This document shows, piece after piece, positions 1-64,000 of a DNA stretch of 64,000 nt. Position 1 is the stretch's first letter. Each line of letters opens with the position of its first letter. This stretch comes from Agrobacterium tumefaciens (GTDB lineage Bacteria > Pseudomonadota > Alphaproteobacteria > Rhizobiales > Rhizobiaceae): NCBI RefSeq assembly GCF_005221325.1, contig NZ_CP039888.1, forward strand, positions 2,749,501 to 2,813,500, in the 5' to 3' direction. The notes below the pieces were generated by a model, which searched no databases, had not been told where the DNA came from, and worked only from the letters and a program-made list of their open reading frames with translations. Position numbers and translations under genes: made by a program.

Positions 1-246
1 GAAAGGCCTTTGTCCGGTCTGACGCGGCGGGGGACGAGCCAGCTATCAGACTACGGCGTGATCAGGCGCCGTCCTCTAAGAAATGTGTCTGCAAATGCGG
101 CTTTTCAAGGGAAGGGCGGATTACAAATCGGTAAGGTTCAGGTGAATTTTACAGGCTTCTCGGGCCGGCTCATTACCCGTGCTTTACGGTGTGTTGTGCG
201 AAGTTTCGGTGGACGTCAAAACGGCCCCGCGCTATCCATGCTACCC
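1..246. other. Upstream region of polA, no gene seen
   Basis: The polA reading frame stays open through this stretch, but the translation before position 247 resembles no part of DNA polymerase I and carries no recognisable motif, so I treat it as leader and promoter sequence. I see no convincing -35/-10 pair, hairpin or RNA gene. An upstream gene could end just outside the window. Confidence 0.5.
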
Positions 247-3243
247 ATGAAAAAAGGCGATCATCTTTTCCTCGTTGACGGGTCCGGTTTCATTTTCCGG
301 GCCTTCCATGCCATCCCGCCGCTGAACCGCAAGTCGGACGGGCTGCCGGTCAACGCCGTCTCCGGCTTCTGCAACATGTTGTGGAAGCTCCTGAAGGATG
401 CGCGCAATACCGATGTCGGCGTCACACCGACCCATTTTGCTGTCATTTTCGACTATTCATCGAAAACCTTCCGCAACGAGCTTTACGATCTCTACAAGGC
501 CAATCGCTCGGCGCCGCCGGAAGATCTGGTGCCGCAATTCGGCCTGATCCGCGAGGCGACACGCGCCTTCAACCTTCCCTGCATCGAGACGGAAGGCTTC
601 GAGGCAGATGACATCATCGCCACTTATGCGCGGCAGGCCGAGGCGATCGGCGCCGATGTCACCATCATCTCCTCCGACAAGGATCTGATGCAGCTCGTGA
701 CAGTCAATGTGCATATGTACGACGCCATGAAGGACAAGCAGATCGGTGTTCCAGACGTCATCGAAAAATGGGGCGTCGGCCCCGAAAAGATGATCGACCT
801 GCAGGCGATGACCGGCGATTCCACCGACAACGTCCCGGGCATTCCCGGCATTGGGCCGAAGACGGCGGCGCAATTGCTGGAGGAATATGGCGATCTCGAT
901 ACGCTTCTGGCGCGGGCAGGGGAAATTAAGCAGCAGAAACGCCGGGAAAACATCATCGCCAATGCTGATCTTGCCCGTATTTCCAGACAGCTGGTAGCGC
1001 TCAGAACCGATGTGCCGCTGGAACAGACCCTCGAAGAACTGGTGCTGGAACCGCAGAATGGCCCGAAGCTCATTGCCTTCCTGAAGGCGATGGAGTTCAC
1101 GACGCTGACCCGCCGTGTTGCCGAAGCGACGGAAACGGACGCCTCGGCCGTCGATGCTGCCACCGTGCCGGTGCAATGGGGCGTCGATGCCCATGGCCCC
1201 GATCTCGATGCGCCGGCCGTAGCTGCGGCAGGTGACGTGTCCGCCGAGGCAAACAATGCGCCGGCTTCGGCCGCCACTTCCGCAAGAAAGCTGGTTGGCG
1301 AGGGCAGCGCGCCCGCCGATCTCGCCACCGCGCGACAGGCCCTTTTTGCCGCCGCCAAGATCGATACCACCGCTTATACGACGATCAGGGACCTCGCGAC
1401 GCTGGATCGCTGGATTGCCGCCGCCCGGGAGACGGGTGTCGTCGCCTTCGATACCGAAACGACCTCACTCGACCCGATGCAGGCCGAACTCGTCGGTTTT
1501 TCGTTGGCCATTGCCGACAATGGCAAGGATGCCTCAGGCACGGATATCCGCGCTGCCTATATTCCTTTGACCCACAAGACCGGCTCCGGCGGTGATCTGT
1601 TCAGCGACGGCATCAAGCTCGCCGAAGGGCAGGTGCCGTTTGCCGAAGCGCTGGCGCGCCTGAAGGACTTGCTTGAAGATGAAGCCGTTCTGAAAATCGC
1701 GCAGAACCTTAAATATGATTACCTGCTGATGAAACGCCAGGGCGTCGTCATGCAGAGCTTCGATGACACGATGCTGATTTCCTATGTGCTTGAGGCCGGC
1801 AAGGCCACACATGGCATGGATTCCCTGTCCGAACGCTGGCTCGGCCACACGCCCATCGCCTATAAGGACGTGGCGGGATCGGGCAAGTCGAGCATCACCT
1901 TCGATTTTGTCGACATCGACAAGGCAACCGCCTATGCGGCTGAGGATGCTGACGTCACCCTGCGGCTGTGGATGGCGCTTAAGCCCCGGCTTGTCTCGGA
2001 AAGGCTGACCAAGGTTTATGAGCGGTTGGAACGCCCCCTCGTGCCGGTTCTGGCGCATATGGAAGAGCGCGGCATCACCGTGGACCGGCAAATCCTGTCG
2101 CGCCTTTCCGGCGAACTCGCACAGAAGGCCGCGAGCTTCGAAGAGGAAATCTACGAACTCGCGGGCGAGCGTTTCAACATCGGCTCGCCGAAGCAGCTCG
2201 GCGATATCCTGTTCGGCAGGATGGGTCTGCCGGGCGGCTCCAAGACCAAGACGGGCCAATGGTCGACATCGGCGCAGGTTCTGGAAGACCTCGCGGCGGA
2301 AGGTGCGGAATTGCCGCGCAAGATCGTCGACTGGCGGCAGCTGACCAAGCTGAAATCCACCTATACGGATGCGCTGCCCAGCTATATCCATCCCGAGACG
2401 AAACGGGTGCACACCTCCTACGCGCTCGCCTCCACCACCACGGGGCGTCTGTCCTCTTCGGAGCCGAACCTTCAGAACATCCCGGTCCGTACCGCCGAAG
2501 GCCGCAAGATTCGCACGGCCTTCATCTCCACGCCAGGACACAAGCTTCTGTCGGCCGACTACAGCCAGATCGAGCTGCGCGTGCTTGCCCATGTCGCCGA
2601 TATTCCGCAGCTTAGAAACGCCTTCGAAAACGGCATCGACATTCATGCGATGACCGCATCGGAAATGTTCGGCGTGCCGGTGGAAGGTATGCCCTCGGAA
2701 GTGCGCCGCCGCGCCAAGGCCATCAACTTCGGCATCATCTACGGCATTTCCGCTTTTGGTCTCGCCAACCAGCTCAGCATCGCCCGCTCGGAGGCGGGGG
2801 ACTATATCAAGAAATATTTCGAGCGCTTTCCCGGCATTCGCGACTACATGGAAGCGACCAAGGCGTTCGCCCGCGAGAACGGCTATGTCGAGACGATTTT
2901 CGGCCGCCGTGTCCATTATCCGGAAATCCGCTCCTCCAACCCGTCCGTGAAAGCCTTCAACGAACGTGCGGCCATCAATGCGCCGATCCAGGGCTCGGCC
3001 GCCGATATCATCCGCCGCGCCATGGTCCGCATCGAGCCGGCGCTGGAGGCCGAAAAGCTTTCCGCCCGCATGCTGTTGCAGGTGCATGACGAACTCATCT
3101 TCGAAGTCGAGGAAGCGGAAATCGAAAAGACCCTGCCGGTCGTCGTCTCCGTCATGGAGGATGCGGCCATGCCGGCCATCTCCATGAGGGTGCCGCTGAA
3201 GGTGGATGCCCGCGCGGCCGACAATTGGGATGAGGCGCATTGA
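247..3243 (+). CDS. polA: DNA polymerase I
   Basis: Family A polymerase of about 998 residues for Okazaki fragment maturation and repair synthesis. All three domains are visible. The N-terminal 5'-3' exonuclease has its helix-hairpin-helix (TGDSTDNVPGIPGIGPKT). The 3'-5' proofreading domain appears active: Exo I DTETT at about residue 402, Exo II NLKYDYLL, Exo III YAAEDAD. The polymerase domain has motif A DYSQIELR (D about 771), motif B RRRAKAINFGIIYG and motif C VHDELIF (D about 948). The start is placed at ATG 247 (MKKGDHLFLVDGSGFIFRA), where similarity to the family begins; ATG 238 is an in-frame alternative, and neither has a strong Shine-Dalgarno. It stands alone, 262 bases before rpmF. 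Confidence 0.97.
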   Translation: MKKGDHLFLVDGSGFIFRAFHAIPPLNRKSDGLPVNAVSGFCNMLWKLLKDARNTDVGVTPTHFAVIFDYSSKTFRNELYDLYKANRSAPPEDLVPQFGLIREATRAFNLPCIETEGFEADDIIATYARQAEAIGADVTIISSDKDLMQLVTVNVHMYDAMKDKQIGVPDVIEKWGVGPEKMIDLQAMTGDSTDNVPGIPGIGPKTAAQLLEEYGDLDTLLARAGEIKQQKRRENIIANADLARISRQLVALRTDVPLEQTLEELVLEPQNGPKLIAFLKAMEFTTLTRRVAEATETDASAVDAATVPVQWGVDAHGPDLDAPAVAAAGDVSAEANNAPASAATSARKLVGEGSAPADLATARQALFAAAKIDTTAYTTIRDLATLDRWIAAARETGVVAFDTETTSLDPMQAELVGFSLAIADNGKDASGTDIRAAYIPLTHKTGSGGDLFSDGIKLAEGQVPFAEALARLKDLLEDEAVLKIAQNLKYDYLLMKRQGVVMQSFDDTMLISYVLEAGKATHGMDSLSERWLGHTPIAYKDVAGSGKSSITFDFVDIDKATAYAAEDADVTLRLWMALKPRLVSERLTKVYERLERPLVPVLAHMEERGITVDRQILSRLSGELAQKAASFEEEIYELAGERFNIGSPKQLGDILFGRMGLPGGSKTKTGQWSTSAQVLEDLAAEGAELPRKIVDWRQLTKLKSTYTDALPSYIHPETKRVHTSYALASTTTGRLSSSEPNLQNIPVRTAEGRKIRTAFISTPGHKLLSADYSQIELRVLAHVADIPQLRNAFENGIDIHAMTASEMFGVPVEGMPSEVRRRAKAINFGIIYGISAFGLANQLSIARSEAGDYIKKYFERFPGIRDYMEATKAFARENGYVETIFGRRVHYPEIRSSNPSVKAFNERAAINAPIQGSAADIIRRAMVRIEPALEAEKLSARMLLQVHDELIFEVEEAEIEKTLPVVVSVMEDAAMPAISMRVPLKVDARAADNWDEAH

Positions 3244-3505
3244 GGGGAAGCCGGCTTTCTGTGAATTCAGAATATGCACGACTTCAAGGAGCGCATTGTT
3301 TTCGATAAGGGGGGGCATGATTTGTGCCGCCTGAGGGTAGTGCGTCGCGCTGTTTCCGCTGAATCGGAAAAAATGCGCATCAGGGCTGGTCAAAGCCAGT
3401 TTCGGCATGTATAAGCGCGCCAAATTTCCGATATCGAGACATCCGACATTCGGCCTTTGGTTCTGGCCGGTTCCGTTGTTTCGCCGCTTAAGTGGAGTAA
3501 CAAAA

Positions 3506-3691
3506 ATGGCTGTACCAAAAAGAAAAACAAGCCCGTCCAAGCGCGGCATGCGCCGCTCGGCCGACGGTCTCAAGTCTGCAACCTACGTTGAAGACAAGAA
3601 CTCCGGCGAACTGCGCCGTCCGCACCATATCGATCTGAAGACCGGTATGTATCGCGGCCGTCAGGTTCTGACGCCGAAGGAAAGCGCATAA
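3506..3691 (+). CDS. rpmF: 50S ribosomal protein L32
   Basis: Small basic ribosomal protein of 61 residues belonging to the large subunit. It begins [17 protein letters not shown], the standard L32 opening, and continues with the [15 protein letters not shown] segment typical of alphaproteobacterial L32. Length matches the family. The ATG at 3506 is preceded by AGTGGAG about 10 bases upstream. It is a single gene followed at once by a strong terminator. Confidence 0.97.
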
Positions 3692-3713
3692 GCTTTTCTG
3701 ACATTACATTTGC

Positions 3714-3746
3714 AAAAAACCGGTCCTCGTGGCCGGTTTTTTGTTT
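3714..3746 (+). terminator. Rho-independent terminator after rpmF
   Basis: A perfect 10-bp stem (AAAAAACCGG paired with CCGGTTTTTT, arms 3714-3723 and 3733-3742) closes a 9-base loop and runs into a T-rich tail. It lies 22 bases after the rpmF stop codon. The A-rich 5' arm means it could also work on the minus strand, but no leftward gene ends here. Confidence 0.9.
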
Positions 3747-3853
3747 TCAGGACTGTCCGGCTGCCTTTTCCCCTCACTTGGAAAATTCCGCCACTCCTCC
3801 TACACTCGTTGAGGGAGAGCGGGTTTGAGGCCTGAAGCAGGAGGGGAGTTTCG

Positions 3854-5680
3854 GTGAAATATCGCTGGATTTTGTTGACGTTTCTCGGCCTCGGTCTCGG
3901 TTATGGCGCCGTGACGAGAGGTGGCGGCATCATCGCGGAAAGCTATTTCGGCGAAACGTCCGATCAGGGCCGCACGACGCTCCGGCTCGCCGTCTCGGCG
4001 CTCGGCGGGCTCCTGAGCCGCTACGAGCCACTTCCCGCGCTGATTGCCGATCATGACGACATAGAGGAACTGGTCGCGCATCCCAAGGATGAAGCCCTGC
4101 GCCAGCGGGCCAATGTCTACCTCAAATCCATCAACACCCTGCTGGAATCCTCCGATATCTATATCATCACGCTGGATGGGGAGACGATCGCGGCCAGCAA
4201 TTACGATGGGCCGACGAGCTTCGTCGGCGAGAATTTCAGTTACCGGCCCTATTTCCAGGATGCCGCCAAGGGCCTCAAGTCTCGCTTTTTTGCGCTCGGC
4301 ACCACCTCCCACAAGCGCGGTTATTATTTCTCCGCGCCGATTCTCTTCAATGAAGAGATCAAGGGCGTCATCGTGTTCAAGGTAGATATTGAAGGCATAG
4401 AGGCGTCCTTCGGGGATGGCGAAAACCGCATTCTGGTTTCGGACCCCGAAGGCATCATCTTCATGACCGGCACGCCGCAATGGCTTTATTCCGGCCTGAT
4501 GCCGCTGACACCGGAGAGGCTGGCGCGCACCGAAGCCTCTCGCCGCTACGCCAATGCCGCCCTCAAGGAATTGCCGCTGAAAAACGGCAGTTTCGGTTCG
4601 CACCAGCTGATGACGATCAGTCAGGAGGACGGCGAGAGGGAATATATGGTCCTGTCGCAGCCGATGCCGGATGCGGGCTGGACCGTCAGCGTGCTGATGG
4701 ATACGGGCTCGCTCCGCACGCAGGTCAAGACGGCGATGATTGCGATCATCCTGTGCCTGTGCCTCGCTGCGGCGCTGATTGCCGCCATGCTGCAAAGACG
4801 GCGGCGTCTGCGCGAACGCCTGACCCACCAGGCCGAAGCGCAGGCAGAGCTGGAGCGCCGGGTGGAGGAGCGCACGGCCGATCTGGCGCGGGTCAATCAG
4901 GAAATCGAACACGAAATCGCCGAACGTCGCCAGACCGAAAAGCAGTTGCGCAAGATGCAGAACGATCTGGTGCAGGCTGGCAAGCTGGCGGCACTTGGGC
5001 AGATGTCGGCGGCGCTGTCTCACGAATTCAACCAGCCGCTTGCCGCTGCCAAGAACTATGCCGAAAACGCCTCGCTTCTGGTGGAGCGCGGGCGTCTGGA
5101 AGAGGTGACGGAAAATCTCAGGCGTATTTCAGGCTTGATCGACCGTATGGCGTCGATCAGCAAACATCTCAGGAACTTTGCCCGCAAACCCAACGAGAAA
5201 ACGGCAGCGGTGGGTCTGGAAACCGTCCTTCGCGATACGCTCGAAATCGTCGGTCCGCGGCTGAAGGCCGCCGATGCAATGCTGGATGTCGATCTTGGCC
5301 CGGTGCCGCTTGCGGTGAAAGCCGGTCCGGTGCGATTGCAGCAGGTGCTCGTCAATATCATCTCCAATGCCGCCGATGCCGTGGAAGGGCGTGACGATCG
5401 CCGGATCTCACTACAGGCGGTGCAGCACGGTCAGGCGGTATCGATTTTCATCCGCGACCACGGCCCCGGCGTGCCGGCGGCGATTTCGGAACGCATCTTC
5501 GATCCCTTCTTCACCACCAAAGGTGTGGGCCGCGGCCTCGGCCTTGGCCTGTCCATCTCCTATAACATCATCAAGGATTTCGGTGGCCAGCTGCGGGTGC
5601 GAAACCATGAAGACGGCGGGGCAGAATTCGAGATCGAATTACCAGCCGCCACCTGGCGCGTGGAGGCAGCTGCGGAATGA
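3854..5680 (+). CDS. dctB: DctB-family sensor histidine kinase
   Basis: Membrane histidine kinase of 608 residues (GTG start at 3854). An N-terminal membrane segment (about residues 4-20) and a second one near residues 296-316 enclose a periplasmic region of about 270 residues that looks like a double-Cache/PDC sensor, as in DctB. A coiled-coil linker follows, then the H box SAALSHEFNQPLAAAKNYA with the phospho-accepting His at about residue 390, the N box NIISNAADAVEG, and the G boxes DHGPGVP and GLGLGLS. It overlaps the response regulator gene by 4 bases (ATGA). DctB/DctD normally control the C4-dicarboxylate carrier dctA; here the next genes encode a TctCBA transporter, so a di- or tricarboxylate ligand is inferred. 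Confidence 0.88.
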   Translation: MKYRWILLTFLGLGLGYGAVTRGGGIIAESYFGETSDQGRTTLRLAVSALGGLLSRYEPLPALIADHDDIEELVAHPKDEALRQRANVYLKSINTLLESSDIYIITLDGETIAASNYDGPTSFVGENFSYRPYFQDAAKGLKSRFFALGTTSHKRGYYFSAPILFNEEIKGVIVFKVDIEGIEASFGDGENRILVSDPEGIIFMTGTPQWLYSGLMPLTPERLARTEASRRYANAALKELPLKNGSFGSHQLMTISQEDGEREYMVLSQPMPDAGWTVSVLMDTGSLRTQVKTAMIAIILCLCLAAALIAAMLQRRRRLRERLTHQAEAQAELERRVEERTADLARVNQEIEHEIAERRQTEKQLRKMQNDLVQAGKLAALGQMSAALSHEFNQPLAAAKNYAENASLLVERGRLEEVTENLRRISGLIDRMASISKHLRNFARKPNEKTAAVGLETVLRDTLEIVGPRLKAADAMLDVDLGPVPLAVKAGPVRLQQVLVNIISNAADAVEGRDDRRISLQAVQHGQAVSIFIRDHGPGVPAAISERIFDPFFTTKGVGRGLGLGLSISYNIIKDFGGQLRVRNHEDGGAEFEIELPAATWRVEAAAE

Positions 5681-7023
5681 CCATGTCGCGGGTTCTGTTG
5701 ATCGATGACGAGGAGGAGCTGCGCTTTTCCACCGCGCAGGCGCTGGAGCTTTCCGGTTTTGCCGTCACCATGCTGGCAAGCGCCGAACACGCGCTGGAAC
5801 TGATCGGCTACAGCTTCGACGGCGTCGTGGTCAGCGATATCCGCATGCCCGGCATGGATGGCATGACGCTGCTGCAAAAGGTGAGGGAGCTTGACCCGGA
5901 AATACCTGTCATCCTCATGACGGGACATGGCGATGTGCAGCTTGCCGTCAACGCCATGCGCAACGGTGCTTATGACTTCATCGAAAAGCCCTTCACCCCG
6001 CAATATCTCGCCGGCATCATCAAGAGAGCGAATGACCGGCGGGCGCTGGTGCTGGAAAACCGCCGGCTGAAGGCGGTGGCCGGCAAGCATGATGACCTCG
6101 AAACACGTCTGCCCGGCAGGACCCAGATCATGGTTGATCTGCGCTATCGCATCCGCGCCATCGGCGCGACGGACGCCGATACGCTGATCGTGGGTGACAC
6201 CGGTGCCGGCAAAGAGGTGGTGGCGCGGGCGCTGCATGACATCAGCGCCAGAGCCAACCGACCCTTCGTCGCGATCAATTGTGCTGCCCTTCCGCAGACG
6301 CTGATCGAAAGCGAACTCTTCGGCCATGAGGCCGGTGCTTTTCCGGGCGCACTGCGCTCACGCTATGGCAAGTTCGAACATGCCCGGGGCGGCACCATCC
6401 TGCTGGATGAGATTGGCTCCATGCCCTTCGAACTGCAGGGGCGCTTCCTGCGCGTCTTGCAGGAGCGGGTGATTACCCGTCTGGGCTCCAATGAGACGGT
6501 CGAGCTCGATGTCCGCTTCATCGCCACCAGCAAGGTCGATCTGGAGCAGGAGGTTGCGGCCGGCCGGTTCCGCGCCGATCTTCTGTATCGCCTGAATGTG
6601 GCGACGCTTCTCGTGCCTTCGCTTTCGCAGCGCAGTGCGGACATACCGCTGCTCTTCCTGCATCTGGTCCGGGAAGCCGCCGCCCGTTACGGGCGGGAAG
6701 ATATGGACGTGCCGCAGCATCTGCTTTCCGCCGTTTCGTTGCGGGAATGGCCGGGCAATGTGCGGGAATTGCGCAATGCCGCGGATCGTTTCGTGCTGGG
6801 TCTGGAAAGCGATGTGTCCGAGGTGTCGCTGGCACTTCATGATGACGGCACCTCGACGCTGGCGCCGCGGGTTGCCGCTTATGAAAAAAGCCTGATCGCG
6901 CACGCCATTGCCGTGCATGGCGGAAATCTGAAATCCGTCTATGAAAGTCTCGGCATTTCACGCAAAACGCTTTATGAGAAAATGCAGAAATACGGGCTGC
7001 ATCGGCACATGACCGAGGTCTGA
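5677..7023 (+). CDS. dctD: DctD/NtrC-family sigma-54-dependent response regulator
   Basis: Response regulator of 448 residues. The receiver domain has acidic residues D10 and D11, the phosphorylation site D54 in SDIRMPGMDG, and a conserved Lys in EKPF. The AAA+ domain has Walker A GDTGAGKE, Walker B GGTILLDEIG and the arginine-bearing FRADLLYRLN. The C-terminus is a Fis-type helix-turn-helix (GGNLKSVYESLGISRKTLYEKM). The sigma-54-contacting loop, normally GAFTGA, reads GAFPGA. The gene overlaps the kinase gene, and two palindromes start at its stop codon, upstream of the transporter genes. The start is ATG 5677, with ATG 5683 equally possible. Partnership with the kinase is strongly supported; control of tctCBA is inferred. 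Confidence 0.9.
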   Translation: MTMSRVLLIDDEEELRFSTAQALELSGFAVTMLASAEHALELIGYSFDGVVVSDIRMPGMDGMTLLQKVRELDPEIPVILMTGHGDVQLAVNAMRNGAYDFIEKPFTPQYLAGIIKRANDRRALVLENRRLKAVAGKHDDLETRLPGRTQIMVDLRYRIRAIGATDADTLIVGDTGAGKEVVARALHDISARANRPFVAINCAALPQTLIESELFGHEAGAFPGALRSRYGKFEHARGGTILLDEIGSMPFELQGRFLRVLQERVITRLGSNETVELDVRFIATSKVDLEQEVAAGRFRADLLYRLNVATLLVPSLSQRSADIPLLFLHLVREAAARYGREDMDVPQHLLSAVSLREWPGNVRELRNAADRFVLGLESDVSEVSLALHDDGTSTLAPRVAAYEKSLIAHAIAVHGGNLKSVYESLGISRKTLYEKMQKYGLHRHMTEV

Positions 7024-7042
7024 TGGGTGGATTTCCACCCAT
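7023..7042. promoter_or_regulatory. Perfect palindrome, probable response-regulator binding site 1
   Basis: ATGGGTGGA and TCCACCCAT face each other across a 2-base centre, giving a perfect 20-base palindrome that starts at the last base of the regulator gene. Its centre is 32 bases from that of the second copy, about three helical turns, as expected for paired upstream activating sites of an NtrC-class activator. The function is inferred. Confidence 0.7.
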
Positions 7043-7054
7043 GGATAAAGCGCT

Positions 7055-7074
7055 ATGGGTTGAAATCCACCCAT
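7055..7074. promoter_or_regulatory. Second palindrome copy, probable response-regulator binding site 2
   Basis: This 20-base site repeats the site at 7023 with 8 of 9 arm positions paired (ATGGGTTGA / TCCACCCAT). Both sites lie about 150-200 bases before the tctC start codon, a normal distance for enhancer-type activation. Confidence 0.68.
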
Positions 7075-7169
7075 AAGCATCCAGGACAGCGATAAAAGTG
7101 GACGCCGCGACGAGAGCACCGTTGCTGAACGGCAATCCCGGATCGCAAATAACGTCACCCCGGCCGCCA

Positions 7170-7184
7170 TGGAGGAGCATGCGC
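7170..7184 (+). promoter_or_regulatory. Weak candidate sigma-54 promoter before tctC
   Basis: TGG at 7170-7172 and GC at 7183-7184 have the invariant -24 GG / -12 GC spacing, and the position would start transcription about 25 bases before the tctC ATG. The remaining consensus positions (TGGCAC, TTGC) match poorly, so this is only the best-placed candidate. Confidence 0.25.
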
Positions 7185-7221
7185 GGCTGAAGTGGCGATC
7201 ATTTTCATCCGGGAGGAATCG

Positions 7222-8205
7222 ATGAAAATACTGAAGACAGTTACCGGCCTTGCCGCCGCCGCTGCCGTTTCCCTTTTTGCGCTGTCCGCGTCCGCTCAGA
7301 ACTATCCCGAGCGTAACATCACCATGGTCGTGCCGTTTGCCGCCGGTGGTCCGACGGATACGGTCGCGCGCCTTGTCGCCGAATCCATGTCGAAGGATCT
7401 CGGTCAGCAGATCATCGTCGAAAATGTCGGCGGCGCGGGCGGCACGCTGGGTGCTGGCCGTGTGGCCGCAGCCGATCCGGACGGCTACACGGTGCTTCTG
7501 CACCACATTGGCATGGCGACCAGCGCCACGCTTTACCGCAAGCTTGCCTACGATACGACGAACGCCTTCGAATATGTCGGTCTGGTCACCGAAGTGCCGA
7601 TGACCATTCTGTCGCGCAAGAATCTCGAGACCAAGGACCTCAAGGGTCTGATCGAATACGCCAAGGCGAACAAGGATAAGGTCACCGTCGCCAATGCCGG
7701 CATCGGCGCCGCCTCGCATCTGTGCGGCATGCTGTTCATGAGCGCCATCGAGACGCCGCTCGTCACCGTTCCCTACAAGGGCACCGGCCCGGCGATGACC
7801 GATCTGCTCGGCGGCCAGGTCGATATCATGTGCGACCAGACCACCAACACCACCAAGCAAATCCAGGGCGGAACCGTGAAAGCCTATGCCGTGACGACGG
7901 CCAAGCGCCTCGACGTGCTGCCGGATGTGCCGACGGTTGTCGAAGCAGGCCTGCCGAAGCTTGAAGTGGGTATCTGGCACGGCATCTATACGCCGAAGGG
8001 TACGCCTGCGGAAATCAACGAGAAGCTCTCCAAGTCGCTTCAGGTCGCGTTGAAGGACAAGAATGTCGCGGCCCGCTTTGCAGAACTCGGCACCACGCCC
8101 TCGTCGGAAAGCGATGCGACGCCGGCTGCGCTGAAGGCCAAGCTTGAAAGCGAAATCGCCCGCTGGAAGCCGGTGATCGAATCCGCCGGCCAATATGCCG
8201 ACTGA
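7222..8205 (+). CDS. tctC: Tripartite tricarboxylate transporter substrate-binding protein (TctC/Bug family)
   Basis: Periplasmic binding protein of 327 residues. It has a signal peptide (MKILKTVTGLAAAAAVSLF, cleavage after ALSASA) followed by the family opening YPERNITMVVPFAAGGPTDT and an LGAGRVAAADPDGYTVLL segment characteristic of Bug proteins. I place the start at ATG 7222 behind GGGAGGA; an upstream in-frame GTG at 7192 would only extend the signal peptide. It is the first gene of tctC-tctB-tctA and is separated from tctB by 200 bases containing a hairpin. The substrate is probably a di- or tricarboxylate, but Bug proteins bind varied ligands, so this is inference. Confidence 0.9.
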   Translation: MKILKTVTGLAAAAAVSLFALSASAQNYPERNITMVVPFAAGGPTDTVARLVAESMSKDLGQQIIVENVGGAGGTLGAGRVAAADPDGYTVLLHHIGMATSATLYRKLAYDTTNAFEYVGLVTEVPMTILSRKNLETKDLKGLIEYAKANKDKVTVANAGIGAASHLCGMLFMSAIETPLVTVPYKGTGPAMTDLLGGQVDIMCDQTTNTTKQIQGGTVKAYAVTTAKRLDVLPDVPTVVEAGLPKLEVGIWHGIYTPKGTPAEINEKLSKSLQVALKDKNVAARFAELGTTPSSESDATPAALKAKLESEIARWKPVIESAGQYAD

Positions 8206-8219
8206 TGGTCAGAAGAATT

Positions 8220-8246
8220 GCCGGCGGCACGCTGTCGCCGGCTTTT
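8220..8246 (+). terminator. Hairpin with short T-run between tctC and tctB (leaky terminator)
   Basis: GCCGGCG (8220-8226) pairs with CGCCGGC (8236-8242) over a 9-base loop and is followed by four T's. It lies 15 bases after tctC and before the downstream membrane genes, so it probably attenuates or stabilises mRNA to give more binding protein than permease. Confidence 0.6.
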
Positions 8247-8405
8247 GCCATCGATTTACTGCATCGGCGCAAAAATCGATTCCGATTTTTACAAAGCGCG
8301 GTGCAGAGTTTTAATGGTCAGAGCGTCCTTCATGCGTCTGAAAGGACGCACGGCGCTCTCAATGCGGATCGGTGTGTCACCGGCCGCAGTGGAGGGGCAT
8401 CTTTC

Positions 8406-8867
8406 ATGAAGTCGTTTTTCATTGACCCTGCCGAAGCAGCCTGCGGGGCAATTTTCATCGGTCTCGGCGCTTTTTTCGCCTTGCAGTCTTACGGGCTGGA
8501 GATCGGGACCGCCTTTCGCATGGGGCCGGGCTATTTTCCGCTTGTTCTGGCGATCGTGCTGATCCTGCTCGGCGGAGTTATATTCCTGCGTTCCACGCGC
8601 GTTCAGGGCGACGTTATCGGCGCCATCGCCTGGCGGGGAATATTTTTCATTCTGCCCGCGCCGATATTTTTCGGCTTTACGGTCCGGGGACTTGGTTTCG
8701 TGCCGGCGCTTTTTTTCAGCGCCCTTATCGCAGCCTTCGCCTCGCACAAGATGAGCCCACTGATGGCCGTCGTTATTTCCGCCGCCATCACCGCCTTTTC
8801 AGTGGCGGTGTTCGAATATGGTCTCGGCCTGCCGTTCCAGCAGTTCGGCCCCTGGCTTAAATTTTGA
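8406..8867 (+). CDS. tctB: Tripartite tricarboxylate transporter small membrane subunit TctB
   Basis: Small integral membrane protein of 153 residues with four predicted transmembrane segments (about residues 13-28, 40-62, 80-98 and 115-145). The FRMGPGYFP motif after the first helix is typical of TctB. The start is ATG 8406 (MKSFFIDPAEAACG) behind GGAGGGG. The stop is 9 bases before tctA, indicating co-transcription. Confidence 0.88.
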   Translation: MKSFFIDPAEAACGAIFIGLGAFFALQSYGLEIGTAFRMGPGYFPLVLAIVLILLGGVIFLRSTRVQGDVIGAIAWRGIFFILPAPIFFGFTVRGLGFVPALFFSALIAAFASHKMSPLMAVVISAAITAFSVAVFEYGLGLPFQQFGPWLKF

Positions 8868-8876
8868 GGTCTTGCG

Positions 8877-10382
8877 ATGGATTTGCTCAATAATCTCGCA
8901 CTCGGTTTCGCCACGGCCACGTCCCTGGAAAACCTTTTCTTCTGCCTGATCGGCGTGCTGCTCGGCACCCTGATCGGCGTTCTGCCGGGTATCGGCGCGA
9001 CGGCGACCATCGCCATGCTTTTGCCGATCACCTTTCAGCTTGAACCCGTCTCGTCGCTCATCATGCTCGCCGGCATTTATTACGGCGCGCAATATGGCGG
9101 CTCCACCACGGCGATCCTGATCAACATGCCGGGGGAGTCCTCCTCCGCCGTCACCGCCATTGACGGTTACCAGATGGCTCGCAAGGGCAAGGCGGGAGCG
9201 GCACTGGCGATCGCCGCCATCGGCTCGTTTTTCGCCGGTACGGTTTCCACCTTCCTCGTGGCGATCTTTGCTCCGCCTTTGACGGCGATTGCACTGGAAT
9301 TCGGCGCGGCGGAATATTTCTCGCTGATGGTCGTCGGCCTCGTCTCCTCCATCGCGCTTGCCCACGGTTCCATCGTCAAGGCGCTTGCCATGGTGGTGCT
9401 CGGCCTGCTGCTCGGCCTGGTCGGCACGGATATCTACAGTGGCACACCCCGCTTCACCTTGGGCATCCGTGAATATGCCGACGGCCTGAATTTCGTGGCG
9501 GTTGCTGTCGGTGTGTTCGGTATCGCCGAAATCCTGCGCAACCTCGAAAACGAGCGCACCCGTTCGGTGCTGATCGCCAAGGTCGCCAGCCTGATGCCAT
9601 CGAAGGAAGATTTCAAGGCCATGATCGGCCCGGTGCTGCGCGGCACGGCCATCGGTTCTGCCCTGGGCATCCTGCCCGGAGGCGGGGCGATTCTCGCTGC
9701 CTTCGCATCCTACACCGTCGAAAAACGCGTCTCCAAAAACCCGGAGGAGTTTGGGCATGGCGCGGTTGCCGGTGTTGCCGGTCCGGAATCCGCCAACAAT
9801 GCCGGCGCGCAGACCTCCTTCATCCCGCTTCTGACGCTCGGCATCCCCGCCAACCCGGTCATGGCGCTGATGATCGGTGCGATGATCATTCAGGGCATCG
9901 TGCCGGGTCCGAACGTTGCGACCGAACAGCCGGCGCTGTTCTGGGGCATCATCGCCTCCATGTGGATCGGCAACCTGATGCTCGTTATCCTGAACCTGCC
10001 CTTGATCGGGCTGTGGGTGAAGCTCTTGACGGTGCCATATTACGTGCTTTTCCCCATCATCATGGCCTTCTGCGCCATCGGGGTCTACAGCGTCAATTCC
10101 AACGTGTTTGATCTCTACGCCGTCGCTTTCTTCGGCTTCATCGGTTACGTGCTGGTGAAACTGCGCTGTGAACCGGCGCCGCTGCTCCTGGGCTTCGTGC
10201 TCGGGCCGCTGCTGGAAGAAAACTTGCGCCGCGCCATGATCCTGTCACGCGGCGATCCGACCACTTTCGTCACCCGGCCGATCAGCGCCACCCTGCTTTT
10301 CATTGCGCTCGCGGTGCTGATCGTCGTCTTCCTGCCCAGCGTCAAGAAAAAACGCGAAGAGGTTTTCGTAGAAGAAGACTGA
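8877..10382 (+). CDS. tctA: Tripartite tricarboxylate transporter large permease TctA
   Basis: Polytopic membrane protein of 501 residues, the usual TctA length, with about 11-12 hydrophobic segments. Family motifs include [20 protein letters not shown] near residue 37, the [20 protein letters not shown] segment, and [20 protein letters not shown] with [19 protein letters not shown] in the second repeat. TctA is the substrate channel, working with TctB and the periplasmic TctC. The operon ends at the terminator just downstream. Confidence 0.95.
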
Positions 10383-10402
10383 GAATGTCACGAACTTCAG
10401 AT

Positions 10403-10432
10403 GCCGGCGATGGAAACATCGCCGGCTTTTTT
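10403..10432 (+). terminator. Rho-independent terminator after tctA
   Basis: GCCGGCGATG (10403-10412) pairs perfectly with CATCGCCGGC (10417-10426) around a GAAA tetraloop and is followed by six T's. It lies 20 bases after the tctA stop codon. Confidence 0.93.
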
Positions 10433-10530
10433 GTCTCCGCTTTGGCCGTGACGAATTCGCTTTACGAAAGCGACATATGGTTGACTCGCGAGCCTTTAGG
10501 CCCAAGGAAGGGCTGGAAAGAGAGGTCACC

Positions 10531-10743
10531 ATGACGTCGGAAACCGAAAAACGGATCATTGCGCTTGAGGAGACGGTCGCGCATCAGGCCAAGACCATTG
10601 AGGAACTGTCCGACCAGCTGACGGAACAGTGGAAAGTGCTGGAACAGACCCGCGCCAAGCTCGACCGGTTGACGGAGAGGTTTTTGAGCCTTGAGGAGCA
10701 ATCGCTGGACGCGCCTGCCATCACCCGGCCGCCGCATTACTGA
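10531..10743 (+). CDS. slyX: SlyX family protein
   Basis: Small coiled-coil protein of 70 residues. The heptad-rich core (RIIALEETVAHQAKTIEELS) and the short C-terminal PPHY match SlyX, a conserved protein of unknown molecular role found next to slyD in enteric bacteria. The start is ATG 10531 (MTSETEKRI) behind AGAGGT; an earlier in-frame ATG at 10477 lacks family similarity. It lies 13 bases before the DUF924 gene and probably shares its transcript. Confidence 0.85.
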   Translation: MTSETEKRIIALEETVAHQAKTIEELSDQLTEQWKVLEQTRAKLDRLTERFLSLEEQSLDAPAITRPPHY

Positions 10744-10756
10744 CAGGGAAGACCCG

Positions 10757-11308
10757 ATGAAAAACGACAAAGCCGCACTTTCTGCCGAAATCGTGGACTT
10801 CTGGAAGAAGGCCGGCCCCGACAAATGGTTCGACAAGGATGCCGCCTTCGACAGTCATTTTCACGACCGTTTCCGTGACGCTCATTTCGCTGCCGCAAGG
10901 CGGGAACTGGATGACTGGCTGGAAGGTGCGGAAAGCAGCCTCGCCTTGATGCTTCTGCTGGATCAGTTTCCGCGCAACTGCTTTCGCGATACGGCGCACA
11001 TGTATGCGACCGATCCTCTGGCGCGGCTCCTGACCGACGAAGCCATCCGGCGCGGGCATGATCAGGCGGTGGGTGATGATTTGCGGGTTTTCTTCTATCT
11101 GCCCTTTTCCCACGCAGAGGATATGGCGGCGCAGCACCGGGCCTGCCGTCTCAATCAGCCGCTTGGTGGGCTTTATCTGCACCATGCCGAAGAACATCGC
11201 GAGATCATCGAGCGTTTCGGCCGCTTTCCGCATCGTAACGACATCTTGCTGCGGGAAACGACACCGGAGGAACGGCAATATCTGGAAGAGGGCGGCTTTT
11301 CCGGCTGA
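10757..11308 (+). CDS. DUF924 family protein
   Basis: Conserved soluble protein of 183 residues recognised by the DUF924 signatures: an N-terminal FWKKAGPDKWFDKDAAFD block, then LMLLLDQFPRNCFRDT, the FFYLPFSHAED segment and a C-terminal FGRFPHRNDILLRE. The fold is an all-helical TPR-like bundle in this family and the function is unknown. The start is ATG 10757 behind AGGGAAG. It follows slyX closely and converges on dnaJ across a shared terminator. Confidence 0.88.
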   Translation: MKNDKAALSAEIVDFWKKAGPDKWFDKDAAFDSHFHDRFRDAHFAAARRELDDWLEGAESSLALMLLLDQFPRNCFRDTAHMYATDPLARLLTDEAIRRGHDQAVGDDLRVFFYLPFSHAEDMAAQHRACRLNQPLGGLYLHHAEEHREIIERFGRFPHRNDILLRETTPEERQYLEEGGFSG

Positions 11309-11312
11309 ACTC

Positions 11313-11351
11313 GAAACAAAAACGCCGCCAGTCCCGAAAGACGGCGGCGTT
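11313..11351 (-). terminator. Terminator of dnaJ (convergent intergenic)
   Basis: AACGCCGCC (11321-11329) pairs perfectly with GGCGGCGTT (11343-11351). Read on the minus strand, the stem is followed by TTTTTGTTT, fitting termination of the leftward dnaJ transcript. On the plus strand the T-run is poor, so termination of the DUF924 transcript is less certain. Confidence 0.8.
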
Positions 11352-11374
11352 CTGAATTGTGAGAATGGTTGCGA

Positions 11375-12511
11375 TCAGCCGTCAAAGAATTCCTTCATCC
11401 GGGCAAAGAAGCCGGTCGATTCCGGATTATTCTCCTTGGAGGAGAGCTGCTCGAATTCCTGCAACAGCTCACGCTGGCGCTTGCTGAGTTTCTGCGGCGT
11501 TTCGATCTGGATCTGGATGTAGAGATCGCCTGTCTGCGCCGAACGCAGCACCGGCATGCCCTTGCCCTTCAGACGGAACTGCTTGCCCGGCTGTGTGCCT
11601 TCCGGAACCGTGACGCGTGACTTGGTGCCATCAAGCGTCGTGACATCGAAAGTGCCGCCAAGCGCCGCTGTCGTCATGGAGATCGGCACGGTGCAATAAA
11701 GGTCGGCGCCGTCGCGCTGGAAGAATTCATGCGGACGCACGGACAGGAAGATATAAAGATCGCCCGCCGGACCACCCCGCATGCCGGCTTCGCCTTCGCC
11801 CTGCAGGCGAATGCGGGTGCCGTCTTCAATGCCCGAGGGGATGTTGACGGAAAGCGAACGCTCTTCGGTCACGCGGCCCTGGCCGTGGCATTTGCCGCAC
11901 GGGTCGGAAATCGTCTGGCCGCGGCCGTGGCAGGTGGGGCAGGTGCGTTCCACCGAGAAGAAGCCCTGTGCCGCGCGCACGCGGCCGGAGCCCTGGCAGG
12001 TGGCGCAGGTCTTGGGCTGCGTACCGGGTTTGGCGCCCGAACCGGAACAGACGTCACAAGTGATTGAAGTCGGAACCCTGATCTGTGCCGTCTTGCCGGT
12101 GAAGGCCTCTTCCAGCGTGATTTCCATATTGTAGCGAAGGTCGGCGCCACGCTCGCGTCCGCCGGAAGACCGACGCGCACGACCGCCGCCCATCATCTCG
12201 CCGAAGATATCTTCGAAAATATCGGAGAACCCGCCATTGGCGAAACCGCCGCCGCCAAAGCCGCCACCGCCGCCCATGCCGCCATTTTCAAATGCGGCGT
12301 GGCCGAAACGGTCATAGGCCGCGCGCTTCTGCGGGTCCTTCAGCGTTTCGTAGGCTTCGTTGATTTCCTTGAATTTCTGCTCGGATTCGGCGTTATCCGG
12401 GTTTTTGTCCGGATGGTATTTCATCGCGAGTTTGCGGAAGGCGCTTTTCAGCTCTTTTTCGTCCGCGGTTTTGCTGACGCCGAGTGTTTCGTAAAAGTCT
12501 GCTTTCGCCAT
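11375..12511 (-). CDS. dnaJ: Chaperone protein DnaJ
   Basis: Type I Hsp40 co-chaperone of 378 residues. In order: an N-terminal J domain with the HPD tripeptide ([13 protein letters not shown]); a Gly/Phe-rich linker ([18 protein letters not shown]); four zinc-finger repeats [24 protein letters not shown] and CGKCHGQG, all cysteines intact; and the C-terminal substrate-binding and dimerisation domains. DnaJ stimulates the DnaK ATPase and delivers unfolded substrates. It lies 90 bases downstream of dnaK on the same strand with a T-less hairpin between them, so it is probably co-transcribed from the dnaK heat-shock promoter. Confidence 0.97.
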
Positions 12512-12539
12512 TAAGTTAACAAGCCCCGCAAATGGATTT

Positions 12540-12561
12540 CCGGCTGCACGTCGGCAGCCGG
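12540..12561 (-). other. Intercistronic hairpin between dnaK and dnaJ
   Basis: CCGGCTGC (12540-12547) pairs perfectly with GCAGCCGG (12554-12561) around a 6-base loop. No T-run follows on either strand, so it is more likely an mRNA processing or stability element that lowers dnaJ relative to dnaK than a full terminator. Confidence 0.55.
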
Positions 12562-12601
12562 ATGTCTTGCATATGGTGTAAGGAGTCTGGAAGCCGCGCG
12601 A

Positions 12602-14503
12602 TTATGCGGACTTCTTGTCGTCCTTGATTTCTTCATAGTCGGCATCGACGACGTCATCCTTGCCTTCTGCGGAAGCATCACCGGCCTCGGCCTGCTGCGC
12701 TTCGTAGATGGCCTGACCGAGCTTCATGGAGACTTCCATGAGGGTCTGGGTCTTGGCCTGAATGTCGTCTGCGTCCGGCTCAGCGGCTTCGACAGCGGTC
12801 TTCAGGCTCGCAATGGCGTCTTCGATCGCCTTGCGGTCGGTCTCGGAAACCTTGTCGCCATATTCCTTCACCGACTTTTCGGTGGAGTGAATGAGGCTTT
12901 CGGCCTGGTTCTTGGCTTCGACACCAGCGCGACGCTTCTTGTCGGCCTCGGCATTGGCCTCGGCGTCCTTGACCATCTTTTCGATGTCGGCGTCGGAGAG
13001 ACCACCGGAGGCCTGGATGCGGATCTGCTGTTCCTTGCCGGTGCCCTTGTCCTTGGCTGAAACCTGCACGATGCCGTTGGCGTCGATATCGAAGGTCACT
13101 TCGATCTGCGGAACGCCGCGCGGCGACGGCGGCAGGCCGACGAGGTCGAACTGGCCAAGCAGCTTGTTGTCCTGGGCCATTTCGCGCTCGCCCTGCGAAA
13201 CGCGGATGGTCACGGCCGACTGATTGTCTTCGGCGGTCGAGAAGGTCTGGCTCTTCTTCGTCGGGATCGTCGTGTTGCGATCGATCAGACGGGTGAAGAC
13301 GCCACCCAGCGTTTCGATGCCGAGCGACAGCGGGGTCACGTCGAGCAGCAATACGTCCTTGACGTCGCCCTGCAGAACGCCGGCCTGGATCGCGGCGCCC
13401 ATGGCAACCACTTCATCCGGGTTCACGCCTTTGTGCGGCTCCTTGCCGAACAGCTGCTTGACGACTTCCTGAACCTTCGGCATGCGGCTCATGCCACCGA
13501 CGAGAACGACCTCATCGATCTCGGAAGCGGAGACGCCGGCATCCTTGAGCGCTGCCTTGCAAGGCGCAACGGTGCGCTGGACGAGGTCATCGACCAGGCT
13601 TTCGAACTTCGCACGGGTCAGCTTCAGCGTCAGGTGCTTCGGACCGGAAGCATCTGCCGTGATGAACGGCAGGTTGATTTCGGTCTGCTGCGAAGACGAA
13701 AGTTCGATCTTTGCCTTTTCGGCAGCTTCCTTGAGGCGCTGCAGAGCGAGCTTGTCGTTCTTCAGGTCGATGCCCTGATCCTTCTTGAACTCGCCGGCCA
13801 GATATTCGACCAGACGCATGTCGAAGTCTTCACCACCCAGGAAGGTATCGCCGTTGGTCGACTTCACTTCGAAGACGCCGTCGCCGATTTCCAGAACGGA
13901 AATATCGAAGGTACCGCCGCCAAGGTCGTAAACGGCGATGGTCTTGCCTTCCTTCTTATCGAGGCCGTAAGCGAGTGCGGCTGCAGTCGGCTCGTTGATG
14001 ATACGCAGAACATCAAGACCGGCGATGCGGCCGGCATCCTTGGTTGCCTGGCGCTGCGCGTCGTTGAAGTAGGCCGGAACGGTGATGACGGCCTTCTCGA
14101 CCTTCTCACCGAGATAAGATTCAGCCGTTTCCTTCATCTTCTGAAGGATCATCGCGGAAATCTGCGAAGGGGAATAGTTCTTGTCCTGTGCCTTCACCCA
14201 GGCGTCGCCATTGTCACCCTTGACGATTTCAAAAGGAACAAGGGCCTTGTCCTTTTCAACGGTCGGGTCTTCATAACGGCGACCGATGAGGCGCTTGACC
14301 GCAAACAGGGTGTTGGTCGGGTTGGTGACCGCCTGGCGCTTGGCCGGCTGGCCGACAAGGCGTTCGCCATCGTCGGAAAATGCCACCATGGACGGCGTGG
14401 TGCGCGCGCCTTCCGCGTTTTCAATAACTTTCGTGTCCTTGCCGTCCATCACTGCGACGCAGGAATTGGTCGTGCCAAGGTCGATACCGATTACTTTTGC
14501 CAT
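12602..14503 (-). CDS. dnaK: Chaperone protein DnaK (Hsp70)
   Basis: Hsp70 chaperone of 633 residues. The ATPase domain begins [20 protein letters not shown] and holds the signatures [20 protein letters not shown] and [17 protein letters not shown]. The linker [19 protein letters not shown] leads to the peptide-binding domain and a charged C-terminal lid ending in [19 protein letters not shown]. The start is ATG 14503 behind a GGAGAG site; the frame stays open 65 codons further upstream, but that stretch overlaps the promoter and lacks Hsp70 similarity. An RpoH-type promoter sits about 100 bases upstream, so heat induction is expected. Confidence 0.98.
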
Positions 14504-14599
14504 GCTCTTCTCTCCTTGAAGCGAGCTGCCGGAACCCCGTGAGGCATTCTTGTGGCAGCTCCTTGACTTGGATTTGCAACATTCGCTGCAGTTCTGCGG

Positions 14600-14631
14600 C
14601 GTATATAAGGAGCGATTTTTCCTGCTGCAAG
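14600..14631 (-). promoter_or_regulatory. RpoH (sigma-32) heat-shock promoter of dnaK
   Basis: On the minus strand CTTG (14631-14628) is followed by an 18-base spacer and CTTATATACG (14609-14600). This fits the alphaproteobacterial heat-shock form CTTG-N17/18-CYTATNTNNG at every defined position. Transcription would start near 14593, giving a leader of about 90 bases before the dnaK ATG. The rest of the 307-base gap between dnaK and the tRNA shows no other feature I can support. Confidence 0.85.
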
Positions 14632-14810
14632 GCGCAAGAGAGGGGGAAGCGCAGCAAAAAAGCGTAAGAAACCCCTGTCTGTGCAGAAGCATAGCCATTC
14701 ACGCTTGCGAAAGCGGAAAAACGCGACTTTGACGGTATGCCGGGTAGACGACCGTAAGGCGAATCCGGCAATGGCTTGGAGCAACAGTGACGGCTGAAGA
14801 TGAGGTGAAA

Positions 14811-14900
14811 TGGCGGACAGGGTGGGATTCGAACCCACGGTACGCTTTCACGCACACACGCGTTCCAGGCGTGCGCCTTAAACCACTCGGCCACCTGTCC
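14811..14900 (-). tRNA. tRNA-Ser (anticodon GGA)
   Basis: A 90-base tRNA with a genomically encoded CCA end. The acceptor stem pairs GGACAGG with CCTGTCC; the D arm has GGCCGAGTGG; the anticodon loop CTGGAAC presents GGA, reading UCC and UCU; a long variable arm typical of class II tRNA-Ser follows; and the T arm contains GGTTCGAATCC. It stands alone between the dnaK promoter and a small membrane protein gene. Confidence 0.96.
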
Positions 14901-15122
14901 TTTTTTCAAATCTGCATGTTTTGAAGAAATGCAAATCACTGGAACGGCGCGATATATACCGATGAATTCGCAGGGATCAACACGAATCTGACAGTTTTTT
15001 GAAATGTCGGCAATTTCCTGCCTTTCGATGCGGTTGCAAACCGGTTTTCCCGGCTTTATCGATGCAATATATGTTTTAAAACGTGGCTGTCGAAACGATG
15101 GGCCGTAGCCGAGGTGCGCCGG

Positions 15123-15440
15123 ATGAAAGCTTTTCTGCGGTTTTTGAGCTTTCTTCTCCTTATTGCGGCGATTTTTCTCGGCGTGCTCGACTCGATCCGC
15201 TCGGTTTCCACATCCTCGGTCAACATCACAGGAATCCTGTCGGTCTGGAACTATCTTCTTCCTGCCTCGCGCACCATGGTGGAAGCGGCCTTGGCTCACT
15301 ATATTCACCCTGAAGCGTGGCGCTTCGTTGAAAATGCCCTGTCGGGAGTGCCTGCATTTGCCTTCTTCTTGGCACTATCCCTGCTTTGCTGGATGGCCGG
15401 CTACAGGAAGCGCAAAGTGATGAGGCGCTCGTCAGTCTGA
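15123..15440 (+). CDS. Small conserved membrane protein, function unknown
   Basis: Predicted inner-membrane protein of 105 residues. An N-terminal hydrophobic segment (about residues 3-20) and a C-terminal one (about 77-96, [17 protein letters not shown]) flank a periplasmic loop of about 55 residues, and the tail is basic (RKRKVMRR). The start is ATG 15123 with GAGG 8 bases upstream; a GTG at 15114 would add three residues. It lies 71 bases before msrA and may be co-transcribed. I do not recognise a characterised family. Confidence 0.65.
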
Positions 15441-15511
15441 CAGGGCGAAAGCATGCGCCCCGCAGATGTGAACCCTTAAGACGCGGCGGAACCGGCCGCA
15501 CGGAGGACCGA

Positions 15512-16162
15512 ATGTTCCTGTTCGATACGCTTTCAAAAAAGACGACGATGCCGACCGAAGAAACGGCTCTGCCCGGCCGTGAAGAAGCGCTTGCGGTGCC
15601 GGAAACCCATTTCGTGAATGGTCGGCCTTTGAAGGGACCTTATCCGGATGGTTTGGAAATCATCTATCTCGGTATGGGCTGTTTCTGGGGCGCGGAGCGG
15701 CTGTTCTGGAAAACGCCGGGCGTGTGGGTAACGGCGGTCGGATATGCGGGTGGTTTCACCCGCAACCCGACCTATCAGGAAACGACGACCGGCCAGACGG
15801 GCCACGCCGAAGTGGTGAAGGTGGTCTACGATCCGGCCGTGATCTCGCTGTCGGGCCTGCTCAAGATATTCTTTGAGGAGCACGATCCGACACAGGGCAT
15901 GCGGCAGGGCAACGATGTCGGCACGACCTATCGCTCTGCCATTTACGCGACGACGGAAGGCCAGTTGCAGCAGGCGCAGAAGGCACGTGATGCTTTTCAG
16001 CAAAATCTTGATGAGGCCGGCCACGGTCGCGACATCACCACCGAGATCGGCCCGCTTGAAACATTTTATTATGCCGAGGACTATCATCAGCAATATCTTG
16101 CCAAGAACCCGGGTGGCTACTGCGGCCTCAGGGGAACCGGCGTAAGCTGCAATATAGGCTAG
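15512..16162 (+). CDS. msrA: Peptide methionine sulfoxide reductase MsrA
   Basis: Reduces methionine-S-sulfoxide in proteins and free methionine. The 216-residue protein has the catalytic motif GMGCFWGAE (Cys57), the substrate-binding segment [21 protein letters not shown], and [18 protein letters not shown]-terminal Cys204 and Cys213 are placed as resolving cysteines of the three-Cys, thioredoxin-recycled class. The start is ATG 15512 behind CGGAGGA. The N-terminal extension of about 40 residues before the core is usual for alphaproteobacterial MsrA. Confidence 0.96.
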
Positions 16163-16178
16163 ATTTTTTGCAGGTAAC

Positions 16179-16226
16179 CCCGGTGGAAAGACTAAAAAAA
16201 CGCCAGATCAAAGTTTTTCCACCGGG
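16179..16226. repeat. Long inverted repeat between msrA and the nucleoside operon
   Basis: CCCGGTGGAAA (16179-16189) pairs perfectly with TTTCCACCGGG (16216-16226), and the stem can extend inward four more pairs including one G-T, leaving an A-rich loop of about 18 bases. It lies 16 bases after msrA. It lacks a T-run on the plus strand, so it may be an imperfect terminator of msrA or an operator for the downstream operon. Confidence 0.5.
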
Positions 16227-16375
16227 TCAAAAAAACCGGATGAATTTTTCATTGAGCCATGCAAGGATATCAGGCAAGCACAGCCGGGATAACGGCTGGC
16301 GGTTCCGCAGACATTCCCGGTTAACGGGATTGCGGGAGGACCCTAAAATATCAATTGCAACAACAGGGCTGCACA

Positions 16376-17368
16376 ATGAAAAAATCCCTTCTGACACTTT
16401 TTGCGCTTGCCGCAATGTCGGCTTCCGCGCTCGCCGCGGATATCAAGCCGGCGCTGGTCTATGGCACGGGCGGCAAGTTCGACAAGTCGTTCAACGAGGC
16501 CGCTGCGGCCGGCGCTGAAAAGTTCAAGGCGGAAACGGGCATCGAGTTCCGCGATTTTGAACCGACCAGCGACACGCAGGGCGAACAGGCCATCCGCAAT
16601 TTCGCCAGCAAGGGCTTCAACCCGGTCGTTGCGATTTCCTTCATCTGGGAAGCGCCGATGGCCAAAGTTGCGGCGGAATATCCCGATACCAAATTCGTGA
16701 TCGTTGATACGGTTGTAGATGCGCCTAACGTGCGTTCTGTTGTTTATAAGGAACATGAGGGCTCTTACCTCGTAGGTCTTTTGGCGGGCATGGCATCCAA
16801 GACCGGCAAGGTCGGCTTCGTCGGCGGAATGGATGTTCCCCTGATCCGCAAATTTGCCTGCGGTTATGCGCAGGGCGCCAAAGCCGCCAACGACAAAATC
16901 GAAGTCTTCCAAAACATGACGGGAACGACGGGTGCAGCCTGGAACGATCCCGTCCGCGGTGGTGAGCTCACCAAGAACCAGATCGACCAGGGCGCCGACG
17001 TGATCTATGCGGCGGCCGGTGCGACCGGTCTCGGCGTTCTGCAGACAGCCGCAGACAATAAGAAGCTTTCGATCGGCGTCGATTCTAACCAGAACCACCT
17101 GCATCCCGGCTCGGTTCTGACCTCCATGGTCAAGCGGGTCGATCTCGCAGTTTATAACGCGTTCAAGGATGCTAAAGACGACAAGTTCACAGCTGGTGTC
17201 GTGGCGCTCGGCGTGAAGGAAGACGGCGTTGCTTACGCCGTTGATGATAACAACAAAGCCCTGATTACACCGGAAATGACTGCCGCCGTCGATAAGGCGA
17301 AGGCCGACATTATATCCGGCGCTGTCAAGGTCCATGACTATATGGCGGACAAGTCCTGCCCGAAATGA
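16376..17368 (+). CDS. BMP-family nucleoside ABC transporter substrate-binding protein
   Basis: Periplasmic binding protein of 330 residues with a signal peptide (MKKSLLTLFALAAMSASALA) followed directly by IKPALVYGTGGKFDKSFNEA, the opening of the Bmp/PnrA family. Further family motifs are FASKGFNPVVAISF and VGFVGGMDVPLIRKFACGY. PnrA-like proteins bind purine nucleosides, and the following genes encode nucleoside-type ABC components and nucleoside catabolic enzymes, so a nucleoside ligand is well supported by context. The start is ATG 16376. A hairpin with four T's separates it from the ATPase gene. Confidence 0.92.
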   Translation: MKKSLLTLFALAAMSASALAADIKPALVYGTGGKFDKSFNEAAAAGAEKFKAETGIEFRDFEPTSDTQGEQAIRNFASKGFNPVVAISFIWEAPMAKVAAEYPDTKFVIVDTVVDAPNVRSVVYKEHEGSYLVGLLAGMASKTGKVGFVGGMDVPLIRKFACGYAQGAKAANDKIEVFQNMTGTTGAAWNDPVRGGELTKNQIDQGADVIYAAAGATGLGVLQTAADNKKLSIGVDSNQNHLHPGSVLTSMVKRVDLAVYNAFKDAKDDKFTAGVVALGVKEDGVAYAVDDNNKALITPEMTAAVDKAKADIISGAVKVHDYMADKSCPK

Positions 17369-17383
17369 TATGATACAAACTTG

Positions 17384-17416
17384 GGGCGCATGATGATTTT
17401 CATCTTGCGCCCTTTT
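17384..17416 (+). terminator. Hairpin with short T-run after the BMP gene (leaky terminator)
   Basis: GGGCGCATGATGA (17384-17396) pairs with TCATCTTGCGCCC (17400-17412) at 12 of 13 positions around a 3-base loop, followed by TTTT. It lies 15 bases after the binding-protein gene and 28 bases before the ATPase gene, so it probably reduces expression of the downstream genes. Confidence 0.75.
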
Positions 17417-17444
17417 CATATCCAGCCTTCGGAGAGGTTTCGGT

Positions 17445-18956
17445 TTGAGTATGGACCCTGCAATCGAGCTCGTGGGCATCGACAAGAAATTCGGTGCTGT
17501 TCACGCCAATAAAAATATCAATCTGACCGTTGCCAAGGGCACGATCCACGGCATCATCGGGGAAAACGGCGCTGGAAAATCGACTTTGATGTCGATCCTC
17601 TACGGTTTTTACCAGGCAGATGCCGGTGAAATCCGCGTGAAGGGCACGCCAGTCTCGATCCGCGACAGCCAGACGGCCATCAATGCCGGTATCGGCATGG
17701 TGCATCAACACTTTATGCTGGTGGAAAATTTCACCGTGCTGGAAAACGTCATGCTTGGTGCTGAAGGCGGCGCGACGCTGTCGAGTGGCCGGGCTGGCGC
17801 CCGCAAGGAACTGAAACGTCTTGAGGACGACTACGGGCTGGAAGTCGATCCCGATGCAGTGATCGAGGAATTGCCGGTCGGTCTGCAGCAGCGCGTCGAA
17901 ATACTCAAAGCCATGTATCGCGGCGCCGAAATCCTGATCCTCGACGAGCCGACCGGTGTCCTGACCCCGGCTGAGGCCGACCACCTGTTCAAGATTCTCG
18001 GCGTCCTGCGCGAGCAGGGCAAGACCATCATCCTTATCACCCACAAGCTGCGTGAAATCATGGCGATCACGGATTCCGTCTCCGTCATGCGCCGCGGCGA
18101 AATGGTGGCGACCCGCAAGACATCCGAAACCAGCGTCGAGGAACTGGCCGAACTGATGGTCGGCCGGCGCGTGCTGCTGCGGGTGGAAAAGGGCGAGACA
18201 ACGCCGGGCGAGGTTCTCCTCTCCATCCGTAATCTCACCGTCAAGGATAGCCGCGGCGTCACCATGGTGGACGATGTTTCGCTCGATGTCCGCGCCGGCG
18301 AAATCGTCGGCATTGCCGGCGTGGCGGGCAACGGCCAGTCGGAACTGCTGGAAGCCATCGCCGGCATCCGCAAACCCCATTCCGGCGAAATCTGGGTGGA
18401 TGGGCAGAAGGTGGACCGCCCCGATCCGGCGATCCTGCGCAAGCTTGGCCTCGCCCACATCCCGGAAGACCGCCACCATATGGGGCTGGTACTGAAATTC
18501 GAGGAATATGAAAACTCCATCCTCGGTTATCACCATGACGAGCGTTACGGCCGGGGACCTTTCCTCAACCCGGAGGCCATCCGCAAGGATGCGGTCGAGA
18601 AGATCGAGAAATACGATATCCGCCCGCCGAACCCGCAGCTGAAGACCGCCAATTTTTCCGGCGGCAACCAGCAGAAGATCGTCGTCGCTCGCGAAATCGA
18701 ACGCGACCCGAAGATGCTGATCATCGGTCAGCCCACCCGCGGCGTCGATATCGGTGCGATCGAATTCATCCATCGCCGCATCATCGAAATGCGCGATGCC
18801 GGAAAGGCGATTTTGCTGGTTTCGGTCGAACTCGACGAAATCCGTTCCCTTTCGGACAGGATCATGGTCATGTTCGCGGGCCGGGTCGTTGGAGAAAAAA
18901 CGGCGGAAGCCGAAGAACAGACGCTGGGCCTGATGATGGCCGGCATCGCCGCATGA
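17445..18956 (+). CDS. Nucleoside ABC transporter ATP-binding protein (double ABC domain)
   Basis: Fused tandem ATPase of 503 residues. The first domain has an intact Walker A (GENGAGKST), a degenerate signature (LPVGLQQRVEI) and Walker B ILILDEPTGV. The second has a degenerate Walker A (GVAGNGQSE), an intact signature (FSGGNQQKIVV) and Walker B MLIIGQPTRG. This asymmetric pattern is normal for sugar/nucleoside importers of the BMP-linked class. The TTG at 17445 lies 7 bases after GGAGAGG; ATG 17451 is the alternative start. It is followed by two permease genes at spacings of 7 and 6 bases. Confidence 0.93.
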   Translation: MSMDPAIELVGIDKKFGAVHANKNINLTVAKGTIHGIIGENGAGKSTLMSILYGFYQADAGEIRVKGTPVSIRDSQTAINAGIGMVHQHFMLVENFTVLENVMLGAEGGATLSSGRAGARKELKRLEDDYGLEVDPDAVIEELPVGLQQRVEILKAMYRGAEILILDEPTGVLTPAEADHLFKILGVLREQGKTIILITHKLREIMAITDSVSVMRRGEMVATRKTSETSVEELAELMVGRRVLLRVEKGETTPGEVLLSIRNLTVKDSRGVTMVDDVSLDVRAGEIVGIAGVAGNGQSELLEAIAGIRKPHSGEIWVDGQKVDRPDPAILRKLGLAHIPEDRHHMGLVLKFEEYENSILGYHHDERYGRGPFLNPEAIRKDAVEKIEKYDIRPPNPQLKTANFSGGNQQKIVVAREIERDPKMLIIGQPTRGVDIGAIEFIHRRIIEMRDAGKAILLVSVELDEIRSLSDRIMVMFAGRVVGEKTAEAEEQTLGLMMAGIAA

Positions 18957-18963
18957 GGCATGA

Positions 18964-20067
18964 ATGAGCACCGCTTCCACCCCCCTGCCAAACTGGATCA
19001 GCTACGGCCTGCTGCCGCTGTTGAATGTCGTCACCGCCTTCCTGATTTCCGGCCTCGTCGTCTGGTCGATTGGGGAAAGCCCGCTGGCGGCACTCCGCCT
19101 GCTCATCGAGGGCGCACTCGGCCGAGGTGACGCCATCGGCTTCACGTTGTTTTACACGACGAGCTTCATTTTCACCGGCCTCTCCGTCGCCGTGGCCTTC
19201 CATGCCGGCCTCTTTAACATCGGCTCCGAAGGTCAGGCCTATATTGGCGGTCTGGGTGCGGCGCTGGTGGCGCTCGCTCTCGACCGTTACGTGCCCTGGT
19301 ATGTGACGATGCCCTTTGCCGTCATCGGCGCGGCCTTCTTCGGCGCGGCCTGGGCCTTCATTCCGGCCTGGCTTCAAGCCAAGCGCGGCAGTCACGTCGT
19401 CATCACCACCATCATGTTCAACTTCATCGCTGCGGCGTTGATGGTCTATCTCCTGGTGAACGTGTTGATCGTGCCGGGCAAGATGGCGCCGGAAACACGC
19501 ACCTTCCTTCCGGGCGGGCAATTGCCGAAGCTCGACTGGCTGATGGCGCTGTTCGGTCTGAAGCTCGGGCCGGCGCCGTTCAACGTGTCCTTCCTTATCG
19601 CTCTGGTCATGTGTTTTCTCGTCTGGGTGCTGATCTGGCGTACCAAGCTCGGTTATGAGATGCGCACACTGGGCGTCAGCCCATCTGCGGCCATCTATGC
19701 CGGCATTCCCTATTCGCGCACCGTCATCATCGCCATGCTCATTTCCGGCGGTCTGGCGGGCATGATGGCGCTGAACCCGGTTATGGGCGCGTCCGCTCGC
19801 CTGCAGGTGGAATTTGTCGGTGGTGCAGGTTTCGTAGGCATCGCGGTCTCGCTGATGGGGCGAAGCCATCCGCTAGGGATCATCTTCTCGGCATTGCTGT
19901 TCGGCATTCTCTATCAGGGCGGCGCGGATCTTTCCTTCGAGATGCCCAACATTACCCGCGAGATGATCGTGGTCATCCAGGGTCTGGTGATCCTGTTTGC
20001 CGGCGCGCTGGAATATATGTACCGGCCCGCGATCGTCCACATCTACCAGCGTCTGGCAAAAGGGTGA
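18964..20067 (+). CDS. Nucleoside ABC transporter permease, subunit 1
   Basis: Integral membrane permease of 367 residues with about eight to ten hydrophobic segments. It carries the family block FHAGLFNIGSEGQAYIGGLG and, later, GYEMRTLGVSPSAAIYAGIP, which are typical of the larger permease (YufP/NupB-like) of BMP-type nucleoside importers. It starts at ATG 18964, 7 bases after the ATPase stop, and is followed 6 bases later by the second permease. Confidence 0.92.
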   Translation: MSTASTPLPNWISYGLLPLLNVVTAFLISGLVVWSIGESPLAALRLLIEGALGRGDAIGFTLFYTTSFIFTGLSVAVAFHAGLFNIGSEGQAYIGGLGAALVALALDRYVPWYVTMPFAVIGAAFFGAAWAFIPAWLQAKRGSHVVITTIMFNFIAAALMVYLLVNVLIVPGKMAPETRTFLPGGQLPKLDWLMALFGLKLGPAPFNVSFLIALVMCFLVWVLIWRTKLGYEMRTLGVSPSAAIYAGIPYSRTVIIAMLISGGLAGMMALNPVMGASARLQVEFVGGAGFVGIAVSLMGRSHPLGIIFSALLFGILYQGGADLSFEMPNITREMIVVIQGLVILFAGALEYMYRPAIVHIYQRLAKG

Positions 20068-20073
20068 GCTGAT

Positions 20074-21045
20074 ATGGATTTTTTCGATATGCTGGTCAGC
20101 ATTCTCGGCTCGACCGTCCGTCTCACCATCCCGCTGCTCTTTACCGCTCTTGCCGGGCTGTTTTCCGAACGCGCCGGCGTGTTCGATATCGGTCTTGAAG
20201 GCAAGATGCTGGCGGCGGCCTTTGCTTCCGCCTGCGTCGCTTATCTGACAGCAAACCCGTGGGCCGGTCTTCTGGCCGGCATTGCGGTCTCTATCCTGTT
20301 CTCGCTGATCCATGGCTTTGCCGTCATCACCAATCGCGGCAACCAGATCGTGTCCGGCGTGGCGCTCAACTTCATCGCCGCCGGTCTGACAGTGGTGCTG
20401 GGGCAGGCCTGGTTCGGGCAGGGCGGCCGCACGCCGCAATTGCCGGGGGAAGGGCGTTTTGCGCCAATCATCCTTCCCGGTGCGGATGCGATGCGCGAGG
20501 TGCCTTTCATCGGCCCGCTCTACGCCAATGTCATTTCCGGCAACAATATTCTCACCTATCTCGCCTTCCTCGCGGTGCCGCTCTCCTGGTGGGTGCTGTA
20601 CCGCACCCGTTTCGGCCTGCGGCTGCGCGCCGTCGGTGAAAATCCGGGCGCCGTCGATACGGCGGGCATTTCGGTAACGTGGATGCGCTATCGCGCCGTC
20701 ATCGTTGCCGGGTTCCTCTGCGGTTTCTCCGGTGCCTATCTCGCTGTCGCGCAGTCGGCTGCTTTTATCGCCAACATGTCCGCCGGCAAGGGTTATATCG
20801 CGCTTGCCGCACTGATTTTCGCGAAATGGAAGCCGGTGCCGGTCATGTTCGCCTGCCTGCTTTTCGGTTTTCTGGATGCCTTCGCCAATTTCATGCAGGG
20901 CAAATCCGTGCCTGGCATCGGTGAGGTGCCGGTGCAGATATTCCAGGCCATGCCCTATATCCTGACCTGCATCCTGCTTGCCGGTTTTATCGGCGTTGCC
21001 AAGCCCCCCAAGGCCGGTGGCGTTGCCTATGCGAAGGAGCGTTAA
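20074..21045 (+). CDS. Nucleoside ABC transporter permease, subunit 2
   Basis: Integral membrane permease of 323 residues, paralogous to the preceding gene. The FSERAGVFDIGLEGKMLAAA block corresponds to the NIGSEGQ block of subunit 1 and is typical of the YufQ/NupC-like partner. It has about eight hydrophobic segments. The two permeases are expected to form a heterodimeric channel driven by the double ATPase. Its stop is 4 bases before cdd, linking import and catabolism in one transcript. Confidence 0.92.
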   Translation: MDFFDMLVSILGSTVRLTIPLLFTALAGLFSERAGVFDIGLEGKMLAAAFASACVAYLTANPWAGLLAGIAVSILFSLIHGFAVITNRGNQIVSGVALNFIAAGLTVVLGQAWFGQGGRTPQLPGEGRFAPIILPGADAMREVPFIGPLYANVISGNNILTYLAFLAVPLSWWVLYRTRFGLRLRAVGENPGAVDTAGISVTWMRYRAVIVAGFLCGFSGAYLAVAQSAAFIANMSAGKGYIALAALIFAKWKPVPVMFACLLFGFLDAFANFMQGKSVPGIGEVPVQIFQAMPYILTCILLAGFIGVAKPPKAGGVAYAKER

Positions 21046-21049
21046 ACCC

Positions 21050-21454
21050 ATGTCCTCCGACCCGAAATCCCATGCCCTGTTCGAGGCGGCGGTGGAGGCC
21101 ATGGCCTTTGCCCATGCGCCCTATTCGAAATTTCCGGTCGGCGCGGCGATCCGCGCCGAAGACGGCAAGATCTACAGGGGCGCCAATATCGAGAACCTAT
21201 CCTTCCCGCAGGGCTGGTGCGCGGAGCCTTCTGCGATCAGCGCCATGATCATGGGCGGGGCAAAGAAGATCAGCGAAATCGCCGTCATCGCGGAAAAGCT
21301 GGCTCTCTGCCCTCCCTGCGGCGGCTGCCGCCAGAAGATCGCCGAATTTGCAACGGCGGAGACGAAGATTTATCTCTGTGATGAGACAGGCGTTCAGAAG
21401 GTGATGACGATGGAAGAGCTTTTGCCCTTCAGCTTCAACACAGAGCTGCCCTGA
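21050..21454 (+). CDS. cdd: Cytidine deaminase
   Basis: Small homotetrameric-type enzyme of 134 residues that deaminates cytidine and deoxycytidine to uridine and deoxyuridine. Zinc-binding motifs are CAEPSAI (the Glu being the proton shuttle) and PCGGCRQ. The substrate segment APYSKFPVGAAI and GANIENLSFPQGWCAE fit the family. It starts at ATG 21050, 4 bases after the permease gene, and its TGA overlaps the next gene's ATG. Confidence 0.95.
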   Translation: MSSDPKSHALFEAAVEAMAFAHAPYSKFPVGAAIRAEDGKIYRGANIENLSFPQGWCAEPSAISAMIMGGAKKISEIAVIAEKLALCPPCGGCRQKIAEFATAETKIYLCDETGVQKVMTMEELLPFSFNTELP

Positions 21455-22254
21455 TGAAGGACGGTCTGATCGATATTCTGGTTGAGCGCCTGAATGGCTT
21501 GATGCCGCGCGTTGCCATCGTTCTGGGGTCCGGCCTCGGATCGCTGGTGGAAGAGGTGAGCGATCCGATCCGTGTGCCCTATGCCGATCTTCCCGGTTTT
21601 CCCGCAAGCGGCGTTTCCGGCCATGCGGGCGAGCTGGTGGCGGGTTATCTGGGTGGCGAGCCTGTCATGATGCTCTCCGGCCGGGTGCATTATTACGAAA
21701 AGGGTGATCCGGCCGCCATGCGCGCGGTCATCGAGGCGCTCGCCGGCCTCGGCGTGCAGTCGCTCATCCTCACCAATTCGGCGGGTTCGGTCAGGCAGGA
21801 TATGCCGCCCGGCTCCGTCATGCAGATCACCGATCATATCAATTATTCCGGCATGAACCCGCTGATCGGCGAGGAAAGCGACCGTCGTTTCGTCGGCATG
21901 ACCACGGCTTACGACCCGGACCTGATGCTCGCCATGCGCAATGCCGCGATCCGCGCGACGGTGCCTTTGTTCGGCGGCGTCTATATGTGGTTTTCGGGGC
22001 CGAGCTTCGAAACGCCGGCGGAAATCCGCATGGCGCGGGTGCTGGGTGCCGATGCCGTCGGCATGTCCACGGTGCCGGAAGTCATCCTTGCGCGCTTTTT
22101 CGGGATGCGTGTTGCCGCCGCTTCGGTTATTACCAATTACGGTGCCGGCATGACCGGCGCGGAACTGAGCCATGAAGAAACCAAGGACATGGCTCCCGTG
22201 GGCGGCAAAAGGCTTGCCGCCATCCTAAAGGAAATGATCTCAGGAGGAGCGTGA
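21454..22254 (+). CDS. Purine nucleoside phosphorylase (trimeric, PNP/XapA type)
   Basis: Phosphorolyses inosine, guanosine and deoxy analogues to base plus (deoxy)ribose 1-phosphate. The 266-residue protein has the phosphate-binding VLGSGLGSLVEEV, the SGHAGELVAGYLGG and SGRVHYYEKGDP segments, TNSAGSVRQDMPPGS, and the MWFSGPSFETPAEIRM signature of the low-molecular-mass trimeric class. It overlaps cdd by one base at the start, and its stop lies just before the deoC start. The product pentose 1-phosphate feeds DeoB and DeoC encoded nearby. Confidence 0.94.
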   Translation: MKDGLIDILVERLNGLMPRVAIVLGSGLGSLVEEVSDPIRVPYADLPGFPASGVSGHAGELVAGYLGGEPVMMLSGRVHYYEKGDPAAMRAVIEALAGLGVQSLILTNSAGSVRQDMPPGSVMQITDHINYSGMNPLIGEESDRRFVGMTTAYDPDLMLAMRNAAIRATVPLFGGVYMWFSGPSFETPAEIRMARVLGADAVGMSTVPEVILARFFGMRVAAASVITNYGAGMTGAELSHEETKDMAPVGGKRLAAILKEMISGGA

Positions 22255-22256
22255 CC

Positions 22257-23030
22257 ATGGAACTCCAGCGTCCGCGCGAAGCGGCTGCCCTCACTCTGTC
22301 CTTGCTGGACCTGACCAATCTTAAAGAAGACTGCACGCCGCAGCAGATCGCCGTCCTGTGCCAGCGGGCGCATACGGAGTTTGGCAACACCGCCGCCATC
22401 TGCATCTGGCCGCGTTTCGTCGCGCAGGCCCGCGCGGCGTTCGGAAAGGACCACACGATCCGCATCGCCACTGTCGTCAATTTCCCCTCGGGCGATCTCG
22501 ATGTCGCGACCGTGGTTACGGAAACGGAAACCGCGATCGCAGATGGTGCCGACGAAATCGATCTGGTCATCCCCTATCGCAAATTCATGGCAGGCGATGA
22601 GACCGCCGTTTCCGCCATGGTAGCGGCCGTGCGCAAGGTCTGCGTCGCGCCCGTGCTGCTCAAAGTCATTCTCGAAACCGGTGAGCTGAAGGACAAGGCG
22701 CTTATCCGCCGTGCCTCCGAAATCGCCATCGCCGAAGGGGCCGATTTTATCAAGACCTCGACCGGCAAGGTCGCCATCAATGCCACGCTGGAAGCGGCCG
22801 ACATCATGCTGCAGGCGATCCGTGACAGTCGCCAGAAGGTGGGCTTCAAGCCCGCCGGCGGTATCGGCACGGTTGAGGACGCGACACTTTACCTGCGGCT
22901 GGCGGAAACCATCATGGCGCCCAACTGGGCCATGCCGTCCACCTTCCGTTTCGGCGCCTCGGGCGTTCTCGATGACGTGCTCAACGTGCTGGCCGGTGGC
23001 GAACCGGCCAAGGCTGCCAGCGGGTATTGA
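22257..23030 (+). CDS. deoC: Deoxyribose-phosphate aldolase
   Basis: Cleaves 2-deoxyribose 5-phosphate to glyceraldehyde 3-phosphate and acetaldehyde. The protein has 257 residues from ATG 22257, which sits 9 bases after AGGAGG; a GTG at 22251 overlaps the preceding stop but is too close to the ribosome site. The Schiff-base lysine is in GADFIKTSTGK and the second active Lys in VGFKPAGGIGT. The EIDLVIPYRKFMAGD segment is also typical. It is co-transcribed with the phosphorylase genes on both sides. Confidence 0.95.
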   Translation: MELQRPREAAALTLSLLDLTNLKEDCTPQQIAVLCQRAHTEFGNTAAICIWPRFVAQARAAFGKDHTIRIATVVNFPSGDLDVATVVTETETAIADGADEIDLVIPYRKFMAGDETAVSAMVAAVRKVCVAPVLLKVILETGELKDKALIRRASEIAIAEGADFIKTSTGKVAINATLEAADIMLQAIRDSRQKVGFKPAGGIGTVEDATLYLRLAETIMAPNWAMPSTFRFGASGVLDDVLNVLAGGEPAKAASGY

Positions 23031-23032
23031 GC

Positions 23033-24343
23033 TTGATCCCGCAGGAGATCATCCGCCGCAAACGCGATGGCCTGTCGCTGGCACCGCAGGAGATTGCCGC
23101 TTTCATCGAAGCGCTGTCTAAAGACGGCATATCGGAAGGGCAGGCGGCCGCCTTTGCCATGGCGGTGTTTTTCCGTGGCATGAACCGCGACGAGATGGTG
23201 GCGCTGACGCTTGCGATGCGCGACAGCGGCGATGTCCTCTCCTGGCGCGATATTGGCAGGCCGGTGGCGGACAAGCACTCCACCGGTGGCGTCGGTGACA
23301 ACGTCTCCCTGATGCTGGCTCCCCTCGTTGCCGCCTGCGGTCTTGCCGTGCCGATGATATCAGGCAGGGGTCTTGGCCATACGGGTGGCACGCTCGACAA
23401 GCTGGAAGCCATCCCCGGTTATGATGTCATGCCCGATGAGGCCCTGTTTCGCCAGACGGTGCAGGCGGTCGGCTGCGCCATCATCGGCCAGACGGGCGAT
23501 CTCGCACCCGCCGACAAACGCCTCTACGCTATCAGGGATGTGACCGCGACCGTCGATTCCATTCCGCTGATCACTGCCTCCATCCTCTCGAAAAAGCTTG
23601 CAGCCGGGCTGCAGACGCTGGTTCTCGACGTGAAAGTCGGCAACGGTGCCTTCATGCAAAGCCTGGAGGATGCCCGCATTCTCGCCCGCGCGCTGGTCGA
23701 TGTGGCGAATGGTGCAGGCCTGCCGACAACGGCGCTGATAACCGACATGAACCAGCCGCTTGGCGATGCCGCGGGCAATGCCGTCGAAATCGTCAATTGT
23801 CTGGAATTTCTGGCGCGTCGCAAGGCCGGCACCCGTCTGGAAAAAGTGGTTCTGTCCTTCGCGGCGGAAATGCTGGTGCAGGCTCAGAAAGCCGCGACGT
23901 TGGAGGAAGGCGAGGCGATGGCGTCGGCGGCTCTTTCCTCCGGTCGTGCCGTGGAGGTCTTCGCGCGAATGGTTTCGGCACTGGGCGGCCCGTCGGACTT
24001 TGTCGAGAAGCCATCCCGCTACCTGGCCTCTGCGCCGGTCATCCTCCCGGTTCCCGCTGTCCGAAGCGGCTGGCTCGCATCCTGCGAAACGCGTGATCTC
24101 GGCATGGTTGTCGTCGAACTCGGCGGTGGCAGAAGAAGGCCCTTGGACACCATCAATCCGGCAGTCGGTCTTTCGGATATCCTGCCGCTTGGTGCGAGGG
24201 TGGAGAAGGGCGAGCCGATTGCCGTTGTTCATGCAGCTTCCAGCGAAGACGCGGAACGTGCGATCAAGAGAATAGAGGACTGTTACGGGATTGCGGACAG
24301 CGCCCCGGAAATCGCGACACCCATCCTTGAGCGGATCACCTGA
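23033..24343 (+). CDS. deoA: Thymidine phosphorylase
   Basis: Pyrimidine nucleoside phosphorylase of about 436 residues that converts thymidine and deoxyuridine to base and deoxyribose 1-phosphate. Family motifs are the N-terminal QEIIRRKRDG, the phosphate-binding DKHSTGGVGDNVSLMLAPL and the GRGLGHTGGTLDKLEAIPG signature. The start is a TTG: 23033 gives the usual N-terminus and better spacing to AGCGGG, while TTG 23027 adds two residues. It is the last gene of the operon. Its 3' end overlaps the convergent protease gene by 8 bases, so no intergenic terminator exists there. Confidence 0.94.
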   Translation: MIPQEIIRRKRDGLSLAPQEIAAFIEALSKDGISEGQAAAFAMAVFFRGMNRDEMVALTLAMRDSGDVLSWRDIGRPVADKHSTGGVGDNVSLMLAPLVAACGLAVPMISGRGLGHTGGTLDKLEAIPGYDVMPDEALFRQTVQAVGCAIIGQTGDLAPADKRLYAIRDVTATVDSIPLITASILSKKLAAGLQTLVLDVKVGNGAFMQSLEDARILARALVDVANGAGLPTTALITDMNQPLGDAAGNAVEIVNCLEFLARRKAGTRLEKVVLSFAAEMLVQAQKAATLEEGEAMASAALSSGRAVEVFARMVSALGGPSDFVEKPSRYLASAPVILPVPAVRSGWLASCETRDLGMVVVELGGGRRRPLDTINPAVGLSDILPLGARVEKGEPIAVVHAASSEDAERAIKRIEDCYGIADSAPEIATPILERIT

Positions 24344-24857
24344 CCAGCCGCATTTCGCCGCCTGATACTTTGAAGGACGATAGTTGCTTCAAAAAGCTCA
24401 TGCCTATCAGCATGTTGCTCAACGCATTGTCCTTCAGCACCATGGCATCGACATTCTGAACCCGGATCGTGCCGATTTCCACCCGGTCGAGTTTCACATG
24501 GGCTGCCAGGGTCTGCCCATTGGCTGTCGAGATTGCGTATTTGAAATCGAGGCTATTGACGCCGTAACCCAGCCGGCGCGCAATCGTCTCGTTGATCGCC
24601 ACCATGGAGGCACCGGTATCGACAAGTCCGTCGAAGGATTTGCCGTTGATGCGGAAGGTGGCATTGAAGTGCCCGCGCGTATCCGCCTTTAGACTGACGC
24701 TACCAAGTGAAACCGGCTGCGGTCTGGAAACTTCGGCGGTGGCGCCGGATTTTGCCGCGCCGGTTTCCGGACGCGGCTGAAATTTTTCCATCAACGCCGG
24801 AATCTGCGTGGCGCTGACCGAAAGACCGACAAGCAGAAAAATCGCACGCGCCAGCAA
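24336..24857 (-). CDS. TIGR02281-type retropepsin-like aspartic protease, secreted or membrane-anchored
   Basis: Clan AA aspartic protease-like protein of about 173 residues with an N-terminal hydrophobic segment (ARAIFLLVGLSVSATQIPAL). The catalytic-type motif FDGLVDTGASMVAINE and the later hydrophobic NMLIGMSFL strand match the alphaproteobacterial retropepsin-like family. The suggested start is TTG 24857, preceded by GAGGAG; an ATG at 24905 would place 16 unrelated residues before it. The gene is monocistronic, downstream of the upp terminator, and tail to tail with deoA. The physiological substrate is unknown. Confidence 0.85.
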   Translation of the reverse strand: MLARAIFLLVGLSVSATQIPALMEKFQPRPETGAAKSGATAEVSRPQPVSLGSVSLKADTRGHFNATFRINGKSFDGLVDTGASMVAINETIARRLGYGVNSLDFKYAISTANGQTLAAHVKLDRVEIGTIRVQNVDAMVLKDNALSNMLIGMSFLKQLSSFKVSGGEMRLVR

Positions 24858-24920
24858 GTGATGCTCCTCAGGGGCAAAGGTTATCCCTGCGCAGCATAGG
24901 CGCAAAACATGCTGAAATCT

Positions 24921-24963
24921 TAAAAGAAAAAGCCATCCGCCGCGTTGCGTGCAGCGAATGGCT
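24921..24963 (-). terminator. Terminator of the deoB-add-upp operon
   Basis: On the minus strand AGCCATTCGCTGC pairs with GCGGCGGATGGCT (13 pairs, two of them G-U; plus-strand arms 24951-24963 and 24931-24943), followed by TTTTTCTTTT. It lies 28 bases after the upp stop codon. Confidence 0.88.
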
Positions 24964-24990
24964 CAAACGGTTAAGCAATGATGAACGGTG

Positions 24991-25620
24991 TTATTTGGTG
25001 CCGTACATGCGGTCGCCGGCATCGCCGAGGCCGGGAACGATATAGCCTTTTTCGTTCAGGTGCCTGTCGATTGCTGCGGTGTAAATCGGCACATCGGGAT
25101 GCGCTTCACGGAAATTCTTGATGCCTTCGGGTGCTGCCAGCAGACACAGGAAACGGATGTTCTTCGCGCCGCGCTCTTTGAGCTTTTCCACGGCGGCAAT
25201 GGAAGAGTTGCCGGTCGCCAGCATGGGATCGACAACGATGACCAGGCGGGCATCGAGGCTTTCGGGAGCCTTGAAGTAATATTCGACGGCCTCAAGCGTA
25301 TCGTGGTCACGATAGACGCCGACATGTGCCACGCGCGCAGACGGGACCAGTTCGAGCATGCCTTCCAGGAGGCCATTGCCGGCGCGCAGGATGGAGGCAA
25401 AAACCAGCTTTTTGCCTTCCAGAACCGGTGCCTGAATGGTCTCGAGCGGCGTGTCGATGGTCTCCATCGTCATTTCAAGATCACGCGTCACTTCATAGCA
25501 GAGCAGCGTCGAAATTTCCCTGAGCAGGCGGCGGAAGCCGGCCGTGGAAGTTTCCTTCTTGCGCATGATGGTGAGTTTGTGCCGCACCAGCGGATGTTCG
25601 ATGACTGTGACGCCGTCCAT
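24991..25620 (-). CDS. upp: Uracil phosphoribosyltransferase
   Basis: Salvages uracil with PRPP to give UMP. The 209-residue protein shows the PRPP-binding loop [19 protein letters not shown], the [19 protein letters not shown] segment and a C-terminal [13 protein letters not shown], all standard for Upp. ATG start at 25620. It is the last gene of the leftward deoB-add-upp operon, 95 bases after add, and recovers the base released by the phosphorylases encoded on the other strand. Confidence 0.96.
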
Positions 25621-25715
25621 GAAACTGGCCTTCCTTTTTATCTTATGCCCTGTAATTCACCGAAAGCACGTTTTTCGCAAGCCTTCTTCGCGGTTTTACC
25701 CTGCCAACAACCGTC

Positions 25716-26693
25716 TCAGGCATCACCCAGTCTTGCAAGCAGCCGCTCGCGCGTTACCTCGTCCACGAAGGCGCATTCCAGCGCGGTGCGGGTCATGTGG
25801 TTGATCTCTGTATCGCTGAAACCGAAAGCGTCCGCAGCCAGGGCATATTCCCGCGCAAGCGAGGTAAAGAAGAATGGCGGGTCATCGGAACTGATGCAGA
25901 CGCGCACCCCGGCATCGCTCAGGGCTCTCAGCGGGTGGCTGGCGAAATCGGGATAGACGCTGAGCGCAATATTCGAGCCGGGGCAGACTTCGAGAACCGT
26001 TCCCGTCTCGACTAGCCGGGAGATGAGAGCGGCATCTTCGATCGCCCGCACGCCATGGCCGATACGCGACGGTTTGACGAGATCGAGGGCGTCGGCAACG
26101 CTTTCCGGGCCGCAAACCTCACCCGCGTGGATCGTCAGCCCCAGTCCCGCATCACGGGCGATATCGAAGGCGCGGGCGTAATCGGCAACCCGGCCCATAC
26201 GCTCTTCGCCTGCCATGTTGAAGCCGGTCACCAGCGGATGCCGGGCGCGGGCCGCATATTCGGCCGCTGCGATCACCCGCTCGGGGCCGAAATGCCGTTC
26301 GCCGGTGACGATGATGCGGGTTTCGATGCCGGTCTTTTCTTTGGCGATACGAATGCCCTCGGCAATGCCGGCGAGATAGGCGTCGGCGCCAAGCCCGATG
26401 CGGTCGCCATGATCGGGCGAGATAATCAGCTCGCTATAGATCGTATTGGCCTCGGCCAGTTCGGTCAGATAGGTTTCCGTCAGGATCGCGTAGTCTTCAT
26501 CGGTCTTGAATACCTGCGCCACGGCATCGTAACACTGGATGAATTGCGCAAAATCCGACCAGACATATTGGCCGTCGCGCAGGAAGCCGCTGGTGTCTAT
26601 GCCGTATTTCTTGGCCTGTTTGGCAACGAGGGCAGGCGGTGCCGCACCTTCGAGGTGGCAGTGAATCTCCGCTTTCAGCAAATGCGATGTCAA
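25716..26693 (-). CDS. add: Adenosine deaminase (possibly adenine deaminase type)
   Basis: Metal-dependent deaminase of 325 residues. Zinc ligands appear in EIHCHLEGA (HxH) and TIHAGEV, with the catalytic Glu in HAGE, and the C-terminal metal Asp in ISSDDPPFF. It converts adenosine to inosine, though adenine deaminases share the fold and I cannot separate them firmly by eye. The start is a TTG at 26693 that overlaps the deoB stop by 4 bases (TTGA), so translation is coupled. Nucleoside context favours adenosine. Confidence 0.87.
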
Positions 26694-27910
26694 ATGAAGC
26701 TCCTGCCGTTTGAACCGGCGTCAATTCCAAGATGGTGGGCGATGCTTTCGCCGATATCGGCGTAACTTGAACGAATACCGACATCACGGGAACGGATGCC
26801 GGGGCCGAATGCCATGATCGGCACCCTTTCGCGGGTATGGTCCGTGCCGCGCCAAGTGGGATCGCAACCATGGTCGGCCGTGAGAAGCGCTATATCGCCC
26901 GGCGCCATCTTGCGGTGGATTTCCGGAATACGCGCATCGAAGGCCTCGAGCGCCGCCGCATAACCGGCAACGTCGCGGCGATGGCCGTAAAGCATGTCGA
27001 AATCGACGAAATTGGCGAAGACGAGATCGCCGTTTTCGGCCTCATCGATGGCCTGCAGCGTCGCATCCATCAAGGCCGCGTTGCCATTTGCCTTGATGAC
27101 GCGCGAGACGCCCTGATGGGCATAGATGTCGCCGATCTTGCCGATCGCATGCACCTTGCGCCCCGCCTCCACCAGCCGGTCGAGCAGGGTGGGCTCGGGC
27201 GGCAGGACGGAGAAGTCGCGGCGGTTGCCGGTGCGTTCGAAGGTCGCGACTGTCTCGCCGATGAAGGGGCGGGCGATGACGCGGCCTATATTCAGCGGGT
27301 CGAGCAGTTTGCGCACCGTCTCGCAGAGCGCGATAAGCCGATCCAGACCAAAGTGGGTTTCATGCGCGGCAATCTGGAACACGGAATCGGAAGAGGTGTA
27401 GCAGATCGGCTTGCCGCTCCTGATATGTTCGTCACCGAGCGCAGCGATGATCTCCGTACCGGAAGCATGGCAATTGCCGAGGATTCCGGGAATATCGGCT
27501 TGCCTGCAGATCGCCTCAACCAGATCAGACGAAAAGGCGTCGCCCTCCTTCGGGAAATATCCCCAGTCGAAAGTTACAGGTGTGCCGGCGATCTCCCAAT
27601 GGCCTGAAGGCGTGTCCTTGCCCTTGGAGATTTCGCTTGCGGAGCCGTGCAGACCGAAAATCCGCTCCGGCGGCTCCATGCCGGCGGGAATGTCGCCGCT
27701 TGCCTGCCTTGCGATCTCCATGAGGCCGAGCGAACACATGTTCGGCAGCTTCAGCGGACCGGCCCGAAGCCCGGCTCTATCCGCCGCACCTGCCGCGCAG
27801 AATTCCGCAATATGACCGAGCGTATTGGCACCCAGATCGCCATAACGCTCCGCATCAGGCGCACCGCCGACACCGAAGGAATCCAGAACGAGAAGAAATG
27901 CTCTTGCCAT
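26690..27910 (-). CDS. deoB: Phosphopentomutase
   Basis: Interconverts (deoxy)ribose 1-phosphate and 5-phosphate, linking the phosphorylases to DeoC and central metabolism. The 406-residue alkaline phosphatase-fold protein has the metal-binding [19 protein letters not shown], the [13 protein letters not shown] motif, [14 protein letters not shown] and [22 protein letters not shown] start at 27910. First gene of the leftward operon; its promoter should lie in 27911-28024, where I see no clear boxes. Confidence 0.96.
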
Positions 27911-28024
27911 AACTCACCGAAACAAAATTGCGCCGACGGGCAATGTCAGGCCGAACTGTCGTTATAGATCAGCAAAACGTGAAGAAGGAAGTGCTTTTAT
28001 GAACCATCCGGTAAAACCGGCCGT

Positions 28025-28786
28025 TCACTCTGCATCCCGTTCCGATTTCGGCGCATTGAGATTGCGCAGGACATACCAGCCGGCCGCAACCACCATGACC
28101 GCCAGAATATACCATGTCACGGCGTAGGAGAGGTGGTTGTTGGGGAAGGTGAGCATGGTTTTGCCGCCCACCGGCAGTCCGCCCGGATTTGGCGTTGCAT
28201 CGGCATCGACATAAAAGGGCGCGACGTCTGAAAGTCCGGAAGCCTGAGTGATCTCAGGAATATTACGGGAATACCAGCGGCCACTTGCCGGATCGTTGGT
28301 TCTAAGGAAAAGCCCGCCGGTTTCCGGCGCGCGCATCAGCCCTACGATCTCGACCTTTCCGTTCGGCTCGCCTTCCCGGCGCGAGGACGGGTCGCGGCGG
28401 TCGGAGGGCACGAATCCGCGATTGATAATGATGTTTGAGCCATCGTCGCGCCGCAGCGGGGTCATGACCCAGTAACCGGGCCCGAGATCGGTGACAGTGT
28501 AGACCTGAACTTCCCTGTCGTTGAGCAGGGTGCCGGCCAGTTTTACACGACGATATTCGTAGTCCGGGGGATTGCCGAGGGCCGGCCATTCGCTGGCGGC
28601 AGGGGCATCGACAGGCTCGGCATGGGCGCGGGCCTCGACACGCTCGATCAGGTCGAGTTTCCAGAAAAGGCGCTGAACCTGCCATGTTCCAAGCGCTAGC
28701 AGGCAGCCCGTCAGGACAATGGTTAAAAACAGGACGACGATAGCCGCAGGGCGGATGCGCCGGTTTTGGGGTGCGATTTCGCTCAT
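28025..28786 (-). CDS. SURF1 family cytochrome oxidase assembly protein
   Basis: Inner-membrane assembly factor for haem-copper oxidases, 253 residues. It has two transmembrane segments (about residues 14-34 and 218-238) flanking a large periplasmic domain. Family motifs are LGTWQVQRLFWK after the first helix, EYRRVKLAGTLL, INRGFVPSDRRD, and NNHLSYAVTWYILA at the second helix. The suggested start is ATG 28786 (MSEIAPQNRRIRPAA); the frame is open 38 codons further. It lies downstream of cyoD, separated by 179 bases with hairpins, and probably serves this quinol oxidase. Confidence 0.92.
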   Translation of the reverse strand: MSEIAPQNRRIRPAAIVVLFLTIVLTGCLLALGTWQVQRLFWKLDLIERVEARAHAEPVDAPAASEWPALGNPPDYEYRRVKLAGTLLNDREVQVYTVTDLGPGYWVMTPLRRDDGSNIIINRGFVPSDRRDPSSRREGEPNGKVEIVGLMRAPETGGLFLRTNDPASGRWYSRNIPEITQASGLSDVAPFYVDADATPNPGGLPVGGKTMLTFPNNHLSYAVTWYILAVMVVAAGWYVLRNLNAPKSERDAE

Positions 28787-28871
28787 CTCATGGTCCTTGC
28801 AAAGCGCCTCTGGCAGCAGGATCATCTGCTCCGGCGGACCTCGTTGCACCCGCATGCGCTTTCTCCAGCAA

Positions 28872-28951
28872 ATAACCCCATAAATCGCGCCAGGATTCAT
28901 GGGGTTATGTGTTGGCGCGGAAGGCGGCCCGCCGAAAGCCCGGCAGGCCGC
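28872..28951 (-). repeat. Two hairpins between cyoD and the SURF1 gene
   Basis: ATAACCCCAT (28872-28881) pairs perfectly with ATGGGGTTAT (28899-28908) across 17 bases, and a second, GC-rich stem of 11 pairs with one G-U lies at about 28923-28951. Neither is followed by a long T-run in the leftward direction. They may partially terminate or stabilise the cyo transcript. Confidence 0.5.
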
Positions 28952-28965
28952 TGATTTATGGCTGC

Positions 28966-29361
28966 TCAGGGCAGGTTCTTCACATCCTCGATGTGCAGCG
29001 GCATCATATTCTTGTTCATGTTATACATGACCCAGAGCGAGCCGGAGAGCGTGATCAAGAGCACCACGACGGTGAAGATCAGCGCCATGAAGGTCCAGCC
29101 GCCTTCGGACTTGGTGTCCATGTGCAGGAAGTAGATCATGTGCACGAAAATCTGGATGACGCCGAGGCCCATGATTGCGATGACGAGCAGGGTCTTGTTT
29201 TCAAGAACGTCACCCATGACCAGCCAGAAGGGGATCGCCGTCAGAATGACCGACAGGATGAAGCCGATCATGTAGCTCTTGAACGTGCCGTGGCTGGCGC
29301 CATCATGGTGATGATGGTCGTCGCCATGCGCGTCGTGATGTGCGTGTGCTTCGGAACTCAT
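28966..29361 (-). CDS. cyoD: Cytochrome bo3 quinol oxidase subunit IV
   Basis: Small subunit of 131 residues with three transmembrane helices and the typical WLVMGDVLENKT and HMIYFLHM segments of CyoD. The N-terminus before the first helix is unusually His/Asp-rich ([20 protein letters not shown]), which could bind metal. The start is ATG 29361, overlapping the cyoC stop (ATGA). It is required for assembly of the oxidase core. Confidence 0.93.
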   Translation of the reverse strand: MSSEAHAHHDAHGDDHHHHDGASHGTFKSYMIGFILSVILTAIPFWLVMGDVLENKTLLVIAIMGLGVIQIFVHMIYFLHMDTKSEGGWTFMALIFTVVVLLITLSGSLWVMYNMNKNMMPLHIEDVKNLP

Positions 29362-29987
29362 CAAAGAACTCCCATGAGGTAAACGAAGGAGAAGACGCCG
29401 ATCCAAATGACGTCAAGGAAGTGCCAGAACATCGAAAGGCACATCAGACGACGCTTGTTGGCGGCGATCAGGCCATGTTTTGCCACCTGAACCATCAGCG
29501 TGACGAGCCAGATGGTGCCGAAGGTGACGTGCAGACCGTGCGTGCCGACCAGAGCGAAGAAGGACGACAGGAAGGCCGAACGTTGCGGGCCGGCGCCCTC
29601 TTCGATCAGGTGGTGGAACTCGTAAAGTTCGACGGCAAGGAAGGCGAGGCCGAAAAGGCCGGTGACGCCGAGCCAGACCAGCGTCGACTTCACCTTCTGC
29701 TTTTCCATTTCCAGCATGGCGAAGCCATAGGTGATGGAGGAAAAAAGCAGGAAGCCGGTGTTGATGGCCACGAGCTTGAGATCGAACAGATCCGCGCCGG
29801 AAGGCCCGGCCGCATAGCTGCGGCCGAGAACGGCATAGGTGGCGAAGAGCACGGCAAAGATCAGGCAGTCGCTCATCAGATAGAGCCAGAAGCCGATCGA
29901 AGTGCCGTTTTCCGGGTGGTGGTCTTCCTTCAGGTAAAAGACCGGTGGTTCTGCGCCGTCGACGCTTTGTGCAGGTGTATGAGCCAT
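29361..29987 (-). CDS. cyoC: Cytochrome bo3 quinol oxidase subunit III
   Basis: Haem-copper oxidase subunit III of 208 residues with five transmembrane helices. Typical segments are [20 protein letters not shown] near the N-terminus, [20 protein letters not shown], and the C-terminal [23 protein letters not shown] start at 29987, 6 bases after the cyoB stop; it overlaps cyoD. Part of the cyoABCD transcript. Confidence 0.95.
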
Positions 29988-29993
29988 GTTCCG

Positions 29994-31997
29994 TTACGCC
30001 TGTTTCGCGAGCAGCTTCGTACGCTCCGCCTCGACGGTCGAAACGTCGGACGCGGGAATGTAGTAATCGCGATTGTAGTTGAAGGTGTGGGCGATGGAGA
30101 CCGCGATGACGCCGATGAAGGACAGCGCGGCGAGCCACCAGATGTGCCACACCAGGGCGAAGCCGAGCACCACGCTGATGGCGCTGATGATGACGCCTGC
30201 ACCGGTATTCTTCGGCATGTGGATCGGAATGAAGCCTTCCAGCGGACGGCTGTAACCACGCTTCTTCATGTCATGCCAGGCATCCACGTCATGAATGACC
30301 GGCGTGAAGGCGAAGTTGTACTGCGGCGGCGGCGACGAGGTCGACCATTCCAGCGTGCGGCCGTTAAAGGGATCGCCGGTCACGTCGCGCAGCTGGTCGC
30401 GCTTCAGGTAGCTGACGATGAGCTGGATGATGAAGGCGGCGATGCCGAGCGCGATCAGGAAGGCGCCGAAGGCGGCGATCACGAACCAGATCTGCAGCGA
30501 ATTGTCCTCGAACTGGCTGACGCGACGGGTAATCCCCATCAGGCCGAGCACGTAAAGCGGCATGAAGGCGAAATAGAAGCCGATGAACCAGAACCAGAAG
30601 GACAGCTTGCCCCAGAACGGATCCAGGCGGTAACCGAACGCCTTCGGGAACCAGTAGACGATACCCGCAAGTACACCGAACACCACGCCGCCGATGATGA
30701 CGTTGTGGAAGTGGGCGATGAGGAACAGCGAGTTGTGGAGTACGAAGTCCGCCGGCGGAACGGCGAGAAGAACGCCGGTCATGCCGCCGATGACGAAGGT
30801 GATCATGAAACCGATCGTCCAAAGCATCGGAACGTCGAACTTGATGCGGCCCTTGTACATGGTGAAGAGCCAGTTGAAGATCTTCGCACCCGTCGGGATC
30901 GAGATGATCATCGTAGTGATGCCGAAGAAGGCATTGACGTTGGCGCCCGAACCCATGGTGAAGAAGTGGTGCAGCCAGACGAGGTAGGAGAGGATGGTGA
31001 TGACGGCGGTGGCGTAAACCATCGACGCGTAACCGAAGAGACGCTTGCCCGAGAAGGTGGCGACGATTTCGGAGAAGATACCGAAAGCCGGCAGCACCAG
31101 AATATAAACTTCAGGGTGGCCCCAGATCCAGATGAGGTTGACATACATCATTGGATTGCCGCCGAGGTCGTTGGTGAAGAAATTCGTACCAGCGTAGCGG
31201 TCAAGGGTCAGAAGTGCGAGCGTCGCAGTCAGGATCGGGAAGGATGCGACGATCAGGATGTTCGAACACAGCGACGTCCAGACGAAGATCGGCATGCGCA
31301 TCATGGTCATGCCAGGGGCGCGCATCTTGATGATGGTCACGATCAGGTTGATGCCCGATAGCGTCGTTCCCACACCGGCGATCTGCAGACCCCAGATGTA
31401 ATAATCCACCCCGACCCCCGGGCTGCCATCGATGCCGGACAGCGGCGGATAGGCGAGCCAGCCGGTCTGCGCATATTCACCGATGAACAGCGAGATCATG
31501 GTGATGACGGCGCCGGCCGTGGTCATCCAGAAGGAGAAGTTGTTGAGGAAGGGGAAAGAAACGTCGCGGGCGCCGATCTGCAGCGGCACGACGAAGTTCA
31601 TGAGGCCGGTGATCATCGGCATGGCCATGAAGAAGATCATGATGACGCCATGGGCCGTAAAAATCTGGTCGTAGTGATGCGGCGGAAGATAACCTTCCGA
31701 TCCGCCCGACGCGATCGCCTGCTGGACGCGCATCATGATGGCGTCGGCGAAGCCGCGCAGCAGCATGACCAGCGCCAGGATGATGTACATGATACCGATC
31801 TTCTTGTGATCGATACTCGTGAGCCATTCCTTCCAGAGATATCCCCAAAGGCGGAAATAGGTAAGGGCGCCGACGACGGCGATGCCGCCCAGAGCCACGG
31901 CCGCGAAGGTGGCGACAAGAATGGGCTCGTGAAGCGGGATGGACTCCCATGTCAGCTTCCCGAACAGGAACGACGTTTGATCGGAATTGACGATCAT
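29994..31997 (-). CDS. cyoB: Cytochrome bo3 quinol oxidase subunit I
   Basis: Catalytic core of the proton-pumping ubiquinol oxidase, 667 residues with about 15 transmembrane helices. Metal ligands are visible: the low-spin haem His in [14 protein letters not shown], the CuB His and cross-linked Tyr in [14 protein letters not shown], the two His in [12 protein letters not shown], and the high- and low-spin haem His in [10 protein letters not shown]. The [11 protein letters not shown] stretch and C-terminal extra helices are characteristic of CyoB rather than CoxA. ATG start at 31997. Confidence 0.97.
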
Positions 31998-32073
31998 TTT
32001 CAGCCTCTTGCGATTCTAAGACGTAAGATCGGCGCAGCCATTGGCCGCGCCGCAGAATGCCGGGACGTCACCG

Positions 32074-33147
32074 TCAGCCAGCGACTTGTTTCGTTTCCGG
32101 CAGCGCTGCGGGTTCAAAAGTCTGACCTTTGATCGCAGCCGGAGTGGATTGGGGTCCGCTGGCGACGCCGTAAGGCGAAAGCGGGGTACAGACGACGGAG
32201 TTCAGCGCCTTGGCGATGTCGATGCCTTCCTTGCCGCCGCCGCCATTGGCGTCGATATGCATCATGTCGCGCATGCAGAGCTTGTTGGGCTCCACGCAGC
32301 GGTTGAGGATGGCGCTGTACAACTCCGGATCGACCGAAGCGAAATATTGCACCGGCTCACGCTCGGAAGGCTTGGCGAATTCCAGATATTCCTGCCGGCC
32401 GAAGCCCTTGCCGCCTTCTTTCACCTTGGCCACCCATTGCTCGAAGCCCTGCTGGCTGAGGCCATGGAACTTGAAGCGCATGTGCGAGAAACCGGGGCCG
32501 GAGAAGTTGGCCGAGATGCCGTCATAGACACCTTCCTTGTTGATGACCGCGTGCAGCTTGGTCTGCATGCCGCCCATGGCGTAGATCTGGCCGGCAAGTG
32601 CAGGAACGAAGAAGGAGTTCATCGCGGTCGTGCCGGTGATCTTGAAATTGATCGGAACATCGACCGGCGCGGCGAATTCGTTGACGCTACCGATGCCGAG
32701 TTCGGGATAGAAGAACAGCCACTTCCAGTCCATGGCCACCACTTCCACCGTGATTGGCTTGATATCGGCGGTAACCTGACGGTTCTCGTCGATCCGTTCC
32801 AGCGGGCGGTAGGGGTCGAGACGGTGGGTGGAGATCCATGTCACCGTGCCGAGCATCAGGATGATGGCGACGGGAGCCGACCAGATCACCATTTCAAGGC
32901 GTGTTGAGTGATGCCACTCTGGATCGTAATCTTCGGCCTTGGCCGACTCGCGGTACTTCCACGCGAAAAACAGCGTCAGGACGATGACCGGGACGATGAT
33001 CAGCAGCATCAGGACCGTGGACGTGATGATAAGATCGCGCTGCTGGATGGCCACGTCGCCCGAAGGGTTCATGACGACCAGATTGCAGCCGCTGAGCAAC
33101 AGCAGGGCCGGGATTGCCAGAAGGGCGGATGGGAGTTTTTTGATCAT
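32074..33147 (-). CDS. cyoA: Cytochrome bo3 quinol oxidase subunit II
   Basis: Lipoprotein subunit of 357 residues. A signal peptide ends in the lipobox LLSGC, so the mature N-terminal Cys is lipidated; two transmembrane helices follow and then a periplasmic cupredoxin domain. The CuA ligands of cytochrome c oxidases are absent, as in quinol oxidases (NFSGPGFSHMRFKFHG is the family hallmark). The start is ATG 33147 (MIKKLPSALLAIP); the frame continues 20 codons upstream without family similarity. First gene of the cyo operon, divergent from an MFS gene. Confidence 0.95.
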   Translation of the reverse strand: MIKKLPSALLAIPALLLLSGCNLVVMNPSGDVAIQQRDLIITSTVLMLLIIVPVIVLTLFFAWKYRESAKAEDYDPEWHHSTRLEMVIWSAPVAIILMLGTVTWISTHRLDPYRPLERIDENRQVTADIKPITVEVVAMDWKWLFFYPELGIGSVNEFAAPVDVPINFKITGTTAMNSFFVPALAGQIYAMGGMQTKLHAVINKEGVYDGISANFSGPGFSHMRFKFHGLSQQGFEQWVAKVKEGGKGFGRQEYLEFAKPSEREPVQYFASVDPELYSAILNRCVEPNKLCMRDMMHIDANGGGGKEGIDIAKALNSVVCTPLSPYGVASGPQSTPAAIKGQTFEPAALPETKQVAG

Positions 33148-33452
33148 GCGCACGTTCTTTGAACTCGTAGAGTTTGGATTAGGCCGCGAATAATTGCCGA
33201 AGGTCATTTTTGAAATGAGGTATATTGTCGCGGTGCAGCGAAGCCTTCGCGATGCACCATATTCCGGGCAGTACTGCGTTTAGAGGCGAGCGGCTGCATT
33301 ATCGCATGGTCGGCCGGCTGGGCAACCCTTTATTGTCAAACTTCAATTGACGTTACGTAGGGTGCGTGTGACAATCCGTCGCATCGTAACGCAACGGAAG
33401 AGGAGCCCGCGCGTTACAGGCAATGGTTCGTCCATGACGCAGGAGGGATATT
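33148..33452. promoter_or_regulatory. Divergent control region between cyoA and the MFS gene
   Basis: Two features stand out. An imperfect inverted repeat lies at 33232-33258 (GGTGCA...TGCACC with CGAAG/CTTCG inside), about 85-110 bases upstream of cyoA. GTCAA and TTGAC half-sites flank 7 bases at 33335-33351. Either could be a regulator site; I cannot name the regulator. No gene is seen. Confidence 0.4.
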
Positions 33453-34775
33453 ATGAGTTATACCAATGCTGCTCCATCCTTTGGGCAGGCACCGGAGGCA
33501 AATGGGGCTGGTCCCGCGAGCGTCGATCCGGATCGCATCACGATTGCGGTCATTCTTGCGAGGATGACTGAATTCTTTGACTTTTTCATCTATGCCATCG
33601 CCTCTGCGCTCGTTTTCCCACACGTCTTCTTTTCCTTTGTCGATCCGCTGACCGCCACGCTTTATTCCTTCGCGGTATTCTCGCTTGCCTTTATCGCAAG
33701 GCCGATCGGCTCGCTGATCTTCCTCCAGATCGACCGGAAATTCGGCCGGGCCGTCAAGCTGATGGCGGCGCTCTTCACGCTCTGTGGTTCCACTATGGCG
33801 ATCAGCTTCCTCCCGTCTTACGAGGAAGCCGGCATGCTTGCGCCCTGTCTTCTGGCCGCGTTCCGTATCGGCCAGGGCCTCGGTCTTGGCGGCGCCTGGG
33901 ATGGTCTCGTCTCGCTGCTCGCCATGAATGCACCGCAGAAGCAGCGCGGCTGGTACGCCATGATGCCGCAGATCGGTGCGGCCATGGGATTCGGTCTCGC
34001 AAGCGCTTTCTTCATCGTGTTCGTCACGCAGCTTTCCAATGCCGAGTTCCTGGCCTGGGGCTGGCGTTTCCCGTTCTTTGTCGCGCTGGCGCTCAATGTT
34101 CTCGCACTTTTTGCCCGTCTGCGCATGATCGTAACGCCGGAATTCCAGGCCATGCTGGAACAGCATGAGCTGGAGCCGCGCCCGATGTTCAGGATGTTGC
34201 GCTCGCAGTTTCCGGTTGTCGTCACCGGCGCTTTCGTTCCGCTGGCAAGTTTTGCGCTCTTTCACCTCGTCACGGTTTTCCCGCTGAGCTGGGTCTCCCT
34301 CAATACCAGCCAGCGTGTTTCGGACTTTCTGTTCGTGCAATTCGTCAGCGCCATCATCTGCGGCGGCATGATCGTGGTATCCGGCATTCTGGCCGACAGG
34401 ATCGGTCGTCGGAAGCTTCTGGCCATCGCCGCAGCTCTCATTGGTCTCTTCAGCCTCGTGGCACCCGTGCTGCTAAATTCCGGCGATATCGGCCGTTATC
34501 TCTTCGTCCTGATTGGCTTTTCATTGTTGGGTCTCTCCTTCGGCCAGGCGGGCGGTGCGCTCGCCTCCCGTTTCAGCCGTGAATATCGTTATACCGGCGC
34601 GTCGCTAACCTCGGATATTTCCTGGTTGATCGGCGCCGGTTTCGCGCCCCTCGTCGCACTCGGATTTTCGTCCAAATTCGGACTGTTCGCGGTCGGAATT
34701 TACCTGATGTCGGGTGCGGTTTGTACGCTGGTTGCCCTCTGGTTCAGCCGAACGCTGGAAATGCCTTCGGAGTGA
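33453..34775 (+). CDS. MFS transporter, metabolite:H+ symporter-like
   Basis: Major facilitator of 440 residues with 12 predicted transmembrane helices. The N-terminal ARMTEFFDFFIYAIASAL, the loop RPIGSLIFLQIDRKFGRAVK (corresponding to the MFS loop 2-3 motif) and the C-terminal loop LADRIGRRKLL point to the metabolite:H+ symporter branch (ProP/KgtP relatives). ATG 33453 lies behind AGGAGGG. It is a single gene divergent from cyoA and closed by a strong terminator. The substrate cannot be read from sequence. Confidence 0.85.
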   Translation: MSYTNAAPSFGQAPEANGAGPASVDPDRITIAVILARMTEFFDFFIYAIASALVFPHVFFSFVDPLTATLYSFAVFSLAFIARPIGSLIFLQIDRKFGRAVKLMAALFTLCGSTMAISFLPSYEEAGMLAPCLLAAFRIGQGLGLGGAWDGLVSLLAMNAPQKQRGWYAMMPQIGAAMGFGLASAFFIVFVTQLSNAEFLAWGWRFPFFVALALNVLALFARLRMIVTPEFQAMLEQHELEPRPMFRMLRSQFPVVVTGAFVPLASFALFHLVTVFPLSWVSLNTSQRVSDFLFVQFVSAIICGGMIVVSGILADRIGRRKLLAIAAALIGLFSLVAPVLLNSGDIGRYLFVLIGFSLLGLSFGQAGGALASRFSREYRYTGASLTSDISWLIGAGFAPLVALGFSSKFGLFAVGIYLMSGAVCTLVALWFSRTLEMPSE

Positions 34776-34807
34776 TCCAGGCAATTTAACAATCCCTGCA
34801 GCCATCG

Positions 34808-34850
34808 CGCCGCGGAATCCTGTCGGATTTCGCGGCGTTTTTGTTTTTTT
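34808..34850 (+). terminator. Rho-independent terminator after the MFS gene
   Basis: CGCCGCGGAATCC (34808-34820) pairs with GGATTTCGCGGCG (34825-34837), 12 of 13 positions, around TGTC, followed by TTTTTGTTTTTTT. It is the strongest terminator in the window and isolates the MFS gene from the gltB-like operon. Confidence 0.93.
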
Positions 34851-35185
34851 ATTGCGCGACCGAGCTTTTAATCTTGACTCGTCGCATCATGAAATATTAT
34901 GTAAGCAATGCTGACGTAATTCAGTGTGTCTCATTGCCGGAAATGCCGGTCACCAGGGAACGCGATGCGAACGACGACGATCATTATTTGCGAGAAAGCG
35001 GCCATTGCCGCCACGCCGTTTGACGGCCGCAAAACGACCGTTCGCGCCATTAAACGCCGATAAGCAGAAATAAAGAGGAGCAGCCAGGTCGCCTGCGGCT
35101 CCGCCCGCAGAGTGCCGGCTGACGCGCCGGGTTTTCGGGGAAAGAGGGCGATACCGCGCGAAATGCGCAACGAGAGGAGAGTGCC
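34851..35185 (+). promoter_or_regulatory. Upstream region of the gltB-like operon
   Basis: A 335-base gap with no credible gene. A possible promoter is TTGACT at 34874 with TATTAT at 34895 or TTATGT at 34897, roughly 290 bases before the start codon, which would leave a long leader. GAGAGGAGA just before 35186 is a good ribosome site. I see no known riboswitch or nitrogen-regulator box by eye. Confidence 0.35.
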
Positions 35186-38100
35186 TTGAGTGTGACGGAG
35201 CAAAAATTCGGCCTTTACGATGCGGCTTTTGAAAAAAGCAGCTGTGGCGTCGGTTTCATCACCCGCAAGGACGGCGTGCAGACGCATGATGTGCTGAAGC
35301 GCGGCCACGAGGCGCTCTGTGCCGTGCCGCATCGCGGCGGCATGTCGGCGGAAGGTGTTGGCGATGGCGCCGGCGTGTCGCTCGACCTGTCGCTCGCCTT
35401 TTTTAGGGAGCTGACGGGAAGTGAAGCGTTGCAGGCCGGCCGCTTCGGCGTAGGCAATTTTTTTCTGCCGCGGAACCCTGCTTTTCATGACGAAGCGGTC
35501 AGCATCATCGGCAGCGCGTTAGAGGAACAGGGCTTTTCGGTCCTGCTCGTCCGCGATGTCCCGGTGAATGAGGCGGCCATCCGTCCCGCCGCCATCCCTT
35601 ACCAGTTACCTATCCGCCAATGGGTCTTTTCGGCTCCGGTGGAATGCGCAACCCTTGCCGAATTCGACTGGCGTATTCACAAGGCGCTGCTTGCCATCGA
35701 GGCGCTGGCCTATACCGTGCCGGAACTCGCCGGGTTTTATCCGCTGTCGCTCAGCGCGCGTACGCAGGTGCTCAAGGGGCGTCTGAACTCTCAGGAGGTC
35801 ATGCCCTATTTCTGCGACCTGACCGATCCGCGCCATGAAGTGCATACGATGTATTTTCACACGCGGTTTTCCACCAATACCGATCCGCATCCCTCCATGG
35901 CGCAGCCCTTCCGTCTGATGGCGCATAATGGCGAGCTCAACACCGACAAAAAGAACCGGCTGTCCGAAGCGGCCGTGGCGCTGGCCAAGAATGCCAGCAT
36001 CGTCAGGCCCAAGGGCCAGTCGGACAGCTGCCGGCTGGACCAGACATTGCAGGCGCGGGTGATGGAGGATGGTCTCGACCTCGTCACCGCCGTGGTCTCT
36101 ATGATGCCGCCTGCCTGGGAAAACGACGACACCCTGTCGCCGGGCGTGAAGGCGATGCTGGAATATTTCTCGCTATATGAGGAAAAGAATGACGGCCCGG
36201 CCGCGCTGATCTTCGGCGATGGCGCCATCATCGGCGCGCGTCTCGATCGCCTTGGCCTGCGCCCGCTGCGCACGGTCGAGACGGAGGAGTACCTCTGTGT
36301 CATGTCGGAGGCGGGGCAGATCGCCTTTCCGGCCGAAAGCGTCATCCGTCGCGGCCGCATCGAGGCGGGCGGCATGCTCTATTACGATCACGCTGACCGT
36401 CGCGCATTTTCCACGGTCGAGGCGCTGGAGCTTCTGGCCTCGCGGCGGGACTATCCCTCACTCCTGTCTGAAGCGCGGGTCATGCTTGCCGACTTGCCGG
36501 AAGTGCTTGCCGAAAAACAGGGTTCGCCGCTTCGCTATAATGGCGATCTGGAACGGCACCAGCGTTATGTCGCCTATTCGCACAATCAGGAAAGCTTCAA
36601 GTTTCTGATGGACCCGATGCTGGCTTCCGGCGCGGAAAAGATCTCCGCGATGGGTTATGGCAATGCCATCAACGCGCTATCCGATCAGGAAGGCGGGGTC
36701 GCCAAATATTTCTCGCAACGTTTCGCCCAGGTCACCAACCCGCCGCTCGACAGTATTCGCGAGGCTGACGGCATGACGCTACGCGTGGCTCTCGGCGCAA
36801 AGCCGAACAGCGGTGCGAAGAAGGCCCGCCAGATCGTCGTGCGTTCCCCGATCCTGACCCACCTCGACATGCTGCGTATTCGCGAGCAGCCCGAAACGCC
36901 CGTTCGCCGTTTCGAAATGCTTTATGCACCGGTCGTCGATGCTGCGGACGCCAATGAAGCGGCCCTCCGGCAGGCGATCGATGGCCTCTGCGATGAGGTC
37001 GTGGCTTTTGCGGCGGAGGAAGGCGGCATTGCCGTCATCACCGACCGGCACGTTTCGGCGGGCCGCGCCGCTCTGCCGATGATTATGGTCGTTTCCGCCA
37101 TCAATCAGCGGCTGATCGAGGAAGGCCTGCGGCTTCGTATTTCCCTGATCGTCGAAAGCGGGCAATTTTCCTCCTCGCATCACATCGCAGCCGGCCTGGG
37201 TTTTGGCGCTTCGGCCGTCTATCCGCTCGGCGTGCAGTTCCGTGCCGAAGAGAAGTTTGGCGCCGATGCCGACAAGGCCTTCAAGCGCTTCGCCAAGGCG
37301 GCCGAGAAGTCGCTGATGAAGACCATGGGCAAGGTCGGACTCTGCACGGCGGAAAGCTATATCGGCGGTGAGTTCTTCGAGCCGAACTTCCTCGATACCA
37401 ACGATCCGGTGCTGAAGCGTTATTTCCCGAATGTGAAGACCCCGGTCGGTGGCGTCACCTTCGCCGTCATCGCGCAGGCTGTCGCCGACTGGCACCGCAA
37501 AGCGCTGTCGGTGAAGGGTGAAAACGACATTCCGCTGCTCGGTCTCTTCAAGGAACGCGCCGAAGGTGCGGGCCACTCCTATGGCACGACGGCCGTGCGC
37601 GGTTTTGTTGATATGACGGAGGAGAAGATCGGTTTCGACAAGGGAACCGAAAACGAGGAGGCGCTGCGCCTTCTGCCGCTCAACCGGCTGGAGGATGCCT
37701 TCGGTCTCAACGATGCGGCCTATTATCACAACAGTTTCGACCGGCTGACCCCGGAAGCGATCGACGCATTCGAGGTAACGCCCGGTTATCGCTCCTTTGC
37801 CCGCATGATGGCGGAAGAAAGAGCGCGCCGCCCGGCCGCCCTGCGCGATGTTCTCGACCTGCCGGCCGACGTGACCTTCGCCGGTTCGGCGGAAGAGTTC
37901 CGCCGGGAAATGGGCCGTTTTTCCAGACAGGGCAATAACAGCTTCATGGTGCGTGGATTGCGCTGCGAAGAGGCTGGAGACGGTGCGTTCCGGCTGCAAT
38001 TGACCGGGCTGCACGGCCATGAACTTGCCCGCCTTTCCGCACTCGGCCAGTCGTTGCTTGACCGCTTCGGTGACGATATCGCCGGCCATTGGCTGGAAGG

Positions 38101-40690
38101 CGGCGCGCTCATGGTTCAGGCGAAGGGAGAGGCATCCGCCTATCTGTCGCTTATCCGCACCGCACCGGAGAGTATTCCGCTTGAGACAGTGCAAAAGGCG
38201 AGCGAGATCACCAAGACGCTGGCATCGGGCGCCATGAGCCACGGCGCGCTGGTTGCCGCTGCCCATGAGGCGGTGGCGCATGGCACCAACATGGTCGGTG
38301 GCATGTCGAATTCGGGCGAGGGCGGCGAACATATCTCCCGTTACGGCACCATCCGCGCCTCGCGCATCAAGCAGTTTGCCTCTGGTCGTTTCGGCGTCTG
38401 GGCTGGATATCTTGCCGATCCAATGCTGGAAGAGATCGAGATCAAGATCGGCCAGGGCGCAAAGCCGGGCGAAGGCGGGCAGCTGCCGTCCCCCAAGGTG
38501 ACGGTGGAGATCGCTGCGGCACGCGGTGGCACGCCGGGCGTCGAGCTGGTCTCGCCACCACCGCATCACGATACCTATTCGATCGAGGATCTGGCCCAGC
38601 TCATCCACGATGCCAAGGCGGCGCGCGTGCGGGTCATCGTCAAGCTCGTCTCGTCGGAAGGCATTGGCACCATCGCCGTCGGCGTCGCCAAGGCGGGTGC
38701 GGATGTCATCAATGTCGCCGGCAATACCGGCGGCACGGGTGCTGCCGCCGTCACCAGCCTCAAATATACCGGCCGCGCCGCTGAAATCGGCATCGCCGAG
38801 GTGCATCAGGCGCTCTGCGCCACGGGCCTGCGTGCCAAGGTGCTGTTGCGCTGCTCCGGCGCGCACCAGACCGCAAGCGACGTGGTGAAGTCGGCGTTGC
38901 TCGGCGGCGACAGTTTCGAGTTCGGCACGACCGCGCTGATGATGCTGAAATGCGTCATGGCGAAGAACTGCAACATCAAGTGCCCGGCCGGTCTCACCAC
39001 CAATCAGGAAGCCTTCAACGGCGATCCGCGGGCGCTGGCGCAATATCTCATGAACATCGCCCATGAAACGCGCGAGATTTTGGCAGGGCTTGGAATTGCC
39101 TCGCTGCGGGAAGCCCGTGGTCGTTCCGATCTTCTTCACCTCCTCGATCATCCGGCAAGCGTCGGCCAGCTTGACCTCCGGGCAATGCTTGCCGTGGTCG
39201 AGGAGGTGAAGATCGACAGCCCCGTCTATATGGAAAAAGACTTCGCACTCGACGATGCCTTCATCGAACTCGTGCGTTCGGCTCTGGTCGACAGCAGGCG
39301 CGAAAACATCGAACTTGGCGGGAACCGTTTCCTCAACAATTGCAATAAGAGCGTCGGCGGCCAGCTTGCCGTCGATATCGAACGCATGCTGAACCACGAA
39401 CTTTCCGAAGAGCAGCTGGATTCGCTTCCGGCCGTCAAGCGGGATAGTCGTGGCCGCCATTTCCTGGAACCGGGGTCAGTGCGCATCGATACCTCAGGTT
39501 CGGCCGGTCAGTCCTTCGGCGCTTTCTGCAATGACGGCATGGTCATGGTCCATACCGGCACCTGCAATGACGGCGTCGGTAAGAGCGCCTGCGGCGGCAC
39601 CATCGTCGTGCGCTCGCCCGGCGGCGGATCGGAAGAGGCTGGCGGCAATGTGCTGGTCGGCAATTTCGCGCTGTTCGGCGCCACTGGCGGCCGGACCTTC
39701 GTGGAAGGGCAGGCGGGCGACAGGTTCGCCGTGCGCAACTCCGGCGCAACCGCCGTTGTGGAAGGCGTTGGCGATTTCGCCTGCGAATACATGACCAACG
39801 GCGCCGTTCTCAACCTCGGCAGTTTCGGCAAGGGGTTTGGTAATGGCATGAGCGGCGGCTTTGTTTATCAATATGATCCCTATGGCGATCTGCCGAAGAA
39901 GGTCAGCCACGATTCGATCCTGCTCGGTTCGATCACCGGCGAGGATGAACAGGCCGCGATCCACAATCAGGCCGTCCACCAGCTTCTGACCCTGCATGTC
40001 GCGGAAACCGGCTCTGCCAAGGCGGCATGGCTTCTGGAAAACTGGGAAAGCGAGCAGCATAATTTCGTCTACGGCATGCCGCGCGCCCTGCTGCTCTATC
40101 AGGACAGCGATGAAATTCTGAAAGCCAAGCCCCGCAAGGAGTTGCTGGAGGAACTGGCCTCTGCGCTTGCCGCCCACCAGCTGCGCAAGTTCAAGCTCGC
40201 CTATCGTGACCGCAAGGCCGTGCTGAACGGAACGGTGCCGGGTTATGGCGAGACGGACACGGAGGAGATGTATGCGCTCATCAACAACTATGCCGTCTTG
40301 AGCATGGCGCAGGCCATCGCGTTGCAGCGGGTGCCGATGGCATCCGGTCCTTCCGATCCCGCCATCGAAAAAGCCGTGCGCAATCTCATCCTCACGGAAG
40401 ATTATGCGCTGATGCAGCGTCTGCTGAAATATGCACGCGAGGCGCTTTCCGATCACAGCGACGAGCAACTTGCGGTGATGATCGCCGCCAAGCGGCTCGA
40501 TGACTACAAGCAGGCGCTGGCACGCCGGAACATCTGGTCGGTAGATAGTCCCGGCACCTATGGCTGGATCATTCAGCAGAGTTGTAAAAACATCGAGAAG
40601 ATCGGCCGTCTGCCGGGTTTCGAAGAGCTTTTTGCCGCTCGCGCCATTCCGGACCTCGCCACCGCATCCAGTCAAAACAGGGCAGCATGA
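35186..40690 (+). CDS. GltB-like glutamate synthase large subunit, extended and atypical
   Basis: Protein of 1834 residues, against about 1500 for ordinary GltB. A 19-residue propeptide precedes Cys20 (SSCGVGFI), the expected N-terminal nucleophile of the glutamine amidotransferase domain; HTRFSTNTDP and RLMAHNGELNT are its other active-site segments. The central domain (about 480-780) and the FMN synthase domain follow (NMVGGMSNSGEGGEH, AGNTGGTGAAAVTSLKYTG). The Fe-S cysteines are C1256-x5-C1262-x3-C1266; usual GltB has x5/x4. The GXGXG domain (SAGQSFGAFCNDG) ends near residue 1630, followed by about 200 extra, helix-rich residues of no known domain. The start is TTG 35186 behind GAGAGGAGA. 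It overlaps a diflavin reductase gene by 4 bases where gltD would be expected. Glutamate synthase activity is likely but not proven. Confidence 0.88.
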   Translation: MSVTEQKFGLYDAAFEKSSCGVGFITRKDGVQTHDVLKRGHEALCAVPHRGGMSAEGVGDGAGVSLDLSLAFFRELTGSEALQAGRFGVGNFFLPRNPAFHDEAVSIIGSALEEQGFSVLLVRDVPVNEAAIRPAAIPYQLPIRQWVFSAPVECATLAEFDWRIHKALLAIEALAYTVPELAGFYPLSLSARTQVLKGRLNSQEVMPYFCDLTDPRHEVHTMYFHTRFSTNTDPHPSMAQPFRLMAHNGELNTDKKNRLSEAAVALAKNASIVRPKGQSDSCRLDQTLQARVMEDGLDLVTAVVSMMPPAWENDDTLSPGVKAMLEYFSLYEEKNDGPAALIFGDGAIIGARLDRLGLRPLRTVETEEYLCVMSEAGQIAFPAESVIRRGRIEAGGMLYYDHADRRAFSTVEALELLASRRDYPSLLSEARVMLADLPEVLAEKQGSPLRYNGDLERHQRYVAYSHNQESFKFLMDPMLASGAEKISAMGYGNAINALSDQEGGVAKYFSQRFAQVTNPPLDSIREADGMTLRVALGAKPNSGAKKARQIVVRSPILTHLDMLRIREQPETPVRRFEMLYAPVVDAADANEAALRQAIDGLCDEVVAFAAEEGGIAVITDRHVSAGRAALPMIMVVSAINQRLIEEGLRLRISLIVESGQFSSSHHIAAGLGFGASAVYPLGVQFRAEEKFGADADKAFKRFAKAAEKSLMKTMGKVGLCTAESYIGGEFFEPNFLDTNDPVLKRYFPNVKTPVGGVTFAVIAQAVADWHRKALSVKGENDIPLLGLFKERAEGAGHSYGTTAVRGFVDMTEEKIGFDKGTENEEALRLLPLNRLEDAFGLNDAAYYHNSFDRLTPEAIDAFEVTPGYRSFARMMAEERARRPAALRDVLDLPADVTFAGSAEEFRREMGRFSRQGNNSFMVRGLRCEEAGDGAFRLQLTGLHGHELARLSALGQSLLDRFGDDIAGHWLEGGALMVQAKGEASAYLSLIRTAPESIPLETVQKASEITKTLASGAMSHGALVAAAHEAVAHGTNMVGGMSNSGEGGEHISRYGTIRASRIKQFASGRFGVWAGYLADPMLEEIEIKIGQGAKPGEGGQLPSPKVTVEIAAARGGTPGVELVSPPPHHDTYSIEDLAQLIHDAKAARVRVIVKLVSSEGIGTIAVGVAKAGADVINVAGNTGGTGAAAVTSLKYTGRAAEIGIAEVHQALCATGLRAKVLLRCSGAHQTASDVVKSALLGGDSFEFGTTALMMLKCVMAKNCNIKCPAGLTTNQEAFNGDPRALAQYLMNIAHETREILAGLGIASLREARGRSDLLHLLDHPASVGQLDLRAMLAVVEEVKIDSPVYMEKDFALDDAFIELVRSALVDSRRENIELGGNRFLNNCNKSVGGQLAVDIERMLNHELSEEQLDSLPAVKRDSRGRHFLEPGSVRIDTSGSAGQSFGAFCNDGMVMVHTGTCNDGVGKSACGGTIVVRSPGGGSEEAGGNVLVGNFALFGATGGRTFVEGQAGDRFAVRNSGATAVVEGVGDFACEYMTNGAVLNLGSFGKGFGNGMSGGFVYQYDPYGDLPKKVSHDSILLGSITGEDEQAAIHNQAVHQLLTLHVAETGSAKAAWLLENWESEQHNFVYGMPRALLLYQDSDEILKAKPRKELLEELASALAAHQLRKFKLAYRDRKAVLNGTVPGYGETDTEEMYALINNYAVLSMAQAIALQRVPMASGPSDPAIEKAVRNLILTEDYALMQRLLKYAREALSDHSDEQLAVMIAAKRLDDYKQALARRNIWSVDSPGTYGWIIQQSCKNIEKIGRLPGFEELFAARAIPDLATASSQNRAA

Positions 40691-42456
40691 TGAAGATACC
40701 TTACATTCCACAGGATGCACCCTTCAACGGCGACCAGCGCGCATGGCTCGCCGGCTTTCTGGCCGGACTACACTCCCGCACTGCTATCGGTCTGGAGACA
40801 TCGGTGGCAGCTGCTGCGCCCAAAGCGGCGGCCAGCGTGCTGAACATCCTTGTCGGCACCCAGACAGGCAATGCCGAAGCGCTTGCGATGGATATCGCCG
40901 CTGCGGCGCGCACTCAGGGCATGCAGCCGGTGGTAACGGCTCTGGATGATGTCTCCATGGACAGCCTCGGCTCCATGAAACGGGTCATCGTCGTCACTTC
41001 GACCTATGGCGAAGGTGAAATGCCTGACAATGCCCAGCTGTTCTGGGAGGCGCTTGCCGCTGATGGCGCGCCGCGGCTGGACGAGATGAATTTCGCCGTA
41101 CTTGCCTTGGGCGATACAGGTTATGACGGGTTCTGCCAGGCGGGCAAGCTCATCGATACGCGGTTCGAGCAACTCGGCGGCAAGCGCATGAAGACGCGTA
41201 TCGACTGCGATATCGATTTTGAAGATGCGGCCGCCGCATGGATCGGTGAGACCCTGCCGCTTGCGCTAGCTGTCGATGGCGGCAAAGAAGCGGCTGTCAC
41301 CATGCCAGACATCGCCGGGCAGCCGGCGCGGGCAAAGTCGGGCTGGAACCGCAAGAACCCCTATTCGGCAAAGGTGAGCGTTAATCGCCGCCTGTCCGGT
41401 CCCGGCTCGTCCAAGGAAATCCGTCACTACGAATTCGATCTCGGCGAAAGCGGGCTCGATTATGAGGCGGGTGACGCACTTGGTGTTGTTCCCCTTAACG
41501 ATCCGAAACTGGCCGGCGCGCTGCTCGACCATTTCGGAGCGAGCGCAGACAGCCAAATCGCCGGGTTGGACCGGTCGGTTGGCGATGCGCTTCTCAACAT
41601 GTACGAGATTTCAACGCCCTCACGCGAACTGGTGGCTGAGATCGGCAAACGCGCGGGTCATGACGAACTCGGCCACATCCTTGCGAATGGTGATCGGGAA
41701 CAGCTAGCCGCCTTCCTCTGGAGCAAGGATATTCTCGATCTGCTCAATCTTGGCGGAAAGCCACTCTTCGAACTTGCCGAATTCGTGACCTTCCTGAAAC
41801 CCTTGCAGCACCGCGCCTATTCCATCTCCTCCAGCCCTCTGGTTGCGAAAGACAGCGTGCATCTGACGATCGCCAGCGTGCGATATCGCGCCGACGGCCG
41901 GGAGCGTGGTGGCGTTTGCTCCACCTATCTCGCGGACCGGGTGGAGGCAGGGCAGAATGCCGGCATTTTCGTCTCGCCCAACAAGGCATTCCGCGTCCCG
42001 CAGGACGATAATGCGCCTGTTATCATGGTGGGACCGGGCACGGGCATCGCGCCCTTCCGGGCCTTTTTGCAGGAACGGCTGGCACGGGGCGCCAAGGGCA
42101 GGAACTGGCTGTTTTTCGGCGACCAGCACCGGCAATCGGACTTCATCTACGAAGACGAACTTGGCGACATGAGCCACGATGGCGTGCTGACGCGTCTCGA
42201 CCTCGCCTTTTCACGGGATCAGGTGGAGAAAATCTATGTCCAGACCCGCATGCGGCAGAACGGCAAGGCACTGTATCAATGGCTTGAGGAGGGCGGTTAT
42301 TTCTACGTCTGCGGCGATGCGACCCGCATGGCAAAGGATGTCGATGACGCCCTGCACGGCATTATCAGCGATGAGGCCGGCATCTCCGCCGAGGCGGCTA
42401 GCGACTATGTAAACCGGCTGAAGCGCGAAAAACGCTATCTGCGCGACGTCTATTAG
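40687..42456 (+). CDS. CysJ-like NADPH diflavin reductase partnered with the GltB-like protein
   Basis: Diflavin oxidoreductase of 589 residues. A flavodoxin-like FMN domain (residues 53-195: VGTQTGNAEA, TSTYGEGEMPD, LALGDTGYDGF) is followed by the FAD-binding region (RAYSISSSP, GGVCSTYLAD) and the NADP domain (VGPGTGIAPFRAFLQER, FFGDQHRQSDF, GYFYVCGDATRMAKDV), ending YLRDVY with the usual terminal aromatic residue. The layout equals the sulfite reductase flavoprotein (CysJ). No cysI lies nearby; instead the ATG overlaps the gltB-like stop (ATGA), so it probably feeds electrons from NADPH to that enzyme. A 50-residue N-terminal lead-in precedes the FMN domain. Confidence 0.88.
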   Translation: MMKIPYIPQDAPFNGDQRAWLAGFLAGLHSRTAIGLETSVAAAAPKAAASVLNILVGTQTGNAEALAMDIAAAARTQGMQPVVTALDDVSMDSLGSMKRVIVVTSTYGEGEMPDNAQLFWEALAADGAPRLDEMNFAVLALGDTGYDGFCQAGKLIDTRFEQLGGKRMKTRIDCDIDFEDAAAAWIGETLPLALAVDGGKEAAVTMPDIAGQPARAKSGWNRKNPYSAKVSVNRRLSGPGSSKEIRHYEFDLGESGLDYEAGDALGVVPLNDPKLAGALLDHFGASADSQIAGLDRSVGDALLNMYEISTPSRELVAEIGKRAGHDELGHILANGDREQLAAFLWSKDILDLLNLGGKPLFELAEFVTFLKPLQHRAYSISSSPLVAKDSVHLTIASVRYRADGRERGGVCSTYLADRVEAGQNAGIFVSPNKAFRVPQDDNAPVIMVGPGTGIAPFRAFLQERLARGAKGRNWLFFGDQHRQSDFIYEDELGDMSHDGVLTRLDLAFSRDQVEKIYVQTRMRQNGKALYQWLEEGGYFYVCGDATRMAKDVDDALHGIISDEAGISAEAASDYVNRLKREKRYLRDVY

Positions 42457-42493
42457 GCCCGGCCGATAAGGGGCCGTCTGAGTACCGATTGCC

Positions 42494-43087
42494 TCAGCAA
42501 TTGGTGCAGGCGGTCTCGGCGTCGCGCTGCTTGAAGAAATAATCCCTGCTAATCGTGATCGACTTTGTGCCGGATGAGGCGACATCGGGCATGAACATCA
42601 GCAATTCATGCGGGATGGAAAGTTCGACATGGATGAGGAAGCTGTTTTCCACCAGCAGGCGGGTCGGAACGGTGACCACTGATCCCACCGCATAGGGCCT
42701 CAGATTCTTCTCATCCCAGGACCAGGTGATTTTTGCCTGCTTTTGCGCGTCGATCTTGATGCCACTGATCTTCAGTTTCAGACCCTTGGTACTGTAGGGC
42801 GCGAAAACTGCGGCTGCGACATCCTGCATGCCAGTGAGGTAGGTTTTGTCGACGGAGCCTGTTTTCGATATCAGGTCGTTGATGGTGGCGGCCGCACTGC
42901 TTGCCCGCTTGTAGGTATTGAAGCCGATCGTCAACTCGAAAGAAGTCAGATAAAGCGCGAGCAATATCGGGAAGATGATGGCGAATTCCACCGCACCCAC
43001 ACCGCGACGATCTCCGGCAAAGCGTGAAACGAGCGCGATCAGACGCCGTTTGCCGCTTGCCGCGACCAAGACAAGCCCTTCCATCAT
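42494..43087 (-). CDS. TadE-family pseudopilin-like membrane protein (second of pair)
   Basis: Protein of 197 residues with a basic N-terminus, then GVGAVEFAIIFPILLALYL, the TadE-type processing and transmembrane signature with its conserved Glu. The rest is a periplasmic domain ending with a Cys pair (ACTNC). Such minor pseudopilins belong to Flp/Tad pilus systems, but no tad assembly genes lie in the window. Adjacent ATG codons at 43087 and 43084 overlap the stop of the upstream TadE gene, so the two are co-translated. Confidence 0.82.
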   Translation of the reverse strand: MMEGLVLVAASGKRRLIALVSRFAGDRRGVGAVEFAIIFPILLALYLTSFELTIGFNTYKRASSAAATINDLISKTGSVDKTYLTGMQDVAAAVFAPYSTKGLKLKISGIKIDAQKQAKITWSWDEKNLRPYAVGSVVTVPTRLLVENSFLIHVELSIPHELLMFMPDVASSGTKSITISRDYFFKQRDAETACTNC

Positions 43088-43680
43088 GAGCCCCCGCCTG
43101 TGATGTATTTCTCGTTCATGAACGCACTTGTCGCGACGATAAGGAAATGGGAGGGCATCGATCCGTCGGCCGGGCGTATTTTGGTGAGATAGGGGCGGAT
43201 GATATCGGCGACCACACGCCAGCGATAATAGACGCGCAACATGTTGATGGTTTCCGGTCCGCCCGGCTTGAAGCCGAATTGAGCCGTATCGAGATCGTAA
43301 TATTCGCCATAGGCTTTCAGGGGTATCGTGGTCGGAATATCCTTGAAGGCGGTAAAGGAGCGAAGGTCGACATAAAGTTTCTGTTCTTTCTGAATCTCAT
43401 CTGCCGCGCAGGTGATCATCACTGAAACTTCATTGCAGAAACTTCTGCGAAAATCCTCTTTCGAAATCGAACTGCTGATCTGCCCGGTGCGCAGACGCCG
43501 CGACATGGTCTCGGTGGCATTAACGACAACCTGTTCCGCCATGAGGGCGATGAAGGTCTCGATGATCGCAAAAACGACGAGGAAATAAGGAATGGCCAGG
43601 ATCGCGAATTCGATGGCCGCTGTCCCGTCGCGCGAGAACCCGAATTTTTCCAGCAATGGCTTCAGTCTGGCCAGTCGCAT
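43084..43680 (-). CDS. TadE-family pseudopilin-like membrane protein (first of pair)
   Basis: Protein of 198 residues with the signature DGTAAIEFAILAIPYFLVVF (conserved Glu after a short basic leader) followed by a periplasmic domain. It resembles the downstream gene in layout but not closely in sequence, suggesting a heteromeric pair of minor pseudopilins. The start is set at ATG 43680; TTG 43719 would add 13 residues. It forms a two-gene operon remote from any tad assembly genes. Confidence 0.8.
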   Translation of the reverse strand: MRLARLKPLLEKFGFSRDGTAAIEFAILAIPYFLVVFAIIETFIALMAEQVVVNATETMSRRLRTGQISSSISKEDFRRSFCNEVSVMITCAADEIQKEQKLYVDLRSFTAFKDIPTTIPLKAYGEYYDLDTAQFGFKPGGPETINMLRVYYRWRVVADIIRPYLTKIRPADGSMPSHFLIVATSAFMNEKYITGGGS

Positions 43681-43814
43681 GAGGTGGTGTCGATCTCTAA
43701 GAATATGCGGCAAGCGCAACCGTTGAATTTGTTGCGGACCATAACCACCCCATGTTTAAAATCAGTTACTTCGACAAACTATACTTTAGTGATTTCCAAA
43801 ATTGATACGACACA

Positions 43815-43844
43815 TAAAAAAGCCCGGCACAGGGCCGGGCTTTT
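43815..43844 (-). terminator. Terminator of the fabA-fabB-fabI operon
   Basis: AAAAGCCCGGC (43818-43828) pairs perfectly with GCCGGGCTTTT (43834-43844) around a 5-base loop. Read leftward it is followed by TTTTTT; read rightward by TTTT. It lies 20 bases after the fabI stop. Confidence 0.92.
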
Positions 43845-43864
43845 GTCGAATATCAGAAGGCGGC

Positions 43865-44671
43865 TTACTCCGCGTCTGCCTTGGACAGAACCTCAAGCGT
43901 GGGTGTCGAGGTGATATTGTAACCGCAATCCACGTAATGACATTCGCCGGTCACGCCACGCGACAGGCTGGACAGGAGGTAAAGCGCGGATCCGCCGATG
44001 TCGTCGATGTCAGCCGTCCGCCGCAACGGTGCGTTTTTCTGGTTCCACGCGTAGATTGCGCGTGCATCCGAAATGCCGGCACCTGCCAGCGTGCGGACCG
44101 GACCGGCCGAGATGGCATTGACGCGGATATCGCGCGGGCCGTAATCGGCAGCGAGGTAACGCACCGACGCCTCGAGAGCCGCCTTGGCGACGCCCATGAC
44201 GTTGTAGTTCGGGATGACGCGCTGCGACCCATTATAGGTCAGCGTCAGCATCGAGCCGCCATTGGTCATCAGTTCAGCGGCGCGCTTGGCGATTTCCGTG
44301 AAGGAGAAACAGGAAATGACCATGGTGCGGCTGAAATTCTCGCGCGTCGTATCGGCGTAGAGACCTTTCAGCTCGTTCTTGTCGGAAAAGCCGATGGCGT
44401 GCACGACGAAATCCAGCGAGCCCCATTTTTCGCGGATCGTGGCAAACAGCGCATCCACCGAAGCGATATCCTCGACATCGCAAGGCACGATGAAGTCGGA
44501 GCCCAGTTCCGCGGCGAGCGGTTTCACGCGCTTGCCAAGCGCTTCACCCTGAAAGGTGAAGGCCAGTTCCGCGCCCTGCGCCGCAAGTGCCTTGGAAATA
44601 CCCCAGGCGATCGAGTGATTGTTTGCGACGCCCATAATGAGGCCGCGCTTACCTTGCATGATGCCGTTCAT
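43865..44671 (-). CDS. fabI: Enoyl-[acyl-carrier-protein] reductase (NADH)
   Basis: Final reductive step of fatty acid elongation. The 268-residue short-chain dehydrogenase-like protein has GLIMGVANNHSIAWGIS for cofactor binding and the FabI active site NYNVMGVAKAALEASVRYLA (Tyr-x6-Lys), with SAGPVRTLAGAGI. The start is ATG 44671 (MNGIMQGKRG); TTG 44677 is also possible. It is the third gene of fabA-fabB-fabI, 6 bases after fabB. Confidence 0.96.
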   Translation of the reverse strand: MNGIMQGKRGLIMGVANNHSIAWGISKALAAQGAELAFTFQGEALGKRVKPLAAELGSDFIVPCDVEDIASVDALFATIREKWGSLDFVVHAIGFSDKNELKGLYADTTRENFSRTMVISCFSFTEIAKRAAELMTNGGSMLTLTYNGSQRVIPNYNVMGVAKAALEASVRYLAADYGPRDIRVNAISAGPVRTLAGAGISDARAIYAWNQKNAPLRRTADIDDIGGSALYLLSSLSRGVTGECHYVDCGYNITSTPTLEVLSKADAE

Positions 44672-44677
44672 GGGCAA

Positions 44678-45901
44678 TTATCCGTTATGACGCTGGAAGA
44701 CCAGCGTGGCGTTGGTGCCGCCGAAGCCGAAGGAATTGGAAAGGATGGTGTCGATCTTGGCATTGTCGATGCGGCTGCGAACGATCGGAACGCCCGCAAA
44801 TTCCGGATCGAGTTCGGAAATATGCGCGCTTTCGCCGATGAAGCGCTCCTGCATCATCAACAGGCCGTAGATCGATTCCTGCACGCCTGCCGCACCCAGC
44901 GAATGGCCGGTGAGCGACTTGGTCGACTGGATATGCGGGATCTTGTCGCCGAAGACTTCGCGGATCGCACCGATTTCCTTGCTGTCGCCAACCGGTGTGG
45001 AGGTGCCGTGGGTATTGATGTAGTCGATGTCACCCTTGACGGTGGAAAGCGCCTGCCGCATGCAGCGGATCGCGCCTTCGCCTGAAGGAGCCACCATGTC
45101 GTAACCGTCGGAGGTCGCGCCATAACCGACGATTTCAGCATAGATCTTGGCGCCGCGCGCCTTTGCATGTTCCAGCTCTTCGAGAACCAGAACACCCGCA
45201 CCGCCGGCGATCACGAAACCGTCGCGATTAACGTCATAGGCCCGCGAAGCGAGAGACGGCGTTTCGTTGTATTTGGACGACATCGCGCCCATGGCGTCGA
45301 AGAGGTTGGACATCGACCAGTCGAGATCCTCGTGGCCGCCCGCGAACATAACATCCTGCTTGCCCCACTGGATCATCTCGGCGGCGTTGCCGATGCAATG
45401 CGCCGAGGTCGAGCAGGCCGACGAGATCGAATAGTTGACGCCGTGGATTTTGAACCAGGTCGCGAGCGTGGCCGAGGCGGTAGAGGACATGGCCTTTGGC
45501 ACGGCGAAGGGGCCGATGCGCTTCGGGCTGTTGTTCTTCAGCGTGATATCGGCGGCCTCGACGATGGTGCGGGTGGAAGGGCCGCCCGAACCCATGATGA
45601 TACCGGTGCGCTCATTGCCGCTGATATCGCTCTCTTCGAGACCGGAATCGGCGATCGCCTGCTTCATGGCCACATGGTTCCATGCGCCGCCCTGCGACAG
45701 GAAGCGCATGGCGCGGCGGTCGACCAGATCGGTCGGGTCGAGCGAGGGCTTGCCCCAGACCTGGCACTTGAAACCGTGCTCGGCAAAATCCGGCGAAAAT
45801 GAAATGCCGGATTTGGCATTGCGCAGCGACGCGGTGACCTCAGCGGCATCACCGCCGATGGAGGAAACAATACCGAGGCCGGTGACAACAACTCGTCTCA
45901 T
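44678..45901 (-). CDS. fabB: Beta-ketoacyl-ACP synthase I
   Basis: Condensing enzyme of 407 residues needed to elongate the cis-unsaturated intermediate made by FabA. The catalytic triad is visible: Cys in [12 protein letters not shown], His in [11 protein letters not shown], and His with a conserved Lys in [14 protein letters not shown]. The [12 protein letters not shown]-terminal block also fits. ATG start at 45901. It lies 75 bases after fabA and 6 bases before fabI. Confidence 0.96.
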
Positions 45902-45976
45902 GAAAGGGACCTTTTCTTAAGATTTCGGCCGGACGACCGAAGCCGCCCGGCGTTTGTCTGAACTATTCCGTCTGCC

Positions 45977-46492
45977 TCAGGCAGCCTTTTCCTTGGACAG
46001 GCCGACCCGCAGGTCCGACGCCTGATAAATGGTTTCGCCATCCGCCTTCAGCCAGCCATCGGCAGTTCCGAGAACCAGCCGGCCACGCATCACGCGCTTG
46101 AAATCAATACCATACTGAAGGAGCTTGGTGTGAGGACGCACCATGCCCTTGAACTTCACTTCGCCGGTCGAAAGCGCCATGCCGCGGCCTTCTTCACCCA
46201 GCCAGCCGAGGAAGAAACCGGTCAGCTGCCACATGCCGTCAAGGCCGAGGCAGCCCGGCATGATCGGGTTGCCCTGGAAGTGGCAGGGGAAATACCAGTC
46301 GTCAGGGCTGACGTCATATTCAGCGCGGATGAAACCCTTGTCGAAGGCGCCGCCCGTTTCGGAAATTTCGGTGATCCGGTGAACCATGAGCATGGGGGGC
46401 AATGGGAGCTGGGCATTTCCCTGGCCGAACAATTCGCCGCGACCGCAGGACAGGATCTCCTCGTAATTGTAACTTGACTGCCTCGTTGCCAT
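45977..46492 (-). CDS. fabA: 3-hydroxydecanoyl-ACP dehydratase/isomerase
   Basis: Dehydrates 3-hydroxydecanoyl-ACP and isomerises the product to the cis-3 form, the entry to unsaturated fatty acids. The 171-residue hot-dog fold protein has the active-site block [20 protein letters not shown] with catalytic His and Asp. The start ATG 46492 ([12 protein letters not shown]) gives the normal family length; the frame is open 14 codons further. First gene of the leftward fab operon, divergent from irr. Confidence 0.96.
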
Positions 46493-46809
46493 ACCGCTTT
46501 CACTTCCCCAATCACTGGTGTTGAACGACTTCACTAGAGCAAGTTAGGTTCAAAATGAAGCGCTGCAAGGGCAGAGGCCGTTCCGGCCCCATTCTTTGTC
46601 TTCAGAACCTTCTTTGCAGAAGTCATTACCTCAATATGCCGTCCGCATACAGGAACCATCCGGCTGGAACCAGAGGAAATTTGCAAGAATGGCCGGTTTA
46701 CAGCCATTTGCGACACTCGGCGGCGCTGAAACTATTGAAAGCATTCGCCGCAAAAGATATATGCTATTGCAATCGACGGGTTTCATACCTCTGTTTGGAA
46801 TGGGATTGC
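46493..46809. promoter_or_regulatory. Divergent control region between fabA and irr
   Basis: A 317-base gap holding both promoters. I looked for an RirA site (TGA-N9-TCA) and an Irr/ICE-type site; the nearest is TTCAGAACCTTCTTTG at 46601, which has the wrong spacing. No gene or hairpin with a T-run is present. Confidence 0.4.
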
Positions 46810-47229
46810 ATGGCATTTGACGCCACATTGGATATCGGAACGAGGCTGCGGCGTTCAGGGCTGCGGCCCACGCGTCAGCGTGTGGCTTTGGGCGATCTTC
46901 TTTTCGCAAAGGGCGATCGCCACCTGACGGTCGAAGAACTGCATGACGAGGCGGTCACCGCCGGCGTGCCCGTTTCTCTCGCCACGGTCTACAACACGCT
47001 GCATCAGTTCACTGAAGCCGGCCTGATCCGCGTTCTCGCCGTGGAGGGTGCCCGCACCTATTTCGATACGAACGTTTCTGATCACCATCACTTCTTCGTG
47101 GAAGGTGAGAACGAGGTTCTCGATATTCCCATCAACAATCTCCAGATCGACAATCTGCCGGAAGCGCCCGAGGGCATGGAAATCTCCCATGTGGACGTGG
47201 TCATCCGCCTTCGCCGCAAGCGCGGTTGA
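46810..47229 (+). CDS. irr: Iron response regulator Irr (Fur family)
   Basis: Fur-family transcription factor of 139 residues that in Rhizobiales responds to haem status and represses or activates iron genes when iron is low. The winged-helix N-domain includes GLRPTRQRVALGDLLF and SLATVYNTLHQFTEAGL. The dimerisation domain has the three consecutive histidines of Irr (SDHHHFFVE, H92-H94), a haem-sensing site. The N-terminal Cys-Pro haem motif of Bradyrhizobium Irr is absent, as in other Rhizobiaceae. Its place beside fabA is the usual rhizobial order. ATG start at 46810. Confidence 0.93.
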   Translation: MAFDATLDIGTRLRRSGLRPTRQRVALGDLLFAKGDRHLTVEELHDEAVTAGVPVSLATVYNTLHQFTEAGLIRVLAVEGARTYFDTNVSDHHHFFVEGENEVLDIPINNLQIDNLPEAPEGMEISHVDVVIRLRRKRG

Positions 47230-47254
47230 AGTTTCTGTCTGATCGTGGATGTGA

Positions 47255-47286
47255 AAATGGCGCCGATGGGCGCCATTTCTGTTTTC
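47255..47286 (+). terminator. Rho-independent terminator after irr
   Basis: AAATGGCGCC (47255-47264) pairs perfectly with GGCGCCATTT (47269-47278) around GATG, followed by CTGTTTT. It lies 25 bases after the irr stop codon. Confidence 0.85.
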
Positions 47287-47304
47287 AGCGGTCACTTCTA
47301 TATG

Positions 47305-47943
47305 TCACTTCATGACGTCTTCCGGCCGCCTGCCGGGCTTGGCTTTGTAGGGCGGAAAAGTCCAGCCGAAGATCAGCGCGCCTGATCGCACGCAGAAGGC
47401 CGTCAGGAAACCCGCAGCTGATGCGGCATAAAGCGGCGCACCGAGGAAATAGACGATAATGAAGGTGGAAGAGCCCAGAAGCGCGCAGGTGATGTAGATT
47501 TCCGGGCGCAGGAGAACGGAAGGCTCCCCGGCCATAATATCGCGCAAAACACCGCCGAACGTCGCCGTCAGAACGCCGGTGACGATAGCGACGGTTGCCG
47601 AGCCACTTGCAGCGAGACCTTTGGCCGCTCCCATGACGCAATAGGCGGAGAGGCCGAGCGCATCGAGCCAGATCAACACCCGATAACGGGATTCGAAAAG
47701 ATGCGCGGTAAAGAACAGCAGAACCGCGACCGAGACGCAGACGAGAATATAGGTGGGGTTTAGCACCCAGAAGACCGGCGTCCTGCCCAGCACGAGATCG
47801 CGCACCGTGCCGCCGCCAATGCCGGTTGCAGCCGCGAAGAACAGGAAGCCTATCAGGTCGAGCTGCTTGCGCGAGGCGGCCAGAGCGCCGGTTGCGGCAA
47901 AGACGGCGACACCGGCATAATCGAGGAAACCCAGAAGCGTCAT
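47305..47943 (-). CDS. TRIC/UPF0126 family membrane protein (YicG-like)
   Basis: Integral membrane protein of 212 residues with seven predicted helices made of two repeats. The glycine-rich motifs TGIGGGTVRDLVLGRTPVFW and FGGVLRDIMAGEPSVLL are the hallmarks of the bacterial trimeric intracellular cation channel-like family, where a role in cation or glycine flux has been proposed. ATG start at 47943. It is a single gene convergent with irr. Confidence 0.9.
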   Translation of the reverse strand: MTLLGFLDYAGVAVFAATGALAASRKQLDLIGFLFFAAATGIGGGTVRDLVLGRTPVFWVLNPTYILVCVSVAVLLFFTAHLFESRYRVLIWLDALGLSAYCVMGAAKGLAASGSATVAIVTGVLTATFGGVLRDIMAGEPSVLLRPEIYITCALLGSSTFIIVYFLGAPLYAASAAGFLTAFCVRSGALIFGWTFPPYKAKPGRRPEDVMK

Positions 47944-48065
47944 GAAAAGATTCCCCCCGGAAACACAGGCTGAGACACGTCAGTGTCGCGCAAGCACTAA
48001 ACTCTAGGCTGGCCGCCCGGATGATCGCAACATCCATAACCGAAACGGATGCAAAGGAAAATGCC

Positions 48066-48539
48066 GTGCGAATCGCTCTCGTTGCCGCTCTTCAGGCGCT
48101 GGTCCTCTTGATGTTTCCGGTGGCGCTCTCGGCGCAGCAGCAGCTGGTGAGCGACCCGGAGATTTACGAGAAGGATCATTTCCGCAATGAGTGCAAGGTG
48201 GCGGCCTTCGGCGATGACTTCGTCACGCGGCTGGATATCAACAATGACGGCCTGATGGATGCCGTCGTCAATCACGGCGTTCTGGATTGCGACGATGAAA
48301 AGGGCCGCAGCTGCGACGACGAAGGATGCCCCTATAATTTCTACGTCCAGGTGAAAGAGGGCGGTTATCTGATGATCGCGACGGCCCGGATCTACAGCTA
48401 TGATTTCATCAAGCGGTTTGGGAACATGGTTTTTGTGCTGAAGATGCATCCGCGTTATTGCGAGCGCACCGACAAGGAGCCCTGCCTGATGACGGTCAGG
48501 GTCCGAGGCACGAAATTCGTTACGATTTCGCGAAAGTGA
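48066..48539 (+). CDS. Secreted protein with a calcium-loop-like motif, function unknown
   Basis: Exported protein of 157 residues. From a GTG start at 48066 (behind AAAGGAAA) the signal peptide VRIALVAALQALVLLMFPVA ends near ALSA. The mature part has an acidic loop LDINNDGLMDAVVNHG resembling an EF-hand or VCBS calcium loop, and six cysteines, two of them in RSCDDEGCP. ATG 48021 gives a longer form without a cleaner signal peptide. It is convergent with the DUF1275 gene, leaving a 12-base gap. No family is recognised. Confidence 0.7.
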   Translation: MRIALVAALQALVLLMFPVALSAQQQLVSDPEIYEKDHFRNECKVAAFGDDFVTRLDINNDGLMDAVVNHGVLDCDDEKGRSCDDEGCPYNFYVQVKEGGYLMIATARIYSYDFIKRFGNMVFVLKMHPRYCERTDKEPCLMTVRVRGTKFVTISRK

Positions 48540-48551
48540 CGGCGGCAATGA

Positions 48552-49262
48552 TCAGGGTGCGATCCGCCGGATTTTGACCCGCTGATTATAGCGCTGGCGC
48601 AATGAGCGCGGAATGATGAGCGTGGCGATGGCGACGGCGAAAACCGCGCCTGCAACCACCCACAGGGCATCGGACTGGAGCGTTGCGCCGAGAACGGCAC
48701 CGCAGATCGCACCGCTCAGCATGCCGAGCCACGGAACGATCTGGATACCCCAGTCAAAGCTCCGGTCACCGAGAAGAAAGCGGCCGATGCCGCGGCCGAA
48801 GCGGGAAAGAGCGCCTGTCACATAGGTAAGCCCGATCGGCAGCCCTTCTATATGCTCCACGGCGGCATTGACCATGCCCATGGCGAAAACCACGAGGTAA
48901 AACTGCGCGAGAGCGAAGGCATCGCCGCGCAGCAATGCGGCAACCGCCACCAATGACCCCACGCCTAAGAGAACGGCAAAGATCCGCCGCTCGAACTTAT
49001 GCGCCACCACGATGCCGCCGGCATTGCCCGCCACGAAAGCAACGATGGCGAAAAGCAGTTTCGCGGCGTGGGAATAGAGACCCGCTTGCGCCGAGACGGC
49101 GGCGCGGGTGGTGTTGCCGGTCATGAACGATACGAAGTCGCCTGAAATATGCAGGCCCACCGCATCCGTCATGCCCGCTATGAAGGAGATGGCGGCCACC
49201 AGCGCAATTCCGGTTCCGGTGCGCCTTGCCCTGATGATATTGCGACGTCTTTGTCTGGTCAT
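48552..49262 (-). CDS. DUF1275 (YoaK) family membrane protein
   Basis: Integral membrane protein of 236 residues with six or seven predicted helices. Family features are the GMTDAVGLHISGDFVSFMTG block with its MTGN motif near the N-terminus and the central GLPIGLTYVTGALSRFG. A basic N-terminus (RQRRRNIIRARR) fits a cytoplasmic start. Function is unknown across the family. ATG start at 49262; it is divergent from the NitT/TauT-type ABC operon. Confidence 0.88.
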   Translation of the reverse strand: MTRQRRRNIIRARRTGTGIALVAAISFIAGMTDAVGLHISGDFVSFMTGNTTRAAVSAQAGLYSHAAKLLFAIVAFVAGNAGGIVVAHKFERRIFAVLLGVGSLVAVAALLRGDAFALAQFYLVVFAMGMVNAAVEHIEGLPIGLTYVTGALSRFGRGIGRFLLGDRSFDWGIQIVPWLGMLSGAICGAVLGATLQSDALWVVAGAVFAVAIATLIIPRSLRQRYNQRVKIRRIAP

Positions 49263-49316
49263 GGGAAGCTCGATATCGAAAAACAGCGGACCGACAGGTA
49301 GGCCGTGTTATCCTAT

Positions 49317-49324
49317 GTCTAGAA
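49317..49324. promoter_or_regulatory. Possible second HutC-type half-conserved operator
   Basis: GTCTAGAA matches 7 of 8 bases of the core GTCTAGAC found perfectly at 49378. The two centres are 61 bases apart in the same intergenic region, so looping or cooperative binding is conceivable. Confidence 0.35.
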
Positions 49325-49374
49325 TGCCGGAGGGCCGGTTTGCAATCTTTCCGGAGGTGTTCGAGCGCTTCTGT

Positions 49375-49388
49375 TTTGTCTAGACAAA
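49375..49388. promoter_or_regulatory. Probable HutC-family operator upstream of the ABC operon
   Basis: TTTGTCTAGACAAA is a perfect 14-base palindrome whose core GTCTAGAC fits the GTMTAKAC form described for HutC-subfamily GntR regulators. It sits 80 bases before the binding-protein start codon, and the operon ends with a HutC-type gene, so autoregulation is likely. Confidence 0.72.
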
Positions 49389-49467
49389 TATAAAATCCCT
49401 GCCTACCATGCCTCAAATAAGGCGAAAAACAACATCGCACAAAAATAAATCAAAAGGGGTCCGGATC

Positions 49468-50409
49468 ATGAAAAGAACGTGGGTTCTCGCCACTATTGCA
49501 GCACTTGCCTCATCCGCTTCCGCCTATGCCGAAACGTCGGTGACGATCGGCATGTCCGGCTGGACGGGTTTTGCACCGCTGACGCTTGCCAAACAGGCCG
49601 GCATTTTCGAAAAGAACGGCCTGAAGGTCGATATCAAGAAGATACCGCAGGCCAGCCGTCATCTCGCTCTCGCTTCGGGTGACATCCAATGCGCCGCCAC
49701 CACGGTGGAAACATGGATCGCCTGGAACGCCAACGGTGTGAAATCCACCCAGATTTTCCAGATGGATAAGTCGCACGGTGCCGATGGCATCGCGGTGCGC
49801 GGCGATGTCTCGAAAATAGCGGACCTCAAGGGCAAGACCGTCGCCGCGTCCGCGCCGGGCACCTCGCCTTATTTCTTCCTTGCCTGGATCCTCAAGGAAA
49901 ATGGCCTGACGCTGAAGGACGTGAAGATCGTCAACCTTGAACCGGGACCGGCCGCGCAGGCTTTCGTCGCCGGCCAGAATGATGCGGCCATGACCTATGA
50001 GCCCTATCTCTCCACCGTGCGCGCCGCTCCTGACAAGGGCAAGATTCTTGCCACGACGCTGGATTATCCCGCGGTCATGGATACCTTCGGCTGCACGCCG
50101 GACTTCCTGAAGGCCAATCCGCAGGCGGCCAAGGCGCTGGCGGACAGCTATTTCCAGGCGCTGGAACTCATCAAGGCCGACCCGGAAAAGTCCTATGCGA
50201 CGATGGGAGCGGATGTGAAACAGGCGGGCGAGGCTTTTGCCGCTTCGGCAAAATTTCTCGAATGGCAGGACAAGGCCGCCAACCAGAAATTCTTCGAAGG
50301 TGAATTCAAGACATTCTCCGAAAAGTCGGCGGATCTGCTTCTTGAAATCGGCGTGATAAAGTCGAAACCCGATCTTTCGACGCTCGCGGATACGTCTTTC
50401 ATCAAGTGA
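49468..50409 (+). CDS. NitT/TauT-type ABC transporter substrate-binding protein
   Basis: Periplasmic binding protein of 313 residues with a signal peptide (MKRTWVLATIAALASSASA-YA). The mature part opens TSVTIGMSGWTGFAPLTLAK, followed by an ASGDIQCAATTVETWIAW segment and DLKGKTVAASAPGTSPYFF, typical of the SsuA/TauA/ThiY-like fold. The start is ATG 49468 behind AAGGGG. It opens an operon with a permease, an ATPase and a HutC-type repressor. Ligands of this family include taurine, sulfonates, nitrate and pyrimidines; the sequence does not decide between them. Confidence 0.88.
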   Translation: MKRTWVLATIAALASSASAYAETSVTIGMSGWTGFAPLTLAKQAGIFEKNGLKVDIKKIPQASRHLALASGDIQCAATTVETWIAWNANGVKSTQIFQMDKSHGADGIAVRGDVSKIADLKGKTVAASAPGTSPYFFLAWILKENGLTLKDVKIVNLEPGPAAQAFVAGQNDAAMTYEPYLSTVRAAPDKGKILATTLDYPAVMDTFGCTPDFLKANPQAAKALADSYFQALELIKADPEKSYATMGADVKQAGEAFAASAKFLEWQDKAANQKFFEGEFKTFSEKSADLLLEIGVIKSKPDLSTLADTSFIK

Positions 50410-50505
50410 GAGAAAAAGGCGGCCGCAGCCCTTCGGGGAATGGCGCAGCCAGTGGCAAGGGTGCGAGCGTTTATTGTGCGTCATTGAAGGCGCACGCGCT
50501 CTGAT

Positions 50506-50533
50506 GGCGCGGCGAAAGTGCCGCGCCGGTTTT
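50506..50533 (+). terminator. Hairpin with short T-run after the binding-protein gene
   Basis: GGCGCGGC (50506-50513) pairs perfectly with GCCGCGCC (50520-50527) around a 6-base loop, then GG and four T's. It lies between the binding-protein and permease genes and resembles the elements at 8220, 17384 and 63903. Confidence 0.6.
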
Positions 50534-50549
50534 CCGGACAGGCGATAGA

Positions 50550-51323
50550 ATGCAACCTCTTCAACCCATCAAGAACAGCACGAGGATCATCCTCGGCATC
50601 CTGTTCTTCGTGCTGTTTTTCTCCGCCTGGGGCTTTGCGACGCTCGGCGGTTTCGTGTCGCCGACCTTTCTGGCCGACCCGATTACCATGCTGAAGGACG
50701 GCATCTACCTGCTGACCGATCAGGGCTTTGCCGGCGATATCGGCATGACCATCTGGCGCGTGGTGGGCGGTTTTGTGCTGGCATCGCTGATTGCCGTGCC
50801 TGTTGGTATCGCCATGGGAGCATACAAGCCGATCGAGGCGCTGCTTGAACCCTTCGTTTCCTTTGCCCGCTATCTTCCGGCCTCCGCTTTCGTGCCGCTT
50901 CTCATTCTGTGGGCCGGCATCGGCGAAATGCAAAAGCTGCTGGTGATCTTCATCGGTGCGGTCTTCCAGATCATCCTGATGGTGGCCGTGGCGGTTGCCG
51001 GCACGCGGCGCGATCTGGTGGAGGCCGCCTATACGCTGGGTGCAAAAGACCGGGGCGTGGTGCGCCGTGTTCTCATCCCTGCCAATGCGCCCGACATCGC
51101 TGAAATCCTGCGTCTCGTTCTCGGCTGGGCCTGGACCTATGTCATCGTTGCGGAACTGATCGGTGCCTCCTCGGGCATCGGCTATATGATCATCAACAGC
51201 CAGGCGCTGATGGCGACCGGCCAGATTATCTTCGGCATCATCGTCATCGGTGTCATCGGCCTTATCTCGGATTTCGCGTTCAAATCGCTGAACCGGAAGC
51301 TTTTCGCCTGGAGGCTTGCCTGA
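50550..51323 (+). CDS. NitT/TauT-type ABC transporter permease
   Basis: Inner-membrane permease of 257 residues with six predicted helices. The conserved cytoplasmic loop EAAYTLGAKDRGVVRRVLIP with its EAA motif couples to the ATPase. The YLPASAFVPLLILWAGIGE segment is typical of the SsuC/TauC branch. ATG start at 50550. Its TGA overlaps the ATPase ATG by one base (TGATG). Confidence 0.93.
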   Translation: MQPLQPIKNSTRIILGILFFVLFFSAWGFATLGGFVSPTFLADPITMLKDGIYLLTDQGFAGDIGMTIWRVVGGFVLASLIAVPVGIAMGAYKPIEALLEPFVSFARYLPASAFVPLLILWAGIGEMQKLLVIFIGAVFQIILMVAVAVAGTRRDLVEAAYTLGAKDRGVVRRVLIPANAPDIAEILRLVLGWAWTYVIVAELIGASSGIGYMIINSQALMATGQIIFGIIVIGVIGLISDFAFKSLNRKLFAWRLA

Positions 51324-52108
51324 TGAGCGAACTCCTTATCAAGGGCGTCAGCCGCACTTTTCCGGGCGTACAGGGCGGGCAGCCGACGCTTGCCCTGCAG
51401 CCGACCAATCTGGAAATCCCACGCAATGACTTCGTCACCATCCTCGGTCCGTCAGGATGTGGAAAATCAACCTTGCTGCGCATCATCGCCGGCCTCGACC
51501 GTCCGACGACGGGCGAAGTCCTGTTGTCCGGCCGCGCGGTGACCGGTCCGGGCGCGGATCGCGGCATGGTGTTCCAGTCCTACACGCTGTTTCCCTGGCT
51601 GACGATCCGTGAAAACGTCGCCTTCGGCCTGCGCGAGCGCGGCGTTGCCGAAAAGGAAAAATGGGAGATCGTCGACAGCTATATCGACAAGGTCGGCCTG
51701 CGCGGTTTCGAAAACCATTGGCCGAAACAGCTGTCCGGCGGCATGCAGCAGAGAACGGCAATTGCCCGTGCCTTGGCGAATGGGCCGAAAATCCTGCTGC
51801 TCGATGAGCCTTTCGGCGCCCTCGACAATCAGACGCGCGGCCTGATGCAGGAATTGCTGCTCGGCATCTGGGAGCGTGAGCAGAAGACGGTCATTTTCGT
51901 CACCCATGATATCGAGGAGGCGGTCTTCATGGCCTCGCGTGTCGTGACCATGTCCGCAAGGCCGGGCCGCATCAAGTCGATCACGCCGGTCGACCTGCCG
52001 CATCCGCGTCACTACACCGTCAAGGCGAGCCCGGAATTTTCGCAACTACGGGCGAAACTCACGGAGGAAATACGCAGCGAGGCGATTGCCGCCGCTGCCC
52101 ATGGATAG
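51323..52108 (+). CDS. NitT/TauT-type ABC transporter ATP-binding protein
   Basis: ATPase of 261 residues with Walker A GPSGCGKSTLL, Q loop VFQSYTLFPWLT, signature LSGGMQQR, Walker B ILLLDEPFGALD and the switch His in VIFVTHDIEEAV. It resembles SsuB/TauB. The ATG at 51323 overlaps the permease stop, so translation is coupled. The HutC-type gene follows after 34 bases. Confidence 0.94.
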   Translation: MSELLIKGVSRTFPGVQGGQPTLALQPTNLEIPRNDFVTILGPSGCGKSTLLRIIAGLDRPTTGEVLLSGRAVTGPGADRGMVFQSYTLFPWLTIRENVAFGLRERGVAEKEKWEIVDSYIDKVGLRGFENHWPKQLSGGMQQRTAIARALANGPKILLLDEPFGALDNQTRGLMQELLLGIWEREQKTVIFVTHDIEEAVFMASRVVTMSARPGRIKSITPVDLPHPRHYTVKASPEFSQLRAKLTEEIRSEAIAAAAHG

Positions 52109-52142
52109 TTGATCCGGCAAAGGGGAGGAGAGAAGTATCGGG

Positions 52143-52880
52143 ATGAGGAGCACAGGTGCCGATCTTCAGGAAAAATCGCTGCACGAGCGCATCCGCAACG
52201 ATGTCGAGCGCCACATCATGTCGGGCGAATGGCCGCCGGGCTATCGTATTCCCTTCGAGCACGAAATGACCCGGCAATATGCCTGTTCGCGCATGACGGT
52301 GAACAAGGCGCTCGGCGAACTGGTGCAGCGTGGCCTGATTGAAAGACGCCGGCGTCTCGGCACCTTCGTTCGCCAGCCTCATGCGCAATCCGCCGTGCTG
52401 GAAATCCACGATATCGAGCGGGAGGTGCAGGCGCTCGGTCTCGTTTACGGCTACCGGCTTGATAAACGACGGCTGCGCCCTGCGGGCAAGGAAGATGGCA
52501 AGGCCATGGCGCTTGCCGCCGATGCCCTGGTTCTGGAACTCACCTGCACGCATTTTGCCGGTGGCGTTCCCTTCTGCCTTGAGGAACGCATTATCAATGT
52601 CACCGCCGTTCCCGAGGCGGAAGGCACTGATTTTTCGCAGGTCGGGCCGGGAGCCTGGCTGCTGAAAATGGTACCGTGGAGCGCGGCCGAACATCGCATC
52701 AGCGCTGTCTCCGCAGACCGCAAAAACGCCGCGGCGCTGGGTATAGCCTCCGGTGCGGCCTGTCTGGTCATCGATCGCCGCACCTGGCATGGGGCGGATT
52801 ACATCACCAGTGTCCGGGTTACCTATCCCGGAGACCGGCATGCCCTGGTTGCGCAGTTTTCACCTTCTCAAAACAGCTGA
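52143..52880 (+). CDS. GntR-family regulator, HutC subfamily (UTRA domain)
   Basis: Transcriptional repressor of 245 residues. The N-terminal winged helix-turn-helix (HIMSGEWPPGYRIPFEHEMT, then CSRMTVNKALGELVQRGLIE and RRRLGTFV) is followed by a UTRA ligand-binding domain beginning near residue 85. It resembles histidine-utilisation repressors, but there are no hut catabolic genes here. It is placed last in an ABC importer operon, so its effector is probably the transported compound or a product of it. A matching palindrome lies upstream of the operon. Confidence 0.88.
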   Translation: MRSTGADLQEKSLHERIRNDVERHIMSGEWPPGYRIPFEHEMTRQYACSRMTVNKALGELVQRGLIERRRRLGTFVRQPHAQSAVLEIHDIEREVQALGLVYGYRLDKRRLRPAGKEDGKAMALAADALVLELTCTHFAGGVPFCLEERIINVTAVPEAEGTDFSQVGPGAWLLKMVPWSAAEHRISAVSADRKNAAALGIASGAACLVIDRRTWHGADYITSVRVTYPGDRHALVAQFSPSQNS

Positions 52881-52927
52881 AACTGCTTGCGCGGTCAATT
52901 TTTTGTAAAGAAGAGTTTACGGGTAGC

Positions 52928-52955
52928 CTTTTGACAATATAATAGTTGTCAAAAG
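52928..52955. promoter_or_regulatory. Perfect inverted repeat upstream of exbB, possible operator
   Basis: CTTTTGACAA (52928-52937) and TTGTCAAAAG (52946-52955) are perfect 10-base arms around TATAATAG. The spacer contains a TATAAT that could be a -10 box, so a bound regulator would block the promoter. It is 117 bases before exbB and has no T-run on either side, arguing against a terminator. It does not fit the RirA form TGA-N9-TCA. Confidence 0.55.
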
Positions 52956-53072
52956 AACTCAGGTTTATTATCGGAACGTCAAGCTTACACGACGACGTCC
53001 GTTCATGGCCCCGGTTTTCAGGACCGGTCAATCTGCGGATGAGTTCATCGACGGAAATCCGGGATAAAAATT

Positions 53073-54227
53073 ATGTCAGCCGAGACCTCAACTTCATCCG
53101 CATCTTTCAACAGTGCAAATGCAACACGGCGCCTCTCCCTTGCCATGACTGTCGCCTTGCTGACGGGCCTGAGTGCCGGTGCGGTTTTTGCTCAGTCGGC
53201 CCCTGAAACACAGATTCAATCCGCGCCACAGACGCAAACGGTTCAGCCCTCACAGGCGCCGGCAGCTCCCGCAACGCAGAGCGCACCAACCGTCGAGCCT
53301 GCCGCAACCGCACAGCCATCATCGCCGCAACCAGCGCCCGCTCAATCTGCAAGCGATCCCGCGCCGGCGCCCCAGGGTACTGCGCCGCAGCCGGCGCAGA
53401 CCGAGCAACCCGCACAGACGAACCAGACGGCAGCGCCGGGCGAAACCTCCACCCCGCTAGAGCCCGTCAGCGCCGAGCCGGCCAGTGCCGAACGTCGCGC
53501 GGACATCCCGCACAACCTGTCCCCGTGGGGCATGTTCATGGCGGCGGACTGGGTCGTGAAGGGCGTCATGATCGGTCTTGCCTTCGCCTCGCTCGTCACC
53601 TGGACGGTCTGGGTGGCGAAATCGATCGAGCTCGCAGGTGCGCGCGTGCGTGCCGGCTCGACGCTCAAGGTCATTCGCCGGGCAAAAACACTTGCCGAGG
53701 CCACCGATGCCGTCGAGAAGAAAGGCGGACCCGCGGCGCTGATGCTGCGCATGGCAAGCCACGAAATGCAGCTTTCCGATGCGGTGGTCGGACACACGGA
53801 TGGCGGCGGTATCAAGGAGCGTGTCTCTTCGGCGCTGTCGCGTATCGAAACCCATGCGGGTCGCCGTATGTCTCGCGGAACGGGTGTTCTGGCGACCATC
53901 GGTTCCACCGCGCCCTTCGTTGGCCTCTTCGGCACGGTCTGGGGCATCATGAATTCCTTCATCAGCATTTCGGAATCGCAGACCACCAATCTCGCCGTTG
54001 TCGCCCCCGGTATTGCGGAAGCGCTTCTCGCCACCGCCATCGGCCTTGTCGCGGCCATTCCGGCCGTGGTGATCTACAACGTCTTCGCCCGCTCGATTAC
54101 CGGATACCGTCATCTGTTGGCGGATGCCGCAGCCGGTGTGGAGCGCCTCGTCAGCCGCGACCTCGATTTTCGCCGCATTCCGCCGGGCAGCGCCAGCAAG
54201 CCTGCCGTGTCGCTGGTTGGACGGTGA
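53073..54227 (+). CDS. exbB: TonB-system proton channel protein ExbB
   Basis: Inner-membrane protein of 384 residues that with ExbD uses proton motive force to drive TonB. It has a signal-like N-terminus ending near [10 protein letters not shown], then about 100 residues rich in Pro, Gln and Ala, three transmembrane helices, and the ExbB/TolQ motifs [20 protein letters not shown] and [20 protein letters not shown]. The long low-complexity N-terminal region is seen in several proteobacterial ExbB proteins and makes this longer than the E. coli form (244). ATG start at 53073; exbD follows after 6 bases. Confidence 0.95.
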
Positions 54228-54233
54228 CCGGTC

Positions 54234-54737
54234 ATGGCTGGCGGTATTCGCGACAATAGCGGAGACGATCTCTCCGAAAACCACGAAATCAATGTCACGC
54301 CCTTCATCGACGTGATGCTGGTTCTGCTCATCATCTTCATGGTGGCCGCGCCGCTGGCGACCGTCGATGTGAATGTCGATCTGCCCGCATCCACCGCCAA
54401 GCCGGCGGAGCGACCGGAAGAGCCGCTTTATCTGACGGTCAAGGACGATCTCTCGCTCAACCTCGGCAATGATGCGGTTGCCCGCGAGGCACTGGCGGCA
54501 GCGATCGACCTCCAGACGGGCGGCAAGAAGGATACGCGCATCTTCCTGCGTGCCGACAAGGCCGTTGATTACGGTCACTTCATGGAAATCATGAACCTCC
54601 TGCGTGATGCCGGCTATCTGAAGATCGCCCTTGTCGGGCTGGAAAACGCGGCTGCGGCGTCTCAGCCTGTTGGTTCCAATACGGCCCAACCCTCTGGCCA
54701 GCCTGCCGCGCCGGCAGGGCAGGGAACTGCGCCATGA
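54234..54737 (+). CDS. exbD: TonB-system protein ExbD
   Basis: Protein of 167 residues with one transmembrane helix bearing the essential Asp (INVTPFIDVMLVLLIIFMVA), then a periplasmic domain (TRIFLRADKAVDYGHFMEIM) typical of ExbD/TolR. The C-terminus carries about 25 extra Ala/Gln/Pro-rich residues (QPSGQPAAPAGQG), echoing the low-complexity region of ExbB. It overlaps tonB by 4 bases (ATGA). Confidence 0.95.
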   Translation: MAGGIRDNSGDDLSENHEINVTPFIDVMLVLLIIFMVAAPLATVDVNVDLPASTAKPAERPEEPLYLTVKDDLSLNLGNDAVAREALAAAIDLQTGGKKDTRIFLRADKAVDYGHFMEIMNLLRDAGYLKIALVGLENAAAASQPVGSNTAQPSGQPAAPAGQGTAP

Positions 54738-55657
54738 CTGAAAACGGCTACCCGCAGGCCCGCCATTCCCGTATTGGGGAAGTGGTGCTGTGGTCTGCCG
54801 CGGCGCTGCTCATGCTGAGCGTTCATGCCGGTTTTGCCTATTATCTGATGCAGGAGCCCGAGGAGCAGGATGCTGGCGGGCAGCCGCCTGCCGCGATCAT
54901 GATTGAAATGGCCGCGATACCGGAAGCCGTCAAAACCGAGGAAACGACGCAGGCGCAGGATGTCGAAGACACCCAGGAGGTGAAGAGCGACAGCAGCGAA
55001 CCGGTGGAGGAAGCTGCTCCGGAAGAGCCGCCCCCGCCGGAACCGGTTGCGGAAACGCCGCCGCCTGAGCCCGTGCAGCCGCCCGAACCGCCGGTCGAGG
55101 AGATCGTCGAACCGCAGGAAATTCCCGAGCCGGTAGAGCCGATCGACCCCGTTCAGGAACAGATGATGGCGGAACTCGAAAACGTCGAGGTGCCCTTGCC
55201 CGTCATGCGGCCGCCACCACCACCTGCCGAAAAGAAGGTGGAAAAGACAGAGCCGGAAGAGAAAAAGAAGGTCGAGCGACAAAGGCCCAAGCCGCAGCAG
55301 GCATCGGAGTTGCGCGAAACGGCAAAGGCGGAGGCCCAGCAGTCCGACCGGACGGCGGCATCGCGCAGCAATGCCGGCTTCTTCTCGTCGCCGTCCATGT
55401 CAAAGGCTGATTGGGACGCAAAAGTACGCTCGGCAATGCAACGGCGACTGGCCCGTGCGGCTGGAAAATCCGGAATGGCCATTACGGTGTCATTCAAGAT
55501 AGATAGCGGCGGATCCGTAGGCGGTGCGAGGATCCTTTCGTCCACTGGTGACGCGGCGATGGACCAGAAGCTTCTGGCCGTCATACAAAAAGCGTCAGTC
55601 TCACCGCCGCCAGCGGGCGCAAATACCAGTTTTACCCTACCGGTTCTTTTCAAGTAG
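54734..55657 (+). CDS. tonB: Energy transducer TonB
   Basis: Protein of 307 residues with an N-terminal membrane anchor (about residues 16-38), a long periplasmic Pro/Glu-rich stretch (EEPPPPEPVAETPPPEPVQ and more, about residues 90-190) and a C-terminal TonB domain (WDAKVRSAMQRRLARAAGK, GARILSSTGDAAMDQ, FTLPVLFK). It spans the periplasm to energise outer-membrane siderophore or haem receptors. It is the last gene of exbB-exbD-tonB. No receptor gene lies in the window. Confidence 0.94.
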   Translation: MTENGYPQARHSRIGEVVLWSAAALLMLSVHAGFAYYLMQEPEEQDAGGQPPAAIMIEMAAIPEAVKTEETTQAQDVEDTQEVKSDSSEPVEEAAPEEPPPPEPVAETPPPEPVQPPEPPVEEIVEPQEIPEPVEPIDPVQEQMMAELENVEVPLPVMRPPPPPAEKKVEKTEPEEKKKVERQRPKPQQASELRETAKAEAQQSDRTAASRSNAGFFSSPSMSKADWDAKVRSAMQRRLARAAGKSGMAITVSFKIDSGGSVGGARILSSTGDAAMDQKLLAVIQKASVSPPPAGANTSFTLPVLFK

Positions 55658-55673
55658 GGCTGGAACAGCATGC

Positions 55674-55706
55674 GGCCATCCCGACTCTGAAGAGGACGGG
55701 ATGGCC
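55674..55706 (+). terminator. Hairpin after tonB, possible terminator
   Basis: GGCCATCCCG (55674-55683) pairs perfectly with CGGGATGGCC (55697-55706) around a 13-base loop, 16 bases after tonB. Only a delayed T-run (CATTTTCC) follows, so termination may be partial. Confidence 0.55.
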
Positions 55707-55800
55707 AGTTCATTTTCCATGTTGATTTGCAGCGACCCTATACCGCAGAGTGGGGCCAAGACGTCCCATCGCATGCAAGCCAACAGGAATAGCGAAAATC

Positions 55801-56790
55801 ATGAAACTCTCGATCGCAGAGGCGGAGGATCTCGTATCCTCTATCTTTGAGCGCAATGGCGTTCTGCCGCAAAATGCCCACTCGGTGGCAAAAGCGCTGG
55901 TCGCTTCTGAGGCCGCCGGCCAGGGCGGCCACGGTTTTCGCCGTATCCCCGTTTATGTCCGCCAGGCGCGGGTTGGAAAAGTCGATGGCAAGGCGCGTCC
56001 CGTGGTGAAGCGCGTGAAGCCGGGTGTTCTCTCGATCGATGCCAATCATGGCTATGCGTATCCGGCAATCGACTGCGCTCTTGAGGAATTGCCAGAAATG
56101 GCCCGACAGCAGGGCATCGCGCTTGCAGCGATCCATCGCTCCCATCATGCAGGTGTCATGGCGCTGACGGTCGAACGTTTCGCGGAAATGGGCCTTGTCG
56201 CGCTTATGTTTGCCAATGCGCCGGCGTCCATGGCCCCCTGGGGTGGCAGCACACCGCTTTATGGCACCAACCCCATCGCCTTTGCGACGCCCATCGGCGG
56301 TGCCGATCCGCTGGTCATTGATCTGGCCCTTTCCAAGGTCGCGCGCGGGAAGATCATGGCGGCACGCCAGAAGGGTGAAACCATTCCCGGCGACTGGGCG
56401 CTCGACAGAAACGGTCGGCCGACGACCGATCCCGAAGAGGCCATTGAGGGAACCATGGTGCCCGCAGGCGAGGCCAAGGGTGCTGCGCTTGCATTGATGG
56501 TGGAGATCATGGCTGCTGCGATTACCGGCGGAAACTTCGCATTCGAGGCGTCTTCCCTTCTGGATGACAAGGGCGCACCACCCTCTCTCGGCCACACGAT
56601 CATCGCCATAGACCCGGTATCGTCAGGCGGTGCGGCCTTTACCCAGCGGCTGGCCCTCATCGCAGGTGAGATCGAAAAGCAGGAAAATGTGCGCCTGCCC
56701 GGTCGTCGCAGCCAGGGCATCCGCAAACAGGCGCTGGAAAGCGGCATCGTGATCGAAAGCGATATTTTCGCCGAAATTCAATCGCTCTGA
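55801..56790 (+). CDS. Ldh2-family (malate/lactate dehydrogenase-like) oxidoreductase
   Basis: NAD(P)H-dependent oxidoreductase of 329 residues of the MDH2/LDH2 fold, which differs from classical malate dehydrogenase. Recognisable segments are GHGFRRIPVYVRQAR, AIHRSHHAGVMALTVE with its active-site His, WGGSTPLYGTNPIAFATPIG and DPEEAIEGTMVPAGEAKG. Relatives act on sulfolactate, ureidoglycolate, imino acids such as piperideine-2-carboxylate, or malate, and the context gives no guide. The start is ATG 55801. It is a single gene; a hairpin follows. Confidence 0.87.
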   Translation: MKLSIAEAEDLVSSIFERNGVLPQNAHSVAKALVASEAAGQGGHGFRRIPVYVRQARVGKVDGKARPVVKRVKPGVLSIDANHGYAYPAIDCALEELPEMARQQGIALAAIHRSHHAGVMALTVERFAEMGLVALMFANAPASMAPWGGSTPLYGTNPIAFATPIGGADPLVIDLALSKVARGKIMAARQKGETIPGDWALDRNGRPTTDPEEAIEGTMVPAGEAKGAALALMVEIMAAAITGGNFAFEASSLLDDKGAPPSLGHTIIAIDPVSSGGAAFTQRLALIAGEIEKQENVRLPGRRSQGIRKQALESGIVIESDIFAEIQSL

Positions 56791-56795
56791 AGCGA

Positions 56796-56832
56796 CAAGA
56801 AAAACCCGGCGGATCGAATATGATCCGCCGGG
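56796..56832 (-). terminator. Convergent terminator between the Ldh2-family gene and the LuxR-type gene
   Basis: CCCGGCGGATC (56805-56815) pairs perfectly over 11 bases with GATCCGCCGGG (56822-56832). Leftward it runs into TTTTTCTTG, so it best terminates the leftward LuxR-type transcript, 177 bases after its stop. Rightward there is no T-run, but it may still block or stabilise the Ldh2-family mRNA. Confidence 0.75.
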
Positions 56833-57009
56833 CAAACCCGATATGGCTGCTTTGCATTGGCGTCGACAGGGCCGGACATCATGTCCAACCCGCTTTTGGT
56901 CCGCCATCCCGCCATTGACATGGAAGGATTTGACGCCGAAAGCCGCTCATTCGGTTTTCAGCTTACGGAAGGGGACGTTTCGCATAAGCCTTGGAAAAGT
57001 AGAGGGTGA

Positions 57010-57255
57010 TCATGCATCCTGTTCGATCAGGCCGCGCAGCAGGGCGATGCTGACGGCGTTCAGCAAATTGGCCGCCCCCAACCTGTTTCGCACCCGTTCC
57101 AGAGTATCCTTCACGTCCGCTTCGTCCGCGCCGGTTATCAGGGCGACGTGGGAAGGATGTTTACCCCGTGCGACAAGTCCCAGATAATGCCGCTCGCGAT
57201 CCGAAAGGACGATGTCGCGCGTCTGACGATGTTCATGCGGCGTTTTTGAAGACAT
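57010..57255 (-). CDS. Stand-alone LuxR-type HTH protein
   Basis: Small protein of 81 residues made almost entirely of a LuxR/GerE-type helix-turn-helix: LSDRERHYLGLVARGKHPSH, then a diverged recognition region (ITGADEADVKDTLERVRNRL) and a final NAVSIALLRGLIEQ. No receiver or autoinducer-binding domain precedes it. ATG start at 57255. The usual TVK.H core is replaced by DVKDT, so DNA binding should be tested rather than assumed. The long 5' gap and downstream terminator suggest its own transcription unit. Confidence 0.75.
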   Translation of the reverse strand: MSSKTPHEHRQTRDIVLSDRERHYLGLVARGKHPSHVALITGADEADVKDTLERVRNRLGAANLLNAVSIALLRGLIEQDA

Positions 57256-57717
57256 TTTCTTTCAGCCTCAAAAGAGATTGGCCTGCCCCCGGGTGTGCGA
57301 CCAGCTAGTGGTCTCGCCCCGAAACCGGCTCGTTAACCGCTCTGTCTACACGCGAACAGAAACGCCAATTTCGCCAATAGGTTTCATCTCGCATCAGGAA
57401 TTATGCAGTAAAAAGCCGCTTTCGCAGCCAGCCGATCCGGGCGGGGACGTTATTCCGGGGCATTGAGAGAACCGCCGCGCAATTGTCGGGACCACAATCG
57501 GGTCTGGCGTAGCATGCAGTTTCAAAGCTCTGGAATGTTTTTCGTCATATCCCGGGATACGCGGCGCTCTCATAAGCGATGTACTGCGCCGATAAAATAA
57601 CATCGCGCGCCAAGTTTTGCATTTCTATTGTTATGTTTCGGCACATCTTTCAAAAAACACCGACATATTTTTCAAGTTTTGTGCGTATTTTCGAAATATT
57701 GATGCTGATGACATCTG
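57256..57717. other. 462-base intergenic region between LuxR-type and AraC-type genes
   Basis: No credible gene: open frames here lack family similarity and run into the AraC gene. It must hold the promoter of the LuxR-type gene and the 3' end of the AraC-type transcript. A perfect 12-base palindrome TATCCCGGGATA lies at 57548-57559. The part nearest the AraC-type stop (57600-57717) is clearly more AT-rich than its surroundings. Confidence 0.5.
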
Positions 57718-58758
57718 TCAGCCGGCGGAATGATGCGCGTGTTTCCTGCGAATATCCGTGGGTGTTGCCCCGAACCAGCGCGAAACGGAACGCGAAAAGG
57801 CACCGGGTGTCGAATAACCGAGCCTGTAACTGATGTCGGATACCGGAAGATCGCTTTCGACAAGGAGTTTGAAACCGGCGTTTTTGCGAATGGCGTCCTT
57901 TATCTCGTTGAGATTGGTGCCAAGCTCGGCGAGCCGCCTTTGGAAACTCCGTTCCGACAAGTTGAAATAGGGGGCGATCTCACCGAGTGAAAGTTCCGCG
58001 TCCGAGAGCCGCATCTGCATATAGCGTTTCACCTGATCGATGAAATGGGTCGGGTCCGCCGATGTTTCCGGTCGTAACATGCGGCATTGCAAATTCATCA
58101 ATTCGAACAGACGTTCATCCGCATTTGGATTGGCCACATCCAGAAGCGATGCCGGAAGTCGCATCGTGTGGATGGCTTGGGAAAAACTGACCCGTTTGCT
58201 CAATCTCTCTTTAAAGAGCTGAATATTATTGGGTTTCTGCCGCTCCAGACCGATCTCGATCTGGTTCACGCGCTCTCCGAGAATATCGCGCAGGCGCTGC
58301 ATCAGAACTGCAAGTGACATATCCACATATTGATCGCGTTTGACGATCACGGGCGCGAAGGACCATGAGAGGGTCGCATGCGCGGCATCCGTCACCATGG
58401 TGAAATTGCTGTTATTGGTGGCGTAATAAACATGGTCCTGAAGGAAACGCAGGAACGATCGAACCGTCGGAGCGCTGATCAGCCCATAACCGAACGCGCC
58501 GGATGCACCGGCTGGAAAGGTGGCGGCGCATTGCAGGCCGAAGGCGTCATCGCCGGAAATCAACGCGCAGGTTTCGAGCAGACGGGAAAATCTGTCGAGG
58601 CTGATGCGGTCCGTCAGGCTGCTGAACGTGGCGGGATCAATATCCAGGGCCTTGCAGATGGGAACGATATCGATGCCCCGTGATCGGGCATAATTACTGA
58701 CGCCGGCGGCCAGACCGGCGACTACAGATATCTCGTCACTGACCCTTTTTTCGGGCAT
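57718..58758 (-). CDS. AraC-family transcriptional regulator (OruR-like)
   Basis: Regulator of 346 residues. The N-terminal half (about residues 15-200) resembles the arabinose-binding-like domain of the OruR/ArgR-type AraC group (SLDRFSRLLETCALISGDDA, FGYGLISAPTVRSFLRF). The C-terminal double HTH includes LGEIAPYFNLSERSFQRRLA and VSDISYRLGYSTPGAFSRSV with FGATPTDIRR. ATG start at 58758, 87 bases after phnN on the same strand; whether it belongs to the phn transcript is uncertain. Effector and targets are unknown. Confidence 0.88.
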   Translation of the reverse strand: MPEKRVSDEISVVAGLAAGVSNYARSRGIDIVPICKALDIDPATFSSLTDRISLDRFSRLLETCALISGDDAFGLQCAATFPAGASGAFGYGLISAPTVRSFLRFLQDHVYYATNNSNFTMVTDAAHATLSWSFAPVIVKRDQYVDMSLAVLMQRLRDILGERVNQIEIGLERQKPNNIQLFKERLSKRVSFSQAIHTMRLPASLLDVANPNADERLFELMNLQCRMLRPETSADPTHFIDQVKRYMQMRLSDAELSLGEIAPYFNLSERSFQRRLAELGTNLNEIKDAIRKNAGFKLLVESDLPVSDISYRLGYSTPGAFSRSVSRWFGATPTDIRRKHAHHSAG

Positions 58759-58845
58759 CCCTCGCCTTGGCGTACCATGTTTGGAAATTGTCGCCTGATG
58801 GTAAGCCCTGAAAGCGTGTTTGTCGAGCAGCCCGGCTGCGGCATT

Positions 58846-59445
58846 TTAAGGGTGGTTGGAACCGGCGCTTTGCTGCAGCACCTGCATGATGGTCTTGCCG
58901 GCATCTTCGATTGCACCGCTATTATCGACCGTCGTGACATCGAAGTCGCCGGCAACGGCCAGCGAGCTTCGTTCCAGCCGCCGCAGGATATCGTCCCGGC
59001 TCTCCCGTCCGCGCTGCTCCAGCCGCCTCGCCAGTACATCCGGCCTTGCAACGATGTTCACGACCTTCAGACGGGAAAAGGCGATGCCGAAATGGGGAAG
59101 CGCCGAGCGTGAACCATTGGCGATGACAACATCTCCCGCTTCGAGATGGCGATAGACGGCGGCCGGAATGCCGTATTTCAGACCGTGCGCCTGCCAGGAG
59201 ACCGCAAAGGCGCCCGCATCTTCCAGCTGGTTGAACTCGTGCATCGAAACGGCATCGTGGTTTTCACCGCCCGCGTCGCAGCTGCGGGTAATGACGCGGC
59301 GTGTGAAATGGAAACCCGGGCGGCCGGAAAGCTGTGCCGCCGCATAATCCATCAGCGTGTCCTTGCCCGCCCCGCTCGGGCCGACAATCACGATCATCGT
59401 GCCGGGCGACAATGTGCGCCGGTTATCGTCTCCATCGGTGGTCAT
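58846..59445 (-). CDS. phnN: Ribose 1,5-bisphosphate phosphokinase PhnN
   Basis: Guanylate kinase-like enzyme of 199 residues that phosphorylates ribose 1,5-bisphosphate to PRPP, the last step recovering the sugar after C-P lyase action. The P-loop is IVGPSGAGKDTLMDY; FHFTRRVITRSCDAGGENHD is the phosphonate-type substrate region. The ATG at 59445 overlaps the phnM stop by 4 bases. Confidence 0.94.
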   Translation of the reverse strand: MTTDGDDNRRTLSPGTMIVIVGPSGAGKDTLMDYAAAQLSGRPGFHFTRRVITRSCDAGGENHDAVSMHEFNQLEDAGAFAVSWQAHGLKYGIPAAVYRHLEAGDVVIANGSRSALPHFGIAFSRLKVVNIVARPDVLARRLEQRGRESRDDILRRLERSSLAVAGDFDVTTVDNSGAIEDAGKTIMQVLQQSAGSNHP

Positions 59446-60578
59446 GCCACGCGCTTGCCCTGACGCCAGACCGAACGGGCGACCGGCACGCCATCTTCGC
59501 GGTGGACCCGCACCAGATCGGCCCGCAACCCGGTCGCGATACGGCCACGGTCAACAAGGCCGACCGTGCGGGCCGGCGTGGCGGTGACCATGCGCAGCGC
59601 TTCCGGCAGACTGATGGCTTCCACCTGATCGGCGAGCAGGAACGGCGCGAAAAGCAGGCTGAACGGCACGTAGTCGGAGGAAAGAACATCCAGCACGCCG
59701 ATCTCGGCCAAGTCCCGAGCGGCGATATTGCCGGAATGGGATTTGCCGCGGACGATGTTCGGCGCACCCATCAGCACGCTCATGCCGGCGCTGTGTGAGG
59801 CTTTTGCAGCCTCGACACTGGTGGGGAATTCCGCCAGTTTCACGCCGTGGCCGATAGCCTCGCCGACATGCGCTTCGGTGGCGTCGTCATGGCTTGCAAC
59901 GGTGATGCCACGCTCGGCACAGCGGGCTGCCAGATAATCACGATGCTTGGCGGAATATTCAGCGGATGCGGCCTGCCGGCGCCGCACGAATTCGGCAAAG
60001 GCCTCGTCGCTCAACCCGCGCTTCTTCTGATAGTAGAAAATATACTGGTCCATGGACTGGAACTGGCGCTGACCCGGGGAGTGGTCCATCAGCGAAATCA
60101 GCCGCACGCGCGGATCGGTTTCGAAGTCTTCGAAATGCTCAAGCACATCGGCAGAAGCCACTTCGCAGCGCAGATGCAGCAGGTGGTCCGCACGCAGACG
60201 GTTTTGATCCGCCGCCGCTTCGATGGCATCAGCCATTTCGCGCATTTCACCCTTTTTGAAACCGCCATCCTCATCCGAGCCGAGCCGCAGGCAGTCGAAC
60301 ACGGTGGTGATGCCGGAAGCGGCTACCTGTGCGTCATGCGCCTGAATGGCGGCGATCTTGTCCCAGATCACACCAGGGCGCGGCGAATAATGCTGTTCCA
60401 GATGGTCGGTATGGAGTTCCACCAGACCGGGGATCAGAAAGTCGCCTTCGAGGTCTTCTCCGGTTTTGGAAGCGCCTTCGCTGATATCGGCAATCTTGCC
60501 GTCACGGATCAGAACGGATCCGAGAATAATATCGTCTTCCAGAACGATACGGGCATTGGAAAGGGCGTGCTCGGTCAT
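59442..60578 (-). CDS. phnM: Alpha-D-ribose 1-methylphosphonate 5-triphosphate diphosphatase
   Basis: Amidohydrolase-fold enzyme of 378 residues that removes pyrophosphate from the triphosphate intermediate of C-P lyase metabolism. Metal ligands are placed in PGLVELHTDHLEQHYSPRPG, HDDATEAHVGEA and the final LSSDYVPFSLL. The RGKSHSGNIAARDLA stretch is characteristic of PhnM. It overlaps both neighbours by 4 bases, so three late phosphonate genes are translationally coupled. Confidence 0.95.
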   Translation of the reverse strand: MTEHALSNARIVLEDDIILGSVLIRDGKIADISEGASKTGEDLEGDFLIPGLVELHTDHLEQHYSPRPGVIWDKIAAIQAHDAQVAASGITTVFDCLRLGSDEDGGFKKGEMREMADAIEAAADQNRLRADHLLHLRCEVASADVLEHFEDFETDPRVRLISLMDHSPGQRQFQSMDQYIFYYQKKRGLSDEAFAEFVRRRQAASAEYSAKHRDYLAARCAERGITVASHDDATEAHVGEAIGHGVKLAEFPTSVEAAKASHSAGMSVLMGAPNIVRGKSHSGNIAARDLAEIGVLDVLSSDYVPFSLLFAPFLLADQVEAISLPEALRMVTATPARTVGLVDRGRIATGLRADLVRVHREDGVPVARSVWRQGKRVA

Positions 60579-61273
60579 GGGTTCGCATCTTTCTTTGGTG
60601 GCTGGGCAAGGGGGTGCCAGCTATGAACGGTAAAGGGCGCGCCGCGCGTTTCTTCAATGAACAAGGCGAGGCCGGATATGGTGAGAGGCCGGTCTGTGAA
60701 TTCAGCAAACCGGGTCGAGAGAACCTCTTGCATGGCGGGCTGCTCATCTTCATCGATACGGCCGGTCAGCGTCATGTGAAAACGGAAATCATCCATGACA
60801 TGCGGATAACCCCAGAGAGAGAGATTTTGCCGCTGGCTTTCCGTCAGCATTTGCGGCCGCCGCCGGGCAATATCGGTCTCGGACAGGGGCGCGCGGAACC
60901 GATCGAAGTGATCGACGACCTCTGCGGCGAAATCCTGCAGCGGCTGGTAAATGCGATCCGGAACCAGCGCAAAAAACGGCCCAAGCGCCCCGACGACGAC
61001 GCGTGGAACCTCGAAGGCGGACTGATTGGCCGTGAAATCTTCGACGGCCGCGAGCAGCTCTGCCTCACCGTATTTTTCGGCAAGCTCGAAGGGAGCTTTC
61101 AGGGTCGCGTGGAAACCGTAACGGCGCGGTTCCTCCGTCAAATCGGCATAATCGTCGTGGTCGTCATGCAACGTGCCGGAAAACGCATTGCGGCCGAGCC
61201 AGCGCGACGCTGTTTCAGTCAGCGGATGATCTTTAGCCGGAGAAAAATAGATGGCGTAGCGCACGGCAAGCAC
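60575..61273 (-). CDS. DUF1045 phosphonate-operon protein, 2H phosphoesterase fold
   Basis: Protein of 232 residues of the putative phosphonate metabolism family TIGR03223/DUF1045. Two His-x-Thr motifs, GFHATLKAPFEL and FRFHMTLTGRI, mark it as a 2H phosphoesterase, a superfamily that opens 2',3'- or 1'',2''-cyclic phosphates. The start is GTG 61273, with GTG 61264 an alternative three codons on. It is the first of the coupled DUF1045-phnM-phnN trio. No phnP (cyclic phosphate opening) is seen, so it may fill that step. Confidence 0.9.
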   Translation of the reverse strand: MLAVRYAIYFSPAKDHPLTETASRWLGRNAFSGTLHDDHDDYADLTEEPRRYGFHATLKAPFELAEKYGEAELLAAVEDFTANQSAFEVPRVVVGALGPFFALVPDRIYQPLQDFAAEVVDHFDRFRAPLSETDIARRRPQMLTESQRQNLSLWGYPHVMDDFRFHMTLTGRIDEDEQPAMQEVLSTRFAEFTDRPLTISGLALFIEETRGAPFTVHSWHPLAQPPKKDANP

Positions 61274-61548
61274 TCTTCAGTGTCATGGAAAACCAGGGAT
61301 GAGAAGCTATTTGGCGTGACTCGCCTGCTTCCCGCAAGGTCAGGAGTGCGAGGTAATCGCTTTCCGTGACAGAATGATGATGCAGATGGAAAAAAGCGCA
61401 TTCGAAAGGAGGCAAATCTTCCGAACGTGCTGAAGGCGTAGAGGGAAATGGTGAAGAGATATGGCCGGCGTAAATCAAGACTGCGTGAGCGTGCGCAGCG
61501 TGGGATAACAAACGTCATCGCGACTTTCGTTATCCCGCCCGTTAGGGC

Positions 61549-62898
61549 CTAGTGCTGTGTTTTACCGATCAGGCGCGAACGCAGCGAATTGGAAATATGG
61601 TCGAACAGGAAAACGACGAAGAGGATGAGCAGAACCATATAGGCGACCTTGTCCCAGTCGGCATTGGTACCCATCGCTTCCAGTAGTTTCAGGCCGATGC
61701 CGCCGGCACCCACCGCACCGATGATCGTGGCGGAGCGGGTGTTGCTTTCCCAGAAATAGAGAGATTGGGAGATAAAGACCGGCAGGACCTGCGGCAACAC
61801 GCCGAAACGACTGACCGCAATCGGCGATGCGCCGACCGATTTGACGCCCTCGCGCTGCTTGTCATCGACATTCTCCAGCGCTTCGGCATAGACCTTGCCG
61901 AGCGCGCCGGTATCGGTGAAGAAGATCGCGGCAATGCCGGGGATCGGTCCGGGGCCGAAACTGCGGGTGAAGAACAACGCCCAGATCAGCATATCGATGG
62001 ACCGCAGGAAATCGAACAGGCGCTTCATGCCCCAGTTTGCCGCCCTGTTGGCGGTGATGTTGCGCGCGGCGATGAAGGCGAGCGGCAGGGCGACAAGTGT
62101 GCCGAACAGCGTGCCGACAAATGCCATCACCAGCGTCTGCATCAGCTTGGACAGGATATCGGCATGTTGCCAGACGCTGTTGTCGAGAAAATCATCGACC
62201 ATATGGCCAATATTGGAGCGTGCGGGATCGAGCCGCTCTCCCCAGAGCGCCAGCGCTGCGAGTTCACCATAACCCTTGCCCCAGAATTCCGATTTGGTGT
62301 CGAACAGGAAATTCGCCCATCCAAGGAAACGGCGCTGCACATAGACCTGGCTGGTGCGGATTTCCGCCTGGCCGGCAAAACCGTAATGCACGAGAACCTT
62401 CTTGCCGTCCTGCTGGATTTCGTCGGGCAGACCCTGTGGAGCGACAACGGCATCGTCGTTGATGATGACGGGGTAATTTTTGCCGTCGACATAAACATCC
62501 ACCCGGGTCGGTGTTATGTCGAGGCGGTTTTGCGTACCTGCATAAACGACGCTATAGCCGCCATCCGGCAGGGGCTGCAACCAGTCGATCTTTGCATCGG
62601 CCGGATATTGTCCGCGGCTAGACCATTGGGCCAAGACCTTGCCATCTTCGAAACGCAGGCGCGGCTGGGCACGCCAGGAATACCAGTCCTGAATATAGCT
62701 GGAGGCGCGATCCCACCGGCCCTGCATGAAAGCCGGGCCGACATTGAAGAAGAAAAAGCAGCCGATGAGATAGGCGGTGACGGCGAGAAGGCCGACGAGC
62801 AGACCATATCGCTGCATGAAACTGCGGTTGAACACATGGCGATGTGCAGCCGTCAGCCTCTCGCGCTCGGCGGTGTTGAGAATGAAGCTGGACGACAT
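61549..62898 (-). CDS. phnE: Phosphonate ABC transporter permease PhnE, large form
   Basis: Permease of 449 residues, much longer than usual PhnE (about 260-330). After one N-terminal helix (about residues 31-51) comes a soluble, probably periplasmic insert of about 180 residues (RFEDGKVLAQWSSRGQYP, GGYSVVYAGTQNRLD). The core permease follows with the PhnE EAA-type loop VDDKQREGVKSVGASPIAVS and a C-terminal AVGAGGIGLKLLEAMG. Its ATG overlaps the preceding phnE stop. The 275 bases after it, before the DUF1045 gene, hold only a weak inverted repeat (61502-61536) and no gene. Confidence 0.92.
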   Translation of the reverse strand: MSSSFILNTAERERLTAAHRHVFNRSFMQRYGLLVGLLAVTAYLIGCFFFFNVGPAFMQGRWDRASSYIQDWYSWRAQPRLRFEDGKVLAQWSSRGQYPADAKIDWLQPLPDGGYSVVYAGTQNRLDITPTRVDVYVDGKNYPVIINDDAVVAPQGLPDEIQQDGKKVLVHYGFAGQAEIRTSQVYVQRRFLGWANFLFDTKSEFWGKGYGELAALALWGERLDPARSNIGHMVDDFLDNSVWQHADILSKLMQTLVMAFVGTLFGTLVALPLAFIAARNITANRAANWGMKRLFDFLRSIDMLIWALFFTRSFGPGPIPGIAAIFFTDTGALGKVYAEALENVDDKQREGVKSVGASPIAVSRFGVLPQVLPVFISQSLYFWESNTRSATIIGAVGAGGIGLKLLEAMGTNADWDKVAYMVLLILFVVFLFDHISNSLRSRLIGKTQH

Positions 62899-63884
62899 CA
62901 GGCCGCTCCCCGTCCGAATTCGAAGGATTGTTGGCCGATCAGCCTGCAGCGCAGCCAGCTGGAGAACTGGTCGACGGCGATGATGGTGATCAGCAGAAGG
63001 ATGATGATGGCATAGGTCTTCGAGGCATGGTCATTGCCGATCGACAGGCGGAAGACCTCGCCAATGCCGCCGCCGCCCACAGCGCCGATGATGGTGGAGG
63101 CGCGCACGTTGATTTCGGCGCGCAGCAGCGCATAGGAGACGAAATTGGGCAGAACCTGCGGCACGATGGCGAAACGCACCCGCTCCAGCCAGTTGGCACC
63201 GGCGGCGCGTAGGCCTTCATCCGGTTTCATGTCGGCATTTTCCACGACTTCGAAGAACAGCTTGCCCAGCGCACCGATCGTATGGACCGAAATCGCGATG
63301 ATCGCGGCGATCGGTCCGATCGAGAGAATGGCGGTCAGCAACCCGGCGACGACGATTTCCGGAAAGGCACGCAGCACTTCCATAATCCGGCGCACCACCC
63401 AGCGCACGAGACCGGCGCCAACGAGATTGGTGGAGGCGAAGAAGCAAAGCACGAAGGCGAAGCTCGTGCCGATGATTGTCGAGACCAGCGCGATATTGAG
63501 CGTGATGATCAGCTGGTAGATGAAGTGCGGGATGTAGAAGCCGTCGGTGATGTAAACGCGATCCGCGACATAATTATATTTCAGCGAACCATCCGCATAA
63601 GGCGACGGCAGGTCGAACATCGCCCGGAAGATTTCCAGCGGACTATCAGGCACGAAGGTCTTCATGAAATCGAAGAAATAGGGCAGGCGCTCGAAGAATT
63701 TGCCCGAATTGGCCGAATTGGCGAAATTCAGGGAGGCGGCAAGGATGACGAGAAAGATCACGAGCGAAATGACGGTATAGATCCGTCGTGTCGCAAGCTG
63801 CTGTTGATAGTGGCGCATGACCGTCCGGGACGATACGCTCACCCCCTCGGGTGAGAGGGTACCATTGTGCAGTGTGGTCGCCAT
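62898..63884 (-). CDS. phnE: Phosphonate ABC transporter permease PhnE
   Basis: Permease of 328 residues with about six helices. The PhnE signature is the cytoplasmic loop MKPDEGLRAAGANWLERVRF and, near the end, GAVGGGGIGEVFRLSIGND. The N-terminal 75 residues contain one further helix and a periplasmic stretch (FVPDSPLEIFRAMFDLPSP). ATG start at 63884. It forms the probable heterodimeric channel with the following larger PhnE, fed by PhnD, whose gene ends just upstream. Confidence 0.93.
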   Translation of the reverse strand: MATTLHNGTLSPEGVSVSSRTVMRHYQQQLATRRIYTVISLVIFLVILAASLNFANSANSGKFFERLPYFFDFMKTFVPDSPLEIFRAMFDLPSPYADGSLKYNYVADRVYITDGFYIPHFIYQLIITLNIALVSTIIGTSFAFVLCFFASTNLVGAGLVRWVVRRIMEVLRAFPEIVVAGLLTAILSIGPIAAIIAISVHTIGALGKLFFEVVENADMKPDEGLRAAGANWLERVRFAIVPQVLPNFVSYALLRAEINVRASTIIGAVGGGGIGEVFRLSIGNDHASKTYAIIILLLITIIAVDQFSSWLRCRLIGQQSFEFGRGAA

Positions 63885-63902
63885 GCCGCTTTTCCTTTAT
63901 TG

Positions 63903-63936
63903 GCAAAAGCGGCGGCGCCGCAAGGCGCCGCCGCTT
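63903..63936 (-). terminator. Strong hairpin between phnD and phnE (leaky terminator)
   Basis: AAGCGGCGGCGCC (63907-63919) pairs perfectly over 13 bases with GGCGCCGCCGCTT (63924-63936) around a 4-base loop. Leftward it ends in four T's (CTTTTGCC). It sits 19 bases after the phnD stop and before phnE, so it probably sets binding protein above permease levels. Confidence 0.75.
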
Positions 63937-63955
63937 CCGGATATGACCTGAGGGA

Positions 63956-64000
63956 TCAGCCGCCGATAACGGACTTACGCGCGTCGATGATCGTCTGGTA
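63956..64000 (-). CDS. phnD: Phosphonate ABC transporter substrate-binding protein PhnD (3' end only)
   Basis: Only the last 14 codons are in the window, reading YQTIIDARKSVIGG before a TGA at 63958-63956; the rest lies beyond position 64000. Assignment to PhnD rests mainly on position directly upstream of two phnE genes on the same strand. Confidence 0.6.
   Translation of the reverse strand, partial: YQTIIDARKSVIGG

Follow-up and report, generated by a model that had tools for sequence, protein, structure and literature searches.

Glutamate synthase, together with glutamine synthetase, forms a key route by which ammonia enters biomass, and GltD, the partner of the canonical large subunit GltB, carries FAD and two [4Fe-4S] clusters. 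The forms of the enzyme named in the consulted part of a 2021 review are GltD-coupled, ferredoxin-dependent and fused NADH glutamate synthases (PMC8097209). In the window, that is, the whole 64-kb stretch of Agrobacterium tumefaciens DNA analysed here, an enlarged glutamate synthase large subunit, termed GltB*, is encoded directly upstream of a CysJ-like diflavin reductase (Table 1), a pairing suggestive of a third route of electron input into glutamate synthase, one not described to date. The two genes are currently annotated as a glutamate synthase-related protein and sulfite reductase alpha.

The enlarged GltB and its adjoining reductase

A preliminary description of this DNA had reported an 1834-residue GltB homologue overlapping by 4 bases a gene for a flavodoxin-FAD-NADPH reductase, with neither gltD nor cysI adjacent. 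Both open reading frames, their domains and the junction were verified, and gltD and cysI, sought across the 64-kb window, were not found in it. The junction reads gcATGATGaag, in which the stop codon TGA and the first ATG share ATGA; a second ATG 3 bases downstream is an equally plausible start of the reductase, because several relatives begin with MKxP. Elsewhere in the same genome, a canonical gltB-gltD unit is located on contig C2 and a cysG-cysI-type operon without cysJ on contig C1, and the partner reductase is the sole FAD_binding_1 protein found.

Table 1. Features of the gltB*-reductase region, in window coordinates
Feature	Position	Strand	Basis
Promoter-like TTGACT overlapping TGA-N9-TCA	34874..34889	+	Comparison of window-like rhizobial loci
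Palindrome-like element GTAAGCAATGCTGAC (GTCAG-N5-CTGAC in several relatives)	34901..34915	+	Conserved in 19/19 window-like rhizobial loci
GltB*, enlarged glutamate synthase large subunit, 1834 aa	35186..40690	+	ORF, TTG start; Pfam domains; Fe-S spacing common to 99/99 family copies
GATase_2 glutaminase domain, residues 20-424	35243..36457	+	Pfam; starts at predicted catalytic Cys20 (SSCGVGF)
Glu_syn_central, residues 460-732	36563..37381	+	Pfam; Met489 aligned to the Met of the SMGDD motif in solved GltB
GltB*-specific insertion, about residues 815-992	37628..38161	+	Alignment to two canonical GltB; model; Foldseek
Glu_synthase FMN/2-oxoglutarate synthase domain, residues 993-1304	38162..39097	+	Pfam
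Fe-S cysteines C1256-X5-C1262-X3-C1266	38951..38983	+	Alignment; X5 and X4 in canonical GltB
GXGXG beta-helix domain, residues 1422-1589	39449..39952	+	Pfam
GltB*-specific C-terminal all-helical domain, about residues 1640-1834	40103..40687	+	Absent from two aligned canonical GltB; model pLDDT 89
CysJ-like NADPH diflavin reductase, 589 aa	40687..42456	+	ORF, ATG start; Pfam domains; CysJ structure match
Reductase flavodoxin (FMN) domain	40846..41241	+	Pfam
Reductase FAD-binding domain	41350..41928	+	Pfam
Reductase NADPH-binding domain	42025..42345	+	Pfam; SRDQxxK motif as in E. coli CysJ

All four GltB domains scored above their Pfam cut-offs in GltB*, which exceeds the host's canonical GltB in length by about 250 residues and shares 34-37% identity, in aligned pieces, with the listed canonical plasmid copies. 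The predicted catalytic Cys20 was invariant in an 18-row alignment and the N-terminal Cys pattern was present in 98/99 copies; 296 alignment columns were identical across 11 GltB* and two canonical GltB, and the motifs SNxGEGGE, ASGRFGV and QGAKPGEGGQLP were conserved. The three cluster cysteines are kept, spaced C-X5-C-X3-C in 99/99 GltB* copies and thus differently from the C-X5-C-X4-C of the [3Fe-4S] site of GltB, a spacing present in 17/19 canonical frames (the remaining two gave no match). The FMN-domain loop is likewise altered in the alignment with canonical GltB. Since both the spacing and this loop are changed, the cofactors of GltB* could differ from the canonical ones. Its score against the NCBIfam equivalog PRK11750 (1037.1 bits) fell below the cut-off of 1047.

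Regarding the two additional regions, residues 920-992 of the insertion, the only part modelled well, are predicted to form a small alpha/beta domain, for which a Foldseek search gave no clear PDB match (best E 0.11). Comparison of the C-terminal domain with PDB and Pfam gave no confident match either (best Foldseek E 0.89), and sequence similarity to GltB structures was confined to the first 47 residues of its model, where the canonical part ends. This helical domain is a candidate docking site.

The reductase contains Flavodoxin_1, FAD_binding_1 and NAD_binding_1, the three domains of CysJ, and its best-scoring solved structure by sequence is E. coli CysJ. It scored below the cut-off of the CysJ equivalog TIGR01931 (605.9 bits against 668.15) and above that of PRK06214, sulfite reductase subunit alpha (472.6 against 432). 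In the reductase tree, 37 partner reductases form one clade (support 100/98), separate from CysJ adjoining cysI, from nitrate-reductase fusions and from a NirA neighbour, and the partner label requires 3 changes. Three non-partner sequences lie inside the clade, namely a Paracoccus plasmid copy and, in each of two mycobacterial loci, a second reductase copy; as these have no directly adjoining GltB*, the reductase can have other uses.

Distribution of the pair and the place of gltBD

Gene order and co-occurrence across genomes, the check proposed in the preliminary description, bore out the pairing. The reductase gene lies directly downstream of gltB* in 79/80 loci, these being the best 80 of at least 557 confirmed stretches and hence the closest relatives; in the 80th (L077), dropped before the counts, the contig ends inside gltB*. 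It also adjoins gltB* in 14/14 Rhizobiales loci fetched (two of them already among the 80; G199, a 3.4 kb contig, was left out), in 3/3 further loci and in 9/9 plasmid records. According to the record labels, the pair occurs in Alpha-, Beta- and Gammaproteobacteria, Actinomycetota and Verrucomicrobiota. Protein distances of GltB* and reductase correlate with r 0.93 over 95 pairs, after one shortened frame (L078) was dropped from 96. Two contigs occur twice both in the 96 pairs and in the 100 pair loci searched (L033/L120 and L034/L122), and the same two genomes are counted in both the 16-Rhizobiales and the 50-named-genome sets described below. Among these 100 loci, cysI was found in none and gltD in three, there directly behind canonical gltB as its partner. 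The pairing of gltB* with the reductase is far beyond chance.

A larger shared operon around the pair was considered, and none was seen by ORF clustering of 81 loci. One cluster of ~241-residue proteins is shared by 24 loci from several genera, with copies far from the pair; in Pantoea it lies before rpoN, the position of the ATPase gene lptB in E. coli. A 16-locus cluster includes an example on the strand opposite the reductase, and the remaining neighbour clusters occur in 2-4 loci or within a single family or group.

When considering whether pair-bearing genomes also carry gltBD, another check named in the preliminary description, GltB* was the only Glu_syn_central (GltB-type) protein in 14/16 Rhizobiales genomes carrying it (two of the set, G176 and G199, are 75% and 71% complete) and in 15/50 named genomes drawn from the best 80 of at least 557 stretches; the other 35/50 also have a canonical-type GltB. 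GltD (TIGR01317) scored above the cut-off in 9/9 canonical-GltB genomes versus 0/20 GltB*-only genomes, all hand-chosen. The sequence data thus show both that the two genes form a unit and that this unit occurs without GltD. GltD relatives are present in some GltB*-only genomes, for example an NfnB-like protein above the TIGR01316 cut-off in Cohaesibacter G119 and a 641-residue YgfT-like protein above the TIGR01318 cut-off in Erwinia phyllosphaerae, and could in principle donate electrons. Small-GDH domain matches were absent or weak in the Cohaesibacter-type genomes G119, G149 and G239 and strong but partial in G084, G175 and G219, while the large NAD-GDH was found in 15/16 genomes. Given these GDH matches, GltB*-only genomes cannot be taken as devoid of every other glutamate source.

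In 15/16 Pantoea/Erwinia/Mixta-type loci the pair is situated between arcB and sspBA, the place of gltBD in E. coli; in the 16th only the arcB side is visible. In three genomes from the taxonomic order to which Pantoea belongs, gltB-gltD and gltB*-reductase stand in tandem, with GltD and the reductase each encoded beside its own large subunit. The single GltB-type protein of P. ananatis LMG 2665 is the GltB* of locus L056. The consulted sections of a 2025 paper describe P. ananatis as having no close homologue of E. coli GOGAT, a gltB with 64% identity to its A. tumefaciens counterpart, and a GDH located on a megaplasmid (PMC12364357). Citing an earlier paper, they also report glutamate auxotrophy after gltB knockout, and hence, at second hand, glutamate synthesis in vivo by this gene (PMC12364357). 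The knockout may have been polar on the reductase gene.

Upstream elements and a possible link to iron

The pattern TGA-N9-TCA, which we take to be that of the RirA operator, was picked out by eye after alignment of the rhizobial promoters. TTGAYT-N7-TCH was present in 19/19 window-like rhizobial loci, with the exact TGA-N9-TCA in register in 14/19, and in 0/6 canonical gltB upstream regions; the TTGACT within it may be nothing more than a -35 box. Upstream matches to sigma-54, GlnR, Lrp, Irr and Fur patterns were not clearly better than those in shuffled sequence, and Fur-like sites with 5 mismatches were located upstream of gltB* in 2/3 tandem loci. An IdeR-like signal was found in actinobacterial gltB* loci and was missing in 5/18, all Rhodococcus; the 18 include many related mycobacteria. 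Upstream of canonical gltB, a match reaching 6 mismatches occurred in 2/9 genomes, where a slightly longer stretch was scanned and one copy was taken if a genome had two. The IdeR signal upstream of gltB* is suggestive only.

Together, the IdeR-like and RirA-like sites suggest that GltB* might be an iron-sparing isozyme. Tentatively, and with doubt slightly outweighing conviction, we propose a third, diflavin-dependent and iron-sparing class of glutamate synthase, which, in genomes that have it as a second copy, would be induced under iron starvation (through IdeR in Actinomycetota and a RirA-like site in Rhizobiaceae), would have spread as a pair by transfer, and would have fully replaced the housekeeping GltBD in, e.g., Pantoea/Erwinia and Cohaesibacter. 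If so, going by the known cofactor counts of GltBD, one Fe-S cluster (3 Fe) would be needed instead of three (11 Fe), and nitrogen assimilation would be tied to iron supply.

Electron supply and comparison with known systems

The constant pairing, the GltB*-only genomes without GltD above the cut-off, the replacement at the gltBD locus and the knockout auxotrophy make GltB* very probably a true glutamate synthase and favour, for an electron transfer that we infer, the third input mode raised in the preliminary description. We hold it highly probable that GltB* and the adjacent diflavin reductase together constitute a new, two-component type of NADPH-dependent glutamate synthase, in which the reductase supplies the electrons. 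GltB* would hydrolyse glutamine, channel the ammonia to 2-oxoglutarate at FMN and yield glutamate, as GltB does. Electrons would pass from NADPH to FAD, to the FMN of the reductase flavodoxin domain and to the Fe-S cluster of GltB*, the reductase taking the place of GltD, with its FAD and two [4Fe-4S] clusters, or of ferredoxin. Besides the donor role of the reductase, we infer the type of cluster and docking through the extra domains. A characterisation or description of this pairing was not found in the literature searched, in agreement with the preliminary description, which knew of no biochemical account.

GltB* might instead be fed mainly by ferredoxin or free flavodoxin, with the reductase recycling the carrier or acting as an auxiliary donor. 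The three cluster cysteines are retained, and ferredoxin-dependent glutamate synthases need no dedicated subunit according to the consulted part of the review (PMC8097209); however, the reductase adjoins gltB* in every judgeable locus (among the best 80 of at least 557 and the fetched sets), co-varies with GltB*, and has a fused flavodoxin domain that makes a free carrier unnecessary, and we consider such feeding unlikely. The host's cysI operon without cysJ, and the partner as its only FAD_binding_1 protein, would fit a reductase serving CysI in sulfite reduction, with an incidental place beside GltB*. Yet 172/249 Rhizobiales genomes, counted regardless of cysI, have no FAD_binding_1 protein, so such absence is common in the order, and 7/7 hand-chosen Pantoea/Erwinia/Mixta-type genomes contain, in addition to the partner, another FAD_binding_1 match, which in 6/7 lies on a frame of CysJ-like size (619-632 aa). 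The refutation feared in the preliminary description, a reductase pairing elsewhere with cysI, was not encountered: none of the 100 pair loci searched has cysI, and cysI-adjacent CysJ fall outside the partner clade. This is the least probable of the alternatives.

A different glutamine-dependent reductive reaction, with a product other than glutamate, had also been offered, and the N-methylglutamate synthase relatives exemplify such a reaction. The changed FMN-domain loop and cluster spacing, the two extra domains and the canonical-type GltB in 35/50 named hosts speak for it. Against these stand the auxotrophy reported for the P. ananatis knockout (PMC12364357, at second hand), the many genomes in which GltB* is the sole GltB-type protein, the replacement of gltBD at its own locus and the conserved motifs, and this reaction appears very improbable.

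A flavodoxin-coupled glutamate synthase, if true, would change nitrogen-metabolism annotation for plant-associated, marine and actinobacterial genera, would account for how Pantoea and similar bacteria live without GltD, and would offer a compact redox system for engineered glutamate producers. Compared with NADPH-dependent GltBD, the pair is likewise a two-gene unit whose large subunit has the four domains in the same order, and it occupies the gltBD chromosomal place in Pantoea/Erwinia types; it differs in having an FAD/FMN diflavin reductase in GltD's stead and in the greater length (~250 residues) and C-X5-C-X3-C spacing of GltB*. With ferredoxin-dependent glutamate synthase it shares a single large subunit and, as proposed, an Fe-S cluster as electron entry, whereas GltB* has extra domains and an adjoining gene for a dedicated NADPH reductase. 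Like CysJ-CysI, it would employ the flavodoxin domain of a CysJ-like diflavin reductase to feed the partner's Fe-S cluster, but the partner is GltB* and not the siroheme protein CysI, and the reductase belongs to a separate clade and has a shorter N-terminus. Finally, assimilatory nitrate reductase fused to a CysJ-like flavoprotein also has, per its annotation, a CysJ-like module as dedicated donor, whereas the reductase of GltB* is a separate protein with a different catalytic partner.

The gltB*–reductase pair and its conservation

The open reading frames, the domain searches, and the ATGA overlap of the two genes confirmed the preliminary description of a 1834-residue GltB homologue overlapping the gene for a flavodoxin–FAD–NADPH reductase. 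By sequence, the best solved structures were GltB proteins for this enlarged large subunit (GltB*, gene gltB*) and E. coli CysJ for the CysJ-like diflavin reductase. The host genome also carries a canonical gltB-gltD pair, on a contig other than that of gltB*, and a cysI operon without cysJ, and the reductase was the only FAD_binding_1 protein found in it. A further Glu_synthase-domain protein, beyond GltB and GltB*, is encoded at G000:C2:1575951-1576931 (host contig C2; open frame of 547 aa). Some 4 kb 3′ of the pair (window 46555-47229), beside fabA-fabB-fabI, stands irrA, which encodes an iron regulator.

Features of the gene pair and its upstream region
Feature	Window position	Basis or remark
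GltB* (1834 residues; four glutamate synthase large-subunit domains)	35186-40690 (+)	ORF and domain search
Reductase (589 residues; flavodoxin/FAD/NADPH domains)	40687-42456	ORF and domain search
Palindrome-like element, GTCAG-N5-CTGAC type	34901-34915	just 3′ of promoter-like TTGACT; 19/19 window-like rhizobial loci

Named genomes returned 80 gltB* loci (the best 80 of 557; ~67–96% identity) from Rhizobiales, Rhodobacterales, Mycobacterium/Nocardia/Rhodococcus, Pantoea/Erwinia/Mixta, Methylobacillus, Lampropedia/Comamonas, SAR92, and Verrucomicrobiales. The reductase gene lay directly 3′ of gltB* in 79 of these 80, the last contig stopping inside gltB*, as well as in 14/14 Rhizobiales loci fetched (two being contigs already among the 80), 3/3 genomes from the order of Pantoea, and 9/9 plasmid records above 60% identity, the plasmid records listed next having 34–37%. 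The gene-order search proposed earlier revealed a conserved pairing, and the reported absence of gltD and cysI beside the pair held widely: among 100 pair loci searched (two contigs counted twice), cysI occurred in none and gltD in three, all in the order of Pantoea. Clustering of open reading frames across loci found no third gene belonging to the unit. Pairwise distances of GltB* and reductase correlated with r = 0.93 over 95 pairs (maximum of 500 permutations, 0.13); as the two genes travel together, this shows co-inheritance, not contact. In one locus (L078), the gltB* frame has only 1492 residues, which hints at a frameshift or a faulty assembly.

When 37 partner reductases were placed in a tree with 9 others, the partners formed one clade (support 100/98), outside which fell CysJ copies beside cysI, nitrate-reductase fusions, and a copy beside a NirA-family gene. 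Three sequences inside the clade had no GltB* directly adjacent, namely a Paracoccus plasmid copy and two mycobacterial second copies. The former (L126:6911-8614) lacks a GltB* and lies close to genes of the glutamine-synthetase, aldehyde dehydrogenase, and amidotransferase kinds. The latter are divergent reductases about 3 kb 5′ of gltB* in Mycobacterium sp. D16R12 (L027:5137-6753), where the gene adjoins a streptomycin-adenylyltransferase-like gene, and Mycobacteroides sp. LB1 (L031:5189-6763).

Genomes with GltB* as sole GltB-type protein, and the gltBD locus of Pantoea types

Whether genomes with the pair also carry gltBD had been posed as a check, and in many of them GltB* was the only GltB-type protein found. 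GltB* was present in 16/249 genomes drawn from the host's order and was the sole Glu_syn_central protein in 14 of these 16, two of the 14 being only 71–75% complete. Single-contig genomes that belong to a single genus (G119, G175, G197, G219) are in this set; we take that genus to be Cohaesibacter, since G119 and Cohaesibacter sp. ES.047 share 100% identity in GltB*. Among 50 named genomes drawn from the 80 loci above, 15 had GltB* only: seven Pantoea/Erwinia/Mixta types (7/7 tested), Methylobacillus rhizosphaerae, and seven metagenome-assembled genomes, in which another GltB copy could be hidden by gaps. The GltD model TIGR01317 was over its cut-off in 9/9 chosen genomes with canonical GltB versus 0/20 chosen GltB*-only genomes. 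It passes in only 4/14 control genomes, and GltD of the enterobacterial type may escape it. With this model, however, six of the seven Pantoea/Erwinia/Mixta-type genomes gave weak partial matches only, and the seventh, Erwinia phyllosphaerae, gave a 641-residue YgfT-like protein that was also over the cut-off of the broader TIGR01318. Cohaesibacter G119 had a full-length sub-threshold match over the cut-off of TIGR01316 (named NADPH-dependent glutamate synthase); its gene, however, neighbours one that is NfnA-like, and the protein resembles NfnB.

The order in E. coli K-12 is rpoN-hpf-ptsN-rapZ-npr-yrbL-mtgA-elbB-arcB-yhcC-gltB-gltD, followed further on by sspB-sspA-rpsI-rplM-zapE-degQ. In 16/16 Pantoea/Erwinia/Mixta-type loci, rpoN, hpf, ptsN, rapZ, npr, mtgA, and arcB were situated upstream of gltB*-reductase, and sspB, sspA, rpsI, rplM, zapE, and degQ downstream in 15, the 16th showing none of these six; yrbL, elbB, yhcC, and gltD were found at none of the 16. 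Judged by gene order, the pair is a replacement of gltBD in place at these loci. A locus titled Enterobacter ludwigii EnVs2 (L050) may be mislabelled, since its arrangement is that of the Pantoea/Erwinia types. Of 197 genomes from Pantoea's order, only 4 showed GltB*, namely the Pantoea genome that served as centre and three with both pairs; in the latter (L137, L138, L139), canonical gltB-gltD and gltB*-reductase stand side by side in one cluster of ~14–16 kb. A further FAD_binding_1 match was present in 7/7 Pantoea-type genomes, with a CysJ-sized frame in six.

P. ananatis AJ13355 is described as having no close homologue of the E. coli GOGAT and a putative gltB 64% identical to the A. tumefaciens large subunit (PMC12364357); the same paper cites Hara et al. 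2012, at second hand here, for glutamate auxotrophy of a gltB knockout, and its main text contains neither "gltD" nor "sulfite reductase". We infer that the published gltB is gltB*, because the single GltB-type protein of P. ananatis LMG 2665 is GltB* (L056).

Iron and regulation

Eighteen actinobacterial loci of ~17–25 kb were scanned whole for IdeR-like sites with the consensus TTAGGTTAGSCTAACCTAA. The best site of the whole locus lay within ~450 bases 5′ of gltB* in 13 (three ties), 12 of them with ≤6 mismatches, and no such upstream site was found in the other five, all Rhodococcus. This consensus is taken from PMC8464063, in which native IdeR targets carry 2–6 mismatches. Upstream of canonical gltB in nine of these genomes, mismatches numbered 6–10; the gltB* value was lower in seven, equal in one, and higher in one. 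In window-like rhizobial loci, TTGAYT-N7-TCH preceded gltB* in 19/19 and an exact, in-register TGA-N9-TCA in 14/19, compared with 0/6 and (in any register) 1/6 upstream of canonical gltB. We take TGA-N9-TCA to be the RirA operator pattern; the parts of PMC5863699 consulted bear out both RirA and the IRO box, though not the exact letters. In Ketogulonicigenium vulgare (L128:10706-19419), the pair lies on a plasmid typed as conjugative and is followed by a siderophore receptor/uptake transport cluster. No Fur-like sites stood out in the Pantoea types, where GltB* is the only enzyme.

GltBD contains one [3Fe-4S] and two [4Fe-4S] clusters (PMC8097209), i.e., 11 iron atoms, and GltB* with its diflavin partner would need ~3 if its cluster is [3Fe-4S]. 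Read together, the IdeR-like and RirA-like sites, the siderophore neighbours, and this lower expected iron count are suggestive of an iron-sparing isozyme.

Anatomy of the pair and proposed electron path

In the alignment, GltB* keeps the conserved glutaminase/synthase motifs SNxGEGGE, ASGRFGV, QGAKPGEGGQLP, and SPPPHHD. Its cluster cysteines read C-X5-C-X3-C in 99/99 copies, in contrast to C-X5-C-X4-C in 17/19 canonical proteins (the remaining two gave no match), and a loop of its FMN domain is SGAHQTAS-like where the two aligned canonical proteins have DGGLKTG. Two regions are added (residues ~815-992 and ~1640-1834), the second predicted with high confidence as an all-helical domain for which no confident match was found in PDB or Pfam; both regions are candidates for the place where the reductase docks. 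The reductase matches E. coli CysJ in its NADPH motif SRDQxxK, FAD motif RxYSIxSS, and C-terminal DVY; its N-terminus is shorter, yet a DQxxWLxGFxxG helix-like motif is kept.

Electrons would probably pass from NADPH to the FAD of the reductase, on to the FMN of its flavodoxin domain, and then singly to the Fe-S cluster of GltB* and the synthase FMN, which would reduce the imine formed from 2-oxoglutarate and ammonia. The FMN potential of CysJ-type proteins is about −330 mV. With this donor, the reported GltS potentials of −280 mV for [3Fe-4S] and −240 mV for FMN (PMC8097209) are within reach.

Current annotation names the two products glutamate synthase-related protein and sulfite reductase subunit alpha. 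The preliminary description knew of no biochemical account of the pairing, and no description of it was found in the open PMC literature, where most subscription papers are absent, and "glutamate synthase" and "gltB" are both absent from the P. ananatis review PMC9231021. Glutamate synthase forms reviewed in PMC8097209 are GltD-coupled, ferredoxin-dependent, and fused NADH enzymes. The pair is classed here as a glutamate synthase whose electron-input partner is new, and the scheme proposed for it is that of CysJ to CysI applied to GltB.
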